A stretch of DNA of 64,000 bases from a virus. This document shows, one piece after another, positions 1 through 64,000 of the stretch. Below the pieces are notes generated by a model. The model saw only the letters and a program-made list of their open reading frames with translations, was not told the DNA's origin and searched no databases. How positions within the stretch are numbered: the first letter of the stretch is position 1; each line of letters opens with the position of its first letter. Location: positions 34,134 through 98,133 of the IMG/VR virus record IMGVR_UViG_3300044695_006284; one strand, 5' to 3'. The translations under genes and the position numbers were made by a program.

Positions 1-1
1 G

Positions 2-253
2 TATGATTTCCCAGGAATAGATAAGCCACAAATGCATGGATTTTTTCTATTTAATAATAAATATAACGTTTCTTTTAAAAATAAAGATATTATACAATCT
101 ATAGAGGTGGATAAAAATACAATAATTTTAAATAAACCTACAGATCTAATAAATATAAAGACAGATAAAGAGTGCGCTGCAATAGAGTTTTACATTTTTC
201 CCAATAAAATGCTAAAGCATAATGAGCCAGGCGTATGGATTCCAATTTTGTAA
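2..253 (+). CDS. Hypothetical protein, 5' end outside window
   Basis: The reading frame is open from base 2 and ends with TAA at 251-253, so the gene is cut by the left edge; 83 residues are visible. An internal ATG at 32 could be a start but has no ribosome-binding site, and in-frame codons run upstream of it to the edge. The segment is rich in Asn, Lys and Ile with alternating hydrophobic stretches that look like beta strands, ending in Pro-Gly-Val-Trp-Ile-Pro. I do not recognise the family. It stands directly before the 2OG oxygenase array and may belong to that unit. Confidence 0.6.
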   Translation, partial: YDFPGIDKPQMHGFFLFNNKYNVSFKNKDIIQSIEVDKNTIILNKPTDLINIKTDKECAAIEFYIFPNKMLKHNEPGVWIPIL

Positions 254-259
254 CAAAAA

Positions 260-268
260 TGATACAAT
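260..268 (+). promoter_or_regulatory. Extended -10 promoter candidate before the oxygenase array
   Basis: TGA-TACAAT lies about 20 bases before the ATG at 287, with a Shine-Dalgarno (aaaaaggag) between. No convincing -35 is visible. It lies just after the stop of the preceding partial gene and could start the oxygenase operon. Confidence 0.4.
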
Positions 269-286
269 ATATAAAAAGGAGATAAA

Positions 287-985
287 ATGTTACTACAGCC
301 AGAATACTTAGCAACAGGGATAGTTGTGTATAGAAATGCATTTAGCCCTGAAAAAAAATATATAGAAAGACTTGAAAATGCATTAGGGTCAGAAAGCAAT
401 ACAACGCATAGTTGGAATGAAGCCTACACTGGATATGGTTCTAAAAACTTAAAGTATAGAGATTGTGTAGATTATAAGATAAAGTATAATAGCGATAATT
501 CCATAACAACACATTCAAGAAATATAAAAGAGTCGGAGCAAAACGAGTTAGATAAAGACTTGATTAGTATTTGGCAAGATGCATATGATGAACAACTTCC
601 TTGTGTAGATCAATATAGACAAATGTTTAATCTTGCACCACTAAAATACTGGGAAGCAATGAATTTTATTAGATATAATGAAGGCCAACATTTCCAAGTT
701 CACTCTGATCATGGATACTCTTACACATGTGTTCTATCCTTAGTTGGTTACTTAAATGATGACTACGAAGGTGGAGAGCTTCATTTTGATAAACTAAATC
801 TAACAATAAAGCCCAAAGCTGGAGACCTATATCTATTCCCGTCTTCATATGTTTATTCTCATGCTGCTATGCCAGTAACAAAGGGCACTAAGTACTCTGT
901 GGTTACAATGCTTGACTATCTTGAAACAGCGCATACCCCAGAATATCGTGCAATAGAAAAACAATATTCTACAAACTTGTTATAA
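287..985 (+). CDS. 2OG-Fe(II) oxygenase (prolyl 4-hydroxylase-like), array copy 1
   Basis: A 232-residue single-domain dioxygenase of the P4Hc/2OG-FeII_Oxy family, which uses 2-oxoglutarate, O2 and Fe(II) to hydroxylate a substrate. The iron triad is visible: H139 and D141 in an H-S-D motif and distal H192 in YSHAAM. K202 in GTKYSVV takes the place of the usual 2OG-binding Arg. The strand motif LNDDYEGGELHF, shared by most copies here, links the two halves of the barrel. A clear ribosome-binding site (aaggag) precedes the ATG. Substrate is unknown; candidates are virion proteins, host proteins or nucleic acid. It is the first gene of a same-strand run of oxygenases. Confidence 0.88.
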   Translation: MLLQPEYLATGIVVYRNAFSPEKKYIERLENALGSESNTTHSWNEAYTGYGSKNLKYRDCVDYKIKYNSDNSITTHSRNIKESEQNELDKDLISIWQDAYDEQLPCVDQYRQMFNLAPLKYWEAMNFIRYNEGQHFQVHSDHGYSYTCVLSLVGYLNDDYEGGELHFDKLNLTIKPKAGDLYLFPSSYVYSHAAMPVTKGTKYSVVTMLDYLETAHTPEYRAIEKQYSTNLL

Positions 986-986
986 T
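978..986 (+). promoter_or_regulatory. Extended -10 promoter candidate (TGT-TATAAT)
   Basis: TGT-TATAAT overlaps the stop codon of the first oxygenase and ends 13 bases before the ATG at 999. A transcript starting about 7 bases after the box would have a leader of only around 6 bases. No -35 or Shine-Dalgarno is obvious. Confidence 0.4.
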
Positions 987-998
987 AGTAATTAGTAA

Positions 999-1691
999 AT
1001 GCCTAAGATAACATTTCATTCCAATAGAGTATATAACAAAAGCAAAGATGTGCTTGGTCCTAGTCCTGCTAAAAAAGAAGTTCCAGAATGGTTTTCTGAA
1101 TCAAGCAGATACTGGTTTCCAGAGTCAAAAGATTCTCTTTCCTTTAAGGCATGCCCAGCACTTGTAGATGTTTTTGTATCTGGGTATATGCTCAAAACAC
1201 CATGCGACATATACTTTGCCAAAGATTCTTCAGGTACAACTGTTCAGGTTACAGAACCAGGTTATGAAGATTTTTGTGGAGCTCGTCCAGACATGGTTGG
1301 GTTTCCAAAACCACATGGATTTGATAAACATTTTCACTGGTACCCAAATTGGATGCCAGGATTAGATCCAGGATATAGCGCTCTTTATGTTAGCCCAATG
1401 AATCGATTTGATCTTCCATTCATTACTATTTCTGGTATAATTGATAACGACAGGATGAATACCCCTGGGCTTATGCCATTTTTTCTTAAAGATGGGTTTG
1501 AAGGTTTAGTTCCGAAAGGCACACCGTTTGTTCAAATTTTTCCTTTTAAGAGAGAAGAGTGGGACTCAGAAGAAAAAATGTATACTATTGAAGAGATTTA
1601 TGATAGGCATAACTATCAGGCAAATATGTTTAGGGTGCCAGAAGGCGGAGCATATAAGAAAAAAATTTGGTCCAGGAAGAGGTATGACTAA
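999..1691 (+). CDS. DUF6065-like conserved phage protein
   Basis: A 230-residue protein with many aromatic and proline residues. The pattern (N-terminal VPEWF, then KACPALVDVFVSGY, a central HFHWYPNWMPG, and SPMNRFDLPF followed by a late PKGTPFVQIFPF) resembles the DUF6065 family known from marine phages and bacteria. No catalytic residues are established for that family and I assign none. It has no HxD motif, so it is not another 2OG oxygenase despite sitting between two of them. The next gene starts 2 bases after its stop, implying co-expression and perhaps a shared substrate with the oxygenases. Confidence 0.6.
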   Translation: MPKITFHSNRVYNKSKDVLGPSPAKKEVPEWFSESSRYWFPESKDSLSFKACPALVDVFVSGYMLKTPCDIYFAKDSSGTTVQVTEPGYEDFCGARPDMVGFPKPHGFDKHFHWYPNWMPGLDPGYSALYVSPMNRFDLPFITISGIIDNDRMNTPGLMPFFLKDGFEGLVPKGTPFVQIFPFKREEWDSEEKMYTIEEIYDRHNYQANMFRVPEGGAYKKKIWSRKRYD

Positions 1692-1693
1692 AA

Positions 1694-2404
1694 ATGAAAC
1701 ATGACACAAGTAATAACATAGCAAACTTTAATGCTAAATCGATAACCCCATCTGGATTTTTTGGTAAATCTGAAAAAAATATTGTAGAAGTAGAAAATTT
1801 TTTAAACGAAGAAGAAATAAAAATAATGATGGAGTTTTCAGAAAACAATTCATCATTTGATAAAACAGAAACAGAATACAATGAAAATGGAACACTTATA
1901 TACCAGTCAGATGTTTGGGTAAATAGAGTTGTAACTGGAGACTCATTTGGAGATAGCAATCAGCATGTTCTGGATTTGCTTTTAGATCTAAGGTCTAGAT
2001 TTCAAAAAATAATTGAGTCTTTTTTTAATGTAGAGGTTATTCCTACTGGTCCAGCATGTGTCAGGTGGCCAGTTGGAGCCAGACAGGAACCTCATGCAGA
2101 CAAAGAACTTCATGAGGGCCCAGACAAAGGCACACCCAACGCATTCCCTTGGTATGACCTAGGAACTGTATTTTATTATAACGATAACTATGTTGGTGGA
2201 GAACTTTATTTTCCACTTCAAGGAATAGAGTTTAAGCCTAAAGCTGGGGCAGCTTATTTTTTCCCAGGTGACATGAATTATATACATGGGGTAAGGCCAA
2301 TTGTTTCTGGTTGCAGATACACATCTCCATTTTTCTGGACAATAAAAACATTGCCAGAAAAGTATGACGGACCGAAGGATTTTGTGAGAAATGATTATAT
2401 CTAA
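1694..2404 (+). CDS. 2OG-Fe(II) oxygenase, array copy 2
   Basis: A 236-residue oxygenase. The iron ligands are H134 and D136 (H-A-D) and H198 (YIHGV); R208 in GCRYTSPFFW is the expected 2-oxoglutarate-binding Arg. The middle strand reads YNDNYVGGELYF. About 100 residues of helical N-terminus precede the catalytic barrel, usual for P4H-like phage enzymes. It follows the DUF6065-like gene after two bases and overlaps the next oxygenase by 14 bases, so translation is probably coupled. Sequence is well diverged from the neighbouring copies, which suggests different substrates rather than a recent duplication. Confidence 0.9.
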   Translation: MKHDTSNNIANFNAKSITPSGFFGKSEKNIVEVENFLNEEEIKIMMEFSENNSSFDKTETEYNENGTLIYQSDVWVNRVVTGDSFGDSNQHVLDLLLDLRSRFQKIIESFFNVEVIPTGPACVRWPVGARQEPHADKELHEGPDKGTPNAFPWYDLGTVFYYNDNYVGGELYFPLQGIEFKPKAGAAYFFPGDMNYIHGVRPIVSGCRYTSPFFWTIKTLPEKYDGPKDFVRNDYI

Positions 2405-3107
2405 ATATAAAGACGATTGTTTTACAATAGACGAGTTTTTAACAAAAAATGAATGTGATTCAATAATTGCGTATCTGGAGTACCTTGTTGATAATAATAT
2501 ATTAGAGTGGAATCAGATATCATTTTATGACTCTTTCGCTATGGGCTTTTGGCCATATGATCCAACACTTGAACACTTTGGGTTACCTCAAAATTATTTC
2601 CATGACATTCTAAAAGAAAAAATTAAAAAAGCTTGCGAGTATGTTCTAGAAAAAGAAGTTTCTGAGGTTAGCTATCATGCACAAAAATGGACAGATGGAG
2701 CGTTTGCAACATTTCATTCTGACAATTCAGACGAACACGGAAATCCGTCAGAGTTTGAAAGAAGTAAATATGCTGCTTTTATATATTTAAATGAAAACTT
2801 TGAAGGTGGATTTTTAAACTTTAGAGATCATGATATAACTGTAGTTCCAAAAATTGGAAGAATTGCAATATTTGCTGGGGGGTACAAGAATGAGCATGAG
2901 GTTACAAAGGTGCACGGCGGAACAAGATACACTATTGGATCTTTCTGGGATAATGCAGATGCAGTTTATACAGAAGAGCAAGTTTTAGAAAGAGAAGAAC
3001 GGTTAAAAAAGACTAGAGCTGAGCAAGATATAACTTATGCTACATGGCAAAAAGAAAAAGAAATGGGTATTGTGCCTGACTATATTGGAAAGAATGGTGA
3101 GAAGTGA
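2391..3107 (+). CDS. 2OG-Fe(II) oxygenase, array copy 3
   Basis: A 238-residue oxygenase. H109 and D111 (FHSDNSD), H169 (NEHEV) and R179 (GTRYTIGSFW) form a complete iron and 2-oxoglutarate site. LNENFEGGFLNF is the inter-strand motif. After the barrel comes a charged helical tail of about 50 residues rich in Glu, Arg and Lys, which could mediate partner binding. The start overlaps the end of copy 2, and its stop overlaps the GTG of copy 4 as GTGA. The Asp-Asn-Ser-Asp-Glu-His stretch after the HxD is specific to this copy. Confidence 0.9.
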   Translation: MIISKYKDDCFTIDEFLTKNECDSIIAYLEYLVDNNILEWNQISFYDSFAMGFWPYDPTLEHFGLPQNYFHDILKEKIKKACEYVLEKEVSEVSYHAQKWTDGAFATFHSDNSDEHGNPSEFERSKYAAFIYLNENFEGGFLNFRDHDITVVPKIGRIAIFAGGYKNEHEVTKVHGGTRYTIGSFWDNADAVYTEEQVLEREERLKKTRAEQDITYATWQKEKEMGIVPDYIGKNGEK

Positions 3108-3952
3108 ACAAGATTGAGATATATCCTAGAGTAATCGTTTATAAAAATGTTTTACCAGATTGGGAAAAGTATTTAAATCTTCTTAAGCGCTCTGAAACAG
3201 AAAACGCTAAGTATTTTTTTGAAGAGTGGTCAGATTGGTACGGTCTTGGAACAATGATGAATCTACCAATGAAAAATAGATATATGGCTTATGAGCTAAC
3301 ATCTGAAGATGAATATGAGTTACTGCAAAAACAGTTTCTAGAAGATCTTACAGAAGCATACTACAAGTGTACGGAAGATTATGTAATATCTAACCAAATA
3401 TCTTTACCAAATTGGGCAAACAACGGAATTTCAATATGTAAGTATTTTGTCTCAGAAGACTATAAAGATATGGCTATGTCTTATCACACGGACTACAGAG
3501 GATTTGATTCAGAGTCTCCAGGTAAAAAATATGCTATAACTTGTACAATTTATTTAAACGATGATTATGAAGGCGGAGGTCTATCGTTTCTGCAGGAAGA
3601 AACTGGAGATGTTATTGACTACAAGCCCGAGGCTGGAGATATTGTTGTTTTCCCATCTGGAAATCCAATAACTGGAACATCTAATTATTTTCATGGTGTC
3701 GACAAAGTAGGCGGCAAGGAAAAATACTTTATAAGATGTTTTTGGTCTTATGATTTTCCTGGAACAGCAGAGTGGCATAGTAATTCAGAAAAGTACGGTA
3801 AAGAAGAATGGGAAGCAATGGAAACAGAAAGAATGAAAAAAGAAATAAAATCTGGAATGTGGCATAAGTATATAGTCAACCCAGGTGAAAAAGATCCAGA
3901 GCATACCCAGCAAACTCCATTTTTTAGAAAAAACAGATGGAGAGTTCGATGA
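3104..3952 (+). CDS. 2OG-Fe(II) oxygenase, array copy 4 (paralogue of the one at 50194)
   Basis: A 282-residue oxygenase starting with GTG in a GTGA overlap. H128 and D130 (YHTDYRG) and H197 (YFHGV) bind iron; a Lys in EKYFIRCFW replaces the usual 2OG-binding Arg. The N-terminus RVIVYKNVL, the MSYHTD block, TIYLNDDYEGG and a C-terminal tail with Glu/Lys-rich helices all recur in the gene at 50194-51111, so these two are a recognisable paralogous pair 47 kb apart. The end overlaps the next gene by four bases (ATGA). Confidence 0.9.
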   Translation: MNKIEIYPRVIVYKNVLPDWEKYLNLLKRSETENAKYFFEEWSDWYGLGTMMNLPMKNRYMAYELTSEDEYELLQKQFLEDLTEAYYKCTEDYVISNQISLPNWANNGISICKYFVSEDYKDMAMSYHTDYRGFDSESPGKKYAITCTIYLNDDYEGGGLSFLQEETGDVIDYKPEAGDIVVFPSGNPITGTSNYFHGVDKVGGKEKYFIRCFWSYDFPGTAEWHSNSEKYGKEEWEAMETERMKKEIKSGMWHKYIVNPGEKDPEHTQQTPFFRKNRWRVR

Positions 3953-4569
3953 AGATAACAAAACTAGAAGATAAAATATTTTATTATGAAAATTTAATAG
4001 ACGATCCAGAAAAATTTATAGATGATATTTCTATTCCAGATAGAGTGGATAGAAATTTTCAAATTTCAAAGTGGGATGAATGGAAGTCAAGCGATAGCGA
4101 TTTAGTTTATGGAAATAGCAAATCTGGATCATTTTCTAACATTAACTTTTCAACTCAAGAAGATATATCTATATCCTTAAGAGCAATGCAAACAAAGTTT
4201 ATATCAGACATAGTTTTTGCAAACTATATAATGGAAACTAAACATCCTCATTTAAAGCTACCCGATTATTTTAATATCAGAAAGTATAACGTAGGGGCAG
4301 ACATGGGAGAGCATGCAGATTCTAGCGATACAACTGATATGTATCATCCTTTAGTTTCTGGAGTTTTATACATAAACGATGATTATGAAGGCGGCGAGTT
4401 GTCTTTTTCACAGCAAGGAATAACAATAAAGCCTTCTGCTGGAAGCCTGATTGTCTTCCCATCATATGAACCCTACTACCACAGGCCTTTGCCAGTAAAA
4501 AGCGGAGTAAAATATATGATTCCATTTTTTTGGTATCCTGTAGAAACAGAATGGGTAAATAAAAAATGA
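3949..4569 (+). CDS. 2OG-Fe(II) oxygenase, array copy 5
   Basis: A 206-residue oxygenase. I place the start at the ATG that overlaps the previous stop (ATGA); an in-frame ATG at 3937 would add only four residues. H122 and D124 (EHADSS) and the distal His in YYHRPLPV complete the iron site, and a Lys in GVKYMIPFFW is the probable 2OG ligand. INDDYEGGELSF is the shared strand motif. It is the shortest intact copy and the nearest relative of the degenerate gene that follows, with which it overlaps by ATGA. Confidence 0.87.
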   Translation: MKITKLEDKIFYYENLIDDPEKFIDDISIPDRVDRNFQISKWDEWKSSDSDLVYGNSKSGSFSNINFSTQEDISISLRAMQTKFISDIVFANYIMETKHPHLKLPDYFNIRKYNVGADMGEHADSSDTTDMYHPLVSGVLYINDDYEGGELSFSQQGITIKPSAGSLIVFPSYEPYYHRPLPVKSGVKYMIPFFWYPVETEWVNKK

Positions 4570-5198
4570 TGTACCCTTATGTTGTTGTTGGGACAAATTC
4601 TCTTTATTTTATAAAATCGATTAATGAACCAATATACTTAATAGATTTTATAGAAAAAATAAATTCGCTAGATGAATCTTTCCCTGTTATATCTAAATGG
4701 GAAAACGAGGAAGACAAGCTTTTTAAAAAGACCGTTCATCTAGACGCACAAGATATATCAAATCAAAAAGTTTTGCAAAAAACTTTATACATAAAGAATA
4801 GTTTTTTGTCTAATATAAACTTTTGTAAAAATCTTTATGCAGAGGCAATGGGATTAGATTGTGGCCCAGTAAGTGATTTATCAATATATAAAAAAATGCC
4901 TGGGTATATTGAAAATAATTTAAAAAAAGAAAAAACGGAAAATCTTATAAATGTTTATGTTATTTTAAATTCAGATCCAGATTCCAGACCCTTTTGCCTA
5001 GATAAAGAAAAGGAGCTATACATAAGACCAGAGCCTGCTAGCATATTCATGATACCAGACAGCCTGGACCAGATTGTTGGACAAAATATAACTAGTATTA
5101 CTTACTATGCAAAAGCTTCCTTTTTGATTAATCCTAGAGAGTTCTATAATTCCGAATCTGCTTTAAATCTAGATACTTCCGAATATAAAATCAATTAG
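4566..5198 (+). CDS. Probable catalytically dead 2OG-oxygenase paralogue
   Basis: A 210-residue protein that follows the layout of copy 5 but lacks its active site. The segment LINVYVILNSDPDSRPFCLD then LYIRPEPASIFMIPDS lines up with LVSGVLYINDDYEGGELSF then ITIKPSAGSLIVFPS in copy 5, and the N-terminus has similar length and helices. No HxD motif is present where expected (the region reads KKMPGYIENN), no distal His follows the last strands, and the Arg/Lys ligand is missing. The open frame is intact with no stops, so it may be a maintained pseudoenzyme or partner subunit rather than a decaying gene. The homology call is by eye. Confidence 0.6.
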   Translation: MMYPYVVVGTNSLYFIKSINEPIYLIDFIEKINSLDESFPVISKWENEEDKLFKKTVHLDAQDISNQKVLQKTLYIKNSFLSNINFCKNLYAEAMGLDCGPVSDLSIYKKMPGYIENNLKKEKTENLINVYVILNSDPDSRPFCLDKEKELYIRPEPASIFMIPDSLDQIVGQNITSITYYAKASFLINPREFYNSESALNLDTSEYKIN

Positions 5199-5200
5199 GA

Positions 5201-5206
5201 TATAAT
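5201..5206 (+). promoter_or_regulatory. -10 box of a predicted leaderless transcript
   Basis: A perfect TATAAT ends exactly 7 bases before the ATG at 5213, so a normal start site would fall on the A of the ATG. There is no Shine-Dalgarno in the short gap (gtaaat). A weak TTCCGA lies about 18 bases upstream. Confidence 0.6.
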
Positions 5207-5212
5207 GTAAAT

Positions 5213-6973
5213 ATGTCCTACTACCTAGATATAATCAAAGATTCACCAATTGGCTTTTGGAAGCTAGACGAGCTATCTGGTAATATTGCCTATGATTTTT
5301 CTGGTTGTGGAAATAATGGATCTTATGTCGGACAAATATCTAAACTTGGAATGCCAATTGTTTTGGGAGGAGATCATTCAAATAAAATTGATAGCTCAAA
5401 TTATATACAATTTACAATATCAAAAGATTTTTCTGGAACAAATGGAACTGGTGGCTTTGCAACTTTAGATACTTACGACAACGATTTTTCCCTTGAGGCA
5501 TGGATACATCCAAAAACACTTACAGGGCTAACTCCAATTTTAGCAGACTCGGCTGGTATTGGATTATACTGGGACAACGGAAATGTTGTTTTTAAATTAG
5601 AATCTGAAAGAATTGACTATTCGGTTCCAAATCCAAATAGAGTTATTCATATTGTCGGAGTTTATTCTACAAGATTAATGAGCCTTTATGTAGACGGAAA
5701 AGTTGTTCAAACCAAACCACTATCTAGCAAGTTTACAAATACAAGCGTAACTCTTATGTCTGGCCCAGCAAGCTCAGGAGAATATTTTTTAATTGATAGC
5801 CCAGCTATTTATAGATATGCTTTATCTAGCTCTTCCATACTATCACATTACAATCAATTGTTTTCAAATAATGAGGAGCAGATTTCTGTGCCAGATTTTG
5901 GACAGTTATTTTTAGTTTCAGAAAAATACTATAATGCAGAAGGAAGGTATTACTATCCAGAAACGGAAAGCTGGAGATCTTTAACATACAATAATAGTAA
6001 TTTATCTTATGATGAAAGAAATAATAGTGTTTATTTAAGTTCTGGCACTCAAGGAGAAATTTTAGAAGAAATAGTATTGAATACTACAAAGCCCTATGTG
6101 TCTTCTAAAATAAACTGGGTTGCATCAACTGGAGTTTCTATTTATGTTTCAGAAATATCTGATGCTGGTCCGTGGACTATTTGTACAAATGGATCTTCTA
6201 TACCAGGGTTTACAGAAGGATCTAGCTTTTCTTCAAGAAAAGTTTTATATTTTAAAATTCAGTTTAATTCTTCAGACCTAGACAAATATAAGCCAGAGTT
6301 GTATTCGTTACGAATTTATTTTTATACTGAGAAAAAAATGTCTGCCCATAATGGTGGAAACACTATTTCTACATCACAACCATTGTCTGGCTCATCCTGG
6401 GATATTGATTTTTCAACCAACAGCTACCCAGTAAGATCTAGAAATTATCATAATGGTGCTAGGGCAAAATCTTCAGCAATACTTGTTAGCCTAGCAGAAG
6501 AAGTAAAAAGCATAGAGATGATATTTACTCCAAAATCATTATCCAGCGGACATATTCTTTTTAATAAAACTGGCCTTGTAGAAACACAACTTGCTTGGGC
6601 ATCTAACGGATCAATTTCTAAATCAAATATTTCTAGCATATATATAAATGGACAGGATGCAACATCTGCAACAAATATATCTTCTTATCTTTATATAGAT
6701 GAGCCAAACTATATATTTATAACGGCATCATCTTTAATTTCTGGAGACCTGTGGCTTAATGGTAAAGAGATTTTAGGGGTTAGGTCTGGGGTACTAGATG
6801 ATAATTTGTATCAAAATATTGCCACGTATTTAAGCTCTACTATAAGCCCAGAAGAACACTATAATCTTTATATCGGTAAGCCTTCAGCGATAGGCCAAGG
6901 TTCGTCTATAAGCATGACAGAAGAGCCAGTATCAACATACTCTAGAGACAGAGTTGTGTTCCAAATAATATAA
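5213..6973 (+). CDS. LamG/concanavalin A-like lectin-domain protein, likely virion receptor-binding protein
   Basis: A 586-residue protein. Residues about 1-220 match the LamG/laminin-G-3 jelly-roll pattern: a start of the type SPIGFWKLDE, then SLEAWIHP, VVFKLES, HIVGVY and MSLYVDGK. The remaining 360 residues are Ser/Thr/Asn-rich beta structure with a second lectin-like half (YLYIDEPNYIFITAS, DNLYQNIATYLSS). Such proteins in phages bind sugars and sit on capsids or tails. It has its own leaderless-type promoter. The stop at 6971-6973 is immediately followed by 24 more plausible codons in another frame, so the C-terminus may be frameshifted. Confidence 0.7.
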   Translation: MSYYLDIIKDSPIGFWKLDELSGNIAYDFSGCGNNGSYVGQISKLGMPIVLGGDHSNKIDSSNYIQFTISKDFSGTNGTGGFATLDTYDNDFSLEAWIHPKTLTGLTPILADSAGIGLYWDNGNVVFKLESERIDYSVPNPNRVIHIVGVYSTRLMSLYVDGKVVQTKPLSSKFTNTSVTLMSGPASSGEYFLIDSPAIYRYALSSSSILSHYNQLFSNNEEQISVPDFGQLFLVSEKYYNAEGRYYYPETESWRSLTYNNSNLSYDERNNSVYLSSGTQGEILEEIVLNTTKPYVSSKINWVASTGVSIYVSEISDAGPWTICTNGSSIPGFTEGSSFSSRKVLYFKIQFNSSDLDKYKPELYSLRIYFYTEKKMSAHNGGNTISTSQPLSGSSWDIDFSTNSYPVRSRNYHNGARAKSSAILVSLAEEVKSIEMIFTPKSLSSGHILFNKTGLVETQLAWASNGSISKSNISSIYINGQDATSATNISSYLYIDEPNYIFITASSLISGDLWLNGKEILGVRSGVLDDNLYQNIATYLSSTISPEEHYNLYIGKPSAIGQGSSISMTEEPVSTYSRDRVVFQII

Positions 6974-7046
6974 TTTTGTCAGGCTGAGTGACAAAAGCTG
7001 GACTTATGTATACAAGAATGGTAAAATAATTAACTATGGACATTAA
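6972..7046 (+). pseudogene. Out-of-frame C-terminal extension of the LamG protein
   Basis: Reading in the +1 frame just after the LamG stop gives about 24 residues ending in SWTYVYKNGKIINYGH and then TAA at 7044-7046. This looks like genuine tail-protein coding sequence (Trp, Tyr-Lys-Asn-Gly turn) and overlaps the next gene by 11 bases, the usual spacing here. A one-base change near ATATAATTTTG, a natural truncation or a +1 shift at the TAA would join it to the LamG protein. Confidence 0.5.
7019..7027 (+). promoter_or_regulatory. Extended -10 (TGG-TAAAAT), near-leaderless
   Basis: TGG-TAAAAT ends 9 bases before the ATG at 7036, and no ribosome-binding site lies between. The same TGG-TA(T/A)AAT arrangement precedes the genes at 31455 and 54722. 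Confidence 0.45.
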
Positions 7047-7380
7047 AAGAATTAACGCTCAAATGAAGTCTGGAGAAACCAGGCTTGGAGTGTATGTCTG
7101 GGAAATGCCTGATGGAAGATGGGTCGGAGACGAAGACAATAACTTTTTGTCTATATCGTCCATGATTGGAAACAAAGAAAGAATTGCTTTGCTTGCAACA
7201 GCCGTGGCACACTATGGGATCGATGTTGGCCAACCTAAGTTTATTGAGGGAAGCCGACAAATTGATGATGAAGAGTTTGAGTATCAAAAGCAAAGATTAA
7301 GATGGGGCCTAACTCCAGATCCACTGGACATCGGTGTTCACAAGGAAGAAATGGCTAGACTAAATGGTGGTAAAAAATGA
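7036..7380 (+). CDS. Hypothetical protein upstream of portal
   Basis: A 114-residue acidic soluble protein. The N-terminal half has a beta-rich GVYVWEMPDGRWVGDEDNN stretch, the middle a helix (ERIALLATAVAHYG), and the C-terminal half a charged region with RQIDDEEFEYQKQRLRWG. I do not recognise the family. It is translationally coupled to the portal gene through an ATGA overlap, so a head or packaging role is plausible by position only. Confidence 0.65.
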   Translation: MDIKRINAQMKSGETRLGVYVWEMPDGRWVGDEDNNFLSISSMIGNKERIALLATAVAHYGIDVGQPKFIEGSRQIDDEEFEYQKQRLRWGLTPDPLDIGVHKEEMARLNGGKK

Positions 7381-8957
7381 TTGAATACGATGAAGATACA
7401 GTTCAAGATAATGTAGAAATATCTAATGTTGCAGATTGGATGAGATTTAATAATCCCACAACACAAAAATCTGACGATCTGTTTGATATAGATGCCGAAG
7501 AGATATTAAAGCTTTCAGGACTTGGAGCTTCATTTAGAAGAAAAGTGTCTAGAGACCTACAAAAAGCTTTTACTGGTAAAGATGGTGCCGTAACCCAGCA
7601 GCTTCAACACCAACAGGCAGTTAGCGGATACGCCACGTTTGATCTAATTCAGCCAGAGTATAACTTAGATTATCTTTCAACAATTTATGAAATTTCACCT
7701 TACAACTATGCAGCAATAAATGCAAAAGTTGCTAACATTGTAGGACTAGGGTTTGACTTTATTGAATCAAAAAAAACCACAGATACCCTAGAAGATATAG
7801 AAGACGATAAGCAGCTAGAAAGAGCACGTAAAAAGTTAAATAGGATTAAGCAAGACCTACACCGTTGGCTAGAGGATTGCAACGAAGATGAAACATTTAA
7901 AGAAACTCTTGTAAAGTTCTACACTGACATAGAGGCTACTGGTAATGGCTATCTGGAGGTCGGTAGAACAACGACTGGTAAGATAGGGTACATCGGTCAT
8001 ATACCTTCAAAGACAATGCGTGTAAGACGCCTTAGAGACGGTTTTATACAGCTTCTTTATGGCAAAGCTGTTTTCTTTAGAAATTTTGGAGACACAGAAA
8101 CCGTAAACCCAATTGCTGGTCAAGAAGACAGACCTAACGAGATTATTCATTTAAAGAAGTACACTCCAAAGAATAATTACTATGGAATCCCAGACATTAT
8201 TGCTGCACAAAACGCTATGGCTGGAAATGAATTTGCTGGTAAATACAACCTTGACTATTTTGAAAATAAGGCGGTTCCAAGATATATTATTACAGTAAAG
8301 GGAGCAAAGCTTTCTACAGAATCAGAAAGAAAATTGCTTGAGTTTTTTCAGGTAGGATTAAGAGGAAAGAACCACAGATCACTATATATTCCGCTTCCTC
8401 CAGATTCTCCAGATTCAAAAACTGAATTTAAGATGGAGCCAATTGAGGCGGGCTCGCAAGAGTCTTCATTTAATATATATCGCCAATCCAATAGAGATGA
8501 AATATTAATGGCTCACAGAGTCCCAATTAATAAAATTGGCACACCAGCAGGAATCAACCTTGCCGCAGCCAGAGATGCAGATAAGACATTTAAAGAGCAG
8601 GTTTGCAGACCAGCCCAAGAAAATCTAGAAAAGAAATTAAATAAAATTATTCAAGAAATGACCGATGCTCTAGAACTTAGATTTAATGAATTGAGTCTTA
8701 CAGATGCAGATACCCAGTCAAAGATTGATGAAAGATATCTTAGATTCCAAGTAATAACTCCAAATGAAATTAGAGTTAGAATGGGAATGGTTCCAAGAGA
8801 TGGTGGGGATGTCCCAGTAGATCTTGCAGCCCAAGCCGCCGAAATTAAGGCTCAGGCCAACCAAAGCAGAGCACGTGACCAAGAAAGATCTGCAAATTCT
8901 CCAGATAAATCTGGGGAGGGTAGAAATGCAAAAGGAGATGGAAGACAAGTCAACTAG
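7377..8957 (+). CDS. Portal protein
   Basis: A 526-residue portal of the PBSX/HK97 type, which forms the dodecameric DNA-entry ring at one capsid vertex. Recognisable segments are the N-terminal ISPYNYAAINAKVANIVG, WLEDCNEDETFKETLVKF, ATGNGYLEVGR, IGHIPSKTMRVRR, the loop HLKKYTPKNNYYGIPDII, AGNEFAGKYNLDYFENKAVP and the late MAHRVPINKIG. The last 40 residues are Gln/Ala/Arg-rich and disordered. Length fits the family. The start codon overlaps the preceding stop. The terminase genes, normally next door, are 47 kb downstream in this window. Confidence 0.92.
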   Translation: MIEYDEDTVQDNVEISNVADWMRFNNPTTQKSDDLFDIDAEEILKLSGLGASFRRKVSRDLQKAFTGKDGAVTQQLQHQQAVSGYATFDLIQPEYNLDYLSTIYEISPYNYAAINAKVANIVGLGFDFIESKKTTDTLEDIEDDKQLERARKKLNRIKQDLHRWLEDCNEDETFKETLVKFYTDIEATGNGYLEVGRTTTGKIGYIGHIPSKTMRVRRLRDGFIQLLYGKAVFFRNFGDTETVNPIAGQEDRPNEIIHLKKYTPKNNYYGIPDIIAAQNAMAGNEFAGKYNLDYFENKAVPRYIITVKGAKLSTESERKLLEFFQVGLRGKNHRSLYIPLPPDSPDSKTEFKMEPIEAGSQESSFNIYRQSNRDEILMAHRVPINKIGTPAGINLAAARDADKTFKEQVCRPAQENLEKKLNKIIQEMTDALELRFNELSLTDADTQSKIDERYLRFQVITPNEIRVRMGMVPRDGGDVPVDLAAQAAEIKAQANQSRARDQERSANSPDKSGEGRNAKGDGRQVN

Positions 8958-8975
8958 TCCTACTCAACTAGTTAT

Positions 8976-9004
8976 TTGCCTTTTGATACAACAATCTCTA
9001 TAAT
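8976..9004 (+). promoter_or_regulatory. Promoter TTGCCT-17-TATAAT, near-leaderless
   Basis: TTGCCT at 8976-8981 and TATAAT at 8999-9004 are 17 bases apart, in the 56-base gap after the portal gene. The ATG at 9014 follows 10 bases later without a Shine-Dalgarno, giving a leader of about 0-3 bases. Confidence 0.55.
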
Positions 9005-9013
9005 ATATAACAT

Positions 9014-10330
9014 ATGATCATAGAAAAGTCACATTGGTCTTCTAATGGAAATGCTATTAATTTATCAGTTCCATTTACGAAGGTCAATAGAGAAAAAAGA
9101 ACAGTCTCAGGATTCGCAACATTAGATAACCTGGATCAGACTGGTGATGTCGTTACTCAAGAAGCTAGCATGAAAGCATTTGAAAGCTTTAGAGGTAATC
9201 TAAGAGAAATGCATCAACCACTTGCAGTTGGCAAGGTAGCATCTTTTAGACCAGAAACTTTTTATGATCCTGCAACAAAAGAATTTTACAACGGTGTTTA
9301 TGTTGATGCATACATTTCTAAGGGCGCTCAAGATACTTGGGAAAAGGTACTAGACGGAACACTAACAGGATTTTCTATCGGCGGAAAGATTATTGAATCA
9401 GATAACGAAGTAAACAAATCAACAGGAGCATCAGTAAGGTTTATTAAAGACTATGCACTAGTTGAACTATCAATCGTTGATTCACCAGCAAATGAACTAT
9501 GTAACATTTTATCTATTGAAAAAGTAAATGGACAAATGATTTTTAAAGGCATCGCAGCAGATGTTAAAATGGAAAATATTTTTTATTGTGCAGAAAGTGA
9601 TTCTGTATTTATGTCAACAGAATCAGAATACATATCTCCAGTTACTGGTAAAAAAACAGAACTCATTGGATGGGTAGAATCAAACGACGTAAACAAAGGA
9701 AAAGAAATAGAAAAGATTCTTGATTCACGTAGATCAAGATTGCAAACATTGCCTGACAACACAAATATAAATATGGCAATTGCAGAAGGAGGAAATGAAG
9801 TGGAAAAGCTTAATGTAACAGAAGCAACTCCAGTAGTAGAAGAAGCAGTAGCTCCAGAAGCACCTGCAGAAATTATTGAAGAAGTTGCCCCAGTAGAACA
9901 AGAGTCTGCTGAAGTTGTAGCTGAAGAAACTTCTGCCGAAGTTCTGGAAAAATCAGCAGAACTAACAGTTCAGGAATCACCTGACTTTGTTAAAATGCTA
10001 GGCGACCTTAAGGGTTTCTTCTCAGAGACTTTGGAAAAGGCCTCTGAGGCAAACGCTGCTCAGGTTTCAACAATCAAGGAGACAGTCGAAGCTTTTAGCA
10101 AGAATGTCGATTTGAGAATTTCAGAATTAGCAGAAAAGCACACAGAACTCTCAACAGCAGTTGATTCAATTAAGTCCATCATGGACACAGTTGAAAAAAG
10201 AGTAGACGCAGTAGAATCAGACACTGCAATCAAGAAGTCCTCTGACCTTGGCGGGTCAGCTGGAGTAACAATCAAAAAATCAAAATGGAACGGCACTTTC
10301 CTCGGTTCCGTTAGCGAATTAACAAAATAA
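9014..10330 (+). CDS. Prohead serine protease (XkdF/S78-like) fused to scaffold-like coiled-coil domain
   Basis: A 438-residue protein with two parts. Residues about 10-175 are a capsid maturation protease: H67 in REMHQP, S121 in LTGFSIGGK and an acidic D156 in ELSIVDSPAN match the catalytic order of the peptidase S78/XkdF group. Residues about 255-310 are a Glu/Ala/Val-rich linker, and 320-400 a long helical coiled coil (KGFFSETLEKASEANAAQV onward) of the kind that acts as internal scaffold. No separate scaffold gene is present between protease and capsid, so this fusion probably supplies both activities and is cleaved on maturation. Confidence 0.82.
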   Translation: MIIEKSHWSSNGNAINLSVPFTKVNREKRTVSGFATLDNLDQTGDVVTQEASMKAFESFRGNLREMHQPLAVGKVASFRPETFYDPATKEFYNGVYVDAYISKGAQDTWEKVLDGTLTGFSIGGKIIESDNEVNKSTGASVRFIKDYALVELSIVDSPANELCNILSIEKVNGQMIFKGIAADVKMENIFYCAESDSVFMSTESEYISPVTGKKTELIGWVESNDVNKGKEIEKILDSRRSRLQTLPDNTNINMAIAEGGNEVEKLNVTEATPVVEEAVAPEAPAEIIEEVAPVEQESAEVVAEETSAEVLEKSAELTVQESPDFVKMLGDLKGFFSETLEKASEANAAQVSTIKETVEAFSKNVDLRISELAEKHTELSTAVDSIKSIMDTVEKRVDAVESDTAIKKSSDLGGSAGVTIKKSKWNGTFLGSVSELTK

Positions 10331-10348
10331 GGGTATGGTGAAAAACTA

Positions 10349-11398
10349 ATGAGTAATGAACTATTAGCAAAAGCAGCTGAAGCAGGCACAACACTAACAG
10401 GTGGAATGACTGGCGCAGCAAACCCTACCGACGGAATTCACGTAGGTTCCGAGGGTAAGGGAGGCTTGCTCAATCCTGAGCAATCCGCAAGATTCCTCGA
10501 TTACATGTTCGATGCAACAGTAATCGGTAAAGTAGCACGTACAGTTCGAATGAGAGCTGACACTACAGAGATTGATCGTATCGGCGTCGGAGAAAAGCTT
10601 ATGAAGCTTGCATCTGAAGCAGAGAACACTGGCACAAACTCAGCAGTACAGTTCTCAAAGATTTCTCTCACAACAAAGAAGCTTCGCCTAGATTGGGAGC
10701 TTTCAACTGAGTCTCTAGAAGACAACATTGAAGGTGCTGATCTAGAAGATCACATTGCAAGACTTATGGCAACACAGGCTGGTAATGACCTAGAGGACGT
10801 AGTCCTTAACGGTAACACAGCTCTATCTTCAGATAACCTATACAAGGCATTTGATGGTATTGTCAAGATTGCAAAGACAAATGGTCGTGTAGTAGCTGGA
10901 GCGGGTGCAGTAGTATCTCGTGACATCTTCAACAAGGCACTAAAGGCTATGCCACGTAAGTACAAGCAGCGTCGTCCAGACCTACGCTTCCTTGCAGGCT
11001 CAAACCTAATTCAAGACTACTTGTACTCAACATCACAGAACATCCAAAACGTTAACCCACAAGATATCGCTTCAAGCATTATCCGTGGAGACCAGGGTGG
11101 TCTAGGTGGTCCAGCAGGATATGTGGCACCATTCGCATTTGGTATTCCAATTGTTGAAGTTCCACTACTTAAGGAAACACAGACAGGTTCATATGCAACA
11201 CCAACAGGAGAGCACGGAGACGTCCACTTGACATTCCCAAATAACGTTGTTATTGGTATCAAGCGTGATGTAACTGTTTACCGCTTCTTCTGGCCAAAGA
11301 AGGACTCAATCGAATATACAATGTATACTCGTGTTGGTACCCAAATTGAGCAGGCAGATGCATGGGTAGTCGTAAAAGACGTTAAGGTTGCTTCTTAA
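10349..11398 (+). CDS. Major capsid protein (HK97 fold)
   Basis: A 349-residue capsid protein. The layout is an N-terminal arm with Gly/Thr (TTLTGGMTGAANPTDG), then GKVARTVRM, the spine-helix region STESLEDN, HIARLMATQAGNDLEDVVLNG, the A-domain signature YKQRRPDLRFLAGSNLIQDY, FGIPIVEVP and a C-terminal beta strand FFWPKKDSIEYTMYTRVG. It lacks a long N-terminal delta domain, in line with the scaffold being on the protease. Codons such as CGT, GGT and AAG are more frequent than in flanking genes, as expected of the most expressed protein. A strong terminator follows at 11423. Confidence 0.93.
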   Translation: MSNELLAKAAEAGTTLTGGMTGAANPTDGIHVGSEGKGGLLNPEQSARFLDYMFDATVIGKVARTVRMRADTTEIDRIGVGEKLMKLASEAENTGTNSAVQFSKISLTTKKLRLDWELSTESLEDNIEGADLEDHIARLMATQAGNDLEDVVLNGNTALSSDNLYKAFDGIVKIAKTNGRVVAGAGAVVSRDIFNKALKAMPRKYKQRRPDLRFLAGSNLIQDYLYSTSQNIQNVNPQDIASSIIRGDQGGLGGPAGYVAPFAFGIPIVEVPLLKETQTGSYATPTGEHGDVHLTFPNNVVIGIKRDVTVYRFFWPKKDSIEYTMYTRVGTQIEQADAWVVVKDVKVAS

Positions 11399-11422
11399 TT
11401 AAATAAGAAATAACTACCGAAA

Positions 11423-11450
11423 GGCCCCCAATTAATTTTGGGGGCTTTTC
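11423..11450 (+). terminator. Intrinsic terminator after capsid gene
   Basis: An 8-bp stem gcccccaa / ttgggggc (11424-11431 with 11438-11445), a six-base loop and a TTTT run. It ends capsid transcription before the next promoter. Confidence 0.9.
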
Positions 11451-11465
11451 ATTTTAATTTTATAG

Positions 11466-11474
11466 TGCTATAAT
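11466..11474 (+). promoter_or_regulatory. Extended -10 promoter TGC-TATAAT
   Basis: TGC-TATAAT follows directly after the capsid terminator; a Shine-Dalgarno (aaaggag) precedes the ATG at 11502. The -35 region falls in the terminator T-run and is weak, so recognition likely relies on the extended -10. Confidence 0.6.
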
Positions 11475-11501
11475 TTATGTACATACCAAAGGAGTATATA
11501 T

Positions 11502-11900
11502 ATGTCATTTGACACACTTAAGGTCAAAGAACTAAAGACATTAGCAGCGGACTTCGCAGTTGATGTTGATGGCCTAAAAAATAAAGCAGATGTTATTGCA
11601 GCCCTAACAGAAGAAGGAGTAACTTGGTCAGTTTACCAAGGTACACTTAAAAACATAGAGAACGCAAAAGAAGATGCAGATGAAATTCTTCCTAGACTAG
11701 ATCCAAATCAAAAGCTTGATGAAGATATGGTTCTTGTAAAGATGGATCGACCAAACTACAGATATGATGCACTTGGTTTTACATTTACCTTAGAGCACCC
11801 ATTCGTAGCAATGAAGCCAGATGTGGCTCAAGAAATTTTTGATAAGGAGGAAGGGTTTAGATTGGCTACACCTAGAGAAGTACAGGAGTACTACAACTAA
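11502..11900 (+). CDS. SAP/HeH-like domain head protein
   Basis: A 132-residue acidic protein. Residues about 5-38 (LKVKELKTLAADF then LKNKADVIAAL) have the helix-extended loop-helix pattern of SAP/HeH/LEM-type domains often found on small phage head proteins. The C-terminal half carries RPNYRYDALGFTFTLEHPF and ends with ATPREVQEYY; its fold is unknown to me. It lies between the capsid and connector genes, where decoration or head-completion proteins are common. It starts a new transcription unit after the capsid terminator. Confidence 0.6.
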   Translation: MSFDTLKVKELKTLAADFAVDVDGLKNKADVIAALTEEGVTWSVYQGTLKNIENAKEDADEILPRLDPNQKLDEDMVLVKMDRPNYRYDALGFTFTLEHPFVAMKPDVAQEIFDKEEGFRLATPREVQEYYN

Positions 11901-11909
11901 GCCTAACAC

Positions 11910-12893
11910 ATGGCAGAGATATACCAGAACACAAGCACGGCGGCAACAACAAAGCTTTACGTAAAAGGTGAAGCAATTACGCCTAGCTCTACAGTTACTG
12001 TAAAAGTTTACGACATAACTGGAGATCCCGTTATCTCTCCACTAATTAGCCCATCAACAATCCTTGCAACCCTTACAGCGGAAGCAAGCGAAGTTGATCA
12101 GGGCTCTTTTAGTGTTTACCTTCCGACTCAGTATACAACAAGAAATAGAAAGTTTAAATTAGTTTGGGACTGGCAATATAACTCAGATTCGTACTCAAAT
12201 ACCACGTACCTTGATGTTGTAACCCCGTATGTAGACATACAGGAAGCTGCACAGGAGCTAGGTTTTGGGTCGGATGCAAATGATCCTAATCACAAAACTT
12301 ATCAAGAACTAAAGCTAGCAGAAAGATATGCTAGAAATATAATTGAAGGACATACTGGTCAAAAGTTTTATTTATACGATTCAAACTTTTACACAATAGG
12401 AAACGATTCAGACACTCTTTCTTTTCCAATTAAGATAAACCAGTTACACACGTTGCATGCAAATGATCAGCTATTAATAGATAGAATCAATAATGTAAAT
12501 GCATTAGGCATGGTAATAGAAAACACGTTGAGCGGTTTTGGAATAAGAGTAAACCAGTCTGCAATACTTGATAATGATGTATATATTGCAAACGGAATGG
12601 TTCCTCCATCAATAAATGATTCATCTCCAAATATATTTAGAAGAACTCAATCTTATAAGGTTTATGCTAGATTTGGTTGGGCCTACGTTCCAAATGAGGT
12701 CCGAGACGCAACAGTAGAGCTAATGAAGATGTACTTTGCTAAAGATAGAATCTGGAGAGAAAGATATATTAAAAAGATATCTACTACAGACTGGGATTTT
12801 GAATATTCATCTGAAGCATTTAACGGAACAGGATCATCTTACGCAGACAAGCTTCTTGCAGACTACGTCATAACTCAAATGGTCTTATTGTAA
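11910..12893 (+). CDS. Head-tail connector with N-terminal Ig-like domain
   Basis: A 327-residue protein in two parts. Residues 1-105 are beta-rich, Ser/Thr-rich and Ig-like (TTKLYVKGEAIT, TVTVKVYD, FKLVWDWQY). Residues about 110-327 resemble gp6-like connector adaptors: helical LKLAERYARNIIEGHTGQKF, a beta insert with YKVYARFGWAYVPNEVRDAT, then VELMKMYFAKDRIWRERY and a C-terminal helix. The adaptor ring attaches below the portal. The extra N-terminal domain is unusual for the family and may be exposed on the neck. The stop shares a base with the next start (TAATG). Confidence 0.7.
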   Translation: MAEIYQNTSTAATTKLYVKGEAITPSSTVTVKVYDITGDPVISPLISPSTILATLTAEASEVDQGSFSVYLPTQYTTRNRKFKLVWDWQYNSDSYSNTTYLDVVTPYVDIQEAAQELGFGSDANDPNHKTYQELKLAERYARNIIEGHTGQKFYLYDSNFYTIGNDSDTLSFPIKINQLHTLHANDQLLIDRINNVNALGMVIENTLSGFGIRVNQSAILDNDVYIANGMVPPSINDSSPNIFRRTQSYKVYARFGWAYVPNEVRDATVELMKMYFAKDRIWRERYIKKISTTDWDFEYSSEAFNGTGSSYADKLLADYVITQMVLL

Positions 12894-13318
12894 TGTTTGA
12901 AGCAGTAGATGGTTTAATGACCATGAAAATGGATGTATACAGACAACAAGAGCAGCAGGATAAAGATACTGGTGCAATTATTAGAGAGTTCTCATACATA
13001 AAAACATTAGACTGCTACGCTAGAGGAATTATTACAGAAAGCCGAAACAGAACAAATGATAATCAAAATTTTTCAAATAAATATTCAAATAATCAATATG
13101 TAGAAACAAGAACTGCAGAGCGGCTAACCCCTAGAGACAAGATAAAAAATATTAGAGATGCTAGCGGAAAGCCTATATGGTACGAGCTAAACTATCCAAG
13201 TGATACTCCAACAGTATTTGATGTAATAGGAACAACTCCTATATCAGATCCTTTTGGAAATGTTGTCGGATATAACGCATCATTGCAAAGAGCGGAGAAC
13301 CAGCAAATTGGCATCTGA
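12893..13318 (+). CDS. Putative head-closure/neck protein
   Basis: A 141-residue protein, beta-rich after a short N-terminus, with KMDVYRQQEQQDKDTGAII, a Tyr/Asn-rich loop (NNQYVETRTAERLTPRDKI), IWYELNYPSDTPTVFDVIG and a final VVGYNASLQRAE. The size, position between the connector and the tail genes, and the pattern of an 'RYETRT/DRI' barrel loop fit a stopper or head-closure protein of the SPP1 gp16 class. Sequence evidence alone is modest and I rely largely on synteny. It starts with ATG overlapping the previous TAA. Confidence 0.55.
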   Translation: MFEAVDGLMTMKMDVYRQQEQQDKDTGAIIREFSYIKTLDCYARGIITESRNRTNDNQNFSNKYSNNQYVETRTAERLTPRDKIKNIRDASGKPIWYELNYPSDTPTVFDVIGTTPISDPFGNVVGYNASLQRAENQQIGI

Positions 13319-14099
13319 AATTTTAGCTATTAAAGCAGCAAGCGGATTGGTAAATCTTATGGCCAATAAGCCTGTCAGCGGTGCGCTAAAAGACAGCACA
13401 GTAGCACAGATATCTGCAGCACTATTCTACAAAACAAATGTAATGGCAAAGCTAGCATCAAATGCTCAATTTCAATCAGCATTTAGAAATGTAATCTTTG
13501 ATCAATTGCAAGTTGACTTCGGAGATTATATTGATGCAAAATCAAGAACTTCTCCAAAATCTTTTCACCACGTTTATGAGTGGGATAGGGTAGGTCAAGA
13601 CGAGGCAAGATTGTTTAAATTAAAACAACTTCCAGCAGATGGCTTATCATTAAAACTTAATTATGAATTGATCGATTCCAAATCTTTTGTACCTTCTGAA
13701 AATTCTAAGAATAAACATGTCTTTGTAAAAAAGGCTGAAATAATGGAGCAGGGAAAGACTGTAGTTATTGCTCCAAGATTTTCAGAAAGGCTTGTTTTTG
13801 ATATAGATGGATATACTATATTCATGCCAAAAGGACAATCGGTTACTGTTAGAAAGCCAGGCGGAGCGGCAACTAAAAATGCATTCTTTGCACAATATAG
13901 ATACTTCTTTACTGGTAATCTAGTTAACATGTCAATAAAAAAATCGGGATTCCAAAGACTATTTAATTCATCATTGTCTAGAGCATTAGGTGTTCCAGCA
14001 CAAGTTAAAACAGTTAAATATAGCTTCTCGCCAAATCAGCTGGCAAATGAAGCAGAGGCTGCTACATCAGCAGCATTTGCGAGGTTCGTAAATGGCTAA
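13308..14099 (+). CDS. Hypothetical neck/tail-completion protein
   Basis: I choose the TTG at 13308 as start, because GGAG lies 9 bases upstream and it gives an 11-base overlap; the frame extends to an ATG at 13254 but that would overlap the previous gene by 65 bases. The product is 263 residues: an N-terminal helical part (ILAIKAASGLVNLMANK), then DFGDYIDAKSRTSPKSFHHVYEWDRVG, beta strands around YTIFMPKGQSVTVRKPGG, and a helical C-terminus ending AAFARFVNG. It occupies the slot of HK97 gp10-like tail-completion proteins but is longer. Function is by position. Confidence 0.55.
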   Translation: MASEILAIKAASGLVNLMANKPVSGALKDSTVAQISAALFYKTNVMAKLASNAQFQSAFRNVIFDQLQVDFGDYIDAKSRTSPKSFHHVYEWDRVGQDEARLFKLKQLPADGLSLKLNYELIDSKSFVPSENSKNKHVFVKKAEIMEQGKTVVIAPRFSERLVFDIDGYTIFMPKGQSVTVRKPGGAATKNAFFAQYRYFFTGNLVNMSIKKSGFQRLFNSSLSRALGVPAQVKTVKYSFSPNQLANEAEAATSAAFARFVNG

Positions 14100-14601
14100 T
14101 TATAAATTAGATTCAATGTTTGAAATAAGAAAGTTCTTATGGAACAGACTTACATGGCTAGGCATATTTGATGAGAATGATTATTATTCAGATAACCTAG
14201 GCGAGGCACTTGTGCCAATAGTCCCAGTTCAGCAACAGCCAGAAATGAATCAATTCTTGAGCGGCAAGAAGCATATAGTCTATGACAAGGTAGGTATGTC
14301 ATATGAGAATAACTGGATGATATGCTGCGAGCAAATCTTATTAACTCTATATTCACCAGAGATCCTAGACATTGTTGAGATGAGAAACTTCCTAACTGAT
14401 GAGTTTAGAAGAATGGATGAGTCTGCAAGAGATGTTAATAAATGGGCTGGGTTATCAGATAAATTCAAGTTCCATAGCATTCAAGTAGCAGATATATCAT
14501 CTACAGCCCCATCAGAAGAAATCCAAGGATTCTATGCAGCAGATGTAGTATTAGAGATAAAATACTCAAGAATACTAGATGGCAAGGGCAGATTTGCCTA
14601 G
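14092..14601 (+). CDS. Putative tail terminator protein
   Basis: A 169-residue alpha/beta protein whose position, directly before the major tail protein, is that of tail terminators, which cap the tail tube at the neck. Visible features are FEIRKFLWNRLTWLGIF at the start, WMICCEQILLTLYSPEIL, a central helix MRNFLTDEFRRMDESARD and a closing strand DVVLEIKYSRI, as in lambda gpU-like folds. It overlaps the previous gene by 8 bases. A weak hairpin (arms around 14584-14590 and 14604-14610) with few T residues spans its stop codon and might reduce read-through into the major tail gene. Confidence 0.55.
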   Translation: MANYKLDSMFEIRKFLWNRLTWLGIFDENDYYSDNLGEALVPIVPVQQQPEMNQFLSGKKHIVYDKVGMSYENNWMICCEQILLTLYSPEILDIVEMRNFLTDEFRRMDESARDVNKWAGLSDKFKFHSIQVADISSTAPSEEIQGFYAADVVLEIKYSRILDGKGRFA

Positions 14602-14705
14602 TTTGCCTTTTATAAGTTAGTAGAGTAAAATTAGAACAGAGGAAAGGGCCTAGCCAGCCAAAATATATATATTAATTTCATATGAAATCAGGAGGCAATA
14701 CAATT

Positions 14706-15467
14706 ATGGCATATCAAAATACAGGAGACGCCCGCAACATTCTTGTTGGAGCATCACCACTATTCTTGTCAGTAGAAGATTCAACAGTATCTGGTTACGA
14801 CTCAAGCATGGATGCAGGCGAAGCAAACGCTTTCGTTGCAAACAAAAATCGTTTTGTACCAGCATTCTCAACAGGAGAGTCTTATACTACAACACTAAAT
14901 AAAGTTTTAACAACAAAAGGTGCTACTCAGACAGCAACACCGTCAGAGTCAACACCAGCACTTGGTGGAGCTTACCGCAACGTAGGTTACACAAATAACG
15001 GTCTTCAGATCAGCTACCAACCAACATTTGACTCAGTAACTGTTGACCAGTTGCTAGATACAGCTAAGCTGTTCAAGTCTGCGATGATGGTTCAGATCTC
15101 AACAGAAATGGCAGAAGGTACTCTAGAGAACGTTCTTGCAGTATTTGGTCAAAAGGGATCAACACTTACATCAGATGGAACAGGTACATCAGCAGTTGAC
15201 ACACTAGGTTTGGAAGCAGGTGCACTAGGTGCAGCTCCAACAGAGCGTCAGCTAATTGCAGTTGGACAGGCTCCAACTTCAGAAGCATCAGCAACTGAGC
15301 GTGTATATTATGCACGTCGTGTTTTGTCTGTTGAACAGTCACAGTTCTCTTTGGCTCGTACAGCAGCAACAACATTCCCAGTAACATTCCGTCTTCTACC
15401 ATCAGGTGACTCAGCTCACGTTGGTTCAGAATACGGTAAGATTATTGACCGTGTACTAACAGTTTAA
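14706..15467 (+). CDS. Major tail (tube) protein
   Basis: A 253-residue protein. The ATG at 14706 is preferred over one at 14682 because GGAGG sits 11 bases before it. It is Ala/Thr/Ser-rich with alternating strands (NILVGASPLFLSVED, VGYTNNGLQISYQPTF, then VEQSQFSLARTAATTFPVTF), like tube proteins of siphoviruses. High use of GGT, CGT and CAG-type codons matches the capsid gene, as does isolation between its own gap and a strong terminator, both marks of a very abundant product. Position between neck genes and chaperone/tape measure settles the role. Confidence 0.8.
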   Translation: MAYQNTGDARNILVGASPLFLSVEDSTVSGYDSSMDAGEANAFVANKNRFVPAFSTGESYTTTLNKVLTTKGATQTATPSESTPALGGAYRNVGYTNNGLQISYQPTFDSVTVDQLLDTAKLFKSAMMVQISTEMAEGTLENVLAVFGQKGSTLTSDGTGTSAVDTLGLEAGALGAAPTERQLIAVGQAPTSEASATERVYYARRVLSVEQSQFSLARTAATTFPVTFRLLPSGDSAHVGSEYGKIIDRVLTV

Positions 15468-15487
15468 TTATATTAATAATTAATATC

Positions 15488-15513
15488 AAAGCCCCCAAGA
15501 AATTGGGGGCTTT
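15488..15513 (+). terminator. Intrinsic terminator after major tail gene, GAAA loop
   Basis: An 11-bp perfect stem aaagcccccaa / ttgggggcttt closed by a GAAA tetraloop. The flanking A and T runs make it a candidate in both directions. The gcccccaa/ttgggggc core is identical to that of the capsid terminator. Confidence 0.9.
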
Positions 15514-15517
15514 GCTG

Positions 15518-15546
15518 TTGTACCCTTATAATGGTTATGCTATAAT
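15518..15546 (+). promoter_or_regulatory. Promoter TTGTAC-17-TATAAT with TGC extension
   Basis: TTGTAC at 15518, a 17-base spacer ending in TGC, and TATAAT at 15541. It begins immediately after the terminator and would drive the chaperone and tape-measure genes. Confidence 0.7.
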
Positions 15547-15574
15547 AATTTAGACGATCCTTAAGGAGGATAAA

Positions 15575-15907
15575 TTGGCAACAACAGTATATGATGTAGA
15601 AGAGATTGAACTACAAAGCGGAGCTAAAGTAAAGCTCAAGCCACTATCAATCAAGCAGCTACGAAAGTTTATGGAAGTAATTAAGAAAGTTCAAGATGCA
15701 GAAGATGAAACAGCAACACTTGGAATTTTGGTTGAAGCATGCGGAGTAGCACTAGAAACACAGCTTCCAGACCTAGTTGCTGATCTTGACAAGCTAGAAG
15801 ACGCATTGGATGTTCCAACAATTAATAGAATCCTTGAAGTTTGCGGAGGAATTAAGATGGACGACCCAAACCTAATAGCGGCAGCGGTACTGGCTGGTCA
15901 GAACTAG
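15575..15907 (+). CDS. Tail assembly chaperone G (short form)
   Basis: A 110-residue product starting at TTG after a strong AAGGAGG. It has the compact helical fold of gpG-like chaperones: a start VYDVEEIELQSGAKVKLKPL, SIKQLRKFMEVIKKV, and a C-terminal helix ending LIAAAVLAGQN before TAG. G proteins bind the tape measure during tail assembly. The key evidence is the slippery C CCA AAC near its 3' end, from which a -1 shift continues into the downstream open frame to make a G-T fusion of about 222 residues. The order before the tape measure is invariant in siphoviruses. Confidence 0.85.
   Translation: MATTVYDVEEIELQSGAKVKLKPLSIKQLRKFMEVIKKVQDAEDETATLGILVEACGVALETQLPDLVADLDKLEDALDVPTINRILEVCGGIKMDDPNLIAAAVLAGQN
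15865..15871 (+). promoter_or_regulatory. Programmed -1 frameshift slippery site CCCAAAC
   Basis: In the G frame it reads C CCA AAC, the X XXY YYZ form, so both tRNAs can re-pair one base back. It lies 36 bases before the G stop, and the -1 frame is open from 15856 to 16242, so shifted ribosomes enter the T region. Confidence 0.85.
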
Positions 15908-16242
15908 ATTTAGCCGCTTTAGAAGGACAAGTTTTTCTTCTGGGTCACTGGAAGAATTACGAGGAATTAGAAGAAAATTTATCAATGCCAGAATTGGTTC
16001 AAACCATAACAGCGATAAATGAAAAAGAGCATAACCAAAGAAAATTTGCAGCGTCACTAAAAGGAATACAATTAGATGATGGTGCAGAAGAAAAAGAAAA
16101 AGGTTCTACCTTTGAAGATATCCAAAGAAGAGCACTTGGAATAAATGCATCAGCAGATGATGTTGTTGGTTTACAAGGGCCCTTTGCAGCGAAAGCTGGA
16201 TTTGGAATTGGCGCAGGGTTAGGATACTCTAGGAGTAATTAG
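15871..16242 (+). CDS. T region of the G-T tail assembly chaperone fusion (made by -1 frameshift)
   Basis: Starting from the slippery site, the -1 frame adds 123 residues (SGSGTGWSELDLAALEGQVF, then LLGHWKNYEELEENLSMPEL) and ends with TAG at 16240-16242. An ATG at 15985 exists in this frame but lacks a ribosome-binding site, and the coding signal runs upstream of it, so independent initiation is unlikely. As in lambda G/GT, the rarer fusion is expected to recruit tube subunits to the tape measure. The C-terminus is Gly/Ala-rich and the stop overlaps the GTG of the tape-measure gene. Confidence 0.8.
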   Translation, partial: PNSGSGTGWSELDLAALEGQVFLLGHWKNYEELEENLSMPELVQTITAINEKEHNQRKFAASLKGIQLDDGAEEKEKGSTFEDIQRRALGINASADDVVGLQGPFAAKAGFGIGAGLGYSRSN

Positions 16243-19200
16243 TGGCTGACGAACAAATTGTAACCAGTATAGTCGCCAAAGCCGACTTATCTAGCCTTGT
16301 GTCTGAAGTACACAGGGCTAGTTCTAGTCTCCAACAATTACAAAGAGAACTTCTTGCATCGAATAGAGCAATATCTGCTTCAACAAAATTAGCAAATAAC
16401 TTATTTAGAGATACACTAACTGGAAGCGGACAGTTTTCTAGTCACTTTGTAAACCTTAATTCGGATGTAGATAAGTTTGGTAAAAACCTAGACTCTGGAA
16501 GATTAAAGCTTAAGAACTATTTCCAGACATTTAGAGAGCATGCTACAACTCAAAAGGGAATGATAAGGGAGCTTGCCAAAGAGCAGGTAATGCTTCAAAA
16601 CTCAGTGCTACAACCTTTAGGTAGAAATGCTCAAGGCCTAATGCAGTACAACGTTATGATTCCAAGAGGTTTGGATGCCGTAAAAAATAGCGCACAACTA
16701 GCTCGCATGGAACTTCAGATAATGAATCGTGCACTATCTGAAGGAGCAGGATCTTTAATTAACTGGGGTAAAAATACTCAGTGGGCAGGTCGTCAGCTTA
16801 CAGTTGGACTTACAGTTCCATTAACAATGTTTGGTGCTGCAGCAGGAAAAGCATTTAGAGAAGCAGATCAAGAGCTTGTAAGACTTACAAAGGTTTACGG
16901 TGGACTAGCTGCAACTTCTGCAGCAGACTTAAAAGCAATTAGAGAAGAAGTTGTGCAAACAGCAAAATCTTTATCTCAAACAATGGGAGCTTCTTTTAAA
17001 GATACAATTGCGCTAGGTGCTGATATTGCGGCAACTGGAAAGATGGGCAACGAACTTTTAGGTTCTATAGAAGAAACAACCAGACTTGCAATCCTTGGAG
17101 AAGTAGATAGACAAGATGCAATGAAAGCTACTCTTTCAATTCAAACAGCTTTTAAGCAAAACACACAGCAACTTACAGAATCAATTAACTTTCTTAACGC
17201 AGTTGAAAACCAGACATCTACAACACTTAACGATTTAGTAGAAGCAATTCCAAAAGCTGGTCCAGTTATACAGCAACTCGGAGGCAGCATAGAAGACTTA
17301 GCTCTTTATATGACTGCAATGAGAGAAGGTGGAATTAATGCATCTGAAGGTGCAAACGCATTAAAGTCAGGTCTAGCTTCTTTAATTAATCCAACAAAAC
17401 AAACAGTCGGTATAATGTCAGATTTTGGCATAGATGTAATGGGAATGGTTGCAAAAAATACTGGTGATACAACTGGAATGTTGCTAGATTTGCAAAAAGC
17501 TTTAAACACTTTAGATCCTCTAAGTAAAGCTAGAGCACTTGAGCAAATGTTTGGTAAGTTCCAGTTTGCAAGAATGAGCGCACTCCTAAACAACCTTGGA
17601 AAAGAAGGAAGCCAGACGCTTCAGGTTATGGATTTAATGAAGGCAAGTACCTCAGATTTGGCGGGAATTGCAGAGCGAGAATTAGGAATGATTACAGAGT
17701 CTGCATCTGGTAAGTATAGAAGAGCTATGGAGTCTTTAAAAGCACAGCTTGCAGATGTAGGAGATGAGTTTCTTGGGGTTGCAACTAAACTTATAAATGC
17801 TGCGTCAAAGATTTTAGAATTCTTCACTAATTTGCCATCACCGATTAAAAAAGCTCTTACTTTTATGGCAGGATTTACAGCATTAGTTGGCCCACTAATT
17901 ATGTTAACTGGTGTACTTGCCAACTTCTTTGGTTATATAACAAAGGGAATAGTCCAGCTCAGATCTTTCTTTATGAAAGCAAATGGATGGAAGATGCTTA
18001 CTCCAGAAATTATTGCTGCTCAAAAAGCAGCAGAAATGGTTGAGAATGCATTTTATTCAGATGCCGCTGCAGCTCAAGTTCTTCATAATGCATTACAAAA
18101 ACTTGTTTTAGATTATCAAAACCTTCAAGCAGCATCAATGAAGAACGCAGTTCCAGTAAACGCAGGAGTCTCTACAGTTGCTGGAAATACAATTGTTGCT
18201 CCTGCTCATGGAAGAAGAGTTGTAGATCCTGATGATCCATACGTTGGAGATCCTAATACTAGAGCAATGTCTCACATTAGACCGAGAGATCCAAATAATC
18301 CAGCCACCTTGTTTGGTGGTGTGCCAGGAGCTATACCAGTAAACAGGGGAATATCTAGAACTCCTCAAATTTATATGCATGATAGACTTCCAAATGTTGA
18401 AGGCCTAACAAGTGTAAAGGGAATATCTACAGGAATTGTTGCACCAGAGGCCGCTAAGTTTCATGCGCTCATGGCCACACTTGGAATGCAAACAGAACAG
18501 GAAATTGCAGCACTAAAGAAAACTATTGCAATGGGTGGAACAGTAAGTAGAGAGCTTTTAGATACATTCGACGACATTCTTCCAATAACTCAAAGATTTG
18601 CAGATAGCGCAGCAACTCAATCTGCACTAATTGTTCAGCAAATGAGAAATGCAGAAATAACTGTTGATCAGGCAAAGGCAAGAATACTTGCGCTTAATGC
18701 ACAAATAGAAGCAGACATGGGATCAGCAGTAAGTATGTATGCTGCTGGACGAGGAAGAACAATTGATTTAACAAGAGCTCCAATGATGGATCAACCAGTT
18801 GTTGATGCTAATGGACAGTTTACACTTAGAGATTTGTATAAGAAAAAGACAAATGCTGCCGTCATGGAAGAGTTTGGAAGAGTCCGTGGTGTAAGAACAT
18901 TTGGCGCACCTTACAGTATTCAAACAACAAGAATGCCTAAATTTAATATAGGTGGAGAGGTTGAATCATTTGGTCCAAACAAAACAGTGGTTTCAGGACC
19001 ATCTTCAGTAAACTATGATGATAGATTGGGAAGTGTTCCACTAGGTGGATATGTTTTGAACCAGCAAGCTGCAATGGATCCAGCAAATGCCCCATTAGTT
19101 GCAATGGCTCCAAGCACATATTTAAATGACGGTGGAAATATTACAGCAGCTCTTACTCCACGGGAAGTAGTTTTTGGTCCTCAAATTCAAAGAATGCCTG

Positions 19201-22200
19201 AGCTATATGCAGCAGTAGATGCTGCAAATAGTGGATATAGTTTTGGCGGGCAGATCATGAGGGGCACATATGGATATGGAAGAGACAGCGTTCTATCAAT
19301 ATGGGCAAAACTAGTTAACTCTAAAGATTATCCAACTGTAATTAAAGCAGCAACAGTTGCTTCTGATGCTGCCATATTATCACAGCTTACTGGCATGGAT
19401 ATTAAAGATGCCACAAAAAGAGTTTCTTCAGATTATGATGAAGCAATAGAGTATGCTAAAAAAGCAGCAAATCAAAATGGAACAAGGAAAACAGACGAGT
19501 TTGTAAAAGCAAGAACAGCTCAGCTTATTAGATTAAGCAAAGAGTTTCCAGGTGCAAATTTAATTTTAGATGAATATTCAAGTAAAAATAAGTACAATCA
19601 AAAGGCAAAAGCATCTCGTATGAAAGCTATATCTCCTGAGACATACGCAGGAACAATGAAAGCTGTAATTAATGATTTAATAAAAGATGGAGTTTTAACT
19701 CAACGCCAAGCAAATAAAGTTTTTGGAATTTTAGGAGACGCAACAGATTTTTACGATCCAATTTCTAAATCTCACACTATAACTGCAAAAAGAACTGCTT
19801 CAATATTTAATGCAGGGGAACTTCAGGACCTACTTGTTGAAGGAGGAATGTCAAAAGCCGAAGCAGCAAAATTTGCCGATGTTACTGGGGTTAGATCAAA
19901 TAATTTTGTTGGTCAATCTACTGGGCTTGCAAAATCATTTAACTCGATGGGCAACTGGTTACAGCGACGTACAGATGGTACTTTTATAGATGAAGTTTCA
20001 CCATTTCAAGACGAAGCAAAGAGCAATTTTATATCAGGAATTAAAAAACTTAAAGATAAGTTGGGAATTAAAGGACCCGCAACAATGGAGGAAATTATTA
20101 GACAGCTGACCCTGCAGAGAATAAAATCTGCATCGGGATTTAACTCTAAAATGATTACAACAGTTGCTGGAAGGTTGCGCCACATCTCGTTTGCAAAACC
20201 AGCACTAGGCCCGCTTGCTGGATCATTTAATAAAGGCGGTATGATTCCAGGCGGATCTATATCTAGAGGTAGATCAAATTATGGAAATATTGCTCCTGCC
20301 TTAAGATTGCTTGCACCAGATAAACAATTAAAGATTTTAGCAAAGGCAAGAGAATTAAGCTCAAGAGGATCGCTAGGTAAATTTGCTGATATGCCAGTAA
20401 CTGAATATGGGCATCAAATTTCTGCAAGCACAGGAATGAGTTATCCAGTACCTGGTGTATCTGGATTGTATAAGGTCGGTAACAAAAAAGTTTTTGTTAA
20501 AGGTGTTCCTAATGAATTAACTGCCGTCCATGAGCCAATTGGCACTCAAATTACAAGAGATCTTTTTGGAATACATTCTCCAGTACAAACAGCTAGAACA
20601 GTTGCAAATCCAGTAGATCCATCAAAAAAAACCAAGCTCCTTGCTTTAGAATCAGATTATGATCCAAGATTTGCAAACACTAATGTGCCATGGGATGAAG
20701 ATACAATTCTTAGACAGCTTGCTAATTCTCTTCTTTTAAACAACAAAGATTTATCTAGAGCAAACGTGTATGGTAATTTTAATCCAGATGTCGGACAAGC
20801 TGGAGTATTACCTAAAGCATCTGGTAATACACGTCTGGCAACAGCTGATGAAATGAACTCTATGGAAAAGCAAGCACTGATTAATCTACTTGCCGTTAAA
20901 GGTGGAGCAAGAAAAGATTTTGCACGTGACACTGCCCCAATAATTGCTAAGATGAGCCCGAAAAAATATGGTCGACGAATGAAGAAAATATTAGAAGATG
21001 CTCGTCCAAAGTTAGTAAAAATAATAAATGGTTTACCTGAAGATCTTAGACCTCCTTATCAAGCAATGCTTAAAAGATTGGATGATGGTATAGAGGTTGA
21101 TTGGAGTCAATATCATGCCGTGCATGCTAATCCAAAGTATCTTAATGCTGGAGGACCAGTTGGTGGCGGTCCAATCAGACGAGGAAGATATGCTTACGGT
21201 CCTAAAAAAGATGGATCACGCAGACCAGGTAACCCAGCAAAAGCAGCTGCTTGGGATGCAAAGCAACGTGAGCAAAGAGAAAGAGACTTGGCTGCAGAAA
21301 GATCTAGAGCGGCATCTCATCAGATTCAAGGTCAGCAAGCACTTACAACAGGACTTGGCAGAGAGGCAGCAAGAACTGGAACAACAAGTTTTTACAATCC
21401 AGGCTCATTAATATTTCCTCAAATTGGGGCTCAGATAAGAGCATCGTTATCTTATATGTCAAATTCAGTTATAAAAGGATCTGTTCGATTAAATCTTGAG
21501 TTATTAGCGGCAGCTAATAAAACTGCAAATGTTTATAATAGAGCGTCATCTATTGTAACAACTTTTGCAAATAAAGCGCAAGCTTCTATATCATCAATAG
21601 CAAACAGCGTAACAAACTTTGGAGCAAGTAAAATAAATGCAATTGTTAGAGCACAAAATGCATTTGCTGCTAATAATTATCCAGTAGGACAAGCACCAGC
21701 ACAAGGATTCTTTGGTCCAGGAATGATTGGAAGGTATAAAGACCTTGGAGATGGAATACAGTCTAGAAAAGTTGGTGTATTAGGAGCAAGAAGAACAGAA
21801 TATCTAGTTGATGGTGTAACCATGAGTGCTAAGCAGGCACGACAAGCTGGAGTATCTATACCTCAAAGAGCAAACGGAATGAGCGTAGGTGCTCAAATGG
21901 GAATTGGTATGGCTGGATCAATGGGTGGAATGGCATTGATGGGCAAAGAAAAAGTAAATATTTTCGGTAAAGAAACTTCTGGAATGAATGCTGGAATGAT
22001 GTTAATGGGAGCAACTTCCATACTTCCAATGCTTCCATACGTTAAAGCACTTACAGCACTTAAATCTGGAGCATCTTCGGCTAAAGCTGCTATTATGGGA
22101 GTTACTGGTGCAGGGGCAAAGGCAGCACAAGTTGTTGCACAGATAGCAAGATTTGCAAAAGCATTTAGCCTTGTAGGAGTAGTTGCAACAGCAGCATTTG

Positions 22201-25200
22201 GTATATTTAAAATGTATCAAAACTATAAGGATGCTCAGCAAGATGCAACAATGGGTCTTTCTATGACCGCAAGAGCAGCAGAAGAAGCTGGAGTAAAATA
22301 TTTTAACCTTAAAGAAACCATGCAGGGTTATATTGATAAACAAAAGGTTGCTGCAGCAGCAGCAAAGTCTTCAGAATTTAATTCAATCGGAATGCCTGGT
22401 CTCCCTAGATCCATAGAAGATTTAAAGAAGGCTAAGGAAGAGGGCAAGGCTCTAAAGGATTTAATAGAATCATTAAATAGAGCAGATGGAAAGCAAGAAG
22501 CTCAAAGAATAATTAATAATCAAAAGGCGCAAATGGTTGCAGCTGGAATGAGCATTGAAGAAGCAAATAAAAAGATTTATGGAGCTTTAGCAAATAGCAA
22601 CAAGGCTTCCCAATCCTACCAGCTATTAGCAGACGTACAATTTGGATCAATTGTAGATAAAGCTTCCGCAGCATCATTTGCAGTAGGAAACTTGGTAAGT
22701 GTATTAAATAGCACAGACGCTTCAAGTACCCTTGTCGGAAGCGGATTCGAAGGACTAATAAATACATTTGATGAAGCAACAAAGAGCCTTGTTGGAACAA
22801 AAGATGCACTTGGAAATGCTATAGATGATTATGAAGCTTATAAGTTGGTTATGTCTAGTGCGGAAGAACAATTCCCTGGATTTAATGAAGAAATAGGTTC
22901 AGATGCGTATGATAAGTTAAAAGAATCTCAATCCCTATTAGCTGGAATTTCAAACGAGGCAGACAGCATAAAGAGTATATTAGCTAAATGGAAACTGTTT
23001 ACTTCTGGAATAAATCTAGATTTAAAAAACATAGACTCCACACTTGCAATAAAGTTAGCTGGTTTTAGTGAAGCAATTGCTACAGGAATTTCTGACTTAA
23101 CGGCTGCTGCAGATAATTCAACTACATATGGTGCAACAGGCGCAGCATTAAAAAAGATGCAGGGAATAATTTCTGCAAATTCTGCAGCATCTCAAAGAGC
23201 TGCTGCAGCCGAACAAAGATCTTCTCAAGAACAGCTAAAAATTATTTCTAAAAAAATTAAGCTAATCGAGGATGAAAAAAATGCAAAGCTTGATTCCTTA
23301 AGAGCAACTCAAGATGCATCAAATTATGCATTAGAGTTGCAAAAGCTTCAGATTCAATACGCAGATGCTGTTTCTCGTGGAGACATGGCTGCGGCAAATC
23401 AAGCAAAACTTGACATAGATCAGCTAACAATGAATAGACAATCAGACCTTGCTCAAAAAGCAATTGAAGATGCGGCAAAAAAAGCAAAGGAACCTTTAGA
23501 AAAACAAGCACAAGCAATTCAAGATAAGTCTGATAAAAAACAAATAGCTATGGCTAACAACCAGGATAATGCCGCACTTGCAGGTGAAATAACTGCAGCA
23601 ATTCAAAAATTACAGACAACATATAATGATCTTACATCCAGAGCAATTACCGCAACATTCCTTCCAGAAAAACAAAGAGTAGCTGAAGAAGCACAAATTC
23701 AATCAGAGCTGATAGCTTTTCTAAAAGAAATGCAAAAAGCTGGTACTGGATCCACCTTGCTTGCCAAAACAGTAAGAGAGTCTTTCCCAGGTTACTTTGA
23801 TAAAGATGGAAAGCCTTTATCACCTGGCACAACAACTGGTGGATCTCCAACAGGATTTGATAGCAAGGGCAAGCCAATATTCCCAAAGATTACAATACCA
23901 AACTTAGACTCACTAGCTCAGTTTGCTAAAGACCTTAAGTCTGTAGTTACATTAGCCGAAGACATCACTGGTGGAATGAATATAAAAGAGCTTGCAAAAT
24001 CTATTGCTACAAGTCTTCACTACTATAAAACAAGAGAAAATAATATCCCAGGTTCAGGAACTGCAACTTCAATTAAGGCCGCAAACATTGTTGCAAAGGA
24101 TGGAAATGCAGCAGCGAACCAAGCAATGAGAATGACAGACTCTCAAACAAAAAAGTTTACTTTACCAAGTGATCCTACTAGAAAATATTCAGTATTTACA
24201 TATAATTCAAAAACGTATGCTGTAGATCCAATTAGCGGCACAGTCTACAATTTTGATTCAAGCTTAGACATACTAGGGGCTCCCGTTAAAGATAGAAAAA
24301 AGATGGCCACTGGAGGATCAGTTAAACATTTTAATCCAGGTGGAAATGTAAGCGGTCCAGGAACTTCAACATCTGACTCAATTCCTGCAATGCTTTCTGA
24401 CGGTGAGTGGGTAATTAAAGCAGATTCAGTTAAGAAAGCTGAAAAAGAATTTGGGCCTTCATTCTTTAGTGATTTAAATGCTGGCAGATTTGCAAATGGC
24501 GGCAAGGTAAGCAAGATGGGCACAGCAGACTCAATGATTAAAGCAGCAGAGTCCATGATAGGGTATCAGGAAGGAAGAGGCAACGATACTATATTTGGAA
24601 AGTTTGCACAAAAAGCTTATGATCTGCAAACCAGATATATCGCATGGTGCGGTGCTTTTATAAACTGGGCAGCAAAAAAATCTGGAGTAGATTTAGCAAG
24701 TATGATTTGGACTCCTGGAGGAGCTCAATCATTTATGAAGAGCGGCAAGTGGACAACTATGAATCCACGTCGGGGAGATTTAGCCTTTATGGATTTCCCA
24801 GGAGACGGCGTAAATAGAATTTCTCACGTTGGTCTTGTAAGCAATGTTTTAGGAAAGAATTCAGTTTCAACTATAGAAGGAAATACATCAGGATCTGGAA
24901 GCCAAAGAAGCGGCGGAGCCGTGCTTAGAAAAGTAAGACAATACAATTTAAAGAATGCTCCAGTTGTAGGATTTGGAAGACCTTCATATAAGCCAGTAGA
25001 TAACATTAAATATGGATACGGCACACAAGAATACTACAGCGCAGATGATGCTAAATCAGATTATGAAAATGAAAGATACACAGTAAATAGAGGAGACACA
25101 TTATCTAGTATTGCTTCAAAGTACGGAATTACTGTTAACAAATTAATGGAAATGAATCCTCAGCTAAAGGATCCAAAGTATATGGGTGGGTCAAGAATTT

Positions 25201-27578
25201 TTGCAGGTACAAAGGTAAGCATAAAGAAGTTTGCAGAAGGTGGAAAAGTCGTAAACTCATTAACTAATTCTGGAAATTGGATTAGTGGGCCTATAACAGT
25301 ACCAAGACAAAAGAAGCCAGGGGTTCCATATTCAAGATCTGGAAAACCAATAGGAAACCCTTTTGGTCAATATTGGGGAGAGCTTTCTAGATTTATTGGC
25401 CCACGTAGCCCAGGAATGGATATTTGGGGCGGAACAGAAATACCAGGGCTTAAGTTTACTGGAAAGGTTCCACAGCATTCAGACTACATGCATCAGATGC
25501 TTGAGCAGCCACGTAAGCCGTTTGCAAGCCCAGGAATGGGTATAGATAGAGATCCAATGCGATATGCAGGCTCTGGCGCCTCTATGGGCGGCATTGGCAA
25601 TGGAGCATACGGACTTGGCCCATTAATGTTCCATGCTGGCGGTCCAGTAGGGCACACTCATTCAAGCGCACCTCATGACCTAGGTATGAGATCGTTTGGT
25701 TTAAGCAGAAAGCAAACCGAAGCTGAGAAGATGAGACTTCAGCTTACTCCACTTAAGTCTGAAAACCAAAAACAAAAAGCAAGAAAGAACAAAAATCTTT
25801 CATATTATGAATCTAAAATAGATGATCCTATAAATAACTACTCAGAGGGATTTGGTAAAGTATTCACTCGTTCCCCATTCGGACTTCTTGCGCCACTTAC
25901 ATCATTAGCTTCAGATCTTTTGGGTGTTTACTTTCAAGGTAAAACTCCAACATTTGCAAAAGATGGAATTGGAAAAGCTTTAAATCCAACATCTTATGAA
26001 TCAGATGTTTCTAGCTTGATGAAAGCTATGATTCATCCTTTCGGAGAAATTGCAAAGGGAAGCGCAACTAAAGGTGATTGGGCTAATGCAGGATTAAATT
26101 TTGTTCCAGGAGTGGGTGCTCTAAAAGGAGTTAATACACTTCGTGCACGTTCTGCAGCATATAATTTAATAAATAAAGCAACTCTAGATTTACCAACAGA
26201 AGCTAGAGTTAGCCTTATTCCAAACGCTACACTTAGAAGTAATTTTGTGGCTCTTAAAAAAGCAGATAAAGTTGACACACCAGAGTTTGCAAAAGCAAGA
26301 TATGAACTTGCGCTATCTGATGCAATAAGAGCAGCAAGGAGAAATAATTTTACTTCACTACCAGATTTAAAAAATACCACTGCCGCTAATCTTATTGAAG
26401 AAAATAAGAATTTGCCAAAAATTATAGAAGAGTCTATTAAGGTAAACGGAAAAGATTATATTTTTAGGTTTGAAAAAGCAGATATTTTACCTACTGATGC
26501 AAAATACATAGACAAATTTATTGAAGGTTTAAAAGAAGGAAGAGTAACTTCAGAAGGCTTTGGCGCAGGTGGAATGCACCAAGCAGAGATTCTAGATCCT
26601 GTTACTAAAAAACAAATGTCCTGGATAAACTATGATCCAGTTACTGGACACATTAGCTATCGTGGAACACATCCAGAATATAGATGGCTTCATCTTTCAG
26701 AAGCTTTATACAATAAAGCAGTTTCAATTACTAGAATAAAACATTCACCTACTTTAACTGACATGGGAAGGCCATCAGCTCTTCGTATCGGTGGGTTTAT
26801 GGCAGATGATCCTTACTATGGTGCAACTTCAATTACTGGCATAAAGAGCTATCTAGATACACTAATGAAACTTAAAAAGTCTAAGAAAGCAAAGCCATCA
26901 ACTGGAGAGCCAAGGAAAGGTATCGGATCTTGGGAAAATAATCATATAACTGAAACCGTATCCTCTGCACCAGCAACTCCTCGCTACCCCATTGACGAAT
27001 TTAATGATCGAAACAGCATAATTGGCTGGCAGTTTGATAGAACTGCTGACCTTGATTCAGCTCTAAGTGCAGCACTTCGCCCAGAAACTATACGGTGGTT
27101 TGGAAGCACATACCGTACATCAGCAAACTTCCCATATGGTCCAGGCGGATATATAGAGCCAGCAGCTTTACCAGAGCTACAAAGAATTATTGAAGCAGAA
27201 AAACTTGCTAGACAGTCGGAGGCTAGCCGTGGCAGTTGGGGTATCATCCGCGGCGACGGATGGGCAAATGGCGGGCTTGTACAAAACTTCTCAAATTCTT
27301 CATTAAAAAATCTAGGTTTACCAATGTTTGAAAATGGAATCAATATGGTTCCTGCAAATATGTTGGCAATGCTTCATAAAGATGAAGCTGTTATTCCAGC
27401 TAACATGAATCCATTTAATCCAAATGCTACGGCGGCAGCATCAGGATCAGTATATAATATTAATGTAGAATTAAATGGAACAAACGTGACAGCAAAAGAT
27501 GTTGCACTAGAAATACGTAATGAAATGAGATTAAAAGAAATGGCAGCTGGAGTAAATAGAATGGTAGGCAAGCAATGA
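16242..27578 (+). CDS. Tape measure protein, 3778 residues, with CHAP, LysM and other inserted domains
   Basis: The largest gene here; GTG start in a TAGTG overlap with a good AGGAG. Residues about 190-400 match the TMP core (TIGR01760-like: LVRLTKVYGG, ALGADIAATGKMG, AIPKAGPVIQQLGG). Hydrophobic segments lie near 536-565 and 1970-1990, and a coiled coil near 2400-2440. Residues about 2765-2915 are a CHAP amidase/endopeptidase (C2803 in IAWCGAF, H2862 in SHVGLV) followed by a LysM at about 2946-2994 (NRGDTLSSIASKYG), fitting local cell-wall digestion. Nine GG linkers (near 904, 1002, 1332, 1637, 2691, 2753, 3000, 3133, 3677) bracket these and a kinase-like (about 1400-1600) and an acetyltransferase-like (about 3400-3540) block. 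By 0.15 nm per residue the whole chain would measure about 570 nm; inserted domains make the real tail shorter. Confidence 0.93.
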   Translation: MADEQIVTSIVAKADLSSLVSEVHRASSSLQQLQRELLASNRAISASTKLANNLFRDTLTGSGQFSSHFVNLNSDVDKFGKNLDSGRLKLKNYFQTFREHATTQKGMIRELAKEQVMLQNSVLQPLGRNAQGLMQYNVMIPRGLDAVKNSAQLARMELQIMNRALSEGAGSLINWGKNTQWAGRQLTVGLTVPLTMFGAAAGKAFREADQELVRLTKVYGGLAATSAADLKAIREEVVQTAKSLSQTMGASFKDTIALGADIAATGKMGNELLGSIEETTRLAILGEVDRQDAMKATLSIQTAFKQNTQQLTESINFLNAVENQTSTTLNDLVEAIPKAGPVIQQLGGSIEDLALYMTAMREGGINASEGANALKSGLASLINPTKQTVGIMSDFGIDVMGMVAKNTGDTTGMLLDLQKALNTLDPLSKARALEQMFGKFQFARMSALLNNLGKEGSQTLQVMDLMKASTSDLAGIAERELGMITESASGKYRRAMESLKAQLADVGDEFLGVATKLINAASKILEFFTNLPSPIKKALTFMAGFTALVGPLIMLTGVLANFFGYITKGIVQLRSFFMKANGWKMLTPEIIAAQKAAEMVENAFYSDAAAAQVLHNALQKLVLDYQNLQAASMKNAVPVNAGVSTVAGNTIVAPAHGRRVVDPDDPYVGDPNTRAMSHIRPRDPNNPATLFGGVPGAIPVNRGISRTPQIYMHDRLPNVEGLTSVKGISTGIVAPEAAKFHALMATLGMQTEQEIAALKKTIAMGGTVSRELLDTFDDILPITQRFADSAATQSALIVQQMRNAEITVDQAKARILALNAQIEADMGSAVSMYAAGRGRTIDLTRAPMMDQPVVDANGQFTLRDLYKKKTNAAVMEEFGRVRGVRTFGAPYSIQTTRMPKFNIGGEVESFGPNKTVVSGPSSVNYDDRLGSVPLGGYVLNQQAAMDPANAPLVAMAPSTYLNDGGNITAALTPREVVFGPQIQRMPELYAAVDAANSGYSFGGQIMRGTYGYGRDSVLSIWAKLVNSKDYPTVIKAATVASDAAILSQLTGMDIKDATKRVSSDYDEAIEYAKKAANQNGTRKTDEFVKARTAQLIRLSKEFPGANLILDEYSSKNKYNQKAKASRMKAISPETYAGTMKAVINDLIKDGVLTQRQANKVFGILGDATDFYDPISKSHTITAKRTASIFNAGELQDLLVEGGMSKAEAAKFADVTGVRSNNFVGQSTGLAKSFNSMGNWLQRRTDGTFIDEVSPFQDEAKSNFISGIKKLKDKLGIKGPATMEEIIRQLTLQRIKSASGFNSKMITTVAGRLRHISFAKPALGPLAGSFNKGGMIPGGSISRGRSNYGNIAPALRLLAPDKQLKILAKARELSSRGSLGKFADMPVTEYGHQISASTGMSYPVPGVSGLYKVGNKKVFVKGVPNELTAVHEPIGTQITRDLFGIHSPVQTARTVANPVDPSKKTKLLALESDYDPRFANTNVPWDEDTILRQLANSLLLNNKDLSRANVYGNFNPDVGQAGVLPKASGNTRLATADEMNSMEKQALINLLAVKGGARKDFARDTAPIIAKMSPKKYGRRMKKILEDARPKLVKIINGLPEDLRPPYQAMLKRLDDGIEVDWSQYHAVHANPKYLNAGGPVGGGPIRRGRYAYGPKKDGSRRPGNPAKAAAWDAKQREQRERDLAAERSRAASHQIQGQQALTTGLGREAARTGTTSFYNPGSLIFPQIGAQIRASLSYMSNSVIKGSVRLNLELLAAANKTANVYNRASSIVTTFANKAQASISSIANSVTNFGASKINAIVRAQNAFAANNYPVGQAPAQGFFGPGMIGRYKDLGDGIQSRKVGVLGARRTEYLVDGVTMSAKQARQAGVSIPQRANGMSVGAQMGIGMAGSMGGMALMGKEKVNIFGKETSGMNAGMMLMGATSILPMLPYVKALTALKSGASSAKAAIMGVTGAGAKAAQVVAQIARFAKAFSLVGVVATAAFGIFKMYQNYKDAQQDATMGLSMTARAAEEAGVKYFNLKETMQGYIDKQKVAAAAAKSSEFNSIGMPGLPRSIEDLKKAKEEGKALKDLIESLNRADGKQEAQRIINNQKAQMVAAGMSIEEANKKIYGALANSNKASQSYQLLADVQFGSIVDKASAASFAVGNLVSVLNSTDASSTLVGSGFEGLINTFDEATKSLVGTKDALGNAIDDYEAYKLVMSSAEEQFPGFNEEIGSDAYDKLKESQSLLAGISNEADSIKSILAKWKLFTSGINLDLKNIDSTLAIKLAGFSEAIATGISDLTAAADNSTTYGATGAALKKMQGIISANSAASQRAAAAEQRSSQEQLKIISKKIKLIEDEKNAKLDSLRATQDASNYALELQKLQIQYADAVSRGDMAAANQAKLDIDQLTMNRQSDLAQKAIEDAAKKAKEPLEKQAQAIQDKSDKKQIAMANNQDNAALAGEITAAIQKLQTTYNDLTSRAITATFLPEKQRVAEEAQIQSELIAFLKEMQKAGTGSTLLAKTVRESFPGYFDKDGKPLSPGTTTGGSPTGFDSKGKPIFPKITIPNLDSLAQFAKDLKSVVTLAEDITGGMNIKELAKSIATSLHYYKTRENNIPGSGTATSIKAANIVAKDGNAAANQAMRMTDSQTKKFTLPSDPTRKYSVFTYNSKTYAVDPISGTVYNFDSSLDILGAPVKDRKKMATGGSVKHFNPGGNVSGPGTSTSDSIPAMLSDGEWVIKADSVKKAEKEFGPSFFSDLNAGRFANGGKVSKMGTADSMIKAAESMIGYQEGRGNDTIFGKFAQKAYDLQTRYIAWCGAFINWAAKKSGVDLASMIWTPGGAQSFMKSGKWTTMNPRRGDLAFMDFPGDGVNRISHVGLVSNVLGKNSVSTIEGNTSGSGSQRSGGAVLRKVRQYNLKNAPVVGFGRPSYKPVDNIKYGYGTQEYYSADDAKSDYENERYTVNRGDTLSSIASKYGITVNKLMEMNPQLKDPKYMGGSRIFAGTKVSIKKFAEGGKVVNSLTNSGNWISGPITVPRQKKPGVPYSRSGKPIGNPFGQYWGELSRFIGPRSPGMDIWGGTEIPGLKFTGKVPQHSDYMHQMLEQPRKPFASPGMGIDRDPMRYAGSGASMGGIGNGAYGLGPLMFHAGGPVGHTHSSAPHDLGMRSFGLSRKQTEAEKMRLQLTPLKSENQKQKARKNKNLSYYESKIDDPINNYSEGFGKVFTRSPFGLLAPLTSLASDLLGVYFQGKTPTFAKDGIGKALNPTSYESDVSSLMKAMIHPFGEIAKGSATKGDWANAGLNFVPGVGALKGVNTLRARSAAYNLINKATLDLPTEARVSLIPNATLRSNFVALKKADKVDTPEFAKARYELALSDAIRAARRNNFTSLPDLKNTTAANLIEENKNLPKIIEESIKVNGKDYIFRFEKADILPTDAKYIDKFIEGLKEGRVTSEGFGAGGMHQAEILDPVTKKQMSWINYDPVTGHISYRGTHPEYRWLHLSEALYNKAVSITRIKHSPTLTDMGRPSALRIGGFMADDPYYGATSITGIKSYLDTLMKLKKSKKAKPSTGEPRKGIGSWENNHITETVSSAPATPRYPIDEFNDRNSIIGWQFDRTADLDSALSAALRPETIRWFGSTYRTSANFPYGPGGYIEPAALPELQRIIEAEKLARQSEASRGSWGIIRGDGWANGGLVQNFSNSSLKNLGLPMFENGINMVPANMLAMLHKDEAVIPANMNPFNPNATAAASGSVYNINVELNGTNVTAKDVALEIRNEMRLKEMAAGVNRMVGKQ

Positions 27579-28162
27579 GTTTTCAAAATCTAAGCAAGGG
27601 TTCAATTTTATATATAGAAGCTCTAGATCCATTTGCGATTAATACAGCAACAAATCAATTTAATTATAAGGGGGCCAATGTTTCTGCTCCTGGTAATACA
27701 TATACGGAATCAGCTGCAAATACAAATGGATTAGCATTTGCAAATGCAGGATCATTAGCATTTAGAAGACTAACAGAGCACAATAGAGATCCTCTTTCAA
27801 TAAATACAGAAAGACGTGAGTCTAGCCAAAGAATGGCAAATGGAACACTTAGAAAATATTTTATTGCAGACAAGCTAAATCTTAGTGTTTCTTGGGAAAT
27901 GGTTCCTTCATTTAGAAATGAAACAGTTGATGGTGCATGGGGAGCAGAAGATATAAAAAATTTTTATGAAAGCTCGGCAGGACGAGGAACGTTTAGAGTT
28001 AAAATTAACCCAACAGTTTTTTCTCCTTCTTTAGTTGAAGGCACAGCCGCACTTTCAGACGATTATACTTACACCATGTCTTTTACATCGTGTGATTTTG
28101 CTGTTATCAAAAGAGGCATCCAGCCGTTTTGGAGCGTTAATATATCTTTGGAGCAAGTATGA
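27575..28162 (+). CDS. Distal tail-like minor tail protein
   Basis: A 195-residue beta-rich protein coupled by ATGA to the tape measure and to the next gene. It contains LAFANAGSLAFRRLTEHNRD, an Arg/Ser-rich loop, then LNLSVSWEMVPSFRNETVDG and SVNISLEQV at the end. Position right after the tape measure is that of the distal tail (Dit) ring or its equivalent, which nucleates the tip. The pattern of short strands separated by Gly and Asn fits, but the sequence is not clearly a known Dit family. Confidence 0.6.
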   Translation: MSFQNLSKGSILYIEALDPFAINTATNQFNYKGANVSAPGNTYTESAANTNGLAFANAGSLAFRRLTEHNRDPLSINTERRESSQRMANGTLRKYFIADKLNLSVSWEMVPSFRNETVDGAWGAEDIKNFYESSAGRGTFRVKINPTVFSPSLVEGTAALSDDYTYTMSFTSCDFAVIKRGIQPFWSVNISLEQV

Positions 28163-31100
28163 TATCGGCAAACGCCACAACAACTAATTTACTTAAAAAG
28201 GGTTACTCGATAACAACTTCAGCAGGAGCAACAATTGAGTATAACCTAAACTCAATGGTAGAGTATATATCTGCTACATCCGATGCAATGGAAAATCCAC
28301 ACCCTGTTGCCTTCCAAAAATTATTTCCAATAGATACTATTTATAAACCATTTAGGCCACTGTCTCCAGGAATTAAGTACTTAGTTCATACAACTGGAAA
28401 TACAGATACACCAAACCAATCCTTTGAAGATCCTAGAGGATATTCTATGGGAACAAAACCAAGACTATACTATCCTGGACCAGATATGGTTTATAAGTAT
28501 TGGCTTGCACCTAAAAATAAAAATATTAATATTTCATTAGAATATTTTTCTAATCAGGAAAAAACTACACCCAAGCTAATACCAGCAAACAAAATAATTG
28601 CAAGATTTGAAACAAGTCACGACACTCCAACTTCATGGACAATAACCGCAGTTAAGCAAGATAATACAACCATATCTGATACTGGAACCACACTTGTTAA
28701 CGGAGAAGCATCAATATACTACAATGGTACTACATGGTCAACAACAGAACCTAGTACTTATACAACAACTCAATATTTTAAAAAGATATCTTTATCTGCA
28801 ATAAATTCAAATACTGGAAAGTTTATAGGGGTAATCGAGTTTAGTCCTAGATGGGTACTTCCACTTGATTCAGATGTAGTTTCATTTTTAATTAACAAAG
28901 AAACAACATCAGACGATTCCTCTATTGTTCCAGTAGGAATAATAACTGCAAACTATTTAAGCTTATCTATAAATAAACCTCATTCTGAATCTGGGAAATT
29001 AATTGTTGAGTATGACAGATCATCCTCTACAATTGATAATACTAAAATTTATTTAGTTAAAAATTCAGTTATTAAGCCATATGTATTTATCGGAGACGGA
29101 TCATCTTCTGAAAAAATTGTTCAAGGATTTTTTTATGTAAGTTCATGGTCACTATCAGAATTTGGAGAAGCTGCAATAGACGCTACAGATGCAGCAAAAA
29201 TATTGCAGGATACAATGTGTCCTCAGATATTGGTTGAAGATTCTCCAGTAACCTCAATAATTAAAAGAGTGTTAGATTCTGTTGGATTTTCTACATATAA
29301 GATTAATATAAAAGAAATTAATAATCAAGATAGATCAATACCCACACTATCATACTGGTGGACAGATGGGGACAAAACAGTTTGGGAAGTTCTTCAAGAG
29401 CTCTGTAGAGATATACAAATGAACGCTGTTGTTAATGAAAATAATATTTTAAACTTTTACAGCAGAGAGTTCATGTATGATAAAACAAAAGATGCAGTGT
29501 GGACATTTACTAGCGAAGATATAAAAAATGGTGCAGATTTAGTATACGCACCCAATATACAATCTTTAACAACAAAAGAGCTTTTTTCTGCAAATCAGGT
29601 TAGGGTTAGGTACTCCACAGCATTTGAGTCTTTAAATAGCGAATCTTCCTCACCGCTTTGGAAGTCTGAAACTTCATTTTTAGGAGCTGGAGCATTAGCA
29701 AAACCAATAACACTTTCCAGTACAGACTTCGAGCTTAATCCAAATACTGTAAATACGGCAAGAGTTGATAGAATTATGGATCAATTTAACGGATATGTTT
29801 TAATTAATGGAGAGGTTATCGAATACGATGGTGTGTGGTATGAGTATCTTCCAAAAGAGGCGGACCCAGCAACTGATGACTTTGAGCAAGTTTTAATTAA
29901 AAGCCAATCAGATATTTGGAGATACTCAACTTTAGCTAAGCCAGGGTATAAGTATTTTAAGCCATTAAATAAATATAATATTAAAAAAAGAGGAGCCCTT
30001 AATACAGCACCGACTTCACACTCAGTCGCACCAAGCTCATACATAAATGATAAAAATAAAAGTGAAAACAATCCAAACAAGTTTAACATGTTTAAGCTTA
30101 CATTGGCAACACCAGATACTGCACAATCTAAATCTGGATCTGGAAACTATTATATTGAAAATAGTTTTGATGGTGAAACAATCAAAACAGGATTTTTAGC
30201 AATCTCTAACCTAGACAAAGATAAAAAAAGTTTTGATATTGCTGTTAAGGAATTTAATTCAATAGATACATCTAAGCAACACTTTTCTTTTGGCACAAGA
30301 ATGTTTTTCGACAGTCGTTTAAATACTCAAGAACAGGTGGGTGGGATAGGATTTTCTTTGGATTCTAGTGGTAAAAACGGATACTACCTTTTGGTAAGAA
30401 CAACAGCATTTGCTGGGTTACAAAAAGATATTATGCTCGTTAAAATTAATAATAACAAGCTTACAGTTTTAAAAGATAGCCAACAAGTCTCTACAAGAAC
30501 AATAGCTGGAATAGAAGCTGGAGAAGAGTACGGAATTGACATATTCGTTAAAAAAACTGGCGTTCTTAAAACTGAAATAACAGTTTTTATAAACGGATTT
30601 AGAATAGAGGCAACTGATTCTGGATCAGACTCTTTCAATACATACATACCTCCAGTACCATTTAGTAAAAATGTTGGACTGCATTGCGGTCAGGGTGTTG
30701 CCTATTTTGAGTATGTTTATGCAGATACAATTTCTGAAGAGCTTTATTTAAAAAATAAAGATCGTTCATCTTATGAGCATAACGGAGTATATTCAGATGA
30801 CACAGTTTCAATGTTGTATGGAGAAATTTTTTATAAAGATAGCAATACATCTGCACGTGCAGATAACACTGGACCAGTTTTTGAATTTGGAACTACAGCT
30901 AGAGAAATTAGAAAAACAAAAGTTTCATATGATGATAGGCCAGCAAAGCCACTTACATTTAGAACTGCTTTAAATAAATATGTAACTCTTTTAGATCAAA
31001 AGCTCCAGCCATTTGGAGCAGAATCATATGTATTAAACAATAGCTCAAATACAATATCTCTAGATGATAACAACAGTAAAAGCTTTTATGTTTTGGGAAA

Positions 31101-31431
31101 TTCGATTCGGCGCTCTGGCGTTATTGATTACGATACAGACCAGTCAGAAGACTCTGCAAACAAAGAATTTGTGGTGTTCGAATCAACCTGGATTCAATCG
31201 GGGGAGGACGCAAAAGAGCTTGCTGATTGGATAAAGTCAAGTATACTCAACAAGGGAAGGTTTGTTGATATAACTATTTTTGGTAACCCATTAATATCGG
31301 CAGGTGATATAGTTAGAGTTAACTATCCAATATTAGGAATTACAGAGTTAGGCGATAAATATATAGTATCAAGATGCACGTTAGAATATAGGGAAGGACT
31401 TACCACCTCAATTTTGTGTAGAGCAATCTAA
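28159..31431 (+). CDS. Tail-tip hub protein with lectin-like C-terminal region
   Basis: A 1090-residue protein. Residues about 330-560 (QILVEDSPVTSIIKRVLDSV, TVWEVLQELCRDIQMNAVV, NNILNFYSREF) have the form of gp27/Tal-type hub domains, which form the baseplate ring around the tail channel. Residues about 655-870 look like a concanavalin A-type module (KSFDIAVKEF, HFSFGTRMFFD, IGFSLDSSGKNGYYLLVRT, EYGIDIFVKKTG, TVFINGF). The last 150 residues return to hub-type strands (WIQSGEDAKELADWI, GDIVRVNYPILGI). It probably combines tip structure and sugar binding. No peptidase motif is seen. Confidence 0.65.
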   Translation: MISANATTTNLLKKGYSITTSAGATIEYNLNSMVEYISATSDAMENPHPVAFQKLFPIDTIYKPFRPLSPGIKYLVHTTGNTDTPNQSFEDPRGYSMGTKPRLYYPGPDMVYKYWLAPKNKNINISLEYFSNQEKTTPKLIPANKIIARFETSHDTPTSWTITAVKQDNTTISDTGTTLVNGEASIYYNGTTWSTTEPSTYTTTQYFKKISLSAINSNTGKFIGVIEFSPRWVLPLDSDVVSFLINKETTSDDSSIVPVGIITANYLSLSINKPHSESGKLIVEYDRSSSTIDNTKIYLVKNSVIKPYVFIGDGSSSEKIVQGFFYVSSWSLSEFGEAAIDATDAAKILQDTMCPQILVEDSPVTSIIKRVLDSVGFSTYKINIKEINNQDRSIPTLSYWWTDGDKTVWEVLQELCRDIQMNAVVNENNILNFYSREFMYDKTKDAVWTFTSEDIKNGADLVYAPNIQSLTTKELFSANQVRVRYSTAFESLNSESSSPLWKSETSFLGAGALAKPITLSSTDFELNPNTVNTARVDRIMDQFNGYVLINGEVIEYDGVWYEYLPKEADPATDDFEQVLIKSQSDIWRYSTLAKPGYKYFKPLNKYNIKKRGALNTAPTSHSVAPSSYINDKNKSENNPNKFNMFKLTLATPDTAQSKSGSGNYYIENSFDGETIKTGFLAISNLDKDKKSFDIAVKEFNSIDTSKQHFSFGTRMFFDSRLNTQEQVGGIGFSLDSSGKNGYYLLVRTTAFAGLQKDIMLVKINNNKLTVLKDSQQVSTRTIAGIEAGEEYGIDIFVKKTGVLKTEITVFINGFRIEATDSGSDSFNTYIPPVPFSKNVGLHCGQGVAYFEYVYADTISEELYLKNKDRSSYEHNGVYSDDTVSMLYGEIFYKDSNTSARADNTGPVFEFGTTAREIRKTKVSYDDRPAKPLTFRTALNKYVTLLDQKLQPFGAESYVLNNSSNTISLDDNNSKSFYVLGNSIRRSGVIDYDTDQSEDSANKEFVVFESTWIQSGEDAKELADWIKSSILNKGRFVDITIFGNPLISAGDIVRVNYPILGITELGDKYIVSRCTLEYREGLTTSILCRAI

Positions 31432-31439
31432 CAGTGAAA

Positions 31440-31448
31440 TGGTATAAT
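31440..31448 (+). promoter_or_regulatory. Extended -10 (TGG-TATAAT) of a predicted leaderless transcript
   Basis: TGG-TATAAT ends exactly 7 bases before the ATG at 31455; the gap (aaataa) has no ribosome-binding site. Confidence 0.6.
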
Positions 31449-31454
31449 AAATAA

Positions 31455-31775
31455 ATGGGAATTCAATCAGGAAAAATATCAGTAATATACGACGACGACC
31501 CTCGCCTTGCCGCCGTATGGAAAGGCAAGCCTCAAGAAACCACAGAAATAGAAGACGCACGTTTTGGCGGCGGTGATGGCGGTGGAGAAGATCCAAGGCA
31601 GGCAGATAGACCACAACGTAGTGATATCGTTTTTAAAGGTTCTGAAACCTACGACGACGACTTTGGAATTAAAAAAGCAAAAGCAAGGTTTAGAATCTAT
31701 AATTCATCAACAGAAAAGATTGACGGATTCTCATTTGCTTTAACTAAGCCAGACGCACAGGGAGGAAGACCATGA
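31455..31775 (+). CDS. Hypothetical structural-region protein, Gly/Asp-rich
   Basis: A 106-residue acidic protein. The N-terminal third has the strand SGKISVIYDDDPRLAAVWKG, the middle is a flexible Gly/Asp stretch (ARFGGGDGGGEDPRQ), and the C-terminal third a second beta segment (KARFRIYNSSTEKIDGFSF). No family is recognised. It lies between the hub and fibre genes with a leaderless-type promoter of its own and is coupled by ATGA to the next minor tail gene, so a tail-tip accessory role is likely by position. Confidence 0.6.
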   Translation: MGIQSGKISVIYDDDPRLAAVWKGKPQETTEIEDARFGGGDGGGEDPRQADRPQRSDIVFKGSETYDDDFGIKKAKARFRIYNSSTEKIDGFSFALTKPDAQGGRP

Positions 31776-32638
31776 TAACAAAGTTCGGAAAAAGATTTTT
31801 AACAAGCTATATTGCAGGAACCTCCTCATTGGATTCAAAAGAAATGGCGATAGGTATTGCAAATGGATCAGCTTTAGAGTATCCATTATCTGATACAAAC
31901 TCAAGACTAGGTTTTGAATTCTATAGAGTTCCAATTAGGCAGGGCGGAATAGATATAGACACATCCGTATCTCCAATAAAATATACTGTTATATACTCGG
32001 CCACACTTCCTACAAATATTGCAGGTAAGATTAATGAGATTGGAATATATTCTGGGCAATCTAACTCAAAAAATCTTTATTCAAGCCAGTTTCTTTCAAA
32101 TTTTGAATTACCATATGAGTGGACTCCAGAGCCAGCACTAGATCAAATTAATAGTAGAGTTTTAGATAGCTCATTAATATTTACTTCAAACTCAACTTCT
32201 CCACGAGAATACACATACCCTTTGACAAGTTTAGATATTTCTGGATACAACCCATTAGATACAATGTGTCTTTCATACAAAGTAAACGATGCAAATCTAT
32301 CTTCTATAAAAGTTAGACTATACAGTTCTGATTCAGACTACATTCAATTTATTTTTTCTGGACATGTCGTAGGAAACAATATTAAATCTTTGTATATGTC
32401 TGATGCTACAACATCAGGAACATTTAATTCTCAAAGCGTTAACAAGTTAGGAATAACAATTACGCCAACTTCGGCTCAAACATCTGTATCTATGGATGCT
32501 CTTAGAATAAATGACGAAGACACCTTCGATCCACAATATGGATTAATTGCTAGATCTATACTAACATCAGAAATGGTTAAGGTGCTTGGAAGAGAAGCAT
32601 CTATAGAGTTTAAACTAGACTTGTCGTTTGGAAGTTAG
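31772..32638 (+). CDS. Minor tail/baseplate-like protein
   Basis: A 288-residue protein. The N-terminal half (KRFLTSYIAGTSSLDSKEMA, LGFEFYRVPIRQGG, YTVIYSATLPTNIAGKINEI) resembles tail-tip proteins carrying a small collar domain found in siphoviruses of Gram-positive hosts; ATLP followed by INEIGIYSG is a typical pattern. The C-terminal half is Ser/Thr-rich beta structure with a carbohydrate-binding look (SYKVNDANLSSIKVRLYSSD, DYIQFIFSG). It is coupled to the preceding gene by ATGA, and the following gene begins 2 bases after its stop. Confidence 0.6.
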   Translation: MITKFGKRFLTSYIAGTSSLDSKEMAIGIANGSALEYPLSDTNSRLGFEFYRVPIRQGGIDIDTSVSPIKYTVIYSATLPTNIAGKINEIGIYSGQSNSKNLYSSQFLSNFELPYEWTPEPALDQINSRVLDSSLIFTSNSTSPREYTYPLTSLDISGYNPLDTMCLSYKVNDANLSSIKVRLYSSDSDYIQFIFSGHVVGNNIKSLYMSDATTSGTFNSQSVNKLGITITPTSAQTSVSMDALRINDEDTFDPQYGLIARSILTSEMVKVLGREASIEFKLDLSFGS

Positions 32639-32640
32639 CA

Positions 32641-34725
32641 ATGGCTGGCAGATATGAAGATTTAGGAATTACTCAATCCAGAGATGGAGATTACTTTGAC
32701 ATTGTTGTTACAAATTTAGATATAAGTACAGAGTATAATCTTCAAGCAGCATGGGTGTATACAGACAAAACTTTAGGACTCAGTGAGTACTCAGACCGCT
32801 ATACATTTGTAACAGCTGGAGAGCAGCCATTAAATAAGCCAAGATTTTTGCAATCAGATTTAACTACACAATTAAATGCACTTATTGTAAATTGGTCTGG
32901 ATTAGATTATCTCGGATCTGCTTATCCAAAAAGCTTTGCACGAGTGGATGTTTTTGTAAAGGGTGGTACTTTTGGAAATGATTATGTTTTAGCAACAAGC
33001 TTTTTTAAAGCTGGCAAAAAAACAATTATTGCTCAATCAGGTTCATATTCTGTAAAGTTAAGAGCTGTGAGCAATCTTGGAACACCATCGGATTTTAGTG
33101 ATGAGTGGTCTGTAAATACATCTGACCCATCAGAAATTATTGAACCACCAACGCTTCCAATTGGTCTATCTGTATCCCCAGCACCGTTTGGAATCTCCGT
33201 AAATTGGGGAGGAGCATACCAAGCAAACGATCCTTTTTCTGGATTTAAAACAATTGAAGTTTATGCAACAACAAACGCTGGTCTTGGCGCTAGTACAACT
33301 ACAGCATTTGCAAGCTCAGCATTGGTGGCAAACCTAACAGTAACACAATCTTTAAACAGACAAAATGTTGGAATTGATAATCTTAAGCAAGCACTTGGTC
33401 TAGCCACATCAGAATTAGTTTATGCTGCTAACATTTATTTTTATTACATAGCGTATAATAAAAATAACGAGCCTTACAAAGTTTCAGGAGTTCCAACCTA
33501 CACACGGATTAGCGCAACACCACTGTCTCCAACTAAAGCTAATCTAATTGATTTAGAAAACGGAATAATATCAATTGAGAATCTTGTTGCTGGAAATGGA
33601 AAGTTTACTTCATGGCTAAGAGCAGGATCTGATACAGGCGGGGCTAGAATAGAGTTAAATGGTGGAAGCACATTCCCAGACGGCACAACTGGAAGATCTG
33701 TCTATGACGGGTTTACAGTTTATAATTCTGCCAACAGCCCAATATTTAGAGCAAGCACAACAAGCGGTACAGTTCTTTTTGGAGGTCTTGCTCCATCAGA
33801 TATCACAGATATACAATCAAAGGTTACAACTAAGACACAGGTTTTTAGGCAGGCAACAGTTCCAACATCCGTAGCGGTGGGAGACCTTTGGATAAACACA
33901 GAAGACAGTGCTATCGGAAGAAATACAATTTATATTGCCACCTCAGTTGGAGCAAATTCAATAACAGCTACTGGCTGGGTTGTTGCAAAAGATTTAGATA
34001 TCTCAAAAGCATTACTTCAATCTGGAGGGTTTGATTCAAATGGAAATGTAATTAGGGCTATTCAAATTCCAGTTCCAAATGGAACTTCAGCTGGATCAAT
34101 TTATTCTGTAAAAAGTTCATATGGCGCACCAAACCTTCCAGGTTGGTTTTTAGGCTGGAGCGGGCCTTCAGCAAATAGCGTTCCAGTTATGGACATAGGA
34201 AATGATAATGCTTATCTTAGATGGAACGGGTTAGAGCTGGAAGTAAAAGGAAAAATATCCGCAACAACTGGATATATTGGTGATCCTACTGATGGATGGT
34301 CGATTGGAGATATTAGCGGAACTGGCATATATGGAATAAGTTCTTATGATGGTAGCATGGAACTGTCAACTGGTTTTGGAGGACTTGCAATGTTCAGAGT
34401 TGGAAATAACTATTTAACTGCACTTAATGGTTATTTAAGTTTATCCGAATATGTTTCTGGAACATATAGAGATATTCTTACTACATCTGGTGTTGACAGT
34501 TTTGACGGAGGAAAGATATACTTGGGAGACTATATTGCAGGAGTCGGCGGAAGATCTGTGTATGTTAAAAAATCTGCACAAGTTGCTGGAGGTACAGAAA
34601 ATGCTAACTCTGGCGGACTAAGAAATATGTTTACAGCAACAACAACTCTCTACAATACAGTAGGTGCTGGATCTATTTATAGCGGAGCTCTCAACGGAGA
34701 TGTTCTTTTAGTCTATACGCCATAG
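32641..34725 (+). CDS. FN3-containing central tail fibre protein
   Basis: A 694-residue protein. Residues about 1-65 and 70-160 are fibronectin type III-like (YNLQAAWVYTDKTLGLSEYS; SYSVKLRAVSNLGTPSDFSD), with another at about 175-290. From about 300 it has the pattern of lambda gpJ-like fibre tails: a helix LIDLENGIISIENLVAGNGK, then FTSWLRAG, RSVYDGFTVYNSANSPIFRA, a short linker DITDIQSKVTTKTQVF, and a late beta helix-like stretch (LRWNGLELEVKGKISATTGY, DGWSIGDISGTGIYG). This order suggests a trimeric fibre emerging from the tail tip. The gene is followed after 8 bases by another fibre gene. Confidence 0.7.
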   Translation: MAGRYEDLGITQSRDGDYFDIVVTNLDISTEYNLQAAWVYTDKTLGLSEYSDRYTFVTAGEQPLNKPRFLQSDLTTQLNALIVNWSGLDYLGSAYPKSFARVDVFVKGGTFGNDYVLATSFFKAGKKTIIAQSGSYSVKLRAVSNLGTPSDFSDEWSVNTSDPSEIIEPPTLPIGLSVSPAPFGISVNWGGAYQANDPFSGFKTIEVYATTNAGLGASTTTAFASSALVANLTVTQSLNRQNVGIDNLKQALGLATSELVYAANIYFYYIAYNKNNEPYKVSGVPTYTRISATPLSPTKANLIDLENGIISIENLVAGNGKFTSWLRAGSDTGGARIELNGGSTFPDGTTGRSVYDGFTVYNSANSPIFRASTTSGTVLFGGLAPSDITDIQSKVTTKTQVFRQATVPTSVAVGDLWINTEDSAIGRNTIYIATSVGANSITATGWVVAKDLDISKALLQSGGFDSNGNVIRAIQIPVPNGTSAGSIYSVKSSYGAPNLPGWFLGWSGPSANSVPVMDIGNDNAYLRWNGLELEVKGKISATTGYIGDPTDGWSIGDISGTGIYGISSYDGSMELSTGFGGLAMFRVGNNYLTALNGYLSLSEYVSGTYRDILTTSGVDSFDGGKIYLGDYIAGVGGRSVYVKKSAQVAGGTENANSGGLRNMFTATTTLYNTVGAGSIYSGALNGDVLLVYTP

Positions 34726-34733
34726 GATAATCA

Positions 34734-37700
34734 ATGAGTATTCAGTTAAGATCTGGCAGCCTTTGGAAAAACGTATCTTCAATTAAATTACGTGTTGGAG
34801 GATTATGGAAAGATGTTTCTAGCGCCTATTTAAGAAGCGGCGGAGCCTGGAAGTTTTTATTTAGTAGCGCATTAACTCCATCAATTCAAACAAGAGTAAC
34901 TATTGCATTAAGCGGCGGGATAAATGCTTCTAGTAATATAATGAATGACTCCAATCCTGTTACAATAACATCAACAAGATTTCATTGGGAAGACGCAAAT
35001 GGATACACATACGTCTGGCAAAAATCTCCAGATAATTCAAATTGGGAAAATATTGGAACAGCCCAAGCTACAACAAACCCAGCATCTGGATCTTCATCTT
35101 CCTCACTTGCATTAACACTTTCTCCATCTTACTTTACATCTGGCCCAGACATGTATTTTAGATTTTCATACAGGGCAACAAATTCTACATACGGTACAAG
35201 TGCAAGTTCTGAAAGCTTATCTAAATTAGTTTCATATTATGGAACACCTGTACCAATAGGACAATCACCTTCAATTACTGGAAGCACAGTAGTTGGAAAT
35301 ACTGCATTTGCAAATATCGGTACATGGACAAACTCTCCAACATCCTATGACTATAACGTTTTTTATACAAGTGGATTAAGCGTATACCCTTTAACTTATG
35401 CTGGAGTTAAGTCTGTTTCAAGTAAATTTTTATCAGGATTCTCAGCAGCACTTGTAACATCTTCTGCCCATGGATATAAAACAAATGATACAGTAGTAGT
35501 TTCTGGAATGGACTCTTTATTTAATGGGTCACATACTATAACTGCTAGAACAAACAGTACAATATTTTTTACTTTACCGACACCAACAGCATTTTCTATT
35601 ACAAGTTCAGTTGTATCTGGAACATTCCGTTCATTTAATGGAAATGCATACAGAGCTATATCCAACCTAGACACTTCAACTGCATGGACAGATGCTGGTA
35701 CAGGATATTCTGTTGGAGATAACGTTTACTATAATTCAAATAGATACCGTGCAAACTCATCGCTATCTAGTGTTTCAGCATATAGTGGTGGAACATTTTA
35801 TTCTGTTGGCCAAATAGTTTATGCCAACAACAATAGATATCAGTCAAAAACTAGCGGTAATCAAGGAAACTCTTTTACAAATACAACATACTGGACTAAT
35901 TTAGGAAGCTTTGCCCCTGGAGTAAACTCAATGTGGACAAGTGTAATGCCCAGCAACACTTCATTTTGGACGCTACAATCTTTTTCAGATGAACCAGCTT
36001 CTGGAACAACAACTGCCCCAAATTATTATGAGGGTACTGTTTCAAGTAGTACATCAATACCAATACCTATAACAACATTTGATTATAAACAGGGTATAGA
36101 TTTAAGAGGAGCAACAACTAGTGGATCGGGTGCAGTTTTAAGTTTTGGAGTTAAGGCTTATAATCAGGCTACGCTATCCCCATCTGAATATTTAGGGCAA
36201 GCATTTATATATGGAGTGCCAATTTTATCTATAGGATCAATAACACCATCATATACAACAGCGTCAGTGCCTTTTACATCATCTTATATTTCTGGATACT
36301 TATTAAACCTTTATACTCAGCCATCCATAACCAATGTAATTGGAGGAGCAACTACAGTAACCTACTTTGCTCAAAATACATTTACGTCTGGACAGCAAGT
36401 AACAATAACTGGTGTAAATCCACCTGTATATAATGGTGTTAGAACTATTCAATCAGCAACTACAACATCATTTACAGTTAGTGCCAATATAACTGATTCC
36501 TATATTTCTGGAGGTACAGCAAAAGTTACAGTATCTGGATACCCATTACCAGTTAGTTCTAACGCTTCTCCAAGATCAATAACTGGACTACCACAAGGAA
36601 CTACATACTATTTAGAGATTACTCCATCTAATAATGGAATGACTGGAACAATGCAAACATCTTCATTTACAACACTAATACAGCCAACTATATCTAACAT
36701 ATCGGTTTTTAACTCAACACCATCTCCTTCATCTGCAAGTAGTGTATCCGTATCCAATACGGCTCCATCAAATTCTGGATCTGTTTCATGGATAAATGGT
36801 GCAAATACATCCTTTGCTAATTTAAGATCGGTAACTGGATCTGGATCACTATCAACACAGTCAGACCCAACATCTTTATCAACTACTGGAAGCTTTACTG
36901 TTATATCTACAGGAACAGCAAATGCAACAATTAGAGCAATTAATAACAATAAAAGAGTAAGTGTTACTTGGTCTCAAACAAATGCACAAAGTTATACAAT
37001 AGATTACGCTATAGCTGGAGCTGGACCAGCACCTCTACTGAATGGAAATTCAAGTGATTCTAATCCAGTTGTTCAGTTATTTTCTGATTCAGTAGCTAGA
37101 CTTGTCACTGTATATAACATTACGGTTTACCCTGGATTGAATCAATCTGGTATTGGTGTAACATTATCTCCGCCATCAAATTCTAACTCTGCAACAGGAG
37201 CAAATAAAACAACAGATACTTCTGAATCTGGCAGTGTTACATATACCCAACCAGCAACTCCTCCATCTGGAGGTAGCGTCTCCGTTAATCCAACAAGTGG
37301 AACTGCTGGCTCAACAACATTTACAGCATCTCCATCTGGCTGGAGTGGGAACCCAACTCCGACATACAGCTATGTTTGGTCGTACCTTAATAATAGTTTT
37401 CAATGGGTATCTGTTGGAACTGGATCAACGTTTACGCCTTCAGTAATTTCACCAACCCCGCTGGATTGGAGAGTTGTTTTGACTGCAACAAACTCTGCTG
37501 GAAGCGCACAAGCAACTGCAAACTTTACTGTTAATAACCCCGCTGTTATACCAACCATAACAATGGGGGCAAACAGCAATGTTACCTCATCTTCTGGAAC
37601 AATCAACTGGACATCAACAAATCAAAATAGTTTTAGTTCTAACGGATCATTTGCATCATCTGGTGGTTCAACCGTACGTTCTATATCAAAAACTGGTCTT

Positions 37701-38156
37701 GCTCCTTCAACAAGATATACTGGAACAGTGACTGTAACATCTTCTACTGGGAATACGGCATCTGCTGATTATGATTTAACAACTTCTGCAGCACCAGTTG
37801 CTTCTGTTTCATCCATAACAGGTTCTACTGGCGGAAGAACTGGCACCACATTTTGGAATGATCCAAAAACTACTATGCGATATACATTTCAAAATGCTAC
37901 ATCTGCTACTGCAAGAATACAAAGATCTGCAGATAACGTAACTTGGACAAGCGGTGCTACAGAATCATTATCAATATCCTCAAATGTGGCAACACAATCA
38001 ACTAACCAGCCCACAGGAAATACATCGGCTTCTGCAAACTTTTATTATCGAGCTCAAGTGATAAGCATAAACGGCACTACTTTGGGTACCCCAATAACAA
38101 GTGCATCTTTTAGAAATACCGTAACGCCAATAAGCAACAGAGCTTTATACCCATAG
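34734..38156 (+). CDS. Ig/FN3-repeat tail fibre protein with N-terminal LRxGxxWK repeats
   Basis: A 1140-residue Ser/Thr/Asn-rich extracellular-type fibre. The first 45 residues hold three tandem 12-residue units (LRSGSLWKNVSS, LRVGGLWKDVSS, LRSGGAWKFLFS), probably the attachment end. Then follow Ig/FN3-like beta sandwiches, for example around 40-160 (YVWQKSPDNSNWENIG), 530-640, and 840-920 (SGTAGSTTFTASPSGW, YSYVWSYLNNSFQWV, VVLTATNSAGSAQATANF). A carbohydrate-module-like segment at about 320-390 repeats AYR-x-S-L and YSGGTFYSVGQIVYANNNRY. It likely binds the host surface or stabilises the tip. Confidence 0.75.
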   Translation: MSIQLRSGSLWKNVSSIKLRVGGLWKDVSSAYLRSGGAWKFLFSSALTPSIQTRVTIALSGGINASSNIMNDSNPVTITSTRFHWEDANGYTYVWQKSPDNSNWENIGTAQATTNPASGSSSSSLALTLSPSYFTSGPDMYFRFSYRATNSTYGTSASSESLSKLVSYYGTPVPIGQSPSITGSTVVGNTAFANIGTWTNSPTSYDYNVFYTSGLSVYPLTYAGVKSVSSKFLSGFSAALVTSSAHGYKTNDTVVVSGMDSLFNGSHTITARTNSTIFFTLPTPTAFSITSSVVSGTFRSFNGNAYRAISNLDTSTAWTDAGTGYSVGDNVYYNSNRYRANSSLSSVSAYSGGTFYSVGQIVYANNNRYQSKTSGNQGNSFTNTTYWTNLGSFAPGVNSMWTSVMPSNTSFWTLQSFSDEPASGTTTAPNYYEGTVSSSTSIPIPITTFDYKQGIDLRGATTSGSGAVLSFGVKAYNQATLSPSEYLGQAFIYGVPILSIGSITPSYTTASVPFTSSYISGYLLNLYTQPSITNVIGGATTVTYFAQNTFTSGQQVTITGVNPPVYNGVRTIQSATTTSFTVSANITDSYISGGTAKVTVSGYPLPVSSNASPRSITGLPQGTTYYLEITPSNNGMTGTMQTSSFTTLIQPTISNISVFNSTPSPSSASSVSVSNTAPSNSGSVSWINGANTSFANLRSVTGSGSLSTQSDPTSLSTTGSFTVISTGTANATIRAINNNKRVSVTWSQTNAQSYTIDYAIAGAGPAPLLNGNSSDSNPVVQLFSDSVARLVTVYNITVYPGLNQSGIGVTLSPPSNSNSATGANKTTDTSESGSVTYTQPATPPSGGSVSVNPTSGTAGSTTFTASPSGWSGNPTPTYSYVWSYLNNSFQWVSVGTGSTFTPSVISPTPLDWRVVLTATNSAGSAQATANFTVNNPAVIPTITMGANSNVTSSSGTINWTSTNQNSFSSNGSFASSGGSTVRSISKTGLAPSTRYTGTVTVTSSTGNTASADYDLTTSAAPVASVSSITGSTGGRTGTTFWNDPKTTMRYTFQNATSATARIQRSADNVTWTSGATESLSISSNVATQSTNQPTGNTSASANFYYRAQVISINGTTLGTPITSASFRNTVTPISNRALYP

Positions 38157-38163
38157 GAGAATA

Positions 38164-38391
38164 ATGACACTTACAATAGAAGAAAAAATAAGAGTAGTAG
38201 AGGATAAAATTCTTGAAGCAGAAAGGGTTATAAGGTATACACGCAACCCTTCAGAAGAAGATATTGATGCCCAAATATTAAATGGAATTAGAGAGCAAAT
38301 AATTGAGCAGGTTATAAGACAAACTCAGGCAATTGAGCTGTTTAATAGTATCCTAAATGATCTAAAAAATGGTATTGACCAAATAGGCTAA
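38164..38391 (+). CDS. Small helical protein
   Basis: A 75-residue helical protein (TIEEKIRVVEDKILEAERVIRY, then ILNGIREQIIEQVIRQTQAIEL). Heptad spacing of Ile/Leu suggests a coiled coil. It begins 8 bases after the fibre gene with AGGAG upstream and is the first of three small coiled-coil genes; such genes after tail fibres can be fibre chaperones or tip components. No family is recognised. Confidence 0.65.
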   Translation: MTLTIEEKIRVVEDKILEAERVIRYTRNPSEEDIDAQILNGIREQIIEQVIRQTQAIELFNSILNDLKNGIDQIG

Positions 38392-38402
38392 TATGCTATA
38401 AT
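38375..38402 (+). promoter_or_regulatory. Promoter TTGACC-16-TATAAT with TGC extension
   Basis: TTGACC at 38375-38380, a 16-base spacer ending in TGC, and TATAAT at 38397-38402. It sits over the end of the 38164 gene and precedes an AAAGGAGG site and the ATG at 38420. Confidence 0.7.
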
Positions 38403-38419
38403 ATGAAAGGAGGAATAAA

Positions 38420-38644
38420 ATGACAACAAATTTAACAAATGAAGAAAAGTCTGCAATTGTAAATCAACATATTAAAAATATTGAGTATTCAATTTACAAC
38501 CTAGAGATTTCAGTTATTGAAGAAGAGGCTGTTTCAAATCCAGACTCTGCAAAGATTTCTAATCTTAATTCTGATATTACAGAGTTGAATGCAAAAAAGG
38601 CGGCTCTTACAGCAGAGCTTGCATTACTTACAGTATCGGAATAA
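38420..38644 (+). CDS. Small coiled-coil protein
   Basis: A 74-residue acidic, helical protein: NEEKSAIVNQHIKNIEYSIY, LEISVIEEEAVSNPDSAKIS and a C-terminal helix LNAKKAALTAELALLTVSE. It has a very strong Shine-Dalgarno (AAAGGAGG) and its own promoter, so it may be highly expressed. Its N-terminus and that of the 38164 protein share an xxEEKxxIV pattern, pointing to distant paralogues. A helical-bundle virion or chaperone role is possible; none is shown. Confidence 0.65.
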   Translation: MTTNLTNEEKSAIVNQHIKNIEYSIYNLEISVIEEEAVSNPDSAKISNLNSDITELNAKKAALTAELALLTVSE

Positions 38645-38647
38645 ATC

Positions 38648-38824
38648 ATGGCAGATAGATCAGATCTAATTATAGCTGCATTGCAGCAAAGAATGGGTGA
38701 GTTAGTTGTAAACTATGAAACTCAAATTGCTGTATTGCGAGCAGATTTAACAGAGTTAATAAATAAACAAGAAGCACAATATGAATATTCAAAATCAATT
38801 GATGCAAAACTAGAAGAGGTTTAA
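38648..38824 (+). CDS. Small coiled-coil protein, 58 residues
   Basis: An ORF from ATG at 38648 to TAA at 38822-38824. The product is nearly all helix (DLIIAALQQRMGELVVNYET, then ADLTELINKQEAQYEYSKSI, ending KLEEV) with heptad Leu/Ile. It starts 3 bases after the previous stop, and the next ATG follows one base after its own. The tight fit between two genes and the consistent frame support it as real. Confidence 0.7.
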   Translation: MADRSDLIIAALQQRMGELVVNYETQIAVLRADLTELINKQEAQYEYSKSIDAKLEEV

Positions 38825-38825
38825 T

Positions 38826-39245
38826 ATGTCAGAAACGTTTGCAGACGGGGAGCCAGTAGATCCACAGAAATTAAGAAAAATGCAGGTAGACATATCTAAT
38901 CTTTTGTCTACAGCAAATGATGCTTATAGCCTTAGTAAAGCTACAGCAAAAGATGTAAATGTTTTAAATATTACTCACATTAAAGCACTTAGAATTGATT
39001 TTGAAAATGGATTAAACCCAGGCTATAACGAAGAAAAAATTATTGTAGACTTTAATGGATACACAGATGTGTTTATTACAGCCTCACCAAGGGGTGGTGC
39101 TACACACAGACATGATATAACATGGTCAGTTTCTGGAGTTATAGGAAACTTTACTCTTCATGTTACTAACAACACTAAGCAAAAAATAACTGGTGTAAAG
39201 TTTGATATTATTGCTGCTGGCACAAAGCCAAGCAAAACATCATAA
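38826..39245 (+). CDS. Hypothetical virion-region protein
   Basis: A 139-residue protein with an N-terminal helical segment (PQKLRKMQVDISNLLSTAND) and a beta-sandwich C-terminal part (KIIVDFNGYTDVFITASPRG, THRHDITWSVSGVIGNFTLH). The start ADGEPVDPQKLRKM resembles the base of tail-fibre-type proteins. It closes the late gene block; the junction promoter and terminator follow within 10-70 bases. No specific family is recognised. Confidence 0.6.
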   Translation: MSETFADGEPVDPQKLRKMQVDISNLLSTANDAYSLSKATAKDVNVLNITHIKALRIDFENGLNPGYNEEKIIVDFNGYTDVFITASPRGGATHRHDITWSVSGVIGNFTLHVTNNTKQKITGVKFDIIAAGTKPSKTS

Positions 39246-39251
39246 CACCTA

Positions 39252-39279
39252 TTGACAATCTAAAGTAATATGTTACAAT
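39252..39279 (+). promoter_or_regulatory. Junction promoter TTGACA-16-TACAAT
   Basis: A perfect -35 (39252-39257) and TACAAT -10 (39274-39279) with a 16-base spacer at the border between late structural and replication genes. It probably starts early transcription. Confidence 0.75.
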
Positions 39280-39289
39280 TAATGTAACA
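39271..39289 (+). promoter_or_regulatory. Palindromic operator candidate over the junction promoter
   Basis: TGTTAC and GTAACA arms separated by 7 bases overlap the -10 box and the expected start site. A dimeric repressor could block the promoter here. Confidence 0.5.
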
Positions 39290-39291
39290 TC

Positions 39292-39316
39292 AAAGTCACG
39301 TACCCGTGACTTTTTT
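39292..39316 (+). terminator. Intrinsic terminator immediately downstream of the junction promoter
   Basis: A perfect 9-bp stem aaagtcacg / cgtgacttt with a four-base loop (tacc) and TTTTTT at 39311-39316. It lies about 6 bases after the predicted start of the junction promoter, so it would either stop late read-through or attenuate early transcripts. Confidence 0.85.
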
Positions 39317-39333
39317 ACGTATTAAGGTAAATA

Positions 39334-40134
39334 ATGAGCAACGATTTAAAGTGGATGATTTCATCCGACCAGCAGTTCCCATATCAGGATGATAAGATGA
39401 TCGCACTTTGGTTTAAGGTTATGAAGTGGTTCAAGCCAGATGTCGTTGACTACCTTGGCGACACAGATGATCAAGCTTGTTATAGCAAGTATACTGAAGG
39501 CAAATCAGCAGAGTTTTTAAACTATCATAAAAATGATAGCAAAGATCTTATTGTTCCAATGATGAGACATGAAGCAAAAGGCGCAAGAGATTTTTATGCA
39601 AAGACAAGAGAGATGCTCCCAGATGCTCAGCTTTTTTCAGCACTAGGAAATCACGATATTAGAATCTTTAATTATGTAGATGCTAAGTTGCCAGAGTACA
39701 TTTCTGAAGTAACTCCAGAATCAATGTGGAGCTTAGACTCATTAGGCTATGAGTATATTTATTATAACGAACTGCCAAAGCGCCGTTTTGGAGACATCCA
39801 CGTTCACCATGGACTTTCAATTGCTTCAACTGGTTCAGTAAGAAAAGATATGGAAGATTTACAGATATCTCTTATGAGAGGACACTCGCACAGAATAGCG
39901 TCTCACCTAGTTACTTATGAATTAAGAAACGGTGGGCAAGGAGAAACTCTTCGTGGTTATGAGCTTGGTCACATGTGTGATGAAAAATCAGACGGAATGA
40001 AGTATATGCAGCACCACGATTGGCAAAAAGGCTTTGCCATTGCACATATTGTAAACGACTACCCACATATTCAAATGATCCATGTGGCACCAGATTACTC
40101 ATGTGTTGTTGATGGGAAGCTATTTACGTTATGA
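39334..40134 (+). CDS. Metallophosphoesterase (calcineurin-like)
   Basis: A 266-residue phosphoesterase with the family motifs in order: SSDQQFP near residue 10 (in place of the usual DxH), YLGDTDD near 40, ALGNHD near 109, HVHHG near 157 and RGHSHR near 182. Two metal ions would be held by these. The enzyme could act on nucleic acid ends or on phosphoproteins and nucleotides; being the first early gene next to helicase and primase favours a DNA role. The first motif lacks the common His, which may change metal use. It overlaps the next gene by ATGA. Confidence 0.82.
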   Translation: MSNDLKWMISSDQQFPYQDDKMIALWFKVMKWFKPDVVDYLGDTDDQACYSKYTEGKSAEFLNYHKNDSKDLIVPMMRHEAKGARDFYAKTREMLPDAQLFSALGNHDIRIFNYVDAKLPEYISEVTPESMWSLDSLGYEYIYYNELPKRRFGDIHVHHGLSIASTGSVRKDMEDLQISLMRGHSHRIASHLVTYELRNGGQGETLRGYELGHMCDEKSDGMKYMQHHDWQKGFAIAHIVNDYPHIQMIHVAPDYSCVVDGKLFTL

Positions 40135-40319
40135 TGAAATGCAATAAATGCCAAGGAAGAGTTTTTGTAGATAGAGTATTTTCACAAAAATTACACGTAG
40201 AGCTTTTCTGCATGATGTGCGGTAAAAGATGGATGATTAATAAGGATACGAGTGCACTAGGTAAATGGATAGAAAAAAGAGAAAACAGCCAGCTAAAAGC
40301 ATTCGGTATTTCTTCTTAA
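40131..40319 (+). CDS. Small zinc-ribbon protein
   Basis: A 62-residue protein with CNKCQGRVFVDR and a second pair in LFCMMCGKRWMI, a classic CxxC...CxxC zinc ribbon. The C-terminal 20 residues are a basic tail that overlaps the start of the next gene by 55 bases. Such ribbons bind DNA, RNA or RNA polymerase; the target is unknown. Confidence 0.7.
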   Translation: MMKCNKCQGRVFVDRVFSQKLHVELFCMMCGKRWMINKDTSALGKWIEKRENSQLKAFGISS

Positions 40320-40747
40320 ATAATAAAATACATAAAGTATTAAGTCATTCAAGATCTAAAGACCAAATGGTTGCATGGTGCTATCCAGATAAAAAGAGAT
40401 TGCTATATTCTTATTCACAAGTTTTAAAAACTATGGAGAATGCATACTCAACTACGCAGGTAGCTCAGATGCTTGGCAAGCACAAGGTTACTATAGAAGA
40501 TTATATTTTGGACGGGAAAATAAGATACCCTCAAAAAGTATATCCTATAGGTAATCCAGATAGCACATGGTATAAGTTTATGTATAGCGAATCGGACATT
40601 ATGGACATTCATGAGTTTATATTAGAATCAGGATACTCTAATAATATGCCTTCAAAAAATGAGATGAAAGCTCTTCTCAAACACAACACTATATTGTATA
40701 CTAAGACCACTGAAGGAAAATTTGTACCAGTATGGAAAGCAGAATAA
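40265..40747 (+). CDS. HTH (MerR/excisionase-like) DNA-binding protein
   Basis: A 160-residue protein. The basic N-terminus and HKVLSHSRSKDQMVAWCYPD form a beta segment; residues about 60-100 (AYSTTQVAQMLGKHKVTIEDYILDGKI) match the winged HTH of MerR/Xis-type proteins. The overlap of 55 bases with the ribbon gene is long, but the coherent N-terminus supports this ATG over one at 40367. It may regulate early genes or help origin recognition. Confidence 0.65.
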   Translation: MDRKKRKQPAKSIRYFFLNNKIHKVLSHSRSKDQMVAWCYPDKKRLLYSYSQVLKTMENAYSTTQVAQMLGKHKVTIEDYILDGKIRYPQKVYPIGNPDSTWYKFMYSESDIMDIHEFILESGYSNNMPSKNEMKALLKHNTILYTKTTEGKFVPVWKAE

Positions 40748-40854
40748 TGTCAAGCAGAGTAGTGGTATGTGATATATGTAAAAAAGAAATAGAATTACGT
40801 TGGGGCATTTTTGCTCATGACAGTTTAAGCAGGCATAGAAAGGCTGAGCACTAA
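40747..40854 (+). CDS. Tiny Cys/His zinc-finger protein, 35 residues
   Basis: From ATG at 40747 (sharing a base with the previous TAA) to TAA at 40852-40854, which shares a base with the next ATG. The sequence VCDICKKEIELRWG then HDSLSRHRKAEH gives CxxC followed by two or three His, a compact zinc finger. The TAATG junctions on both sides support a real gene. Confidence 0.7.
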   Translation: MSSRVVVCDICKKEIELRWGIFAHDSLSRHRKAEH

Positions 40855-41063
40855 TGGAAAAAGGAACTCAAGTTAGAGTAGACTTATCTTTTACACGCAA
40901 TCTGGGTAATTTTGAAAGCATCAAGATTGGTATTGGCGTAGACGATTTTGTTAGAGAAGGCGAAACAGTTGATGCCGCAGCAGATAGAGTCTATAAGTTT
41001 GTTGAAGATAAGCTAATTCAAAAGACACAAGAAGTAGAAGAGGAATTGCGTGGCAGTAAATAA
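40854..41063 (+). CDS. Hypothetical small protein
   Basis: A 69-residue acidic protein: QVRVDLSFTRNLGNFESIKI is beta-rich, then a helix VDAAADRVYKFVEDKLIQKT ending in Glu/Arg repeats. The pattern recalls small single-domain proteins seen beside phage primase and helicase genes, but I cannot name it. It overlaps the next gene by 14 bases. Confidence 0.6.
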   Translation: MEKGTQVRVDLSFTRNLGNFESIKIGIGVDDFVREGETVDAAADRVYKFVEDKLIQKTQEVEEELRGSK

Positions 41064-41364
41064 AGAACCCTACATCCTACTTTCTTTGTATTCTAATCTA
41101 TATGAGGAGGCTTATAAAACAAAGCCAACTATCAATAGGTATAAGGAAAAGTGGGCAATGCAAGATGTAATAGACAGCATAGGGTTTGATCGATCTAAAG
41201 ATGTGTTAGAGTATTACTTTAAAACTGGAAAGAATAGGCACCCGCTTAATTTCTTTTACAACAACTTTGATCGAATAGAGGACATGATGATTCAGATTAA
41301 AGAAGATAAAATTAACAGAAGCCGTCTGTTGCAGGAGACTAAAAGAATGGTTGAGGATAACTAA
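41050..41364 (+). CDS. Hypothetical protein upstream of the helicase
   Basis: A 104-residue basic helical protein read from GTG at 41050. Tyr and Lys-rich segments (LYSNLYEEAYKTKPTINRYK, VLEYYFKTGKNRHPLNFF) and a C-terminal helix (RLLQETKRMVEDN) lie just before the helicase gene, whose ATG shares a base with its stop. A helicase loader or partner role is possible from position alone. Confidence 0.55.
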   Translation: MAVNKEPYILLSLYSNLYEEAYKTKPTINRYKEKWAMQDVIDSIGFDRSKDVLEYYFKTGKNRHPLNFFYNNFDRIEDMMIQIKEDKINRSRLLQETKRMVEDN

Positions 41365-42599
41365 TGAATACAGAAGCAGAACTCATTTCGGCAGTTTGTA
41401 AAAACAAAGATATCAGCACCATTCTTGCAGACAATTCGGACGACCTGTTTGTATCCCATAAGGATATCTGGGAAGGCCTTAAGTCATACTACTATAAGTT
41501 TAGAGCAGTACCAGAGGCTGGAATCCTACAAGATAAATTTAAAGACTTTGAGCCAGTTGAAACAAAAGGTGAGACGGGATATTATCTAGATAAACTAAAG
41601 AATGAATTTGTAGGCAATAAGTTAAAAACAATTCTTATGCAGGCTGGTTCATCTTTAAAAGAAGATGCTCCATCTAGAGTGCTTGGAACAATGCAATCGC
41701 AACTTGCAAACTTGAGCAGGTACACAAATAATGTTAAAGACTTAGACATAACAGATTTAGATTCAGCAGAAAGACACTACGAGTCAGTAAGAACTAGATC
41801 TTTAGCTATGGGCGGAAGTCCAGGTATCCTAACAGGTTTTGATGCAATTGATAAAGCATACCCAACTGGAATGGCTCCAGGACACCTCATTGTCGCAATT
41901 GGCTGGCCAGGACGTGGTAAGACTTGGTTTACATCATACCTTGCATGCAAAGCTTGGGAGCAAGGGTTTAAGCCTATGATTGTGTCCCTTGAAATGGCTC
42001 CAGAGAATATGCGAGATAGAATTTATACCATGCTCGGCTCTGGTTTATTTAGAGCAAGCGACCTATCCAAGGGTGACATTAATATTGACGATTTTAAAAC
42101 ATGGGGAAAGAAAAAGACTGAAGGCAAGAACAGTTTCATTCTTGTTTCAAATGAGGGGGCAGGGGAAGTAACTCCAGCAACTATTCAGGGCAAGATTGAT
42201 CAGCATAAACCAGACCTGGTTATTCTTGATTACCATCAATTGTTTAATGATAATAAGAGAAGCAATTCTGAAGTTGAAAGAAATAGAAATATTTCAAGAG
42301 ACTTTAAGTTGTTGGCTGTAACAAATGGAATTCCCATTATTGATATTACTGCTGCTACAGCAGATGATATTTCAGATCAAAAAGAACCACCAATGATGAG
42401 TCAGGTTGCATGGTCAAAAGCAATTGAGTATGATGCTGATATGGCTATTGCTATTCATAAGCATGCTAATACAGATTTAATTGAGGTTGTATCTAGAAAG
42501 AATAGGCATGGACACGACTTTAGATTCTTTCTCGACTGGGATATAAATAGGGGAGTTATTACTCCGATCTATGAAGACCTGCCAGAGCTGAGCAAGTGA
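41364..42599 (+). CDS. DnaB-like replicative helicase
   Basis: A 411-residue helicase with a RecA-type motor. Residues 1-130 are the helical N-terminal primase-interaction part (EAELISAVCKNKDISTILAD). Walker A is GWPGRGKT (180-187, K186); SLEMAPENMRDRIY follows as in H1a; Walker B is LVILDYHQL near 286; VSRKNRHG near 379 carries the Arg finger region. DnaB forms a hexamer that unwinds the fork. The gene sits before the primase and polymerase, and a GTG of the next gene overlaps its stop. Confidence 0.9.
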   Translation: MNTEAELISAVCKNKDISTILADNSDDLFVSHKDIWEGLKSYYYKFRAVPEAGILQDKFKDFEPVETKGETGYYLDKLKNEFVGNKLKTILMQAGSSLKEDAPSRVLGTMQSQLANLSRYTNNVKDLDITDLDSAERHYESVRTRSLAMGGSPGILTGFDAIDKAYPTGMAPGHLIVAIGWPGRGKTWFTSYLACKAWEQGFKPMIVSLEMAPENMRDRIYTMLGSGLFRASDLSKGDINIDDFKTWGKKKTEGKNSFILVSNEGAGEVTPATIQGKIDQHKPDLVILDYHQLFNDNKRSNSEVERNRNISRDFKLLAVTNGIPIIDITAATADDISDQKEPPMMSQVAWSKAIEYDADMAIAIHKHANTDLIEVVSRKNRHGHDFRFFLDWDINRGVITPIYEDLPELSK

Positions 42600-42886
42600 C
42601 CCATCAAAACATTAAAAGGTTTCAAATAAGAGTTGAGTTCTTAGATGATTCTGACATGATTCGAATAAAAAAACAATACGAAGATCTGCTTGTTGGACAA
42701 ATGAAAGATTCTGGATATGCAAGGGTACTTGACATAGACCCAGCCTTTTCGGTAGAATTTGACGGACAAACATGGGAGTTCTTAATGACTCTCCATGGAG
42801 TTTATGTAGGAAAGAAGAAGGCATGGCAATTAGAGGGTATGACACAAGGAAAATTGATACATCGGAATACTCCTCTGCCCACATAA
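42596..42886 (+). CDS. Hypothetical protein between helicase and primase
   Basis: A 96-residue protein starting at GTG in a GTGA overlap. RFQIRVEFLDDSDMIRIKKQ and SVEFDGQTWEFLMTLHGVYV alternate strand and helix; the fold may be a small RNA- or DNA-binding unit, but I do not recognise it. Its last 64 bases overlap the primase gene in another frame. Confidence 0.6.
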   Translation: MTHQNIKRFQIRVEFLDDSDMIRIKKQYEDLLVGQMKDSGYARVLDIDPAFSVEFDGQTWEFLMTLHGVYVGKKKAWQLEGMTQGKLIHRNTPLPT

Positions 42887-43812
42887 AGTCTATAGTCCAA
42901 AGCCTAGGAATAGATATGGTGGGGGAAACATCTAACGATTTCCTTGCATATTGTCCATTTCATTCAAACAGACATACATCAAGCTTTAGCATAAGCAAAA
43001 CGAAGGGTGCCTATATTTGCTTTAATCCATCCTGCGGAGAATCTGGAACACTTAGCGATCTAGTAAAAAAGATTTTAAACAAAAATGAATTTCAGTCTTT
43101 AAGATATATTGAATCCAAACAAGATGAAGCCCTGGGAAATTTTGATGAATCTCTTAAGGAAATTCTAGAAGACAAGCCAGACTTTGTTGAATTCCCAGAA
43201 GACACGTTAGTTAATTTGCATAATGGATTAATGAATAGCGATAAAGCAAAAGAATATCTAAAATCACGTGGTATTGATTTACAATCAATTTCACATTTTT
43301 CATTAGGTTATTCTGAAAACATGGATATGATAACTGTCCCAGTTCACAGTCCAGATGGCATGCCAGTGGGGGTTGTTGGTAGATCTATTTCTGATAAAAG
43401 ATTTAAGAATAGTAAAGACTTGCCAAGAAGCAAAACTATGTTTAATATCCACCGTGCCAAAAAAATTGGAGATAGAGTTATAGTTGTTGAGTCCAGCTTT
43501 GATGCAATTCGTGTTCATCAGGCTGGTTTTCCAAATGTTGTTGCCACGCTTGGTGGCCATATATCTGGGCAAAACCTTAACCTGTTAAATAGATACTTCA
43601 ACACAGTTATTATTATGACTGATGCAGATAAGGCGGGAAGAGATTTAGGCTCAACAATTGCATATAAGTTAAGTAATAAAAACATCTTGTGGGCATCGCA
43701 TTCTTATGGTAGAATATATCCAGAGGGTGTAAAGGATGCAGGTGACATGTCTGATGAAGACATTAAAGCCTGTATAACAAATGCCATATCTAATTTCGAA
43801 TATAAAAATTAA
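42823..43812 (+). CDS. DNA primase (DnaG-like, CHC2 zinc finger plus TOPRIM)
   Basis: A 329-residue primase. I use the ATG at 42823 with AAGAAGG upstream; the frame continues to 42772 but would overlap more. The zinc finger is C44-x2-H47, C66-x4-C71. The TOPRIM centre has E223 in VVESSFD and D267/D269/D274 in DADKAGRD. It makes the RNA primers for the phage polymerase together with the adjacent helicase. It is shorter than E. coli DnaG because it lacks the C-terminal helicase-binding domain. Confidence 0.9.
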   Translation: MAIRGYDTRKIDTSEYSSAHIKSIVQSLGIDMVGETSNDFLAYCPFHSNRHTSSFSISKTKGAYICFNPSCGESGTLSDLVKKILNKNEFQSLRYIESKQDEALGNFDESLKEILEDKPDFVEFPEDTLVNLHNGLMNSDKAKEYLKSRGIDLQSISHFSLGYSENMDMITVPVHSPDGMPVGVVGRSISDKRFKNSKDLPRSKTMFNIHRAKKIGDRVIVVESSFDAIRVHQAGFPNVVATLGGHISGQNLNLLNRYFNTVIIMTDADKAGRDLGSTIAYKLSNKNILWASHSYGRIYPEGVKDAGDMSDEDIKACITNAISNFEYKN

Positions 43813-43833
43813 ACAATAATATAAGTGATTACA

Positions 43834-43850
43834 AACGGATATATACCGTT
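43834..43850 (+). promoter_or_regulatory. Small inverted repeat upstream of the ssDNA-binding gene
   Basis: AACGG / CCGTT arms around a 7-base A+T loop, in the 58-base gap before the 43871 gene. It could be an operator or leader hairpin; evidence is weak. Confidence 0.3.
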
Positions 43851-43870
43851 ACATACATAAGGAGAATAAA

Positions 43871-44545
43871 ATGGGAATAGTAAAAGGTTTGTCAGGAATG
43901 ACAAAGGCAATGGACAAGGTTACATATACCAGTTCAGAAGACAGCAAGGCAAAGTGGTTGAAGATTGAAGATGGAGAAGCAGTAAAGATTCGCTTCTTGC
44001 AAGAGCTTGATCCAGATTCACCACATTATAATGAAAAAATGGGTTGCGGATTTTTTGCAATTGAACACACAAACCCTAAAGATTATCGCCGTAAGGCATT
44101 AGACACAATGGAAGATGAAGGCCGTGACTGGGCTCAAGAACAGCACCGTAAGGATCCAAAGGCTGGCTGGGGCGCAAGAAAGCGTCTTTATATTAACGTA
44201 TTAGTTGATGATGGAAAGACTGAGCCATATGTTGCCATTCTTTCTCAGGGTGTAAGTGGAAAAACAATTACACCAACACTAATTGAATACGCAAATGAAA
44301 TGGGAAGCATCACAAATCTAATGTGGCGTGTAAAGCGTAGTGGTCTTAAGACAGACACAAGCTACACAATTATCCCATTGGCTAAAGATGAAAAGCCATT
44401 TGACTTTTCTGCTGTTGAGCTGTTTGATTTAGAAAAGACAGCAGTGCGTAGTGTTCCATACGCAGAGCAGGAAGCATTCTATACTGGTGAGTCAGCTCCA
44501 GAAGAGCGAGAGTCATCTTCAACAAGCAGCAGCGTAGACTGGTAA
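43871..44545 (+). CDS. gp32-like single-stranded DNA-binding protein
   Basis: A 224-residue protein with an OB-fold look. WLKIEDGEAVKIRFLQEL, YNEKMGCGFFAIEHTNPKDY, AGWGARKRLYINVLVDDG and YVAILSQGVSGKTITPTLIEY resemble the phage ssDNA-binding family related to T4 gp32. The C-terminus is Glu- and Ser-rich and ends SSVDW, an acidic tip with a terminal aromatic like those by which SSBs recruit partners. It follows the primase with a good AGGAG and precedes the polymerase. A second, classical SSB is at 49550. Confidence 0.75.
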   Translation: MGIVKGLSGMTKAMDKVTYTSSEDSKAKWLKIEDGEAVKIRFLQELDPDSPHYNEKMGCGFFAIEHTNPKDYRRKALDTMEDEGRDWAQEQHRKDPKAGWGARKRLYINVLVDDGKTEPYVAILSQGVSGKTITPTLIEYANEMGSITNLMWRVKRSGLKTDTSYTIIPLAKDEKPFDFSAVELFDLEKTAVRSVPYAEQEAFYTGESAPEERESSSTSSSVDW

Positions 44546-44570
44546 GAGAGAGTATAGGCGGAGAATTAAG

Positions 44571-47500
44571 TTGAACTTCACACATTTGCATGTGCATTCT
44601 TTCTATTCATTAATGGATGGGCTTAATTCTCCTGCCGAACTCGTAAAGGCCGCAAAAGAAGCTGGTCAGACTTCCTTGGCTATTACTGACCACGGAACAT
44701 TGTCTTCACACCGTGACATGCAAATTGCATGTAAGGATCAAGGCATAAAGCCAATTCTTGGAGTAGAAGCATACATTTCCCCAACAGATAGATTTGATAG
44801 ATCTTCTAAGACTGATAAATCAATTCAGGCATATAACCATATCATTCTACTTGCTAAAAACAAAAAGGGATTAGAAAATATTAATACTCTCCAAGAGCTT
44901 GCTTGGACAGAAGGGTTTTATCACAAGCCAAGAATTGACAGAGAGGTTTTAAAAGAATATGCGGAAGGCATTATTGTACTTAGTGGATGTCTTAATGGAC
45001 TTATTAGTAAATGCATCGAAAAGGGCGAACTATCAGAAGCCAAGCTTATACTTCAAGATTTTAAACAGATCTTTATGGAAGATTTCTACGTGGAAGTCCA
45101 ATCACATAACCCCTATGAAATCAACTCGACCCTATTAAAATTAGCGGATGAGTTAGGAATTAAGGCGGTGGCAACAGGAGATGCCCACTTTGCTAAAGAA
45201 GAAGATAGAGTCTTAGAAGAAGCAATGCTTATTCTATCAACCTCTCCTAAATCAGATAAAGATGCAGACTTTGATATGTCTAGACAAATGCCAGATATGA
45301 TGGATAGATTTAATTACCTGTATCCAGACCGTAGAATATCATTCCAAGACTATAATTTATTTATTCAAAGCAGGTCTGAAATTGAGGCGGACTTTAATAA
45401 AGCAGGCATTACTCGTGCAGATATATATGATAATACAATGGAGATTGCAGACAAGATTGAAGAGTATGACTTCTATGAGGGATTAGATCTGCTACCCATC
45501 CCAAAGACCAATGCTGACAAGAAACTAGCTGATATGGCCTTAGAAGGCCTTAGAAGGCTATCTCTGGACAAAGATCAGGTCTACTTGGATAGAATTGCAG
45601 AAGAGTTATCTATAATTAAAGATAAAGCATTTGCTTCATATTTCTTAGTTGTTGCAGATATGATTACATGGGCTAAGTCAAATAATATTATGGTTGGCCC
45701 TGGTCGTGGTTCTGCAGCAGGCTCACTAGTTTGCTACGCCCTTGGAATTACAGATGTAGATCCAATTAAATATGATTTGCTTTTCTTTAGATTTATTAAT
45801 CCAGAACGTAATGACTTTCCAGATATTGATACAGATTTCGAGGACCGTCGTCGTAAAGAGGTTAAAGATTATTTGAAGAAGAAGTTTAAGCACGTAGCAT
45901 CTATTTCTACATTTACTTACTTTAAAGATAAGGGTGTAATTAGAGATGCGGCAAGAGTATTTATGGTTCCTCTTTCTGATGTTAATCGTGCAATGAAGTC
46001 TATTGATACTTTTGAAGATTTTATGGATTCACCAAATACAAAAGAGTTTAGAGCAAAGTACCCAGAAGTAACTTGGCTTGCAGAACGTCTTCGTGGAAAG
46101 ATTCGAAGCGTTGGAGTGCATGCTGCTGGTGTAGTTGTGGCAAAAGATGATTTGAGAAAGTATGCACCAATAGAGTCCAGAGCAGATGCAAATGATGATG
46201 TGTCTGGAAGAATTCCAGTCGTGGCATACGATATGGATACGGTTGCAGATATAGGTCTTATTAAGCTAGATGCCCTAGGTCTTAAGACTTTATCTGTAAT
46301 CTCAGATACTTTAAAATCAGTTAAGGATAGGCACGGTAAAGAAATTAATCTTTACAGCATACCACTTGACGACCAAAAAGTTTACAAGATGTTTAACGAC
46401 GGATATACTAAAGGTGTTTTCCAAGCAGAAGCAACGCCTTACACAAATCTACTTATAAAGATGCAGGTAGATAAGTTTGAAGACTTGGCTGCATCAAATG
46501 CTCTTGTTAGACCAGGAGCAATGAATACCGTAGGTGCTTCATATATTAAAAGAAAGCACGGGGATGAGGCAGTTAACTATATTCATCCCATCATGAAACC
46601 TTTTACAGAAAATACATACGGAGTTATTATTTATCAGGAACAGGTTATGCAAGCATGCGTACACCTAGGTGGAATGACTTGGTCAGAGGCTGACAAGGTT
46701 AGAAAGGTTATTGGTAAAAAGCAGGATGCAAAGGAACTCGGTCCGTTTAAAGATAAGTTTATTCAAGGCGCTAAAAAGCATATCAGCGCCGATGAAGCAG
46801 AGAACCTCTGGAAAACATTCGAAGCTCACGCTGGATACTCATTCAATCGTAGTCACGCTGTTGCTTATTCTATGCTTTCTTATTATACCGCTTGGCTTAA
46901 GTGCTATTATCCTTTGGAATTTTTATTCTCGATCCTTAAAAATGAAGGAGACAAAGATGCCAGAACAGGATATCTAATTGAAGCCAAAAGGCTTGGAATC
47001 AAAGTTAAGCTTCCACATGTAAATGAATCAGATGTAAACTTTTCACTACAAAAAGATTCAATTAGATTTGGTTTAGCTGAAGTTAAATTTATTTCAGACA
47101 GTATTGCAAATAAAATTATTGAAAAGAGACCGTATGAAAACTACAAAGATTTTGTCGACAAGGCATCTAAGAAGGGTAGCGGTATTAACTCTAGGGCCGT
47201 TAACTCTCTTAATGCTATTGGGGGCGCTGCTTTTGATGATAATCCTAGAAGCGGCAAAGAAGGAGAGTCTTATTACGAATTTTTAGGGATACCTTCTTTT
47301 AACCTTTCTAACTTAGAGCCAAGGGTTAAAGCACAAGCAAGACCTATTGATGAATTTGAAGAGCTGGGATCATTCGTAATGTTTGGTATGGCCAAAAGCA
47401 TCAAGCGTGGTAATGGCTGGTCAAGAATTGAACTTGTCGATGAAAGTGGATCTGTAGGATTATTCGATATAGAGCAGACAAAAATAGAAACAAATAAAAT

Positions 47501-47840
47501 GTATTTTGTTCTTGTAGGCGATAATAGAATATCAAGGTACATAGATGTTGATTCTATAAATAAGGATTCTGACGATGCATTTGTTAAATATTTATATGCA
47601 AAGTCATACCCTATTGACGAAAATCAAAGGTTCGTGATAAGCTATACACCATATAAAACAAAAGCTGGCAAAACTATGGCGCACCTTGTTATGTCAGATA
47701 AAGATAAAAATTTAAATAGAGCTATTGTTTTTTCTAGCATGTATCCAATTTCATTGGCTAAAATGCGAGAAGGAATGATTTGCGAGCCAACTCTAAAAAC
47801 CTTAGAAGATGGAACACTTATGGTTAAGGATGTAAGATGA
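44571..47840 (+). CDS. dnaE: DNA polymerase III alpha subunit (C-family)
   Basis: A 1089-residue replicase read from TTG after GGCGGAG. The N-terminal PHP domain shows HLHVHSFYSLMDG, ITDHGTL and GVEAYIS. The polymerase core has VGPGRGSAAGSLV and the acidic DFPDIDTDFEDRRR (D418, D420, D422), then SVGVHAAGVVVAKDD and SFNRSHAVAYSMLSYYTAWL. A C-terminal OB fold spans about 935-1010 (FVMFGMAKSIKRGNGWSRIE). Length is near the bacterial DnaE (about 1160). Bringing an own C-family replicase is less common in siphoviruses than a family A polymerase. Confidence 0.95.
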   Translation: MNFTHLHVHSFYSLMDGLNSPAELVKAAKEAGQTSLAITDHGTLSSHRDMQIACKDQGIKPILGVEAYISPTDRFDRSSKTDKSIQAYNHIILLAKNKKGLENINTLQELAWTEGFYHKPRIDREVLKEYAEGIIVLSGCLNGLISKCIEKGELSEAKLILQDFKQIFMEDFYVEVQSHNPYEINSTLLKLADELGIKAVATGDAHFAKEEDRVLEEAMLILSTSPKSDKDADFDMSRQMPDMMDRFNYLYPDRRISFQDYNLFIQSRSEIEADFNKAGITRADIYDNTMEIADKIEEYDFYEGLDLLPIPKTNADKKLADMALEGLRRLSLDKDQVYLDRIAEELSIIKDKAFASYFLVVADMITWAKSNNIMVGPGRGSAAGSLVCYALGITDVDPIKYDLLFFRFINPERNDFPDIDTDFEDRRRKEVKDYLKKKFKHVASISTFTYFKDKGVIRDAARVFMVPLSDVNRAMKSIDTFEDFMDSPNTKEFRAKYPEVTWLAERLRGKIRSVGVHAAGVVVAKDDLRKYAPIESRADANDDVSGRIPVVAYDMDTVADIGLIKLDALGLKTLSVISDTLKSVKDRHGKEINLYSIPLDDQKVYKMFNDGYTKGVFQAEATPYTNLLIKMQVDKFEDLAASNALVRPGAMNTVGASYIKRKHGDEAVNYIHPIMKPFTENTYGVIIYQEQVMQACVHLGGMTWSEADKVRKVIGKKQDAKELGPFKDKFIQGAKKHISADEAENLWKTFEAHAGYSFNRSHAVAYSMLSYYTAWLKCYYPLEFLFSILKNEGDKDARTGYLIEAKRLGIKVKLPHVNESDVNFSLQKDSIRFGLAEVKFISDSIANKIIEKRPYENYKDFVDKASKKGSGINSRAVNSLNAIGGAAFDDNPRSGKEGESYYEFLGIPSFNLSNLEPRVKAQARPIDEFEELGSFVMFGMAKSIKRGNGWSRIELVDESGSVGLFDIEQTKIETNKMYFVLVGDNRISRYIDVDSINKDSDDAFVKYLYAKSYPIDENQRFVISYTPYKTKAGKTMAHLVMSDKDKNLNRAIVFSSMYPISLAKMREGMICEPTLKTLEDGTLMVKDVR

Positions 47841-48061
47841 CAAGTAATACAGAAGATGTTTTTAAAACAATGAACGCTACAAGAGTTTTGGTTGCTATTC
47901 TAAACAAAATTGAATCTATTAGTATACCTACTGAAGATTTTATTAATTCTAACAATCAAGATGTACAGCTTTCTGTAACATATAATGACGAGACTATGTC
48001 GTTTGAATTTAGATTAGAGGATAAACCATCTGGATCTGAAGAAGAATTGCCGAATAGCTAA
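47837..48061 (+). CDS. Hypothetical acidic small protein
   Basis: A 74-residue acidic protein coupled to the polymerase gene through ATGA. It has a helix TRVLVAILNKIESISIPTED and a beta hairpin (VQLSVTYNDETMSFEFRLED) and ends in a Ser/Glu tail. It lies between dnaE and recA, so a polymerase or RecA accessory role is possible. No family is recognised. Confidence 0.6.
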   Translation: MTSNTEDVFKTMNATRVLVAILNKIESISIPTEDFINSNNQDVQLSVTYNDETMSFEFRLEDKPSGSEEELPNS

Positions 48062-48066
48062 TTGTT

Positions 48067-49071
48067 ATGGAAATGCAACTAGACGATATCTTAGCAAAGC
48101 TAGACCCTAAGACTAGAGCCAGGGTTCAATCTGCTGTAGATATCCATATTGAAAAGCAGCCCACACCTAGCATAGGCTTGAACTTCGCATTAAACGGAGG
48201 TTTTGCTTATGGAAGACAGATACTTGTTTGGGGAAATAAGTCTGCAGGAAAGTCTTCTTTCTGTTTGCAGATGATTGCTTTAGCTCAAAAAGAAGGTAAG
48301 ACGTGTGCGTGGATTGATGCTGAGCATTCTTACGATCCCGAGTGGGCAGAAAAGCTTGGCGTAAACTCAAAAGAATTAATATACTCTCCAGCTAAAACTG
48401 TTAATGATATGGTTGATGTTGCAACAAAGCTTATGGAAGCTGGCGTTGATCTAATAGTAGTTGATTCTATTTCAGCATTGCTACCAGCAATTTACTTTGA
48501 AAAAGACGGAAATGAAATGAAGGATTTGCAGGACACTAAGCAAATCGGCGCAGAAGCAAAGGATATGACCCACGCAGTCAAGATGTTAAACTATGCAAAC
48601 AAAAACACATTACTTGTTCTCATCTCGCAGCAACGAAATCAATTTGGATCTATGCATGCTAGTCACATCCCCACAGGTGGCATGGCAGTTAAGTTCTTCT
48701 CTTCAACCGTCATTAAGCTATGGTCTTCTGAAGCTGAGGCTAATGCTATTAAAGCAGGTATTAAAGTTGGTGACAAGATTATTGAACAAAGAGTTGGGCG
48801 ACCAGTTAATTGGATTGTTGATTACAACAAGGTCGGCCCCCCAAATTTATCAGGACAATATGACTTTTACTACCAAGGGCAAGCTCTTGGTATAGATTAT
48901 GTTGGAGAGACATTGGATGTTGCAGAAATGTGCGGGATTATTGAAAAGGGTGGTGCATGGTATACAGTAAATGGAGAACGTTTTCAAGGACGTGCAAAGG
49001 CTGTAGCATATTTAAAGGAAAATCCAGATGTTGTAGACAAATTAATAGGAGAAATAAATGCCAAATATTAA
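48067..49071 (+). CDS. recA: RecA recombinase
   Basis: A 334-residue RecA. Walker A is GNKSAGKSS (56-64); WIDAEHSYDPEWAEKLGV follows as in RecA; Walker B is LIVVDSISALLP near 137; LISQQRNQFGSMHASHIPTG near 191-210 is the L1/L2 DNA-binding area with the typical Gln-Gln switch. The acidic C-terminal tail of bacterial RecA is missing. RecA coats ssDNA and pairs homologues, and the neighbours (SSB, Cas4-like nuclease, RuvC) make a recombination set. Its end overlaps the next gene by 14 bases. Confidence 0.93.
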   Translation: MEMQLDDILAKLDPKTRARVQSAVDIHIEKQPTPSIGLNFALNGGFAYGRQILVWGNKSAGKSSFCLQMIALAQKEGKTCAWIDAEHSYDPEWAEKLGVNSKELIYSPAKTVNDMVDVATKLMEAGVDLIVVDSISALLPAIYFEKDGNEMKDLQDTKQIGAEAKDMTHAVKMLNYANKNTLLVLISQQRNQFGSMHASHIPTGGMAVKFFSSTVIKLWSSEAEANAIKAGIKVGDKIIEQRVGRPVNWIVDYNKVGPPNLSGQYDFYYQGQALGIDYVGETLDVAEMCGIIEKGGAWYTVNGERFQGRAKAVAYLKENPDVVDKLIGEINAKY

Positions 49072-49249
49072 TGAGTTTTTTGGTTCAAAAACTGAAGAGC
49101 CTGTAGATAGCAGAGTTGAAAAAATAAATCAGCAAAGACAATGTAGCAAGTGCGAGTTGCATGCTCCATACTATAGCTTTAATCAGGCTACCTTAGAGAT
49201 GTACTGGAAATGCCCATCTGGTCATGAAACAAAGCATAAGCTTAACTGA
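49058..49249 (+). CDS. Small zinc-ribbon protein
   Basis: A 63-residue protein. QRQCSKCELHAPYYSF and MYWKCPSGHETKHKLN provide C-x2-C and C-x3-H zinc ligands. It overlaps recA and shares a base with the next start. A DNA- or transcription-related role is likely, as for other such ribbons in this block. Confidence 0.65.
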   Translation: MPNINEFFGSKTEEPVDSRVEKINQQRQCSKCELHAPYYSFNQATLEMYWKCPSGHETKHKLN

Positions 49250-49557
49250 TGTCAGAAAGAGCAGAAGTAAAAAGAGACGGAGCTAAAGCACAAAAAAATA
49301 GTGGCCGTGGAGAATATCAAAAAGGTGATGCTAAGTGGAAAAGCTTTGTAGTAGATTACAAAGAATCCAAGGCTTCATTTAATTTAAATAAAGATGTATG
49401 GGCTAAAATCTGTACAGATACTTTTAAGGTTAGCAGGGACATGCATCCAGCCCTTAAAATTATTATTGGTGAGGATTCCAAGGTCCGTCTTGGAATCATA
49501 GAGTGGTCAGTACTAGAAGAACTGATTACATTTTGGGAGGAGAATAAAAATGGCTAA
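49249..49557 (+). CDS. Putative PD-(D/E)XK nuclease (resolvase-like)
   Basis: A 102-residue protein. E6, then NSGRGEYQKGD with D27, and VVDYKES with D36-x-K38 follow the E...GD...(D/E)xK order of Holliday-junction resolvase-like PD-(D/E)XK nucleases; SFNLNKDVWAKICTDTFKV and PALKIIIGED continue the alpha/beta core. The acidic residue of the xK motif is Asp, not Glu, and the homology is by eye. Placed between recA and ssb, it could cut branched DNA. It would be a second resolvase beside the RuvC-like gene at 52492. Confidence 0.5.
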   Translation: MSERAEVKRDGAKAQKNSGRGEYQKGDAKWKSFVVDYKESKASFNLNKDVWAKICTDTFKVSRDMHPALKIIIGEDSKVRLGIIEWSVLEELITFWEENKNG

Positions 49558-49942
49558 TCCAATTATTACAATTGTTGGAAGAGTTGGTAGTGAACCAGAA
49601 GCTGTGGGATCAAATGGACTTCGCTTTAGGGTTGCTACTAATGATCGTGTTAAGAATGATGTAACTGGAGAGTGGGAAGACAAGAACACTTCTTGGTGGA
49701 CAGTAAAGGCCTGGCGAACACTTGCAGATCAATCAAAGTCTGTAATTAAAAAGGGCATGGAAGTTATTATTGTAGGAAAGATTTATGAAGACACGTGGAC
49801 AGATAAAGATGGAGTAAAGAAAAGTTCTTATGAGATTAATGCAGACTCAATTTCTGTAACAGCATATACTTTATCTAAAGATAAATCTCCAAGCAATAAC
49901 GACTTTCCTTCATACAAGACATATGCAGAGGTTCCGTTTTAA
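49550..49942 (+). CDS. ssb: Single-stranded DNA-binding protein
   Basis: A 130-residue SSB with the OB-fold sequence ITIVGRVGSEPEAVGSNGLR, FRVATNDR, SWWTVKAWRTLADQ and KKGMEVIIVGKIYED. A short C-terminal tail ends EVPF, replacing the bacterial DDDIPF but keeping the Pro-Phe tip used to bind partners. It binds ssDNA at the fork and during RecA loading. The stop overlaps the next start (TAATG). Confidence 0.9.
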   Translation: MANPIITIVGRVGSEPEAVGSNGLRFRVATNDRVKNDVTGEWEDKNTSWWTVKAWRTLADQSKSVIKKGMEVIIVGKIYEDTWTDKDGVKKSSYEINADSISVTAYTLSKDKSPSNNDFPSYKTYAEVPF

Positions 49943-50100
49943 TGAAAGAAATAGTTCTTACAACATTAGTAGGAATTGGTGTGGGCAGTATATTTAGTTT
50001 ATTTAGACTACCTATACCTGCCCCACCAGTATTTTCTGGATTAATGGGTATATTTGGATTGTGGCTTGGATATGGATTAGTTGAAAGGATCATCTCATGA
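49942..50100 (+). CDS. XapX-domain small membrane protein
   Basis: A 52-residue protein with two hydrophobic helices: VLTTLVGIGVGSIFSLFRLP, then PPVFSGLMGIFGLWLGYGLV. The IPAPPVFSGLMGI motif matches the XapX (DUF1427) family, small membrane proteins of unknown function seen in bacteria. It is embedded between ssb and a tiny membrane gene; it might alter the host membrane or serve in lysis or exclusion, but nothing proves this. Its end overlaps the next gene by ATGA. Confidence 0.75.
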   Translation: MKEIVLTTLVGIGVGSIFSLFRLPIPAPPVFSGLMGIFGLWLGYGLVERIIS

Positions 50101-50201
50101 CATCATTTATGATTGGAATAATGATCGGAATTGTTTTTGGATATGCTATGGGTCTTTTTGCAGACAATCTGGATAAAAAGAGTAAAAAGCAAAATGATTA
50201 A
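50097..50201 (+). CDS. Tiny single-pass membrane protein, 34 residues
   Basis: Starts at the ATG in ATGA at 50097 and ends with TAA at 50199-50201. SFMIGIMIGIVFGYAMGLFA is one transmembrane helix with Gly spacing, followed by a charged tail (DKKSKKQND). It is paired with the XapX gene and overlaps the following oxygenase by 8 bases. Together the two may form a membrane complex. Confidence 0.65.
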   Translation: MTSFMIGIMIGIVFGYAMGLFADNLDKKSKKQND

Positions 50202-51111
50202 AAAAATATTGTCACCGAAGGTTGTTGTATACAGAGATGTATTTAGTAATCCACAAGAGACCCTTGCTTCCATCCTGGACTCTAAAGAAAGAGAAACTCA
50301 TTTTGTTTTTAAAAAATGGGAGCCTTGGGGTCAATATGGATTTTCATCAACAGCTTCGCTTTACGGTAATGATTTTGAAAGAATTATGGATAGTCCAATA
50401 GGAAGATCTGAGAGTAATATATTTTTATCTATAGAAGATGCATATTGGAAGGTTGTAGAGGATTACATAAAAGAATGGAAGAGCGTTGGAGATTGGCCAT
50501 ATGTTACTGATTGGAGCTTTACAAGAGGACAGGACTTCATTGACCTTAAGCCTACAGACCCAATTTTATTAATGTACAACCCAAACCCTCAAGATAGGCT
50601 AGCTATGAGCTATCACACAGATCAACATCAATTTGATTTTGAATCACCTAAAGACCATTTATTTATAACAGTGACAATATATTTAAATGATGATTATGGA
50701 GGTGGAGAGCTGTCTTTTATTAAAGAGGATACCAAAGAGATAAGTTATTTTAAACCAAAAGCTGGAGATATTACGGTGTTCCCGAGTGGACTTCCTTACT
50801 TCCATGGTGTAGAATCCATATCTAGCGGGCAAAAATATTTACTAAGGATGTTTGTTACCTGTAAATATGATGGCTCTGAGTCATGGAATCGTAACAAAAA
50901 AAATTACGGAGCTGAGTTGTGGGAAAAAATGGAAAAAGAAAGAATCGAGTCTGACTGGAATCTTAGCAAGTGGTTTAGGCTACCAGTATTTTTAGACGAT
51001 ACGGAGGAAAACTTGGAGAATCAAAATGTTCATGGGGAAAGAATTTACTTCCCATATAATAGAGAAGAAGCAAAGAAAAATTTTTTAGTTAGGTGGGACA
51101 ATGACAACTGA
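50194..51111 (+). CDS. 2OG-Fe(II) oxygenase, paralogue of array copy 4
   Basis: A 305-residue oxygenase; I place the start at ATG 50194 rather than an upstream in-frame ATG at 50131 that would run through the tiny membrane gene. H141 and D143 (SYHTDQH), H204 (YFHGV) and a Lys in GQKYLLRMF build the site. KVVVYRDVF, MSYHTD and TIYLNDDYGGGELSF repeat the pattern of the 3104 gene, and both carry long charged C-terminal tails. Lying within the recombination block, it is expressed with early genes, unlike the array copies. Confidence 0.9.
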   Translation: MIKKILSPKVVVYRDVFSNPQETLASILDSKERETHFVFKKWEPWGQYGFSSTASLYGNDFERIMDSPIGRSESNIFLSIEDAYWKVVEDYIKEWKSVGDWPYVTDWSFTRGQDFIDLKPTDPILLMYNPNPQDRLAMSYHTDQHQFDFESPKDHLFITVTIYLNDDYGGGELSFIKEDTKEISYFKPKAGDITVFPSGLPYFHGVESISSGQKYLLRMFVTCKYDGSESWNRNKKNYGAELWEKMEKERIESDWNLSKWFRLPVFLDDTEENLENQNVHGERIYFPYNREEAKKNFLVRWDNDN

Positions 51112-51439
51112 TCAAAATACACTAGAGCTTATAAACTCTATAACTGAATTTAACGATCTGCATGATTATATGAAAGATGATCAGCTAGACAAAGCTCTTG
51201 CAATAGTTGTAAAGCTATTACTTAACCCAGATGTTCCAGCAGCTAAAGCACCTCAGCTGATTATTGAGTTGCAAGCAATGTCAACTAAATTTTCAATGAT
51301 GGCATCTTATTATTCAACAATAGCAAAAGATAAAGCTGGTACAGCAAATAATAACAAGAAAAATATTTATTATTCAGCCAAAGAGTCCATAGACAAACTT
51401 GTAGATGCACTTAAGTATGTCGTTAGGTATAATTTGTAA
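51101..51439 (+). CDS. Hypothetical helical protein
   Basis: A 112-residue all-helical protein (LINSITEFNDLHDYMKDDQL, AKAPQLIIELQAMSTKFSMM, AKESIDKLVDALKYVVRYNL). It overlaps the oxygenase by 11 bases and shares one base with the Cas4-like nuclease gene. It may be a partner of that nuclease. No family is recognised. Confidence 0.65.
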   Translation: MTTDQNTLELINSITEFNDLHDYMKDDQLDKALAIVVKLLLNPDVPAAKAPQLIIELQAMSTKFSMMASYYSTIAKDKAGTANNNKKNIYYSAKESIDKLVDALKYVVRYNL

Positions 51440-52230
51440 TGGGTAGAAACATAGTAAAAAATTTAAAGTTTAAAAAGCACACAGGAAAGTTCTTTGACCC
51501 AGAGCTTTTTGCATCAATGCTAGATGAGTCGTATAAAAATACAAAACGAGCAGATGGTGAAATGACTAAAAAGTCTTTTAGCCCAAGCTCTCTTGGGTAT
51601 GGGCATGGAACATGTCCTAGATATTGGTATATGGCTTTTTCTGGAGCTGTTTTTATTGATAACAATGATGCAGTTGCAGTTGCAAATATGGCTCAGGGCA
51701 CACAAGCTCATGAGAGGCTTCAAAATTTAATTAAAACTATGCCGCAGTGGGTTGCAGAAGAAGAAGAAATAGTAAATGAGTACCCACCAATACGTGGGTT
51801 CATTGACCTTATTATGGAGTATGACAATGAAACAGTAATTGGTGAAATCAAAACTGCCAAACAAGAAGTTTGGGATGCAAGGCAGGCTGAGATGAGCCCA
51901 TCTGCAAACCACTTGCTACAACTTTTGACATACATGAAGCTTAAAGATGCTAAAGAAGGATTCTTTCTTTATGAAAATAAAAACACTCAAGAGATATTAG
52001 TCATACCAGTATCAATGAATGAAAGAAACAAAAAGATAATTGAGGATGCATTTTTGTGGATGAGAGAGGTGTGGGATAATTTTAAAGACGGGGACCTGCC
52101 CATGAAACCAGAAGGTGCCTCAAAAACAAAGATGCCTTGCACATATTGTCCAATTAAAAAAGAGTGTTATTCAAAAGAGACACCCGTTGGAACGGTTCAG
52201 ATAGAAAGATTTAAGGTGCCAGTGCTATGA
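51439..52230 (+). CDS. Cas4/RecB-like exonuclease with iron-sulfur cluster motif
   Basis: A 263-residue nuclease of the PD-(D/E)XK class. D123 in GFIDLIM, E136 and K138 in IGEIKTAK and Q161 in LLQLLTYM are the active residues in order. Four Cys (C59, C234, C237, C243; CPRYWY and CTYCPIKKEC) form the Cas4/AddB-type 4Fe-4S cluster. Such enzymes resect DNA ends for RecA-based recombination, matching the neighbouring genes. No CRISPR array or cas1/2 is present, so it is not part of a CRISPR locus here. Confidence 0.85.
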   Translation: MGRNIVKNLKFKKHTGKFFDPELFASMLDESYKNTKRADGEMTKKSFSPSSLGYGHGTCPRYWYMAFSGAVFIDNNDAVAVANMAQGTQAHERLQNLIKTMPQWVAEEEEIVNEYPPIRGFIDLIMEYDNETVIGEIKTAKQEVWDARQAEMSPSANHLLQLLTYMKLKDAKEGFFLYENKNTQEILVIPVSMNERNKKIIEDAFLWMREVWDNFKDGDLPMKPEGASKTKMPCTYCPIKKECYSKETPVGTVQIERFKVPVL

Positions 52231-52505
52231 TTTGTGCCAACCAGGAGTGTGCAATTCCTTTTGAGCCTAAAACACATAACCAAAAATATCATTCCGATGA
52301 GTGCTGCAGGGTAGCAACTAATAAGAAAATAATGCAGAAGTATTATGAAAAAAAGGCTATAAGGTCTGGATCAAGCAGATTGTGCAAAAAATGTAATGCT
52401 AAGCTAAGTAGATATAATGATCAGTCAATATGCTCAATGTGTCAAAAAAATTCAGCTATAGAAAATAGACTAAAGATACTAGGAATGTTAGATGACATTA
52501 GCTAA
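52227..52505 (+). CDS. Zinc-finger protein
   Basis: A 92-residue basic protein with several Cys pairs: ICANQECAIPFEP, YHSDECCRVATNKK, LCKKCNAKLSRY and CSMCQKN. It could hold two zinc ions. The first half looks like the 'CS..CR' type finger found in phage nuclease-linked proteins. It is coupled to the Cas4-like gene (ATGA) and overlaps the RuvC-like gene by 14 bases. Confidence 0.65.
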   Translation: MICANQECAIPFEPKTHNQKYHSDECCRVATNKKIMQKYYEKKAIRSGSSRLCKKCNAKLSRYNDQSICSMCQKNSAIENRLKILGMLDDIS

Positions 52506-53058
52506 ACTAATAAAGACAAAAGCTCATAGAGTTTTAGGAATTGACGCATCTACCAGCTCAATAGCTTTTTGCTTAATGGAAAACAATATACCTATTAAGT
52601 GGGGCAAGGTTAATCTTGTAGGAAATGATATATATGAAAAGATATATAATGCTAAAATAAAAATGTCTGTAATGCTTGATGAATTAAAAAGTGATTATAT
52701 TGCTGTTGAAGGTGCCATACTTGTTAGATCACCTGATGCTGCTATAAAATTATCATACGTATATGGAGTTGTTATCGCTGAGCTTATGTCAACTGGAGCA
52801 TCTGTAATTACAATATCTCCAAGCGCATGGCAGTCACATATTGGAAATAAGAACCCTACAAAGGATGAGAAGGAAGCAATAAGGGTTAAAAACCCAGGAT
52901 ATGCAGACTCCTGGTATAAAAATCAATTAAGAAATATGCGTAAGCAAAGGACAGCTGATTATTTTAACAAAAAATATAATGTGCTGATAGAAGATTTTGA
53001 TGTAGCAGATTCATTCGGTATTGCTTATTATGCAAATGAGGTGCTGACTAAAAGATGA
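52492..53058 (+). CDS. RuvC-like Holliday junction resolvase
   Basis: A 188-residue RNase H-fold nuclease. D18 in LGIDASTSS, E73 in IAVEGAILV and D170/D173 in EDFDVADSFGIAYY are the acidic catalytic residues; KLSYVYGVVIAELMS is the helix lining the active site. It resolves four-way junctions made in recombination or branched replication, before packaging. The protein has an insertion at about 105-135 (IGNKNPTKDEKEAIRVKNPG) found in phage RuvC-type enzymes. Confidence 0.85.
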   Translation: MTLAKLIKTKAHRVLGIDASTSSIAFCLMENNIPIKWGKVNLVGNDIYEKIYNAKIKMSVMLDELKSDYIAVEGAILVRSPDAAIKLSYVYGVVIAELMSTGASVITISPSAWQSHIGNKNPTKDEKEAIRVKNPGYADSWYKNQLRNMRKQRTADYFNKKYNVLIEDFDVADSFGIAYYANEVLTKR

Positions 53059-53195
53059 AGTTCTATAAGAATAAGGATTGGCTATACAGGAGGTATGTTG
53101 TTCAAAAGAAAAGTATGGATGAGATTGCAAAAGAATGTAGCGTTACTACAATGACTATATATAGATCTTTAAAGGAAGCGGGAATTATTAAATGA
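53055..53195 (+). CDS. Tiny HTH protein, 46 residues
   Basis: From ATG in ATGA at 53055 to TGA at 53193-53195, itself overlapping the next ATG. WLYRRYVVQKKSMDEIAKEC then SVTTMTIYRSLKEAGIIK is one helix-turn-helix of the resolvase/transposase N-terminal kind. It may regulate transcription or help DNA targeting for the RuvC-like enzyme. Confidence 0.7.
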   Translation: MKFYKNKDWLYRRYVVQKKSMDEIAKECSVTTMTIYRSLKEAGIIK

Positions 53196-53776
53196 CAAAT
53201 AAGATTTTTTTTATTGGTGACTCGCATACAGCCTTTTTTTCTGGATCTACAAAAGATGTTTATAATGTAAGAGAGTACCATGTTGGCAATTATCAATTTG
53301 TAATGGATGGGGCAGAAGTTTACTTTGGCTGGCAGCATTCAAGGGCAGCTTACCACCTAGACACACACTTATTGAAAGAATTAATAGATCCTTTTTATGA
53401 AATGATAGATGAAAACTCCTTTATAGTATTTTGTTTTGGAGGTATGGATACCCAGTTTCATTTAAAAAAGTATAATAATTGCCAAGAGGTGGTAAAAAAG
53501 TATGTAGATACCTGCATAGAGTTTGCTAAGTCGACTAAGGCAAAAATTATTTTTATGGAGACATGGTATACAAATAATGCCCTAGAGCAATACACCGAGT
53601 TTAATAGCTATCTACATGATTACTGTATAGAAAAAGGTATTCACCCCCCTATTAAAATTATCAATAATATAGTAGAATATAACTATAAGTCAGAAGATTT
53701 TTACAACCATATGGGCAAAAAAGATTCTAAAAAAGTTTTAGAATACTCGTTAGAATTAGTTAAGGGATTATTTTAA
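53192..53776 (+). CDS. SGNH-like hydrolase
   Basis: A 194-residue protein with a short SGNH pattern: IFFIGDSHT (G9-D10-S11-H12) as block I, FCFGGMDTQ (G83-G84-M85-D86) near block III and DFYNHMG (D169, H173) as the catalytic Asp/His. SGNH enzymes cut ester bonds, for example acetyl groups on glycans or lipids. The Asp where Asn usually stands in block III is a deviation. It may modify host surface sugars or phage products. It starts in an ATGA overlap. Confidence 0.6.
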   Translation: MTNKIFFIGDSHTAFFSGSTKDVYNVREYHVGNYQFVMDGAEVYFGWQHSRAAYHLDTHLLKELIDPFYEMIDENSFIVFCFGGMDTQFHLKKYNNCQEVVKKYVDTCIEFAKSTKAKIIFMETWYTNNALEQYTEFNSYLHDYCIEKGIHPPIKIINNIVEYNYKSEDFYNHMGKKDSKKVLEYSLELVKGLF

Positions 53777-53778
53777 AT

Positions 53779-54111
53779 ATGTTAACTCCAGTTTTTGAAG
53801 ACTCAAAAGAATTTAGGTATGACGATCTGTATTTGCTTACAGTAGGAACAGAAGCTGGTAAAGATATTCTTAGCACCTGCCTTGAAATTGCTCACATGTT
53901 AATTAAAAAGAATATTTCATATGGCAACTCTGCTTTAGAGCCAGTTAGAATATTCTCAAAGGCGGGACCAAAAGAACAGCTTTATGTCAGAATTGATGAT
54001 AAGCTTAATAGATTAATTAAGGGTGCTGAGTATCCAGGTGATAATGATATTGACGATTTAATTGGATATTTAGTTTTATTAAAGATAGCAAAAGGGATGG
54101 ATGATGCTTAA
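53779..54111 (+). CDS. Nmad1/DUF1599-like protein
   Basis: A 110-residue helical protein. LIKKNISYGNSALEP, then VRIDDKLNRLIKGAEY and DIDDLIGYLVLLKIAK resemble the DUF1599 (nucleotide modification-associated domain 1) group, an all-alpha family near NTP-pyrophosphatases. Family members occur in clusters for modified bases. The Asp pairs could bind metal. It starts after the SGNH gene and overlaps the next oxygenase by 11 bases, so it is expressed with a 2OG oxygenase. Confidence 0.5.
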   Translation: MLTPVFEDSKEFRYDDLYLLTVGTEAGKDILSTCLEIAHMLIKKNISYGNSALEPVRIFSKAGPKEQLYVRIDDKLNRLIKGAEYPGDNDIDDLIGYLVLLKIAKGMDDA

Positions 54112-54700
54112 TACAAATGGCTCTATCAGTCTAGGTCAAGATATATATTTATATAAAAATTTTATTACACCTGAGAGCGCTGATCGTCTTTTTAATATTG
54201 CAAAAAATTCCTCGCCAGAAATTTGGAACCCACAATTTGATTTAAAAATGAATCCACAGCATTATGTAACTAATTATTTTGGAGAAGCTCAATTTATTTA
54301 TGAAGCAATGAAAGATTTTCAATTATCAAGTGGTGATCTTGTACTAAGTGACTCGGTATATTTACAGAAATATCATGCAGGACAAGGAATGGCAGTGCAT
54401 TACGACAATAATAAAGTAGAGAAGCAAATAGAGATTGCAAAGAATTATAAGGATGGCGATGAGTTTGAGGTTGTAAAAGAGCCAGTATACGGAATAGTTG
54501 TTTATTTAAATAAGGTGGATGGAGGAGAGCTATTTTATGAAAATCAAGGAGTAGTCTACTCACCCAGCCCAGGAGACATGATAATCCACAGCGCAGAAAA
54601 GCATTGCTCCCACGGTGTTAATAAATTAATTTCTGATTTAAGGGTTGTTTACTCTTCTATGATATACAGGGAAATCAAAGTTCCAATCCTAGTCAACTAA
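54101..54700 (+). CDS. 2OG-Fe(II) oxygenase
   Basis: A 199-residue oxygenase. H100 and D102 (VHYDNN), H171 (CSHGVNK) and R181 (LRVVYSS) form the site. The strand motif YLNKVDGGELFYENQGVVYS differs from the array copies, and the enzyme resembles the smaller marine-phage P4H form. It is coupled to the Nmad1-like gene and precedes the terminase genes, from which it is separated by a promoter. Confidence 0.88.
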   Translation: MMLNTNGSISLGQDIYLYKNFITPESADRLFNIAKNSSPEIWNPQFDLKMNPQHYVTNYFGEAQFIYEAMKDFQLSSGDLVLSDSVYLQKYHAGQGMAVHYDNNKVEKQIEIAKNYKDGDEFEVVKEPVYGIVVYLNKVDGGELFYENQGVVYSPSPGDMIIHSAEKHCSHGVNKLISDLRVVYSSMIYREIKVPILVN

Positions 54701-54704
54701 GATG

Positions 54705-54713
54705 TGGTATAAT
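54705..54713 (+). promoter_or_regulatory. Extended -10 (TGG-TATAAT), near-leaderless
   Basis: TGG-TATAAT ends 9 bases before the ATG at 54722. Its sequence, GGTATAATAAAT, is nearly the same as that before 31455. It would drive the terminase genes. Confidence 0.6.
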
Positions 54714-54721
54714 AAATTTAT

Positions 54722-55258
54722 ATGGAAATAGAATTAGCTGATCACTTTGATCGAATGAACAAGGTAGTTGAAGAGCTACTTAGGGGTAATAGCCCTACCC
54801 AGATTGCTACCTTGACTGGTCTTAAAAGGGCAGAAGTTATTGAGTTGATAGACGAGTGGAAGAGTGTTGTGCACAACGACACATCAGCCCGTGAACGAGC
54901 CAAAGAGGCTATCTCTGGAGCTGACCAACATTACGCAATGCTAATAAAAGAAGCATGGAAAACAGTTGAGGATGCAGATCAAGCAGGTCAGCTTAGCGTT
55001 AAGTCTGGAGCACTTAAGCTAATTGCTGACATAGAAGGAAAAAGGATTGGCATGCTGCAAGAAGTTGGTTTGCTAGATAATGCAGAGATGGCAGGCCAAA
55101 TAGCAGAGGCGGAAAGAAAGCAAGAAGTTTTAGTTAAGATTCTAAAAGAAGTTACTGCAACATGCCCTAAGTGTAAGATGGAAGTAGCTAAACGCTTATC
55201 TCAAATAACTGGAATTGTTGAGCCGATAGAGATAATTGAGGAAGTAAGTGGAGTTTAA
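54722..55258 (+). CDS. Terminase small subunit (putative)
   Basis: A 178-residue helical protein. The N-terminus has an HTH (MNKVVEELLRGNSPTQIATLT, then GLKRAEVIELIDEW) for DNA recognition, the middle is helical (YAMLIKEAWKTVEDADQAGQ), and the C-terminus has a CPKC pair and an acidic end. Overlap with the large subunit gene (GTG at 55248) and the DNA-binding N-terminus make it the packaging-initiation subunit. It has a leaderless-type promoter. Confidence 0.75.
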   Translation: MEIELADHFDRMNKVVEELLRGNSPTQIATLTGLKRAEVIELIDEWKSVVHNDTSARERAKEAISGADQHYAMLIKEAWKTVEDADQAGQLSVKSGALKLIADIEGKRIGMLQEVGLLDNAEMAGQIAEAERKQEVLVKILKEVTATCPKCKMEVAKRLSQITGIVEPIEIIEEVSGV

Positions 55259-57038
55259 TTTTGACGACCTCATCGATATACTTGACGGAGAAGAGTTCGA
55301 AGAAAGACCTGTCGATCTAAGAACGTTTGTAACAGACAAAAACTATTTAGGTCTACCTGAGTTATCAGAAAATCAATATACTCTTATTGAAAAATCTTCT
55401 CAGATTTATAAAGAGTCAACCCTTATTAAGCTTTTTGGAGAAAAAGAAGGCTCATTAAGATATAAGCAAACATGTAATGAAGTTGTTGCTCAATTAGGTA
55501 AAGGTAGCGGAAAAGATTATTGCTCAACCATATCTGTTGCTTATATAGTTTATTTACTATTATGTCTTAAAGACCCAGCATCTTATTATGGTAAGCCACC
55601 AGGAGACTCAATTGATATTATAAATATTGCTATCAACGCCCAACAAGCAAACAACGTGTTCTTTAAGGGTTTTAAAAATAGAGTAACTCATTCTCCATGG
55701 TTTATAGGCAAGTACTTTGAGAAAGCTTCAGAAATAAAGTTTGATAAGAATGTTACCGTTTACTCTGGTCACTCAGAAAGAGAAGCATTTGAAGGATATA
55801 ACGTTTTAGTTGCCGTACTTGATGAAATTTCTGGATTCGCTCTAGACAGCACAAGTGGACACGATCAAGCAAAAACTGCAAGTGGTATCTATGATATGTA
55901 CAGGGCATCTGTAGATTCTCGTTTCCCAGATTACGGAAAAGTAATTCTGCTTTCTTTTCCACGTTTCAAGAACGACTATATCCAGCAAAGATACGATGAA
56001 ATTATTTCAGAAAAAGAAGTTATATCAAGATCGCATAGATTCAAATTAGATCCAGACCTTCCAGAAAATACAGTAGGCAACGAGTTTGATATTTTTTGGG
56101 ACGAGGACCAAATTATTTCTTACAAGTATCCAAGAGTATATGCTATACGAAGACCAACCTGGGAAGTTAACCCAACAAGAAGCATAGAGGATTTTAAAAT
56201 TGCATTTTATAGAGATGTAACAGATGCTCTAGGAAGATTTGCTTGCATGCCACCAGAAGCAATTGATGCCTTCTTTAAATCTCGTGAAAAAATTGAGATG
56301 GCATTTAAAGATCTATCAATAGCAGTCGATGGGTTTGGAAGATTTGAAGACTGGTTCTTGCCAGAAGAAGACAAAGATTATTATATACACGTTGACTTAG
56401 CTCAAAAGCATGACCATTGTGCTGTATCTATGGCTCACATCGAAAAGTTTGTTAGTGTAAAGGTTACTGACACTTATTCTCAGCCAGCACCAATTGTTAA
56501 GGTAGACGCTGTGATGTATTGGACACCTACTTCAGACAAGTCAGTGGATTTTGCTGAAGTAAGAGATTATATTCTGTCTCTTAGATCCAGGGGATTTAAT
56601 ATTAAGATATGCACATTTGATAGATGGAACTCTCACGACATGATGCAGCAGCTGAAGCAGTATGGAATAAATACTCAAACTTTATCTGTTGCAAAAAAAC
56701 ATTACGATGACATGGCTATGGTAGTTTTAGAAGAAAGATTAAATGGACCTCATATACCATTGCTTGTAGATGAATTATTAGAGTTAAGAATTATGCGTGA
56801 TAAAGTTGACCACCCAAGAAAAGGATCTAAAGACTTAGCTGATGCTGTTTGTGGTTCAATATATAATGCGATTAGTTTAACAAGAGAAGCTTTTGGAGAC
56901 ATTGAGGTTCATGACTATGCTTCTGTAAAAAAACAATATAGAGAAAGTTTAACACAAGAAAGCCCGAATTTAATTAAGGCACCTTCAGCAATGCCAAGGG
57001 ATCTTTCTGATGCACTAAGTGGAATGGAAATAGTATGA
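55248..57038 (+). CDS. Terminase large subunit
   Basis: A 596-residue packaging motor read from GTG. The ATPase half has the P-loop QLGKGSGKDYCS (84-90, with Asp where Ser/Thr is usual) and Walker B VLVAVLDEISGF (D192, E193). The nuclease half has acidic YYIHVDLAQKHDH, ICTFDRWNSHD and KDLADAVCGS as three catalytic Asp. It cuts and pumps DNA into the prohead through the portal. Its place after the recombination genes and 47 kb past the portal (in this orientation) is an unusual order. Confidence 0.92.
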   Translation: MEFNFDDLIDILDGEEFEERPVDLRTFVTDKNYLGLPELSENQYTLIEKSSQIYKESTLIKLFGEKEGSLRYKQTCNEVVAQLGKGSGKDYCSTISVAYIVYLLLCLKDPASYYGKPPGDSIDIINIAINAQQANNVFFKGFKNRVTHSPWFIGKYFEKASEIKFDKNVTVYSGHSEREAFEGYNVLVAVLDEISGFALDSTSGHDQAKTASGIYDMYRASVDSRFPDYGKVILLSFPRFKNDYIQQRYDEIISEKEVISRSHRFKLDPDLPENTVGNEFDIFWDEDQIISYKYPRVYAIRRPTWEVNPTRSIEDFKIAFYRDVTDALGRFACMPPEAIDAFFKSREKIEMAFKDLSIAVDGFGRFEDWFLPEEDKDYYIHVDLAQKHDHCAVSMAHIEKFVSVKVTDTYSQPAPIVKVDAVMYWTPTSDKSVDFAEVRDYILSLRSRGFNIKICTFDRWNSHDMMQQLKQYGINTQTLSVAKKHYDDMAMVVLEERLNGPHIPLLVDELLELRIMRDKVDHPRKGSKDLADAVCGSIYNAISLTREAFGDIEVHDYASVKKQYRESLTQESPNLIKAPSAMPRDLSDALSGMEIV

Positions 57039-57274
57039 GTATATATCAAGAAAAAGCTAAAGAATGTAAATGTTGCAGTAAGCATGTTCCTCTTCCAACT
57101 AGGTTGAAGGACTATAACGGAACACTAGTTTGCCCTACGACCTTTGACAACATCCATGAATACAAAAGGGTATGGTCTGATATTGGAAAGAGGCCCCCAG
57201 GAAGCATAAGGAAGCATTTTTCAGAGTATGTACAGAAAATAGTAGAAGACTCTATTGACAAAGTTGTAAGCTAA
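57035..57274 (+). CDS. Small zinc-binding protein
   Basis: A 79-residue protein with ECKCCSKHVPLPTRL and a later LVCPTTFDNIHEYKRVW, giving a CxxC and a third Cys plus His. It may bind zinc. It is coupled by ATGA to the terminase and the last gene before the tRNA promoter. No family is recognised. Confidence 0.6.
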   Translation: MSIYQEKAKECKCCSKHVPLPTRLKDYNGTLVCPTTFDNIHEYKRVWSDIGKRPPGSIRKHFSEYVQKIVEDSIDKVVS

Positions 57275-57284
57275 ATACTATAAT
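57255..57284 (+). promoter_or_regulatory. Consensus promoter TTGACA-18-TATAAT for tRNA-Met
   Basis: Both hexamers are perfect, and the predicted start lies at about 57291, right before the tRNA. This is the best match to consensus in the window. Confidence 0.85.
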
Positions 57285-57292
57285 ACAACTAG

Positions 57293-57366
57293 GCAACAAT
57301 AGCTTAGTTGGTTAAAGCCCCGAACTCATAATTCGGTAATCGTAGGTTCAAGTCCTACTTGTTGCA
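57293..57366 (+). tRNA. tRNA-Met (CAT)
   Basis: A 74-base cloverleaf. Acceptor gcaacaa/ttgttgc, D stem gctt/aagc, anticodon stem ccgaa/ttcgg with loop ctCATaa, T stem gtagg/cctac with loop ttcaagt. The CCA is not encoded. The CAT anticodon could also be an isoleucine tRNA that needs lysidine; elongator Met is the simpler reading. Confidence 0.88.
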
Positions 57367-57377
57367 CAGGAGGTAGC

Positions 57378-57707
57378 ATGTTTAACGAATATGATGATGA
57401 AGAAGAGCTTATGCTTAAAATACAACACTACATAGACATCGGTGCTATTAAAATTGCTGGATTTACACAAGATGGTGAAGCGATATTTGAATTAAATGAA
57501 AACATAACTTCAGTTTTAGCACCAGATTTATGGCAGGCGCATGAAGAGTATGTTGAATCAGAGCTTATAGACCTAGTTAATAATGATTTGATGAATGTTG
57601 AGTATGATGAAAATCTTCGGGCTACATATAATTTTACAGAAGAAGGATATCAGATAGCTAAGCAAAAGGGAATAATTCCTATAGACCAAGACGAACTTGA
57701 TATGTAA
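57378..57707 (+). CDS. Hypothetical protein
   Basis: A 109-residue acidic protein with AGGAGG before its ATG, directly after the tRNA. Helical and beta segments (EEELMLKIQHYIDIGAIKIA, then GFTQDGEAIFELNENI) resemble a winged-helix arrangement, ending YNFTEEGYQIAKQKGIIPID. I do not know the family; DNA binding or regulation is conceivable. The next gene starts right after its TAA. Confidence 0.6.
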   Translation: MFNEYDDEEELMLKIQHYIDIGAIKIAGFTQDGEAIFELNENITSVLAPDLWQAHEEYVESELIDLVNNDLMNVEYDENLRATYNFTEEGYQIAKQKGIIPIDQDELDM

Positions 57708-58106
57708 ATGGTTAATCAGTATAAAGATTTTGAAAATAGAAGGTTTTTATTTCAAGACATAGCTAAAATATTTCCTAACAATCCCTGGGTTATAAAAGCT
57801 ACTGAAAAAATGAAATCTTATTCAGAAGAAGAATATTTGTCTATGGTTAAAGAAGCATACTTATTTCAGGATAAATTTGATAATGCAATAAATTTAGGGG
57901 TATCGGCAAAAACAGAGCAGGGCCATGATTTATTTATATTGTTTATTCAGCACATAAGATGGTTTTTTGAAATAGATAAAAGATCTTATGATGAGTTACT
58001 CGATTTATGTAGTCCAAATGTGAGTCAGTTTTTAATTGTCAATAAAGACTACTCTGAATTATTATATGATATTCTTATTGAATACAGAGAGGAAGTTGGA
58101 GTATAA
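57708..58106 (+). CDS. Hypothetical helical protein
   Basis: A 132-residue all-helical protein. EEEYLSMVKEAYLFQDKFDN, then EQGHDLFILFIQHIRWFFEI and SQFLIVNKDYSELLYDILIE weakly recall the TipAS helical ligand-binding fold, but the match is not convincing. No catalytic residues are seen. It shares its last base with the start of the oxidoreductase gene. Confidence 0.55.
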   Translation: MVNQYKDFENRRFLFQDIAKIFPNNPWVIKATEKMKSYSEEEYLSMVKEAYLFQDKFDNAINLGVSAKTEQGHDLFILFIQHIRWFFEIDKRSYDELLDLCSPNVSQFLIVNKDYSELLYDILIEYREEVGV

Positions 58107-59071
58107 TGAAAGCCATTGTTGTTAATAAATTTGGAGGTCCAGAAGTAATGGAGCTATCTGATTTCAAGGAGCCAGTTGCAAAACATAATCAGATATTAGT
58201 AAACACTAGAATGATTGGCGTAAATTATGCTGATACATATCAAACTGAAAATAGTTACTTAGTTCAGTCATTGCCTCCAGTTATTCCTGGAATCGAGGCC
58301 TCATTTGAAATAGATGGTAATCTTTTTGTAGGTCATACAGCAAGCGGTTCTTATGCAGAAAAAGCTATTGTTAATTTAGATAGGGTATTTCAAGTTCCAG
58401 ATGGAGTCTCAGAAGAAGAGGCCTTGTCAGTTGTATGCCAAGGCACAACAGCGTATGGTATATTAAAATATTTTTGTGATGTCAAGCCTGGGGATTTAGT
58501 TTTAATAAATGGGGCTTCAAGTGCAGTTGGTATGATTTTAGTTCAGATGTGTAAGTTATATGGCGCCACAGTAATAGCTGTTACTGGAAGTCAAAAAAAG
58601 ATAGACTTTGTAAAAAGCTTAGGTGCAGATTTTGTTTGCCTAGACAATATGTCTGAGGTAAGAAAGGTTATATCTGAGGCGGGATCAAAGCCAAAATTTA
58701 TTATAGAGTCGTATGGTGGTAAGCATTTTATGAGTTACTATTCAGTTTTAAGTACAGGCGGTCAGATATGTTCATACGGTGCATCATCTAGAGATGGTCT
58801 ACCACATATTGAAATTAGGGATATATTAAAAGATTCAAAAATTGTTTCTGGATTCTGGGGCACTAAGATTTTTGAAGACAAAATAAAATTAAATGAAGCA
58901 GTTGACTATCTGTTTAATCTAATTAAAAATAAAAAAATAAAGATTGTTACAGGAGAAGTTATGAACCTTGAAGATGCAAAGGCTATGCATGAAAAAATTA
59001 GAAGTAGAGAAACTTTTGGAAAGCTTATTTTAATAAATAATTTTAACATGGAGGCTAAAAATGTCATTTGA
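58106..59071 (+). CDS. Quinone oxidoreductase-like protein (MDR family)
   Basis: A 321-residue medium-chain reductase without zinc-binding Cys. The N-terminal GroES-like part shows MKAIVVNKFGGPEVMEL, IGVNYADTYQTEN and VIPGIEASFEI; VCQGTTAYGILKYFCDVKPG leads into the NADPH-binding loop NGASSAVG (about 136-142); later GADFVCLDNMSEV and SYGGKHFMSYYSVLSTGG fit the Rossmann fold. Homologues reduce quinones with NADPH. In a phage it would be an auxiliary metabolic gene or part of a small-molecule pathway with the next genes. The last residues run over the start of the SGNH gene. Confidence 0.85.
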   Translation: MKAIVVNKFGGPEVMELSDFKEPVAKHNQILVNTRMIGVNYADTYQTENSYLVQSLPPVIPGIEASFEIDGNLFVGHTASGSYAEKAIVNLDRVFQVPDGVSEEEALSVVCQGTTAYGILKYFCDVKPGDLVLINGASSAVGMILVQMCKLYGATVIAVTGSQKKIDFVKSLGADFVCLDNMSEVRKVISEAGSKPKFIIESYGGKHFMSYYSVLSTGGQICSYGASSRDGLPHIEIRDILKDSKIVSGFWGTKIFEDKIKLNEAVDYLFNLIKNKKIKIVTGEVMNLEDAKAMHEKIRSRETFGKLILINNFNMEAKNVI

Positions 59072-59897
59072 GTTCAATGTTAATTTTTTTAAAGACAGCT
59101 ATTTTGGCGACTTAAAGCCAAATATTGAAGAAAACATAATGTTTTATGAAGAACAATTAAAGATTGATGATGATGCGATAGTCTATAAGTATAACAATAA
59201 AGGATTTAGGTGTGACGATTTTACCAAAGATGTAAATGGGATTCACATGCTATTTGGAGGATGCTCAGAAACTGAAGGTGCAGCTAATCTTTTAGAAGAT
59301 ACATGGGCAAAAGTTTTATATAATAAGATCAAAGAGTCAAATGATGTTGCTGGTTACTATAATGTGGGTAAAGCTGGTCTAACAACATCTACGGTAGTTA
59401 TGAACGTTTTTCAATACATATATGAGTATGGTTGTCCAGACTATATTTTTCTATACTTACCAGATCAGATAAGACATATAACTTGGTCAGGAGACAGAGG
59501 GTTTTATCCAACCTATGAATCACGGGATATTGATATTGGAGAAATAGAATGGAAAAGCTTTTTTAACCAAACCAGGGTTCCAGAAGTAATTAATGTTAAT
59601 ATCTTATACACAAGCTTTCTTTTTAAAATCTTAGTACAGTTTTGTGAGATGAATGGTATTAAACTTTTTTGGTCAACATGGCATACTCAAAGTGCGGATC
59701 CAGAAATTGTTGGAAAAGATTTGTTTAAGGGTTATATTCCAACATTCCCACCTACAAAAGAATATTGGGAAATGAAAATAGAAGACATGAGAGCAAGGGA
59801 TGGATATCACTACGGTAGAGGCTACCATAAGATATGGGCAGAAAAATTTTATAAGGGGTTTTTAGATGATAAAAATAATAAAAAAAATAATAGTTAA
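59061..59897 (+). CDS. SGNH/GDSL-like hydrolase
   Basis: A 278-residue protein. LFGGCSETEG with S69 as block I, YYNVGKAGLTTS (block II Gly), FLYLPDQIRH (block III, Asp in place of Asn) and ARDGYHYGRGYH with D247 and H250 as block V. It is the larger of two such proteins. Similar genes occur in marine phages near glycosylation clusters. A sugar or lipid esterase acting on the cell surface, or on a modified phage product with the next gene's carbamoyl group, is possible. Confidence 0.6.
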   Translation: MSFEFNVNFFKDSYFGDLKPNIEENIMFYEEQLKIDDDAIVYKYNNKGFRCDDFTKDVNGIHMLFGGCSETEGAANLLEDTWAKVLYNKIKESNDVAGYYNVGKAGLTTSTVVMNVFQYIYEYGCPDYIFLYLPDQIRHITWSGDRGFYPTYESRDIDIGEIEWKSFFNQTRVPEVINVNILYTSFLFKILVQFCEMNGIKLFWSTWHTQSADPEIVGKDLFKGYIPTFPPTKEYWEMKIEDMRARDGYHYGRGYHKIWAEKFYKGFLDDKNNKKNNS

Positions 59898-59943
59898 AAG
59901 AAAAATAAAAAAAATGATCAAGAAGAGAAGATATACCTACTGA
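59866..59943 (+). CDS. Very basic 25-residue ORF (possible)
   Basis: ATG at 59866, TGA at 59941-59943; the A of the TGA is the A of the next ATG. Half of its residues are Lys or Arg (MIKIIKKIIVKRKIK, then KMIKKRRYTY). It overlaps the SGNH gene and may only be the A+G-rich ribosome-binding region, or a translational coupling peptide. Confidence 0.3.
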   Translation: MIKIIKKIIVKRKIKKMIKKRRYTY

Positions 59944-61364
59944 TGATTATATTAGGAATTAATGAAACTTCACATGACGCATCCGTTTCATTAATAAAAA
60001 ATGGCGACATACTATTTGCCGCACACGCAGAAAGATACAGCAAGAATAAAAATGATTGGTATAACAATAGCGAAATAATTTTAGATGCTTTAAACTACGG
60101 AACTCCAGATGCAATTGCATACTACGAAAAGCCATTGCTTAAAAAATCCAGGATGATTCTTCATGGAGGGGCAAGCGACTGGAAGCCAAAATTTCCCATA
60201 GATGTTCCAGTACACTATTTTAAGCACCACTACTCTCATGCAGCAGCAGGATACTATACAAGTTCGTTTAACGATGCTTGTATTGTAGTGCTTGACGCAA
60301 TTGGTGAATTTAATACCTCAACAATATGGGTCGGAGAAGGAGAGAGAATCAATCTTAAGTATAAGCAAAACTACCCAGTAAGTTTTGGATTATTTTACTC
60401 TGCATTTACACAGCTAATTGGTCTTATGCCAAATCAAGAAGAGTATATCATGATGGGGATGGCAGCCTATGGAGATTGGAAAAGATACTATAAGGAAGTA
60501 GATGAGTATTTCCCACAATATGATCAACAAAAGTATAATTTTCACAAAGGAATTAATGACTGGGGTATGGCTATTACAGATCAAGATCGTTTTGATATCG
60601 CAGCAGCAGTTCAAATGGTATACGAGCAAAGATTAAATGATTTTATGCGTATGGCAAAAAGACTAACTGGTAAAAATAATTTAGTTTTTATGGGAGGCTG
60701 TGCACTTAACTCATCCGCAAATACGATTTTGTGGAATATATTTAAAGATATATGGATTATGCCAAACCCAGGGGATGCTGGAAGCTCATTAGGGGCTGCG
60801 GCTGCACTTTATGGAAAGCATTTAAACTGGCAAGGACCTTACCTAGGTCACGATCTCGGAGGAAATTATCCAGTTGATAAAATTTTGAATAGCTTAATTG
60901 TTAATAAAGTTGCTGCAGTTGCAACAGGAAGATCTGAGTACGGTCCGAGGGCTTTGGGAAACAGGAGTATCCTAGCAGACCCCAGAGACCCAAACATTAA
61001 AGATATTGTAAACTCCATAAAGCAAAGAGAAAAATTTAGGCCGTTTGCACCAGTAGTTTTAGAAGAATATGCGTCCGAATGGTTTGATATGAAATACTCA
61101 TCTCCATATATGCAATTTACTCCAAAGTGCTTGAAGCCAGAACTAATACCATCTGTAGTTCATAAAGATGGAACATCTAGAGTCCAAACAGTGAATCAGG
61201 TTCAAAATCCAGGGCTTTATTTATTATTAAATAAGTGGTACGATTTGACTGGTATACCAGTATTGCTAAACACTAGCCTTAACATAAAGGGACAGCCCTT
61301 GCTAAATGATTTAAATGATATAAAAGAATGGCAAGAAAAATATAAATCTAGAATAATTTACTAG
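59943..61364 (+). CDS. NodU/CmcH-type carbamoyltransferase
   Basis: A 473-residue enzyme that transfers a carbamoyl group from carbamoyl phosphate, via carbamoyl-AMP, to a hydroxyl. The ASKHA-like N-terminus has GINETSHDASVSLI with H12 and AAHAERYSK, then HHYSHAAAGYY, EEYIMMGMAAYG and VFMGGCALNSS. The C-terminal YrdC-like/Carbam_trans_C signature is GRSEYGPRALGNRSIL (329-349 region), ADPRDPNIKD and FRPFAPVVL. It is about 100 residues shorter than bacterial members. Substrate may be a sugar, a small molecule or hydroxymethylated DNA. The start shares a base with the previous TGA. Confidence 0.9.
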   Translation: MIILGINETSHDASVSLIKNGDILFAAHAERYSKNKNDWYNNSEIILDALNYGTPDAIAYYEKPLLKKSRMILHGGASDWKPKFPIDVPVHYFKHHYSHAAAGYYTSSFNDACIVVLDAIGEFNTSTIWVGEGERINLKYKQNYPVSFGLFYSAFTQLIGLMPNQEEYIMMGMAAYGDWKRYYKEVDEYFPQYDQQKYNFHKGINDWGMAITDQDRFDIAAAVQMVYEQRLNDFMRMAKRLTGKNNLVFMGGCALNSSANTILWNIFKDIWIMPNPGDAGSSLGAAAALYGKHLNWQGPYLGHDLGGNYPVDKILNSLIVNKVAAVATGRSEYGPRALGNRSILADPRDPNIKDIVNSIKQREKFRPFAPVVLEEYASEWFDMKYSSPYMQFTPKCLKPELIPSVVHKDGTSRVQTVNQVQNPGLYLLLNKWYDLTGIPVLLNTSLNIKGQPLLNDLNDIKEWQEKYKSRIIY

Positions 61365-61383
61365 ATGAAATAAAAGGAGAAAA

Positions 61384-62169
61384 ATGTTTTATAACAACCC
61401 AAATGTAGAGAAAATTTCTGATAACATCTATATATACAGAAATTTTATTCAAAAAGAAAAGCTTGACCAAATACACTCTATAATAAAAGATTTAGAGGAT
61501 GCTAATTTAGAAAGAAACGAAAATTCTCATAACATAGATTGGTATGCTGATAAGTTTTCTCCAGCAATTCCAGAACTTTATGACGTGTGGTGCGACATGA
61601 ATGAGTTTCTTTTGCCAGAATACTGCATTCACCCTCAGATTTCATTAATAGTTACCAAAGAGGGCGAAGAGATGTATCACCATGCAGATTCTCCTGGAGA
61701 AAACATGGAAGAAGAATTAATTGCTTCAGATATATGGAATACATGCTGTGTAATTCATTATGGCGCCATAGCGTACTTTGGAGAATGGGAGGGCGGAGAA
61801 GTTTATTATCCAAATATTAATTCCGAAGGAAAGTTTATTGGAAATTTTGAACCATATCATAGTGACTCTGAGCTTAGAGTTAAGCCTAATGCTGGAGATT
61901 TGGTAATACACGGCGCCTATGGAAGTGAAACTCATGGAGTAAAAAAGATAACCTCTGGAACAAGATATGCTTTTTCTAATTTTGTTTTACCAGTACAAAA
62001 AAATCCTGGTACATTTCCTACATACGGAACAAAAGAAAATGAAGATAGATGGAAAAATGGATGGAATGAATGGATTACACCACAGAACTTTGTTTGGGAG
62101 CCATCTAAAAAGCTTCAAGATGAGCTAGATCAAGGAATTAAATCAGTTAGATATCGTGTCGGAGATTAA
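61384..62169 (+). CDS. 2OG-Fe(II) oxygenase
   Basis: A 261-residue oxygenase. H100 and D102 (YHHADSPG), H184 (ETHGVKK) and R194 (GTRYAFSNF) form the site. The insert between them is longer than in other copies (IHYGAIAYFGEWEGGEVYYP), and the C-terminal 60 residues are Trp/Asn-rich (EDRWKNGWNEWITPQNFVW). It has AAAAGGAG before the ATG and lies directly after the carbamoyltransferase; the pair could act in series, one adding a hydroxyl and the other carbamoylating it. Confidence 0.9.
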   Translation: MFYNNPNVEKISDNIYIYRNFIQKEKLDQIHSIIKDLEDANLERNENSHNIDWYADKFSPAIPELYDVWCDMNEFLLPEYCIHPQISLIVTKEGEEMYHHADSPGENMEEELIASDIWNTCCVIHYGAIAYFGEWEGGEVYYPNINSEGKFIGNFEPYHSDSELRVKPNAGDLVIHGAYGSETHGVKKITSGTRYAFSNFVLPVQKNPGTFPTYGTKENEDRWKNGWNEWITPQNFVWEPSKKLQDELDQGIKSVRYRVGD

Positions 62170-62176
62170 TTACCTA

Positions 62177-62205
62177 TAGACAATTTTTTATAGCTATAGT
62201 ACAAT
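62177..62205 (+). promoter_or_regulatory. Promoter TAGACA-17-TACAAT for the tRNA cluster
   Basis: TAGACA at 62177, a 17-base spacer, TACAAT at 62200. The first tRNA starts 10 bases later. Confidence 0.75.
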
Positions 62206-62215
62206 TAAGCAATAC

Positions 62216-62288
62216 GCCCTTGTAGCTCAGCGGATAGAGCGAGGCTCTTCTAAGGCCTGCGTCAGAGGTTCGATTCCTTTCAGGGGCG
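62216..62288 (+). tRNA. tRNA-Arg (TCT)
   Basis: 73 bases; acceptor gcccttg/caggggc, D stem gctc/gagc, anticodon stem aggct/ggcct with loop ctTCTaa, T stem agagg/ccttt with loop ttcgatt. AGA codons are abundant in the genes here, so the tRNA suits the phage codon bias. No encoded CCA. Confidence 0.92.
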
Positions 62289-62298
62289 CATTGCATTT

Positions 62299-62371
62299 TG
62301 GACCATAGCTCAGTTGGCAGAGCGCAGAGCTGTTAACTCTGATGTCCCAGGTTCGAGCCCTGGTGGTCCAG
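62299..62371 (+). tRNA. tRNA-Asn (GTT)
   Basis: 73 bases; perfect acceptor tggacca/tggtcca, D stem gctc/gagc, anticodon stem cagag/ctctg with loop ctGTTaa, T stem ccagg/cctgg with loop ttcgagc. It follows tRNA-Arg by 10 bases. Confidence 0.94.
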
Positions 62372-62384
62372 CGCAATAATGTTG

Positions 62385-62457
62385 GTCCCTATAGCTCAGT
62401 TGGTAGAGCAACAGACTTTTAATCTGTGGGTCGTAGGATCGATACCTACTGGGGACA
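62385..62457 (+). tRNA. tRNA-Lys (TTT)
   Basis: 73 bases; acceptor gtcccta/tggggac, D stem gctc/gagc, anticodon stem acaga/tctgt with loop ctTTTaa, T stem gtagg/cctac. The T loop reads atcgata, with A in place of the near-universal T54. Confidence 0.9.
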
Positions 62458-62471
62458 CGTCATATGCAATA

Positions 62472-62480
62472 TGATATAAT
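62472..62480 (+). promoter_or_regulatory. Extended -10 (TGA-TATAAT) before the hsp20 gene
   Basis: TGA-TATAAT lies 15 bases after the last tRNA; a leader of about 50 bases with AAAGGGG precedes the ATG at 62538. Confidence 0.45.
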
Positions 62481-62537
62481 TAACATAGGTTGCCAAATGG
62501 GGCCTATATTAACTTATTCGCTTGAAAGGGGAATAAA

Positions 62538-62954
62538 ATGGTAAACAAATTAGCAATGGATCTATTTAATGATCCATTTTTTATTGGCTTTAACAGAGAG
62601 TTAGGCCGATTAAATACTGCATATAAAACAAATTCACAGTCGTACCCACCGTATGATCTTCTTAAGCTAGACGATGATACTTATAAAATTTCACTTGCAA
62701 TTGCTGGATTCTCAAAAGAAGATATTGATGTGTCCGTAGACAACGGAACGTTAATTATCAAAGGTGAGCTTCTAGAAGTTGCAAACGCAGAGGTAGTACA
62801 TAAGGGTATTGCAGGAAGAAAGTTCGTAAGATCCTTTGCACTAGGAGAGTACATGGAAGTAACTTCTGCAGAATTAAAAGATGGAATGTTGCATGTTCAT
62901 GTTGTACGAATTATTCCAGAAGAAAAAAAGCCAAAAAGTATAAAAATTAAATAA
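62538..62954 (+). CDS. Small heat shock protein (Hsp20 family)
   Basis: A 138-residue alpha-crystallin type chaperone. The N-terminus DLFNDPFFIGFNRELGRL is like IbpA; the core (YKISLAIAGFSKEDIDVSVD, then GTLIIKGEL, RSFALGEYMEVTSAELKDGM and LHVHVVRI) is complete, followed by a short tail KKPKSIKIK with the IxI motif. It holds unfolded proteins during infection; similar genes are known in marine phages. It has its own promoter candidate. Confidence 0.92.
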   Translation: MVNKLAMDLFNDPFFIGFNRELGRLNTAYKTNSQSYPPYDLLKLDDDTYKISLAIAGFSKEDIDVSVDNGTLIIKGELLEVANAEVVHKGIAGRKFVRSFALGEYMEVTSAELKDGMLHVHVVRIIPEEKKPKSIKIK

Positions 62955-63004
62955 AAGTAAGACCTGGGCATGTCTAAAACTGCCCCACTAACAGAAAGAT
63001 TTAT

Positions 63005-63766
63005 ATGATTATTCAAATTATTGGACTACCAGGTTCTGGGAAAACAGAATTAGCTAAAGCACTTAAAGAACGTATTAACGCTATACATCTTAATGCAGAT
63101 GAGGTTCGTGCAACTGTAAATTCAGATTTAGGGTTTAGCCCTGAAGACAGAATTGAGCAGGCTCGTCGCATGGGCGACATGGCAAGACTTATTGCTAAGC
63201 AGGGTGTTGCTCCAGTAATAGTTGACTTCGTATGTCCAACTGATCTAACCCGTGCAGCCTTTGGCAAGCCAGATATTTTGGTATTCATGGACACAATTGC
63301 AGAGGGTCGCTTTGAAGACACAAATAAAATGTTTGAAAGACCAACAGAGTTTGATGTATCTTTTATTAGCCACAACCTCAATGCTGAAGCAAAGGCATCT
63401 CATATAATTGAAAAGTTTAGTTTGCATGATTGGTCAGCTCCAACAACCCTTATGCTTGGAAGATACCAGCCATGGCATGAAGGACACCATGCTCTTTATA
63501 AAGAGGCGGGAAAGAGAACAAATCAAGTTCTTCTTGGAGTACGTAACACATACAATACAAGCGAGAAAGATCCTCTTAAGTTTGATCAGGTAAAAGAATA
63601 TATTGCCAAGGATGAATTTATGGATGGGGCATTAGTATTAAGATTACCTAACATTACCAATATTGTATATGGTCGTGATGTAGGATATAAAATTGAGCAA
63701 GTAGATTTGGGGGCAACTATACATGCTATTTCAGCTACTGAAAAACGTCGTGAATTGGGCATCTAG
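63005..63766 (+). CDS. Fused P-loop kinase (APS kinase-like) and nucleotidyltransferase
   Basis: A 253-residue two-domain protein. Residues 1-135: IIGLPGSGKTE (G7 to T14) and HLNADEVRATVNSDLGF, as in adenylylsulfate kinase and related kinases. Residues 145-253: a HIGH-superfamily cytidylyl/NMN-adenylyltransferase-like unit with LGRYQPWHEGHHALY (H158, H161) and a late ISATEKRRE (242-248, ISxTxxR motif). The order kinase then transferase is opposite to NadR. Substrate is unknown; sulfate activation, NAD salvage or a sugar nucleotide are candidates. Confidence 0.75.
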   Translation: MIIQIIGLPGSGKTELAKALKERINAIHLNADEVRATVNSDLGFSPEDRIEQARRMGDMARLIAKQGVAPVIVDFVCPTDLTRAAFGKPDILVFMDTIAEGRFEDTNKMFERPTEFDVSFISHNLNAEAKASHIIEKFSLHDWSAPTTLMLGRYQPWHEGHHALYKEAGKRTNQVLLGVRNTYNTSEKDPLKFDQVKEYIAKDEFMDGALVLRLPNITNIVYGRDVGYKIEQVDLGATIHAISATEKRRELGI

Positions 63767-63845
63767 TATCGGTAAAGGTATTGCAGATGCAGAAGAAAGA
63801 ATGATAGAAGAGATGTATAGGAAAAAAGAAGATGAAAGTAACTAA
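63750..63845 (+). CDS. Small hypothetical protein, 31 residues
   Basis: GTG at 63750, TAA at 63843-63845. The product (WASSIGKGIADAEERMIEEM then YRKKEDESN) is one charged helix. It overlaps the kinase fusion by 17 bases and the next gene by 14; the frame is fully open and fills the gap, but no homologue is known to me. Confidence 0.45.
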   Translation: MNWASSIGKGIADAEERMIEEMYRKKEDESN

Positions 63846-64000
63846 AGCCAGATCATTTGTTAAAGCATTAAGCTATCGCATATGGGGAACACTTTCTTCT
63901 GTAGCAGTTGCTTATGTTATTACAAAAAATGCTTCTCTATCTGTTACAATTGCATTTTGGGAAACGGTAGTTAAGGTATTTATTTACTACGCACATGAGC
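63832..64000 (+). CDS. DUF2061 membrane protein (cut by window edge)
   Basis: 56 residues are visible. ARSFVKALSYRIWGTLSSVA, then AYVITKNASLSVTIAFWETV and KVFIYYAHE match the DUF2061 family: an amphipathic start 'SxxKAxSYRI', two membrane helices and a final Tyr-Tyr-x-His-Glu. Some family members accompany adenylylsulfate kinase genes, as the kinase-like gene does here. The 3' end lies outside the window. Confidence 0.75.
   Translation, partial: MKVTKARSFVKALSYRIWGTLSSVAVAYVITKNASLSVTIAFWETVVKVFIYYAHE

Follow-up and report, generated by a model that had tools for sequence, protein, structure and literature searches.

Why does a transcription terminator appear to lie only a few nucleotides behind the promoter that faces the replication genes of a virus? 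We addressed this question in the window, a stretch of 64,000 nucleotides corresponding to bases 34134-98133 of a 98-kb virus contig. Nearly all of its long reading frames are on the + strand. The host is probably an actinobacterium, because cultured relatives of the virus infect Rhodococcus, Streptomyces, and other actinobacteria.

The junction and its elements

The last stop codon upstream (39245) and the start of a metallophosphoesterase gene (39334) are separated by a gap of 88 bp, which holds the promoter-hairpin module and a ribosome-binding site and nothing else (Table 1). Upstream of the module are large structural-region genes, whose counterpart in annotated relatives is called a minor tail protein. 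Downstream, the metallophosphoesterase gene heads the replication genes: it is followed by the gene for the helix-turn-helix (HTH) protein and by frames that read as a DnaB-type helicase, a primase, a PHP-type DNA polymerase III alpha, and a RecA-like protein. The polymerase assignment was backed by further comparison and the helicase assignment by synteny with annotated relatives. Elsewhere, we noted a carbamoyltransferase with both Pfam domains (window positions 59943-61364), perhaps for base modification or for the host surface. A gene for ribonucleotide reductase (PHROG 367) precedes the window's genes (contig G000, bases 17773-19707; L289, 774-2708).

Table 1. Elements of the junction and the two genes behind it, in window coordinates (H, entropy)
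Feature	Position	Strand	Remarks
-35 element TTGACA	39252..39257	+	Near-invariant, H 0-0.12 bits (120 distinct elements)
Unconserved part of the -35/-10 spacer	39258..39266	+	H 1.3-1.9 bits
Extended -10 TATGTTACAAT	39269..39279	+	TATG and TAnnnT nearly invariant
Palindrome P1, ATGTTACA-ATTAA-TGTAACAT	39270..39290	+	Over -10 and start site
Expected transcription start	39286	+	Inferred from the -10 position, 7 nt after the -10
-10-like TAACAT at -1 to +5	39285..39290	+	Possible sigma-dependent pause site, suggestive only
Hairpin P2, AAAGTCACG-TACC-CGTGACTTT	39292..39313	+	Compensatory changes; leader fold z -3.45
T-run, six T, completing the intrinsic terminator	39311..39316	+	H 0-0.58 bits beside a variable loop
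Metallophosphoesterase, PHROG 221, first gene after the module	39334..40134	+	17 nt past the T-run
Syntenic HTH protein, PHROG 9440	40265..40747	+	HTH_17 below cut-off; predicted fold MerR/BldC-like

The promoter, TTGACA-N16-TACAAT, spans 39252-39279 with a full spacer of 16 bp, and its -10 hexamer (39274-39279) is preceded by TG, which makes it an extended -10. The core of the palindrome, TGTTAC-N7-GTAACA (39271-39289), lies within a longer form, ATGTTACA-N5-TGTAACAT. Hairpin P2 has a 9-bp stem and a 4-nt loop, and its first base is at +7 from the expected start. In all of this the earlier note, which had described the promoter, the palindrome laid over it, and the hairpin with six T just past the start, was right to the base. 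The two hexamers, their spacing within 16-18 bp, and their constraint next to a free spacer are features of a sigma-70-type promoter; a G+C-containing stem, a short loop, and a T-run on the transcribed strand are features of an intrinsic (Rho-independent) terminator. An RNA that began at the expected start and stopped at this terminator would be about 31 nt long, with its end at about +31.

We then compared these elements with chance expectation. The promoter motif alone was unremarkable (4 found versus 1.8 expected), and the site at the junction shared the window's top promoter score; the exact palindrome had an expectation of 0 (100 shuffles). The leader folded at -13.2 kcal/mol, beating 199 of 200 shuffles. 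A generic terminator scan did not list P2, probably because it counted three of the six T as stem, and Rfam covariance models run against the window matched nothing except tRNAs.

Other promoter-like sites were seen in the window. A second strong extended -10 site, TTGACC-16-TATAAT, is located at 38375-38402, at the end of the ORF at 38164-38391 and 17 nt ahead of the start of the ORF at 38420, with AAAGGAGG between. TTGACA-18-TATAAT occurs at 57255-57284, just upstream of a tRNA-Met at 57293. Extended -10 sites of the form TGCTATAAT (11446-11500 and 15519-15575), with a weak -35 and good ribosome-binding sites, precede structural-region ORFs and may represent a second promoter class.

Conservation among relatives and the role of the hairpin

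Next, we looked at relatives, which were chosen by the phosphoesterase gene and not by the element. The gene had relatives on 519 viral contigs (558 with a wider query, in which similarity to Rhodococcus phage NiceHouse set the ranking, so that distant branches are included); the best 80 of each were examined, and these 160 loci and the window gave a set of 161. Within the 120 bp that precede the gene, 142 of the 161 loci had a promoter of this type, and at 134 loci it was accompanied by a stem of 6 bp or more. The full combination of promoter and hairpin with at least five T in 8 was present at 121 loci (80 of 94 distinct elements). Furthermore, in an independent retrieval, every exact copy of the hairpin read from viral contigs (119/119) was directly upstream of a phosphoesterase gene. 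In this respect, the earlier proposal of an element that would control the early (replication) genes and yield an RNA of about 30 nt unless read through is supported, and the element is conserved. Conservation is, at the level of sequence, the decisive evidence for the reality of the element.

The positions that vary are as informative as those that do not. We compared 120 distinct elements that share a 16-bp spacer, a set picked by promoter score and drawn in part from the hairpin retrieval. In these, the -35 element and the block TATGnTAnnnT hardly varied, in contrast to the spacer (Table 1). In the 73 distinct sequences that were collected by way of the gene, entropy was near zero at most positions of the stem core and the T-run was similarly constrained, whereas the loop had an entropy of 1.2-1.5 bits. 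Spacer and loop thus varied like four-fold degenerate codon sites, for which the mean was 1.26 bits (11 sites within codons 1-60 of the phosphoesterase gene). Compensatory changes were found in four of the nine stem pairs (96.7% of cells paired, 73 distinct sequences), and a consensus fold recovered the same P2 stem unaided. Of 132 distinct elements, 72 had a first predicted stem that began 7-8 nt past the expected start, and for many of the remainder the folding program drew weak outer pairs around the same hairpin. Read as selection, this pattern is that of a working promoter and a working hairpin with a T-run. The constraint on promoter, stem, and T-run next to a free spacer and loop, together with the covariation of the stem, points to selection of promoter and terminator as one module.

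The earlier note had also raised the possibility of a small regulatory RNA. A discrete short RNA is indeed predicted, and the stem sequence is conserved beyond the need of pairing alone, but the loop varies freely, and a potential seed is limited to a variable single-stranded stretch of 6-8 nt at the 5' end. A trans-acting role for the RNA of about 31 nt is extremely unlikely.

We favor the interpretation that the site is a promoter-proximal attenuator, with a default RNA of about 31 nt and read-through under the control of a factor, and assign it a probability of roughly 0.57. Host RNA polymerase of the sigma-70 type would start at about 39286 and would meet the intrinsic terminator after about 31 nt, so that most transcripts would stop as short RNA by default. 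The phosphoesterase gene and the genes behind it would be expressed from this promoter only by the read-through fraction, and a factor of the phage or the host that acts on the polymerase at or just after initiation presumably increases this fraction. The same terminator would also stop transcripts arriving from the upstream tail genes. The conserved pairing suggests that the replication genes are held back until the polymerase is let through, because more than 100 related viruses keep promoter and stop signal in the same place.

Alternatively, the hairpin could be a plain end-of-operon terminator for the tail genes, which the early promoter merely overlaps and which that promoter's own transcripts mostly escape. 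The hairpin does adjoin the last gene before the replication block, and it is the sole strong + strand hairpin with a T-run near the junction. However, in every module-bearing relative inspected, the promoter was upstream of the terminator, while a hairpin that served insulation only would be free to precede the early promoter and would still be required in promoter-less relatives. We scored 19 loci as promoter-less and scanned 14 of them for a terminator up to 2.5 kb upstream. One (L237) had a hairpin 0.5 kb away with a weak tail, another (L238) had a hairpin 2.5 kb away, and the other 12 had none. There is thus almost no terminator at the junction in these relatives, which indicates that the terminator travels with the promoter and not as the end of the tail genes; this co-occurrence is suggestive and is confounded by shared ancestry. 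We consider the end-of-operon explanation quite improbable.

The T-run is less uniform than the promoter and hairpin. One large group of relatives has a weaker tail, TTTTATAT, and distant loci (L221-L226 and L232-L236) have promoter and hairpin with no T-run. The Loccivirinae Streptomyces phages that we checked (Sham, TunaTartare, Comrade, Blueeyedbeauty, Annadreamy, Beuffert, and Gilson) have a TTGAC-type promoter with a 17-bp spacer in the same place before the phosphoesterase gene, with a weak -10 in Gilson. Their leader hairpin is strong (leader, -23 to -25 kcal/mol) and begins about 2-11 nt past the predicted start. Behind it is a run of four T in Sham, TunaTartare, and Comrade, and no T-run in Annadreamy, Blueeyedbeauty, and Beuffert. 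The module is absent at the phosphoesterase junction of Circinus, Wakanda, Ankus, and Faust and of the Rhodococcus phages examined.

Across the sequences compared, then, promoter and leader hairpin are more widespread than the T-run, and this keeps alive the main rival to attenuation, a 5'-terminal stem-loop like that of ompA that would protect the replication mRNA or set its translation, with no regulated termination. In its favor, the hairpin is at such a short distance from the predicted 5' end in freshwater as well as Streptomyces phages, and several lineages retain a strong hairpin without a T-run; those relatives fit a leader stem-loop equally well, which counts against attenuation. However, a stabilizer needs no T-run, and few positions in the window's clade vary less than this run, which stands next to a loop that varies freely. 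The rival is also tempered because actinophage phiC31 reportedly has terminators without poly-U tails, going by the title of a 1995 paper by Ingham that PMC8355165 cites. On balance, we judge a stabilizing stem-loop somewhat unlikely.

Two relatives (L001 and L003) have a phosphoesterase 100% identical (rounded) to that of the window, with mostly silent differences in the DNA, and their leader carries another hairpin class, AAGCCACG...CGTGGCTT. A search of bacterial genomes for the exact hairpin, as a link to the host, gave no match. In a search of the open-access literature, we found no published description of the module.

The start-site palindrome and candidate regulators

The exact palindrome has a single copy in the whole 98-kb contig. 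In relatives, P1 takes compensatory versions (TGTTAC/GTAACA, TGCTAC/GTAGCA, and ATGTTACAC/GTGTAACAT), with half-sites 7-10 bp apart and arms that are often longer at the greater distance. Its conservation, which the earlier note had singled out as a check, was divided: P1 is kept with compensatory changes in the commonest clades and is missing from others, and the core was lost in about half of 48 distinct versions, in which promoter and terminator were retained. In about half of the palindrome-less versions, a TAnnnT was located within 1-2 nt of -1 to +5, which is suggestive only.

A palindrome over the -10 and the start site, single and with symmetric covariation, invites the explanation of a repressor-operator switch, in which P1 would be an operator blocking the -10 and the hairpin would be secondary. 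This explanation is very doubtful. The spacing of the half-sites varies, P1 is lost in about half of the distinct sequences, and no HTH_3 (cI-like) repressor was found in the contig, which may be incomplete, whereas a cI-type switch has an operator of fixed geometry, usually in several copies, and a repressor gene. Sigma-70 region 2 likewise had no match in the contig, incomplete as it may be, and support is therefore lacking for a phage sigma factor as well as for a switch of the cI kind. Of the genetic switch suggested earlier, the promoter with its immediate terminator is supported as a control element, but an operator for a classical phage repressor is not supported. Spacing as variable as this would be unexpected for a rigid dimer operator and is closer to what a nucleic-acid hairpin would show.

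We also considered other roles around P1 and rejected them. Pairing of P1 at the RNA level was not favored, since G-U and A-C mismatches both occur (by eye); a transcript from this promoter would include the right P1 arm only. On the opposite strand, the mirror half of the palindrome had no -35 that would make it a promoter (by eye). The PHROG 9440 HTH protein is predicted to be MerR/BldC-like (mean pLDDT 83; weak Foldseek matches, best E 0.04). It was set aside as a reader of P1, as was an operator role for P1 with it, because the gene order is unchanged with and without the module and because two relatives (L043 and L059) have nearly identical HTH regions and different P1 sequences. Separately, an AT-hook-like stretch, GRPRKDG, occurs in the syntenic HTH protein of several module-lacking phages and of phages with the promoter and no T-run (L209, L213, L217, L239, and L260). 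It is not in the HTH protein of full-module phages such as that of the window, a distribution that may reflect ancestry only.

We propose that P1 provides an additional layer of control in most of the commonest clades, as a candidate protein site or pause-promoting element. In a more specific and rather unlikely version, a factor of these actinophages would load on the polymerase at the start-site palindrome during a pause on its -10-like arm and would carry the polymerase past the +7 terminator into the replication genes, which would be an antitermination switch of a new type. If so, the covariation of P1 at elastic spacing would be explained by a nucleic-acid hairpin or by a flexible protein with two sites, and not by a rigid operator. 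A search of the 98-kb contig, which may be incomplete, for the Phage_antitermQ and Antiterm families (PF06530 and PF03589), whose members diverge strongly, gave no match.

Significance and comparison with known systems

If attenuation is the correct interpretation, the module would be a widespread and compact element that times the switch-on of DNA replication genes in a large, mainly metagenomic phage group, and it would point to a read-through factor. The look-alike in the same place in the cultured Streptomyces phages Sham, Comrade, and TunaTartare makes this testable in laboratory hosts.

In the systems controlled by lambda Q or AlpA, a downstream terminator halts polymerase that has started at such a promoter, unless a factor has loaded on it near initiation (PMC7969949, PMC9371919). 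At the Pseudomonas PA0807 promoter, controlled by the antiterminator AlpA, the predicted terminator starts 26 bp past the start site (PMC7969949), a precedent for the close spacing here, and the AlpA-controlled promoter PalpB has a pause element, CACGAT, at -1 to +5 (PMC9371919). Like the Q-dependent late promoters (lambda, 21, and 82) and the AlpA promoters, the module has an intrinsic terminator between promoter and first gene. At the position of the PalpB element, -1 to +5, its -10-like TAACAT may act as a pause site. Although the anatomy is like that of a Q/AlpA locus, membership fails because the -35/-10 spacer has no conserved binding element, no Q family was found in the contig, and the nearby HTH protein is predicted to be MerR/BldC-like and not Q/AlpA-like. 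The module also precedes replication genes and not late or lysis genes.

The likeness to phiC31, which is drawn from a paper's title, concerns hairpin terminators in an actinophage early region and bears on those Streptomyces relatives that lack a T-run; the window's element differs in having one. Transcription attenuators and other promoter-proximal intrinsic terminators limit the expression of the genes behind them through a terminator in the leader. The module likewise has a leader terminator ahead of genes, but its leader of about 31 nt is too short for a leader peptide or an alternative antiterminator hairpin. Finally, 5' mRNA stabilizers of the ompA type have a hairpin within a few nucleotides of the 5' end. 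The window's hairpin is similarly close to the predicted 5' end, and it differs in the T-run that its clade has conserved.
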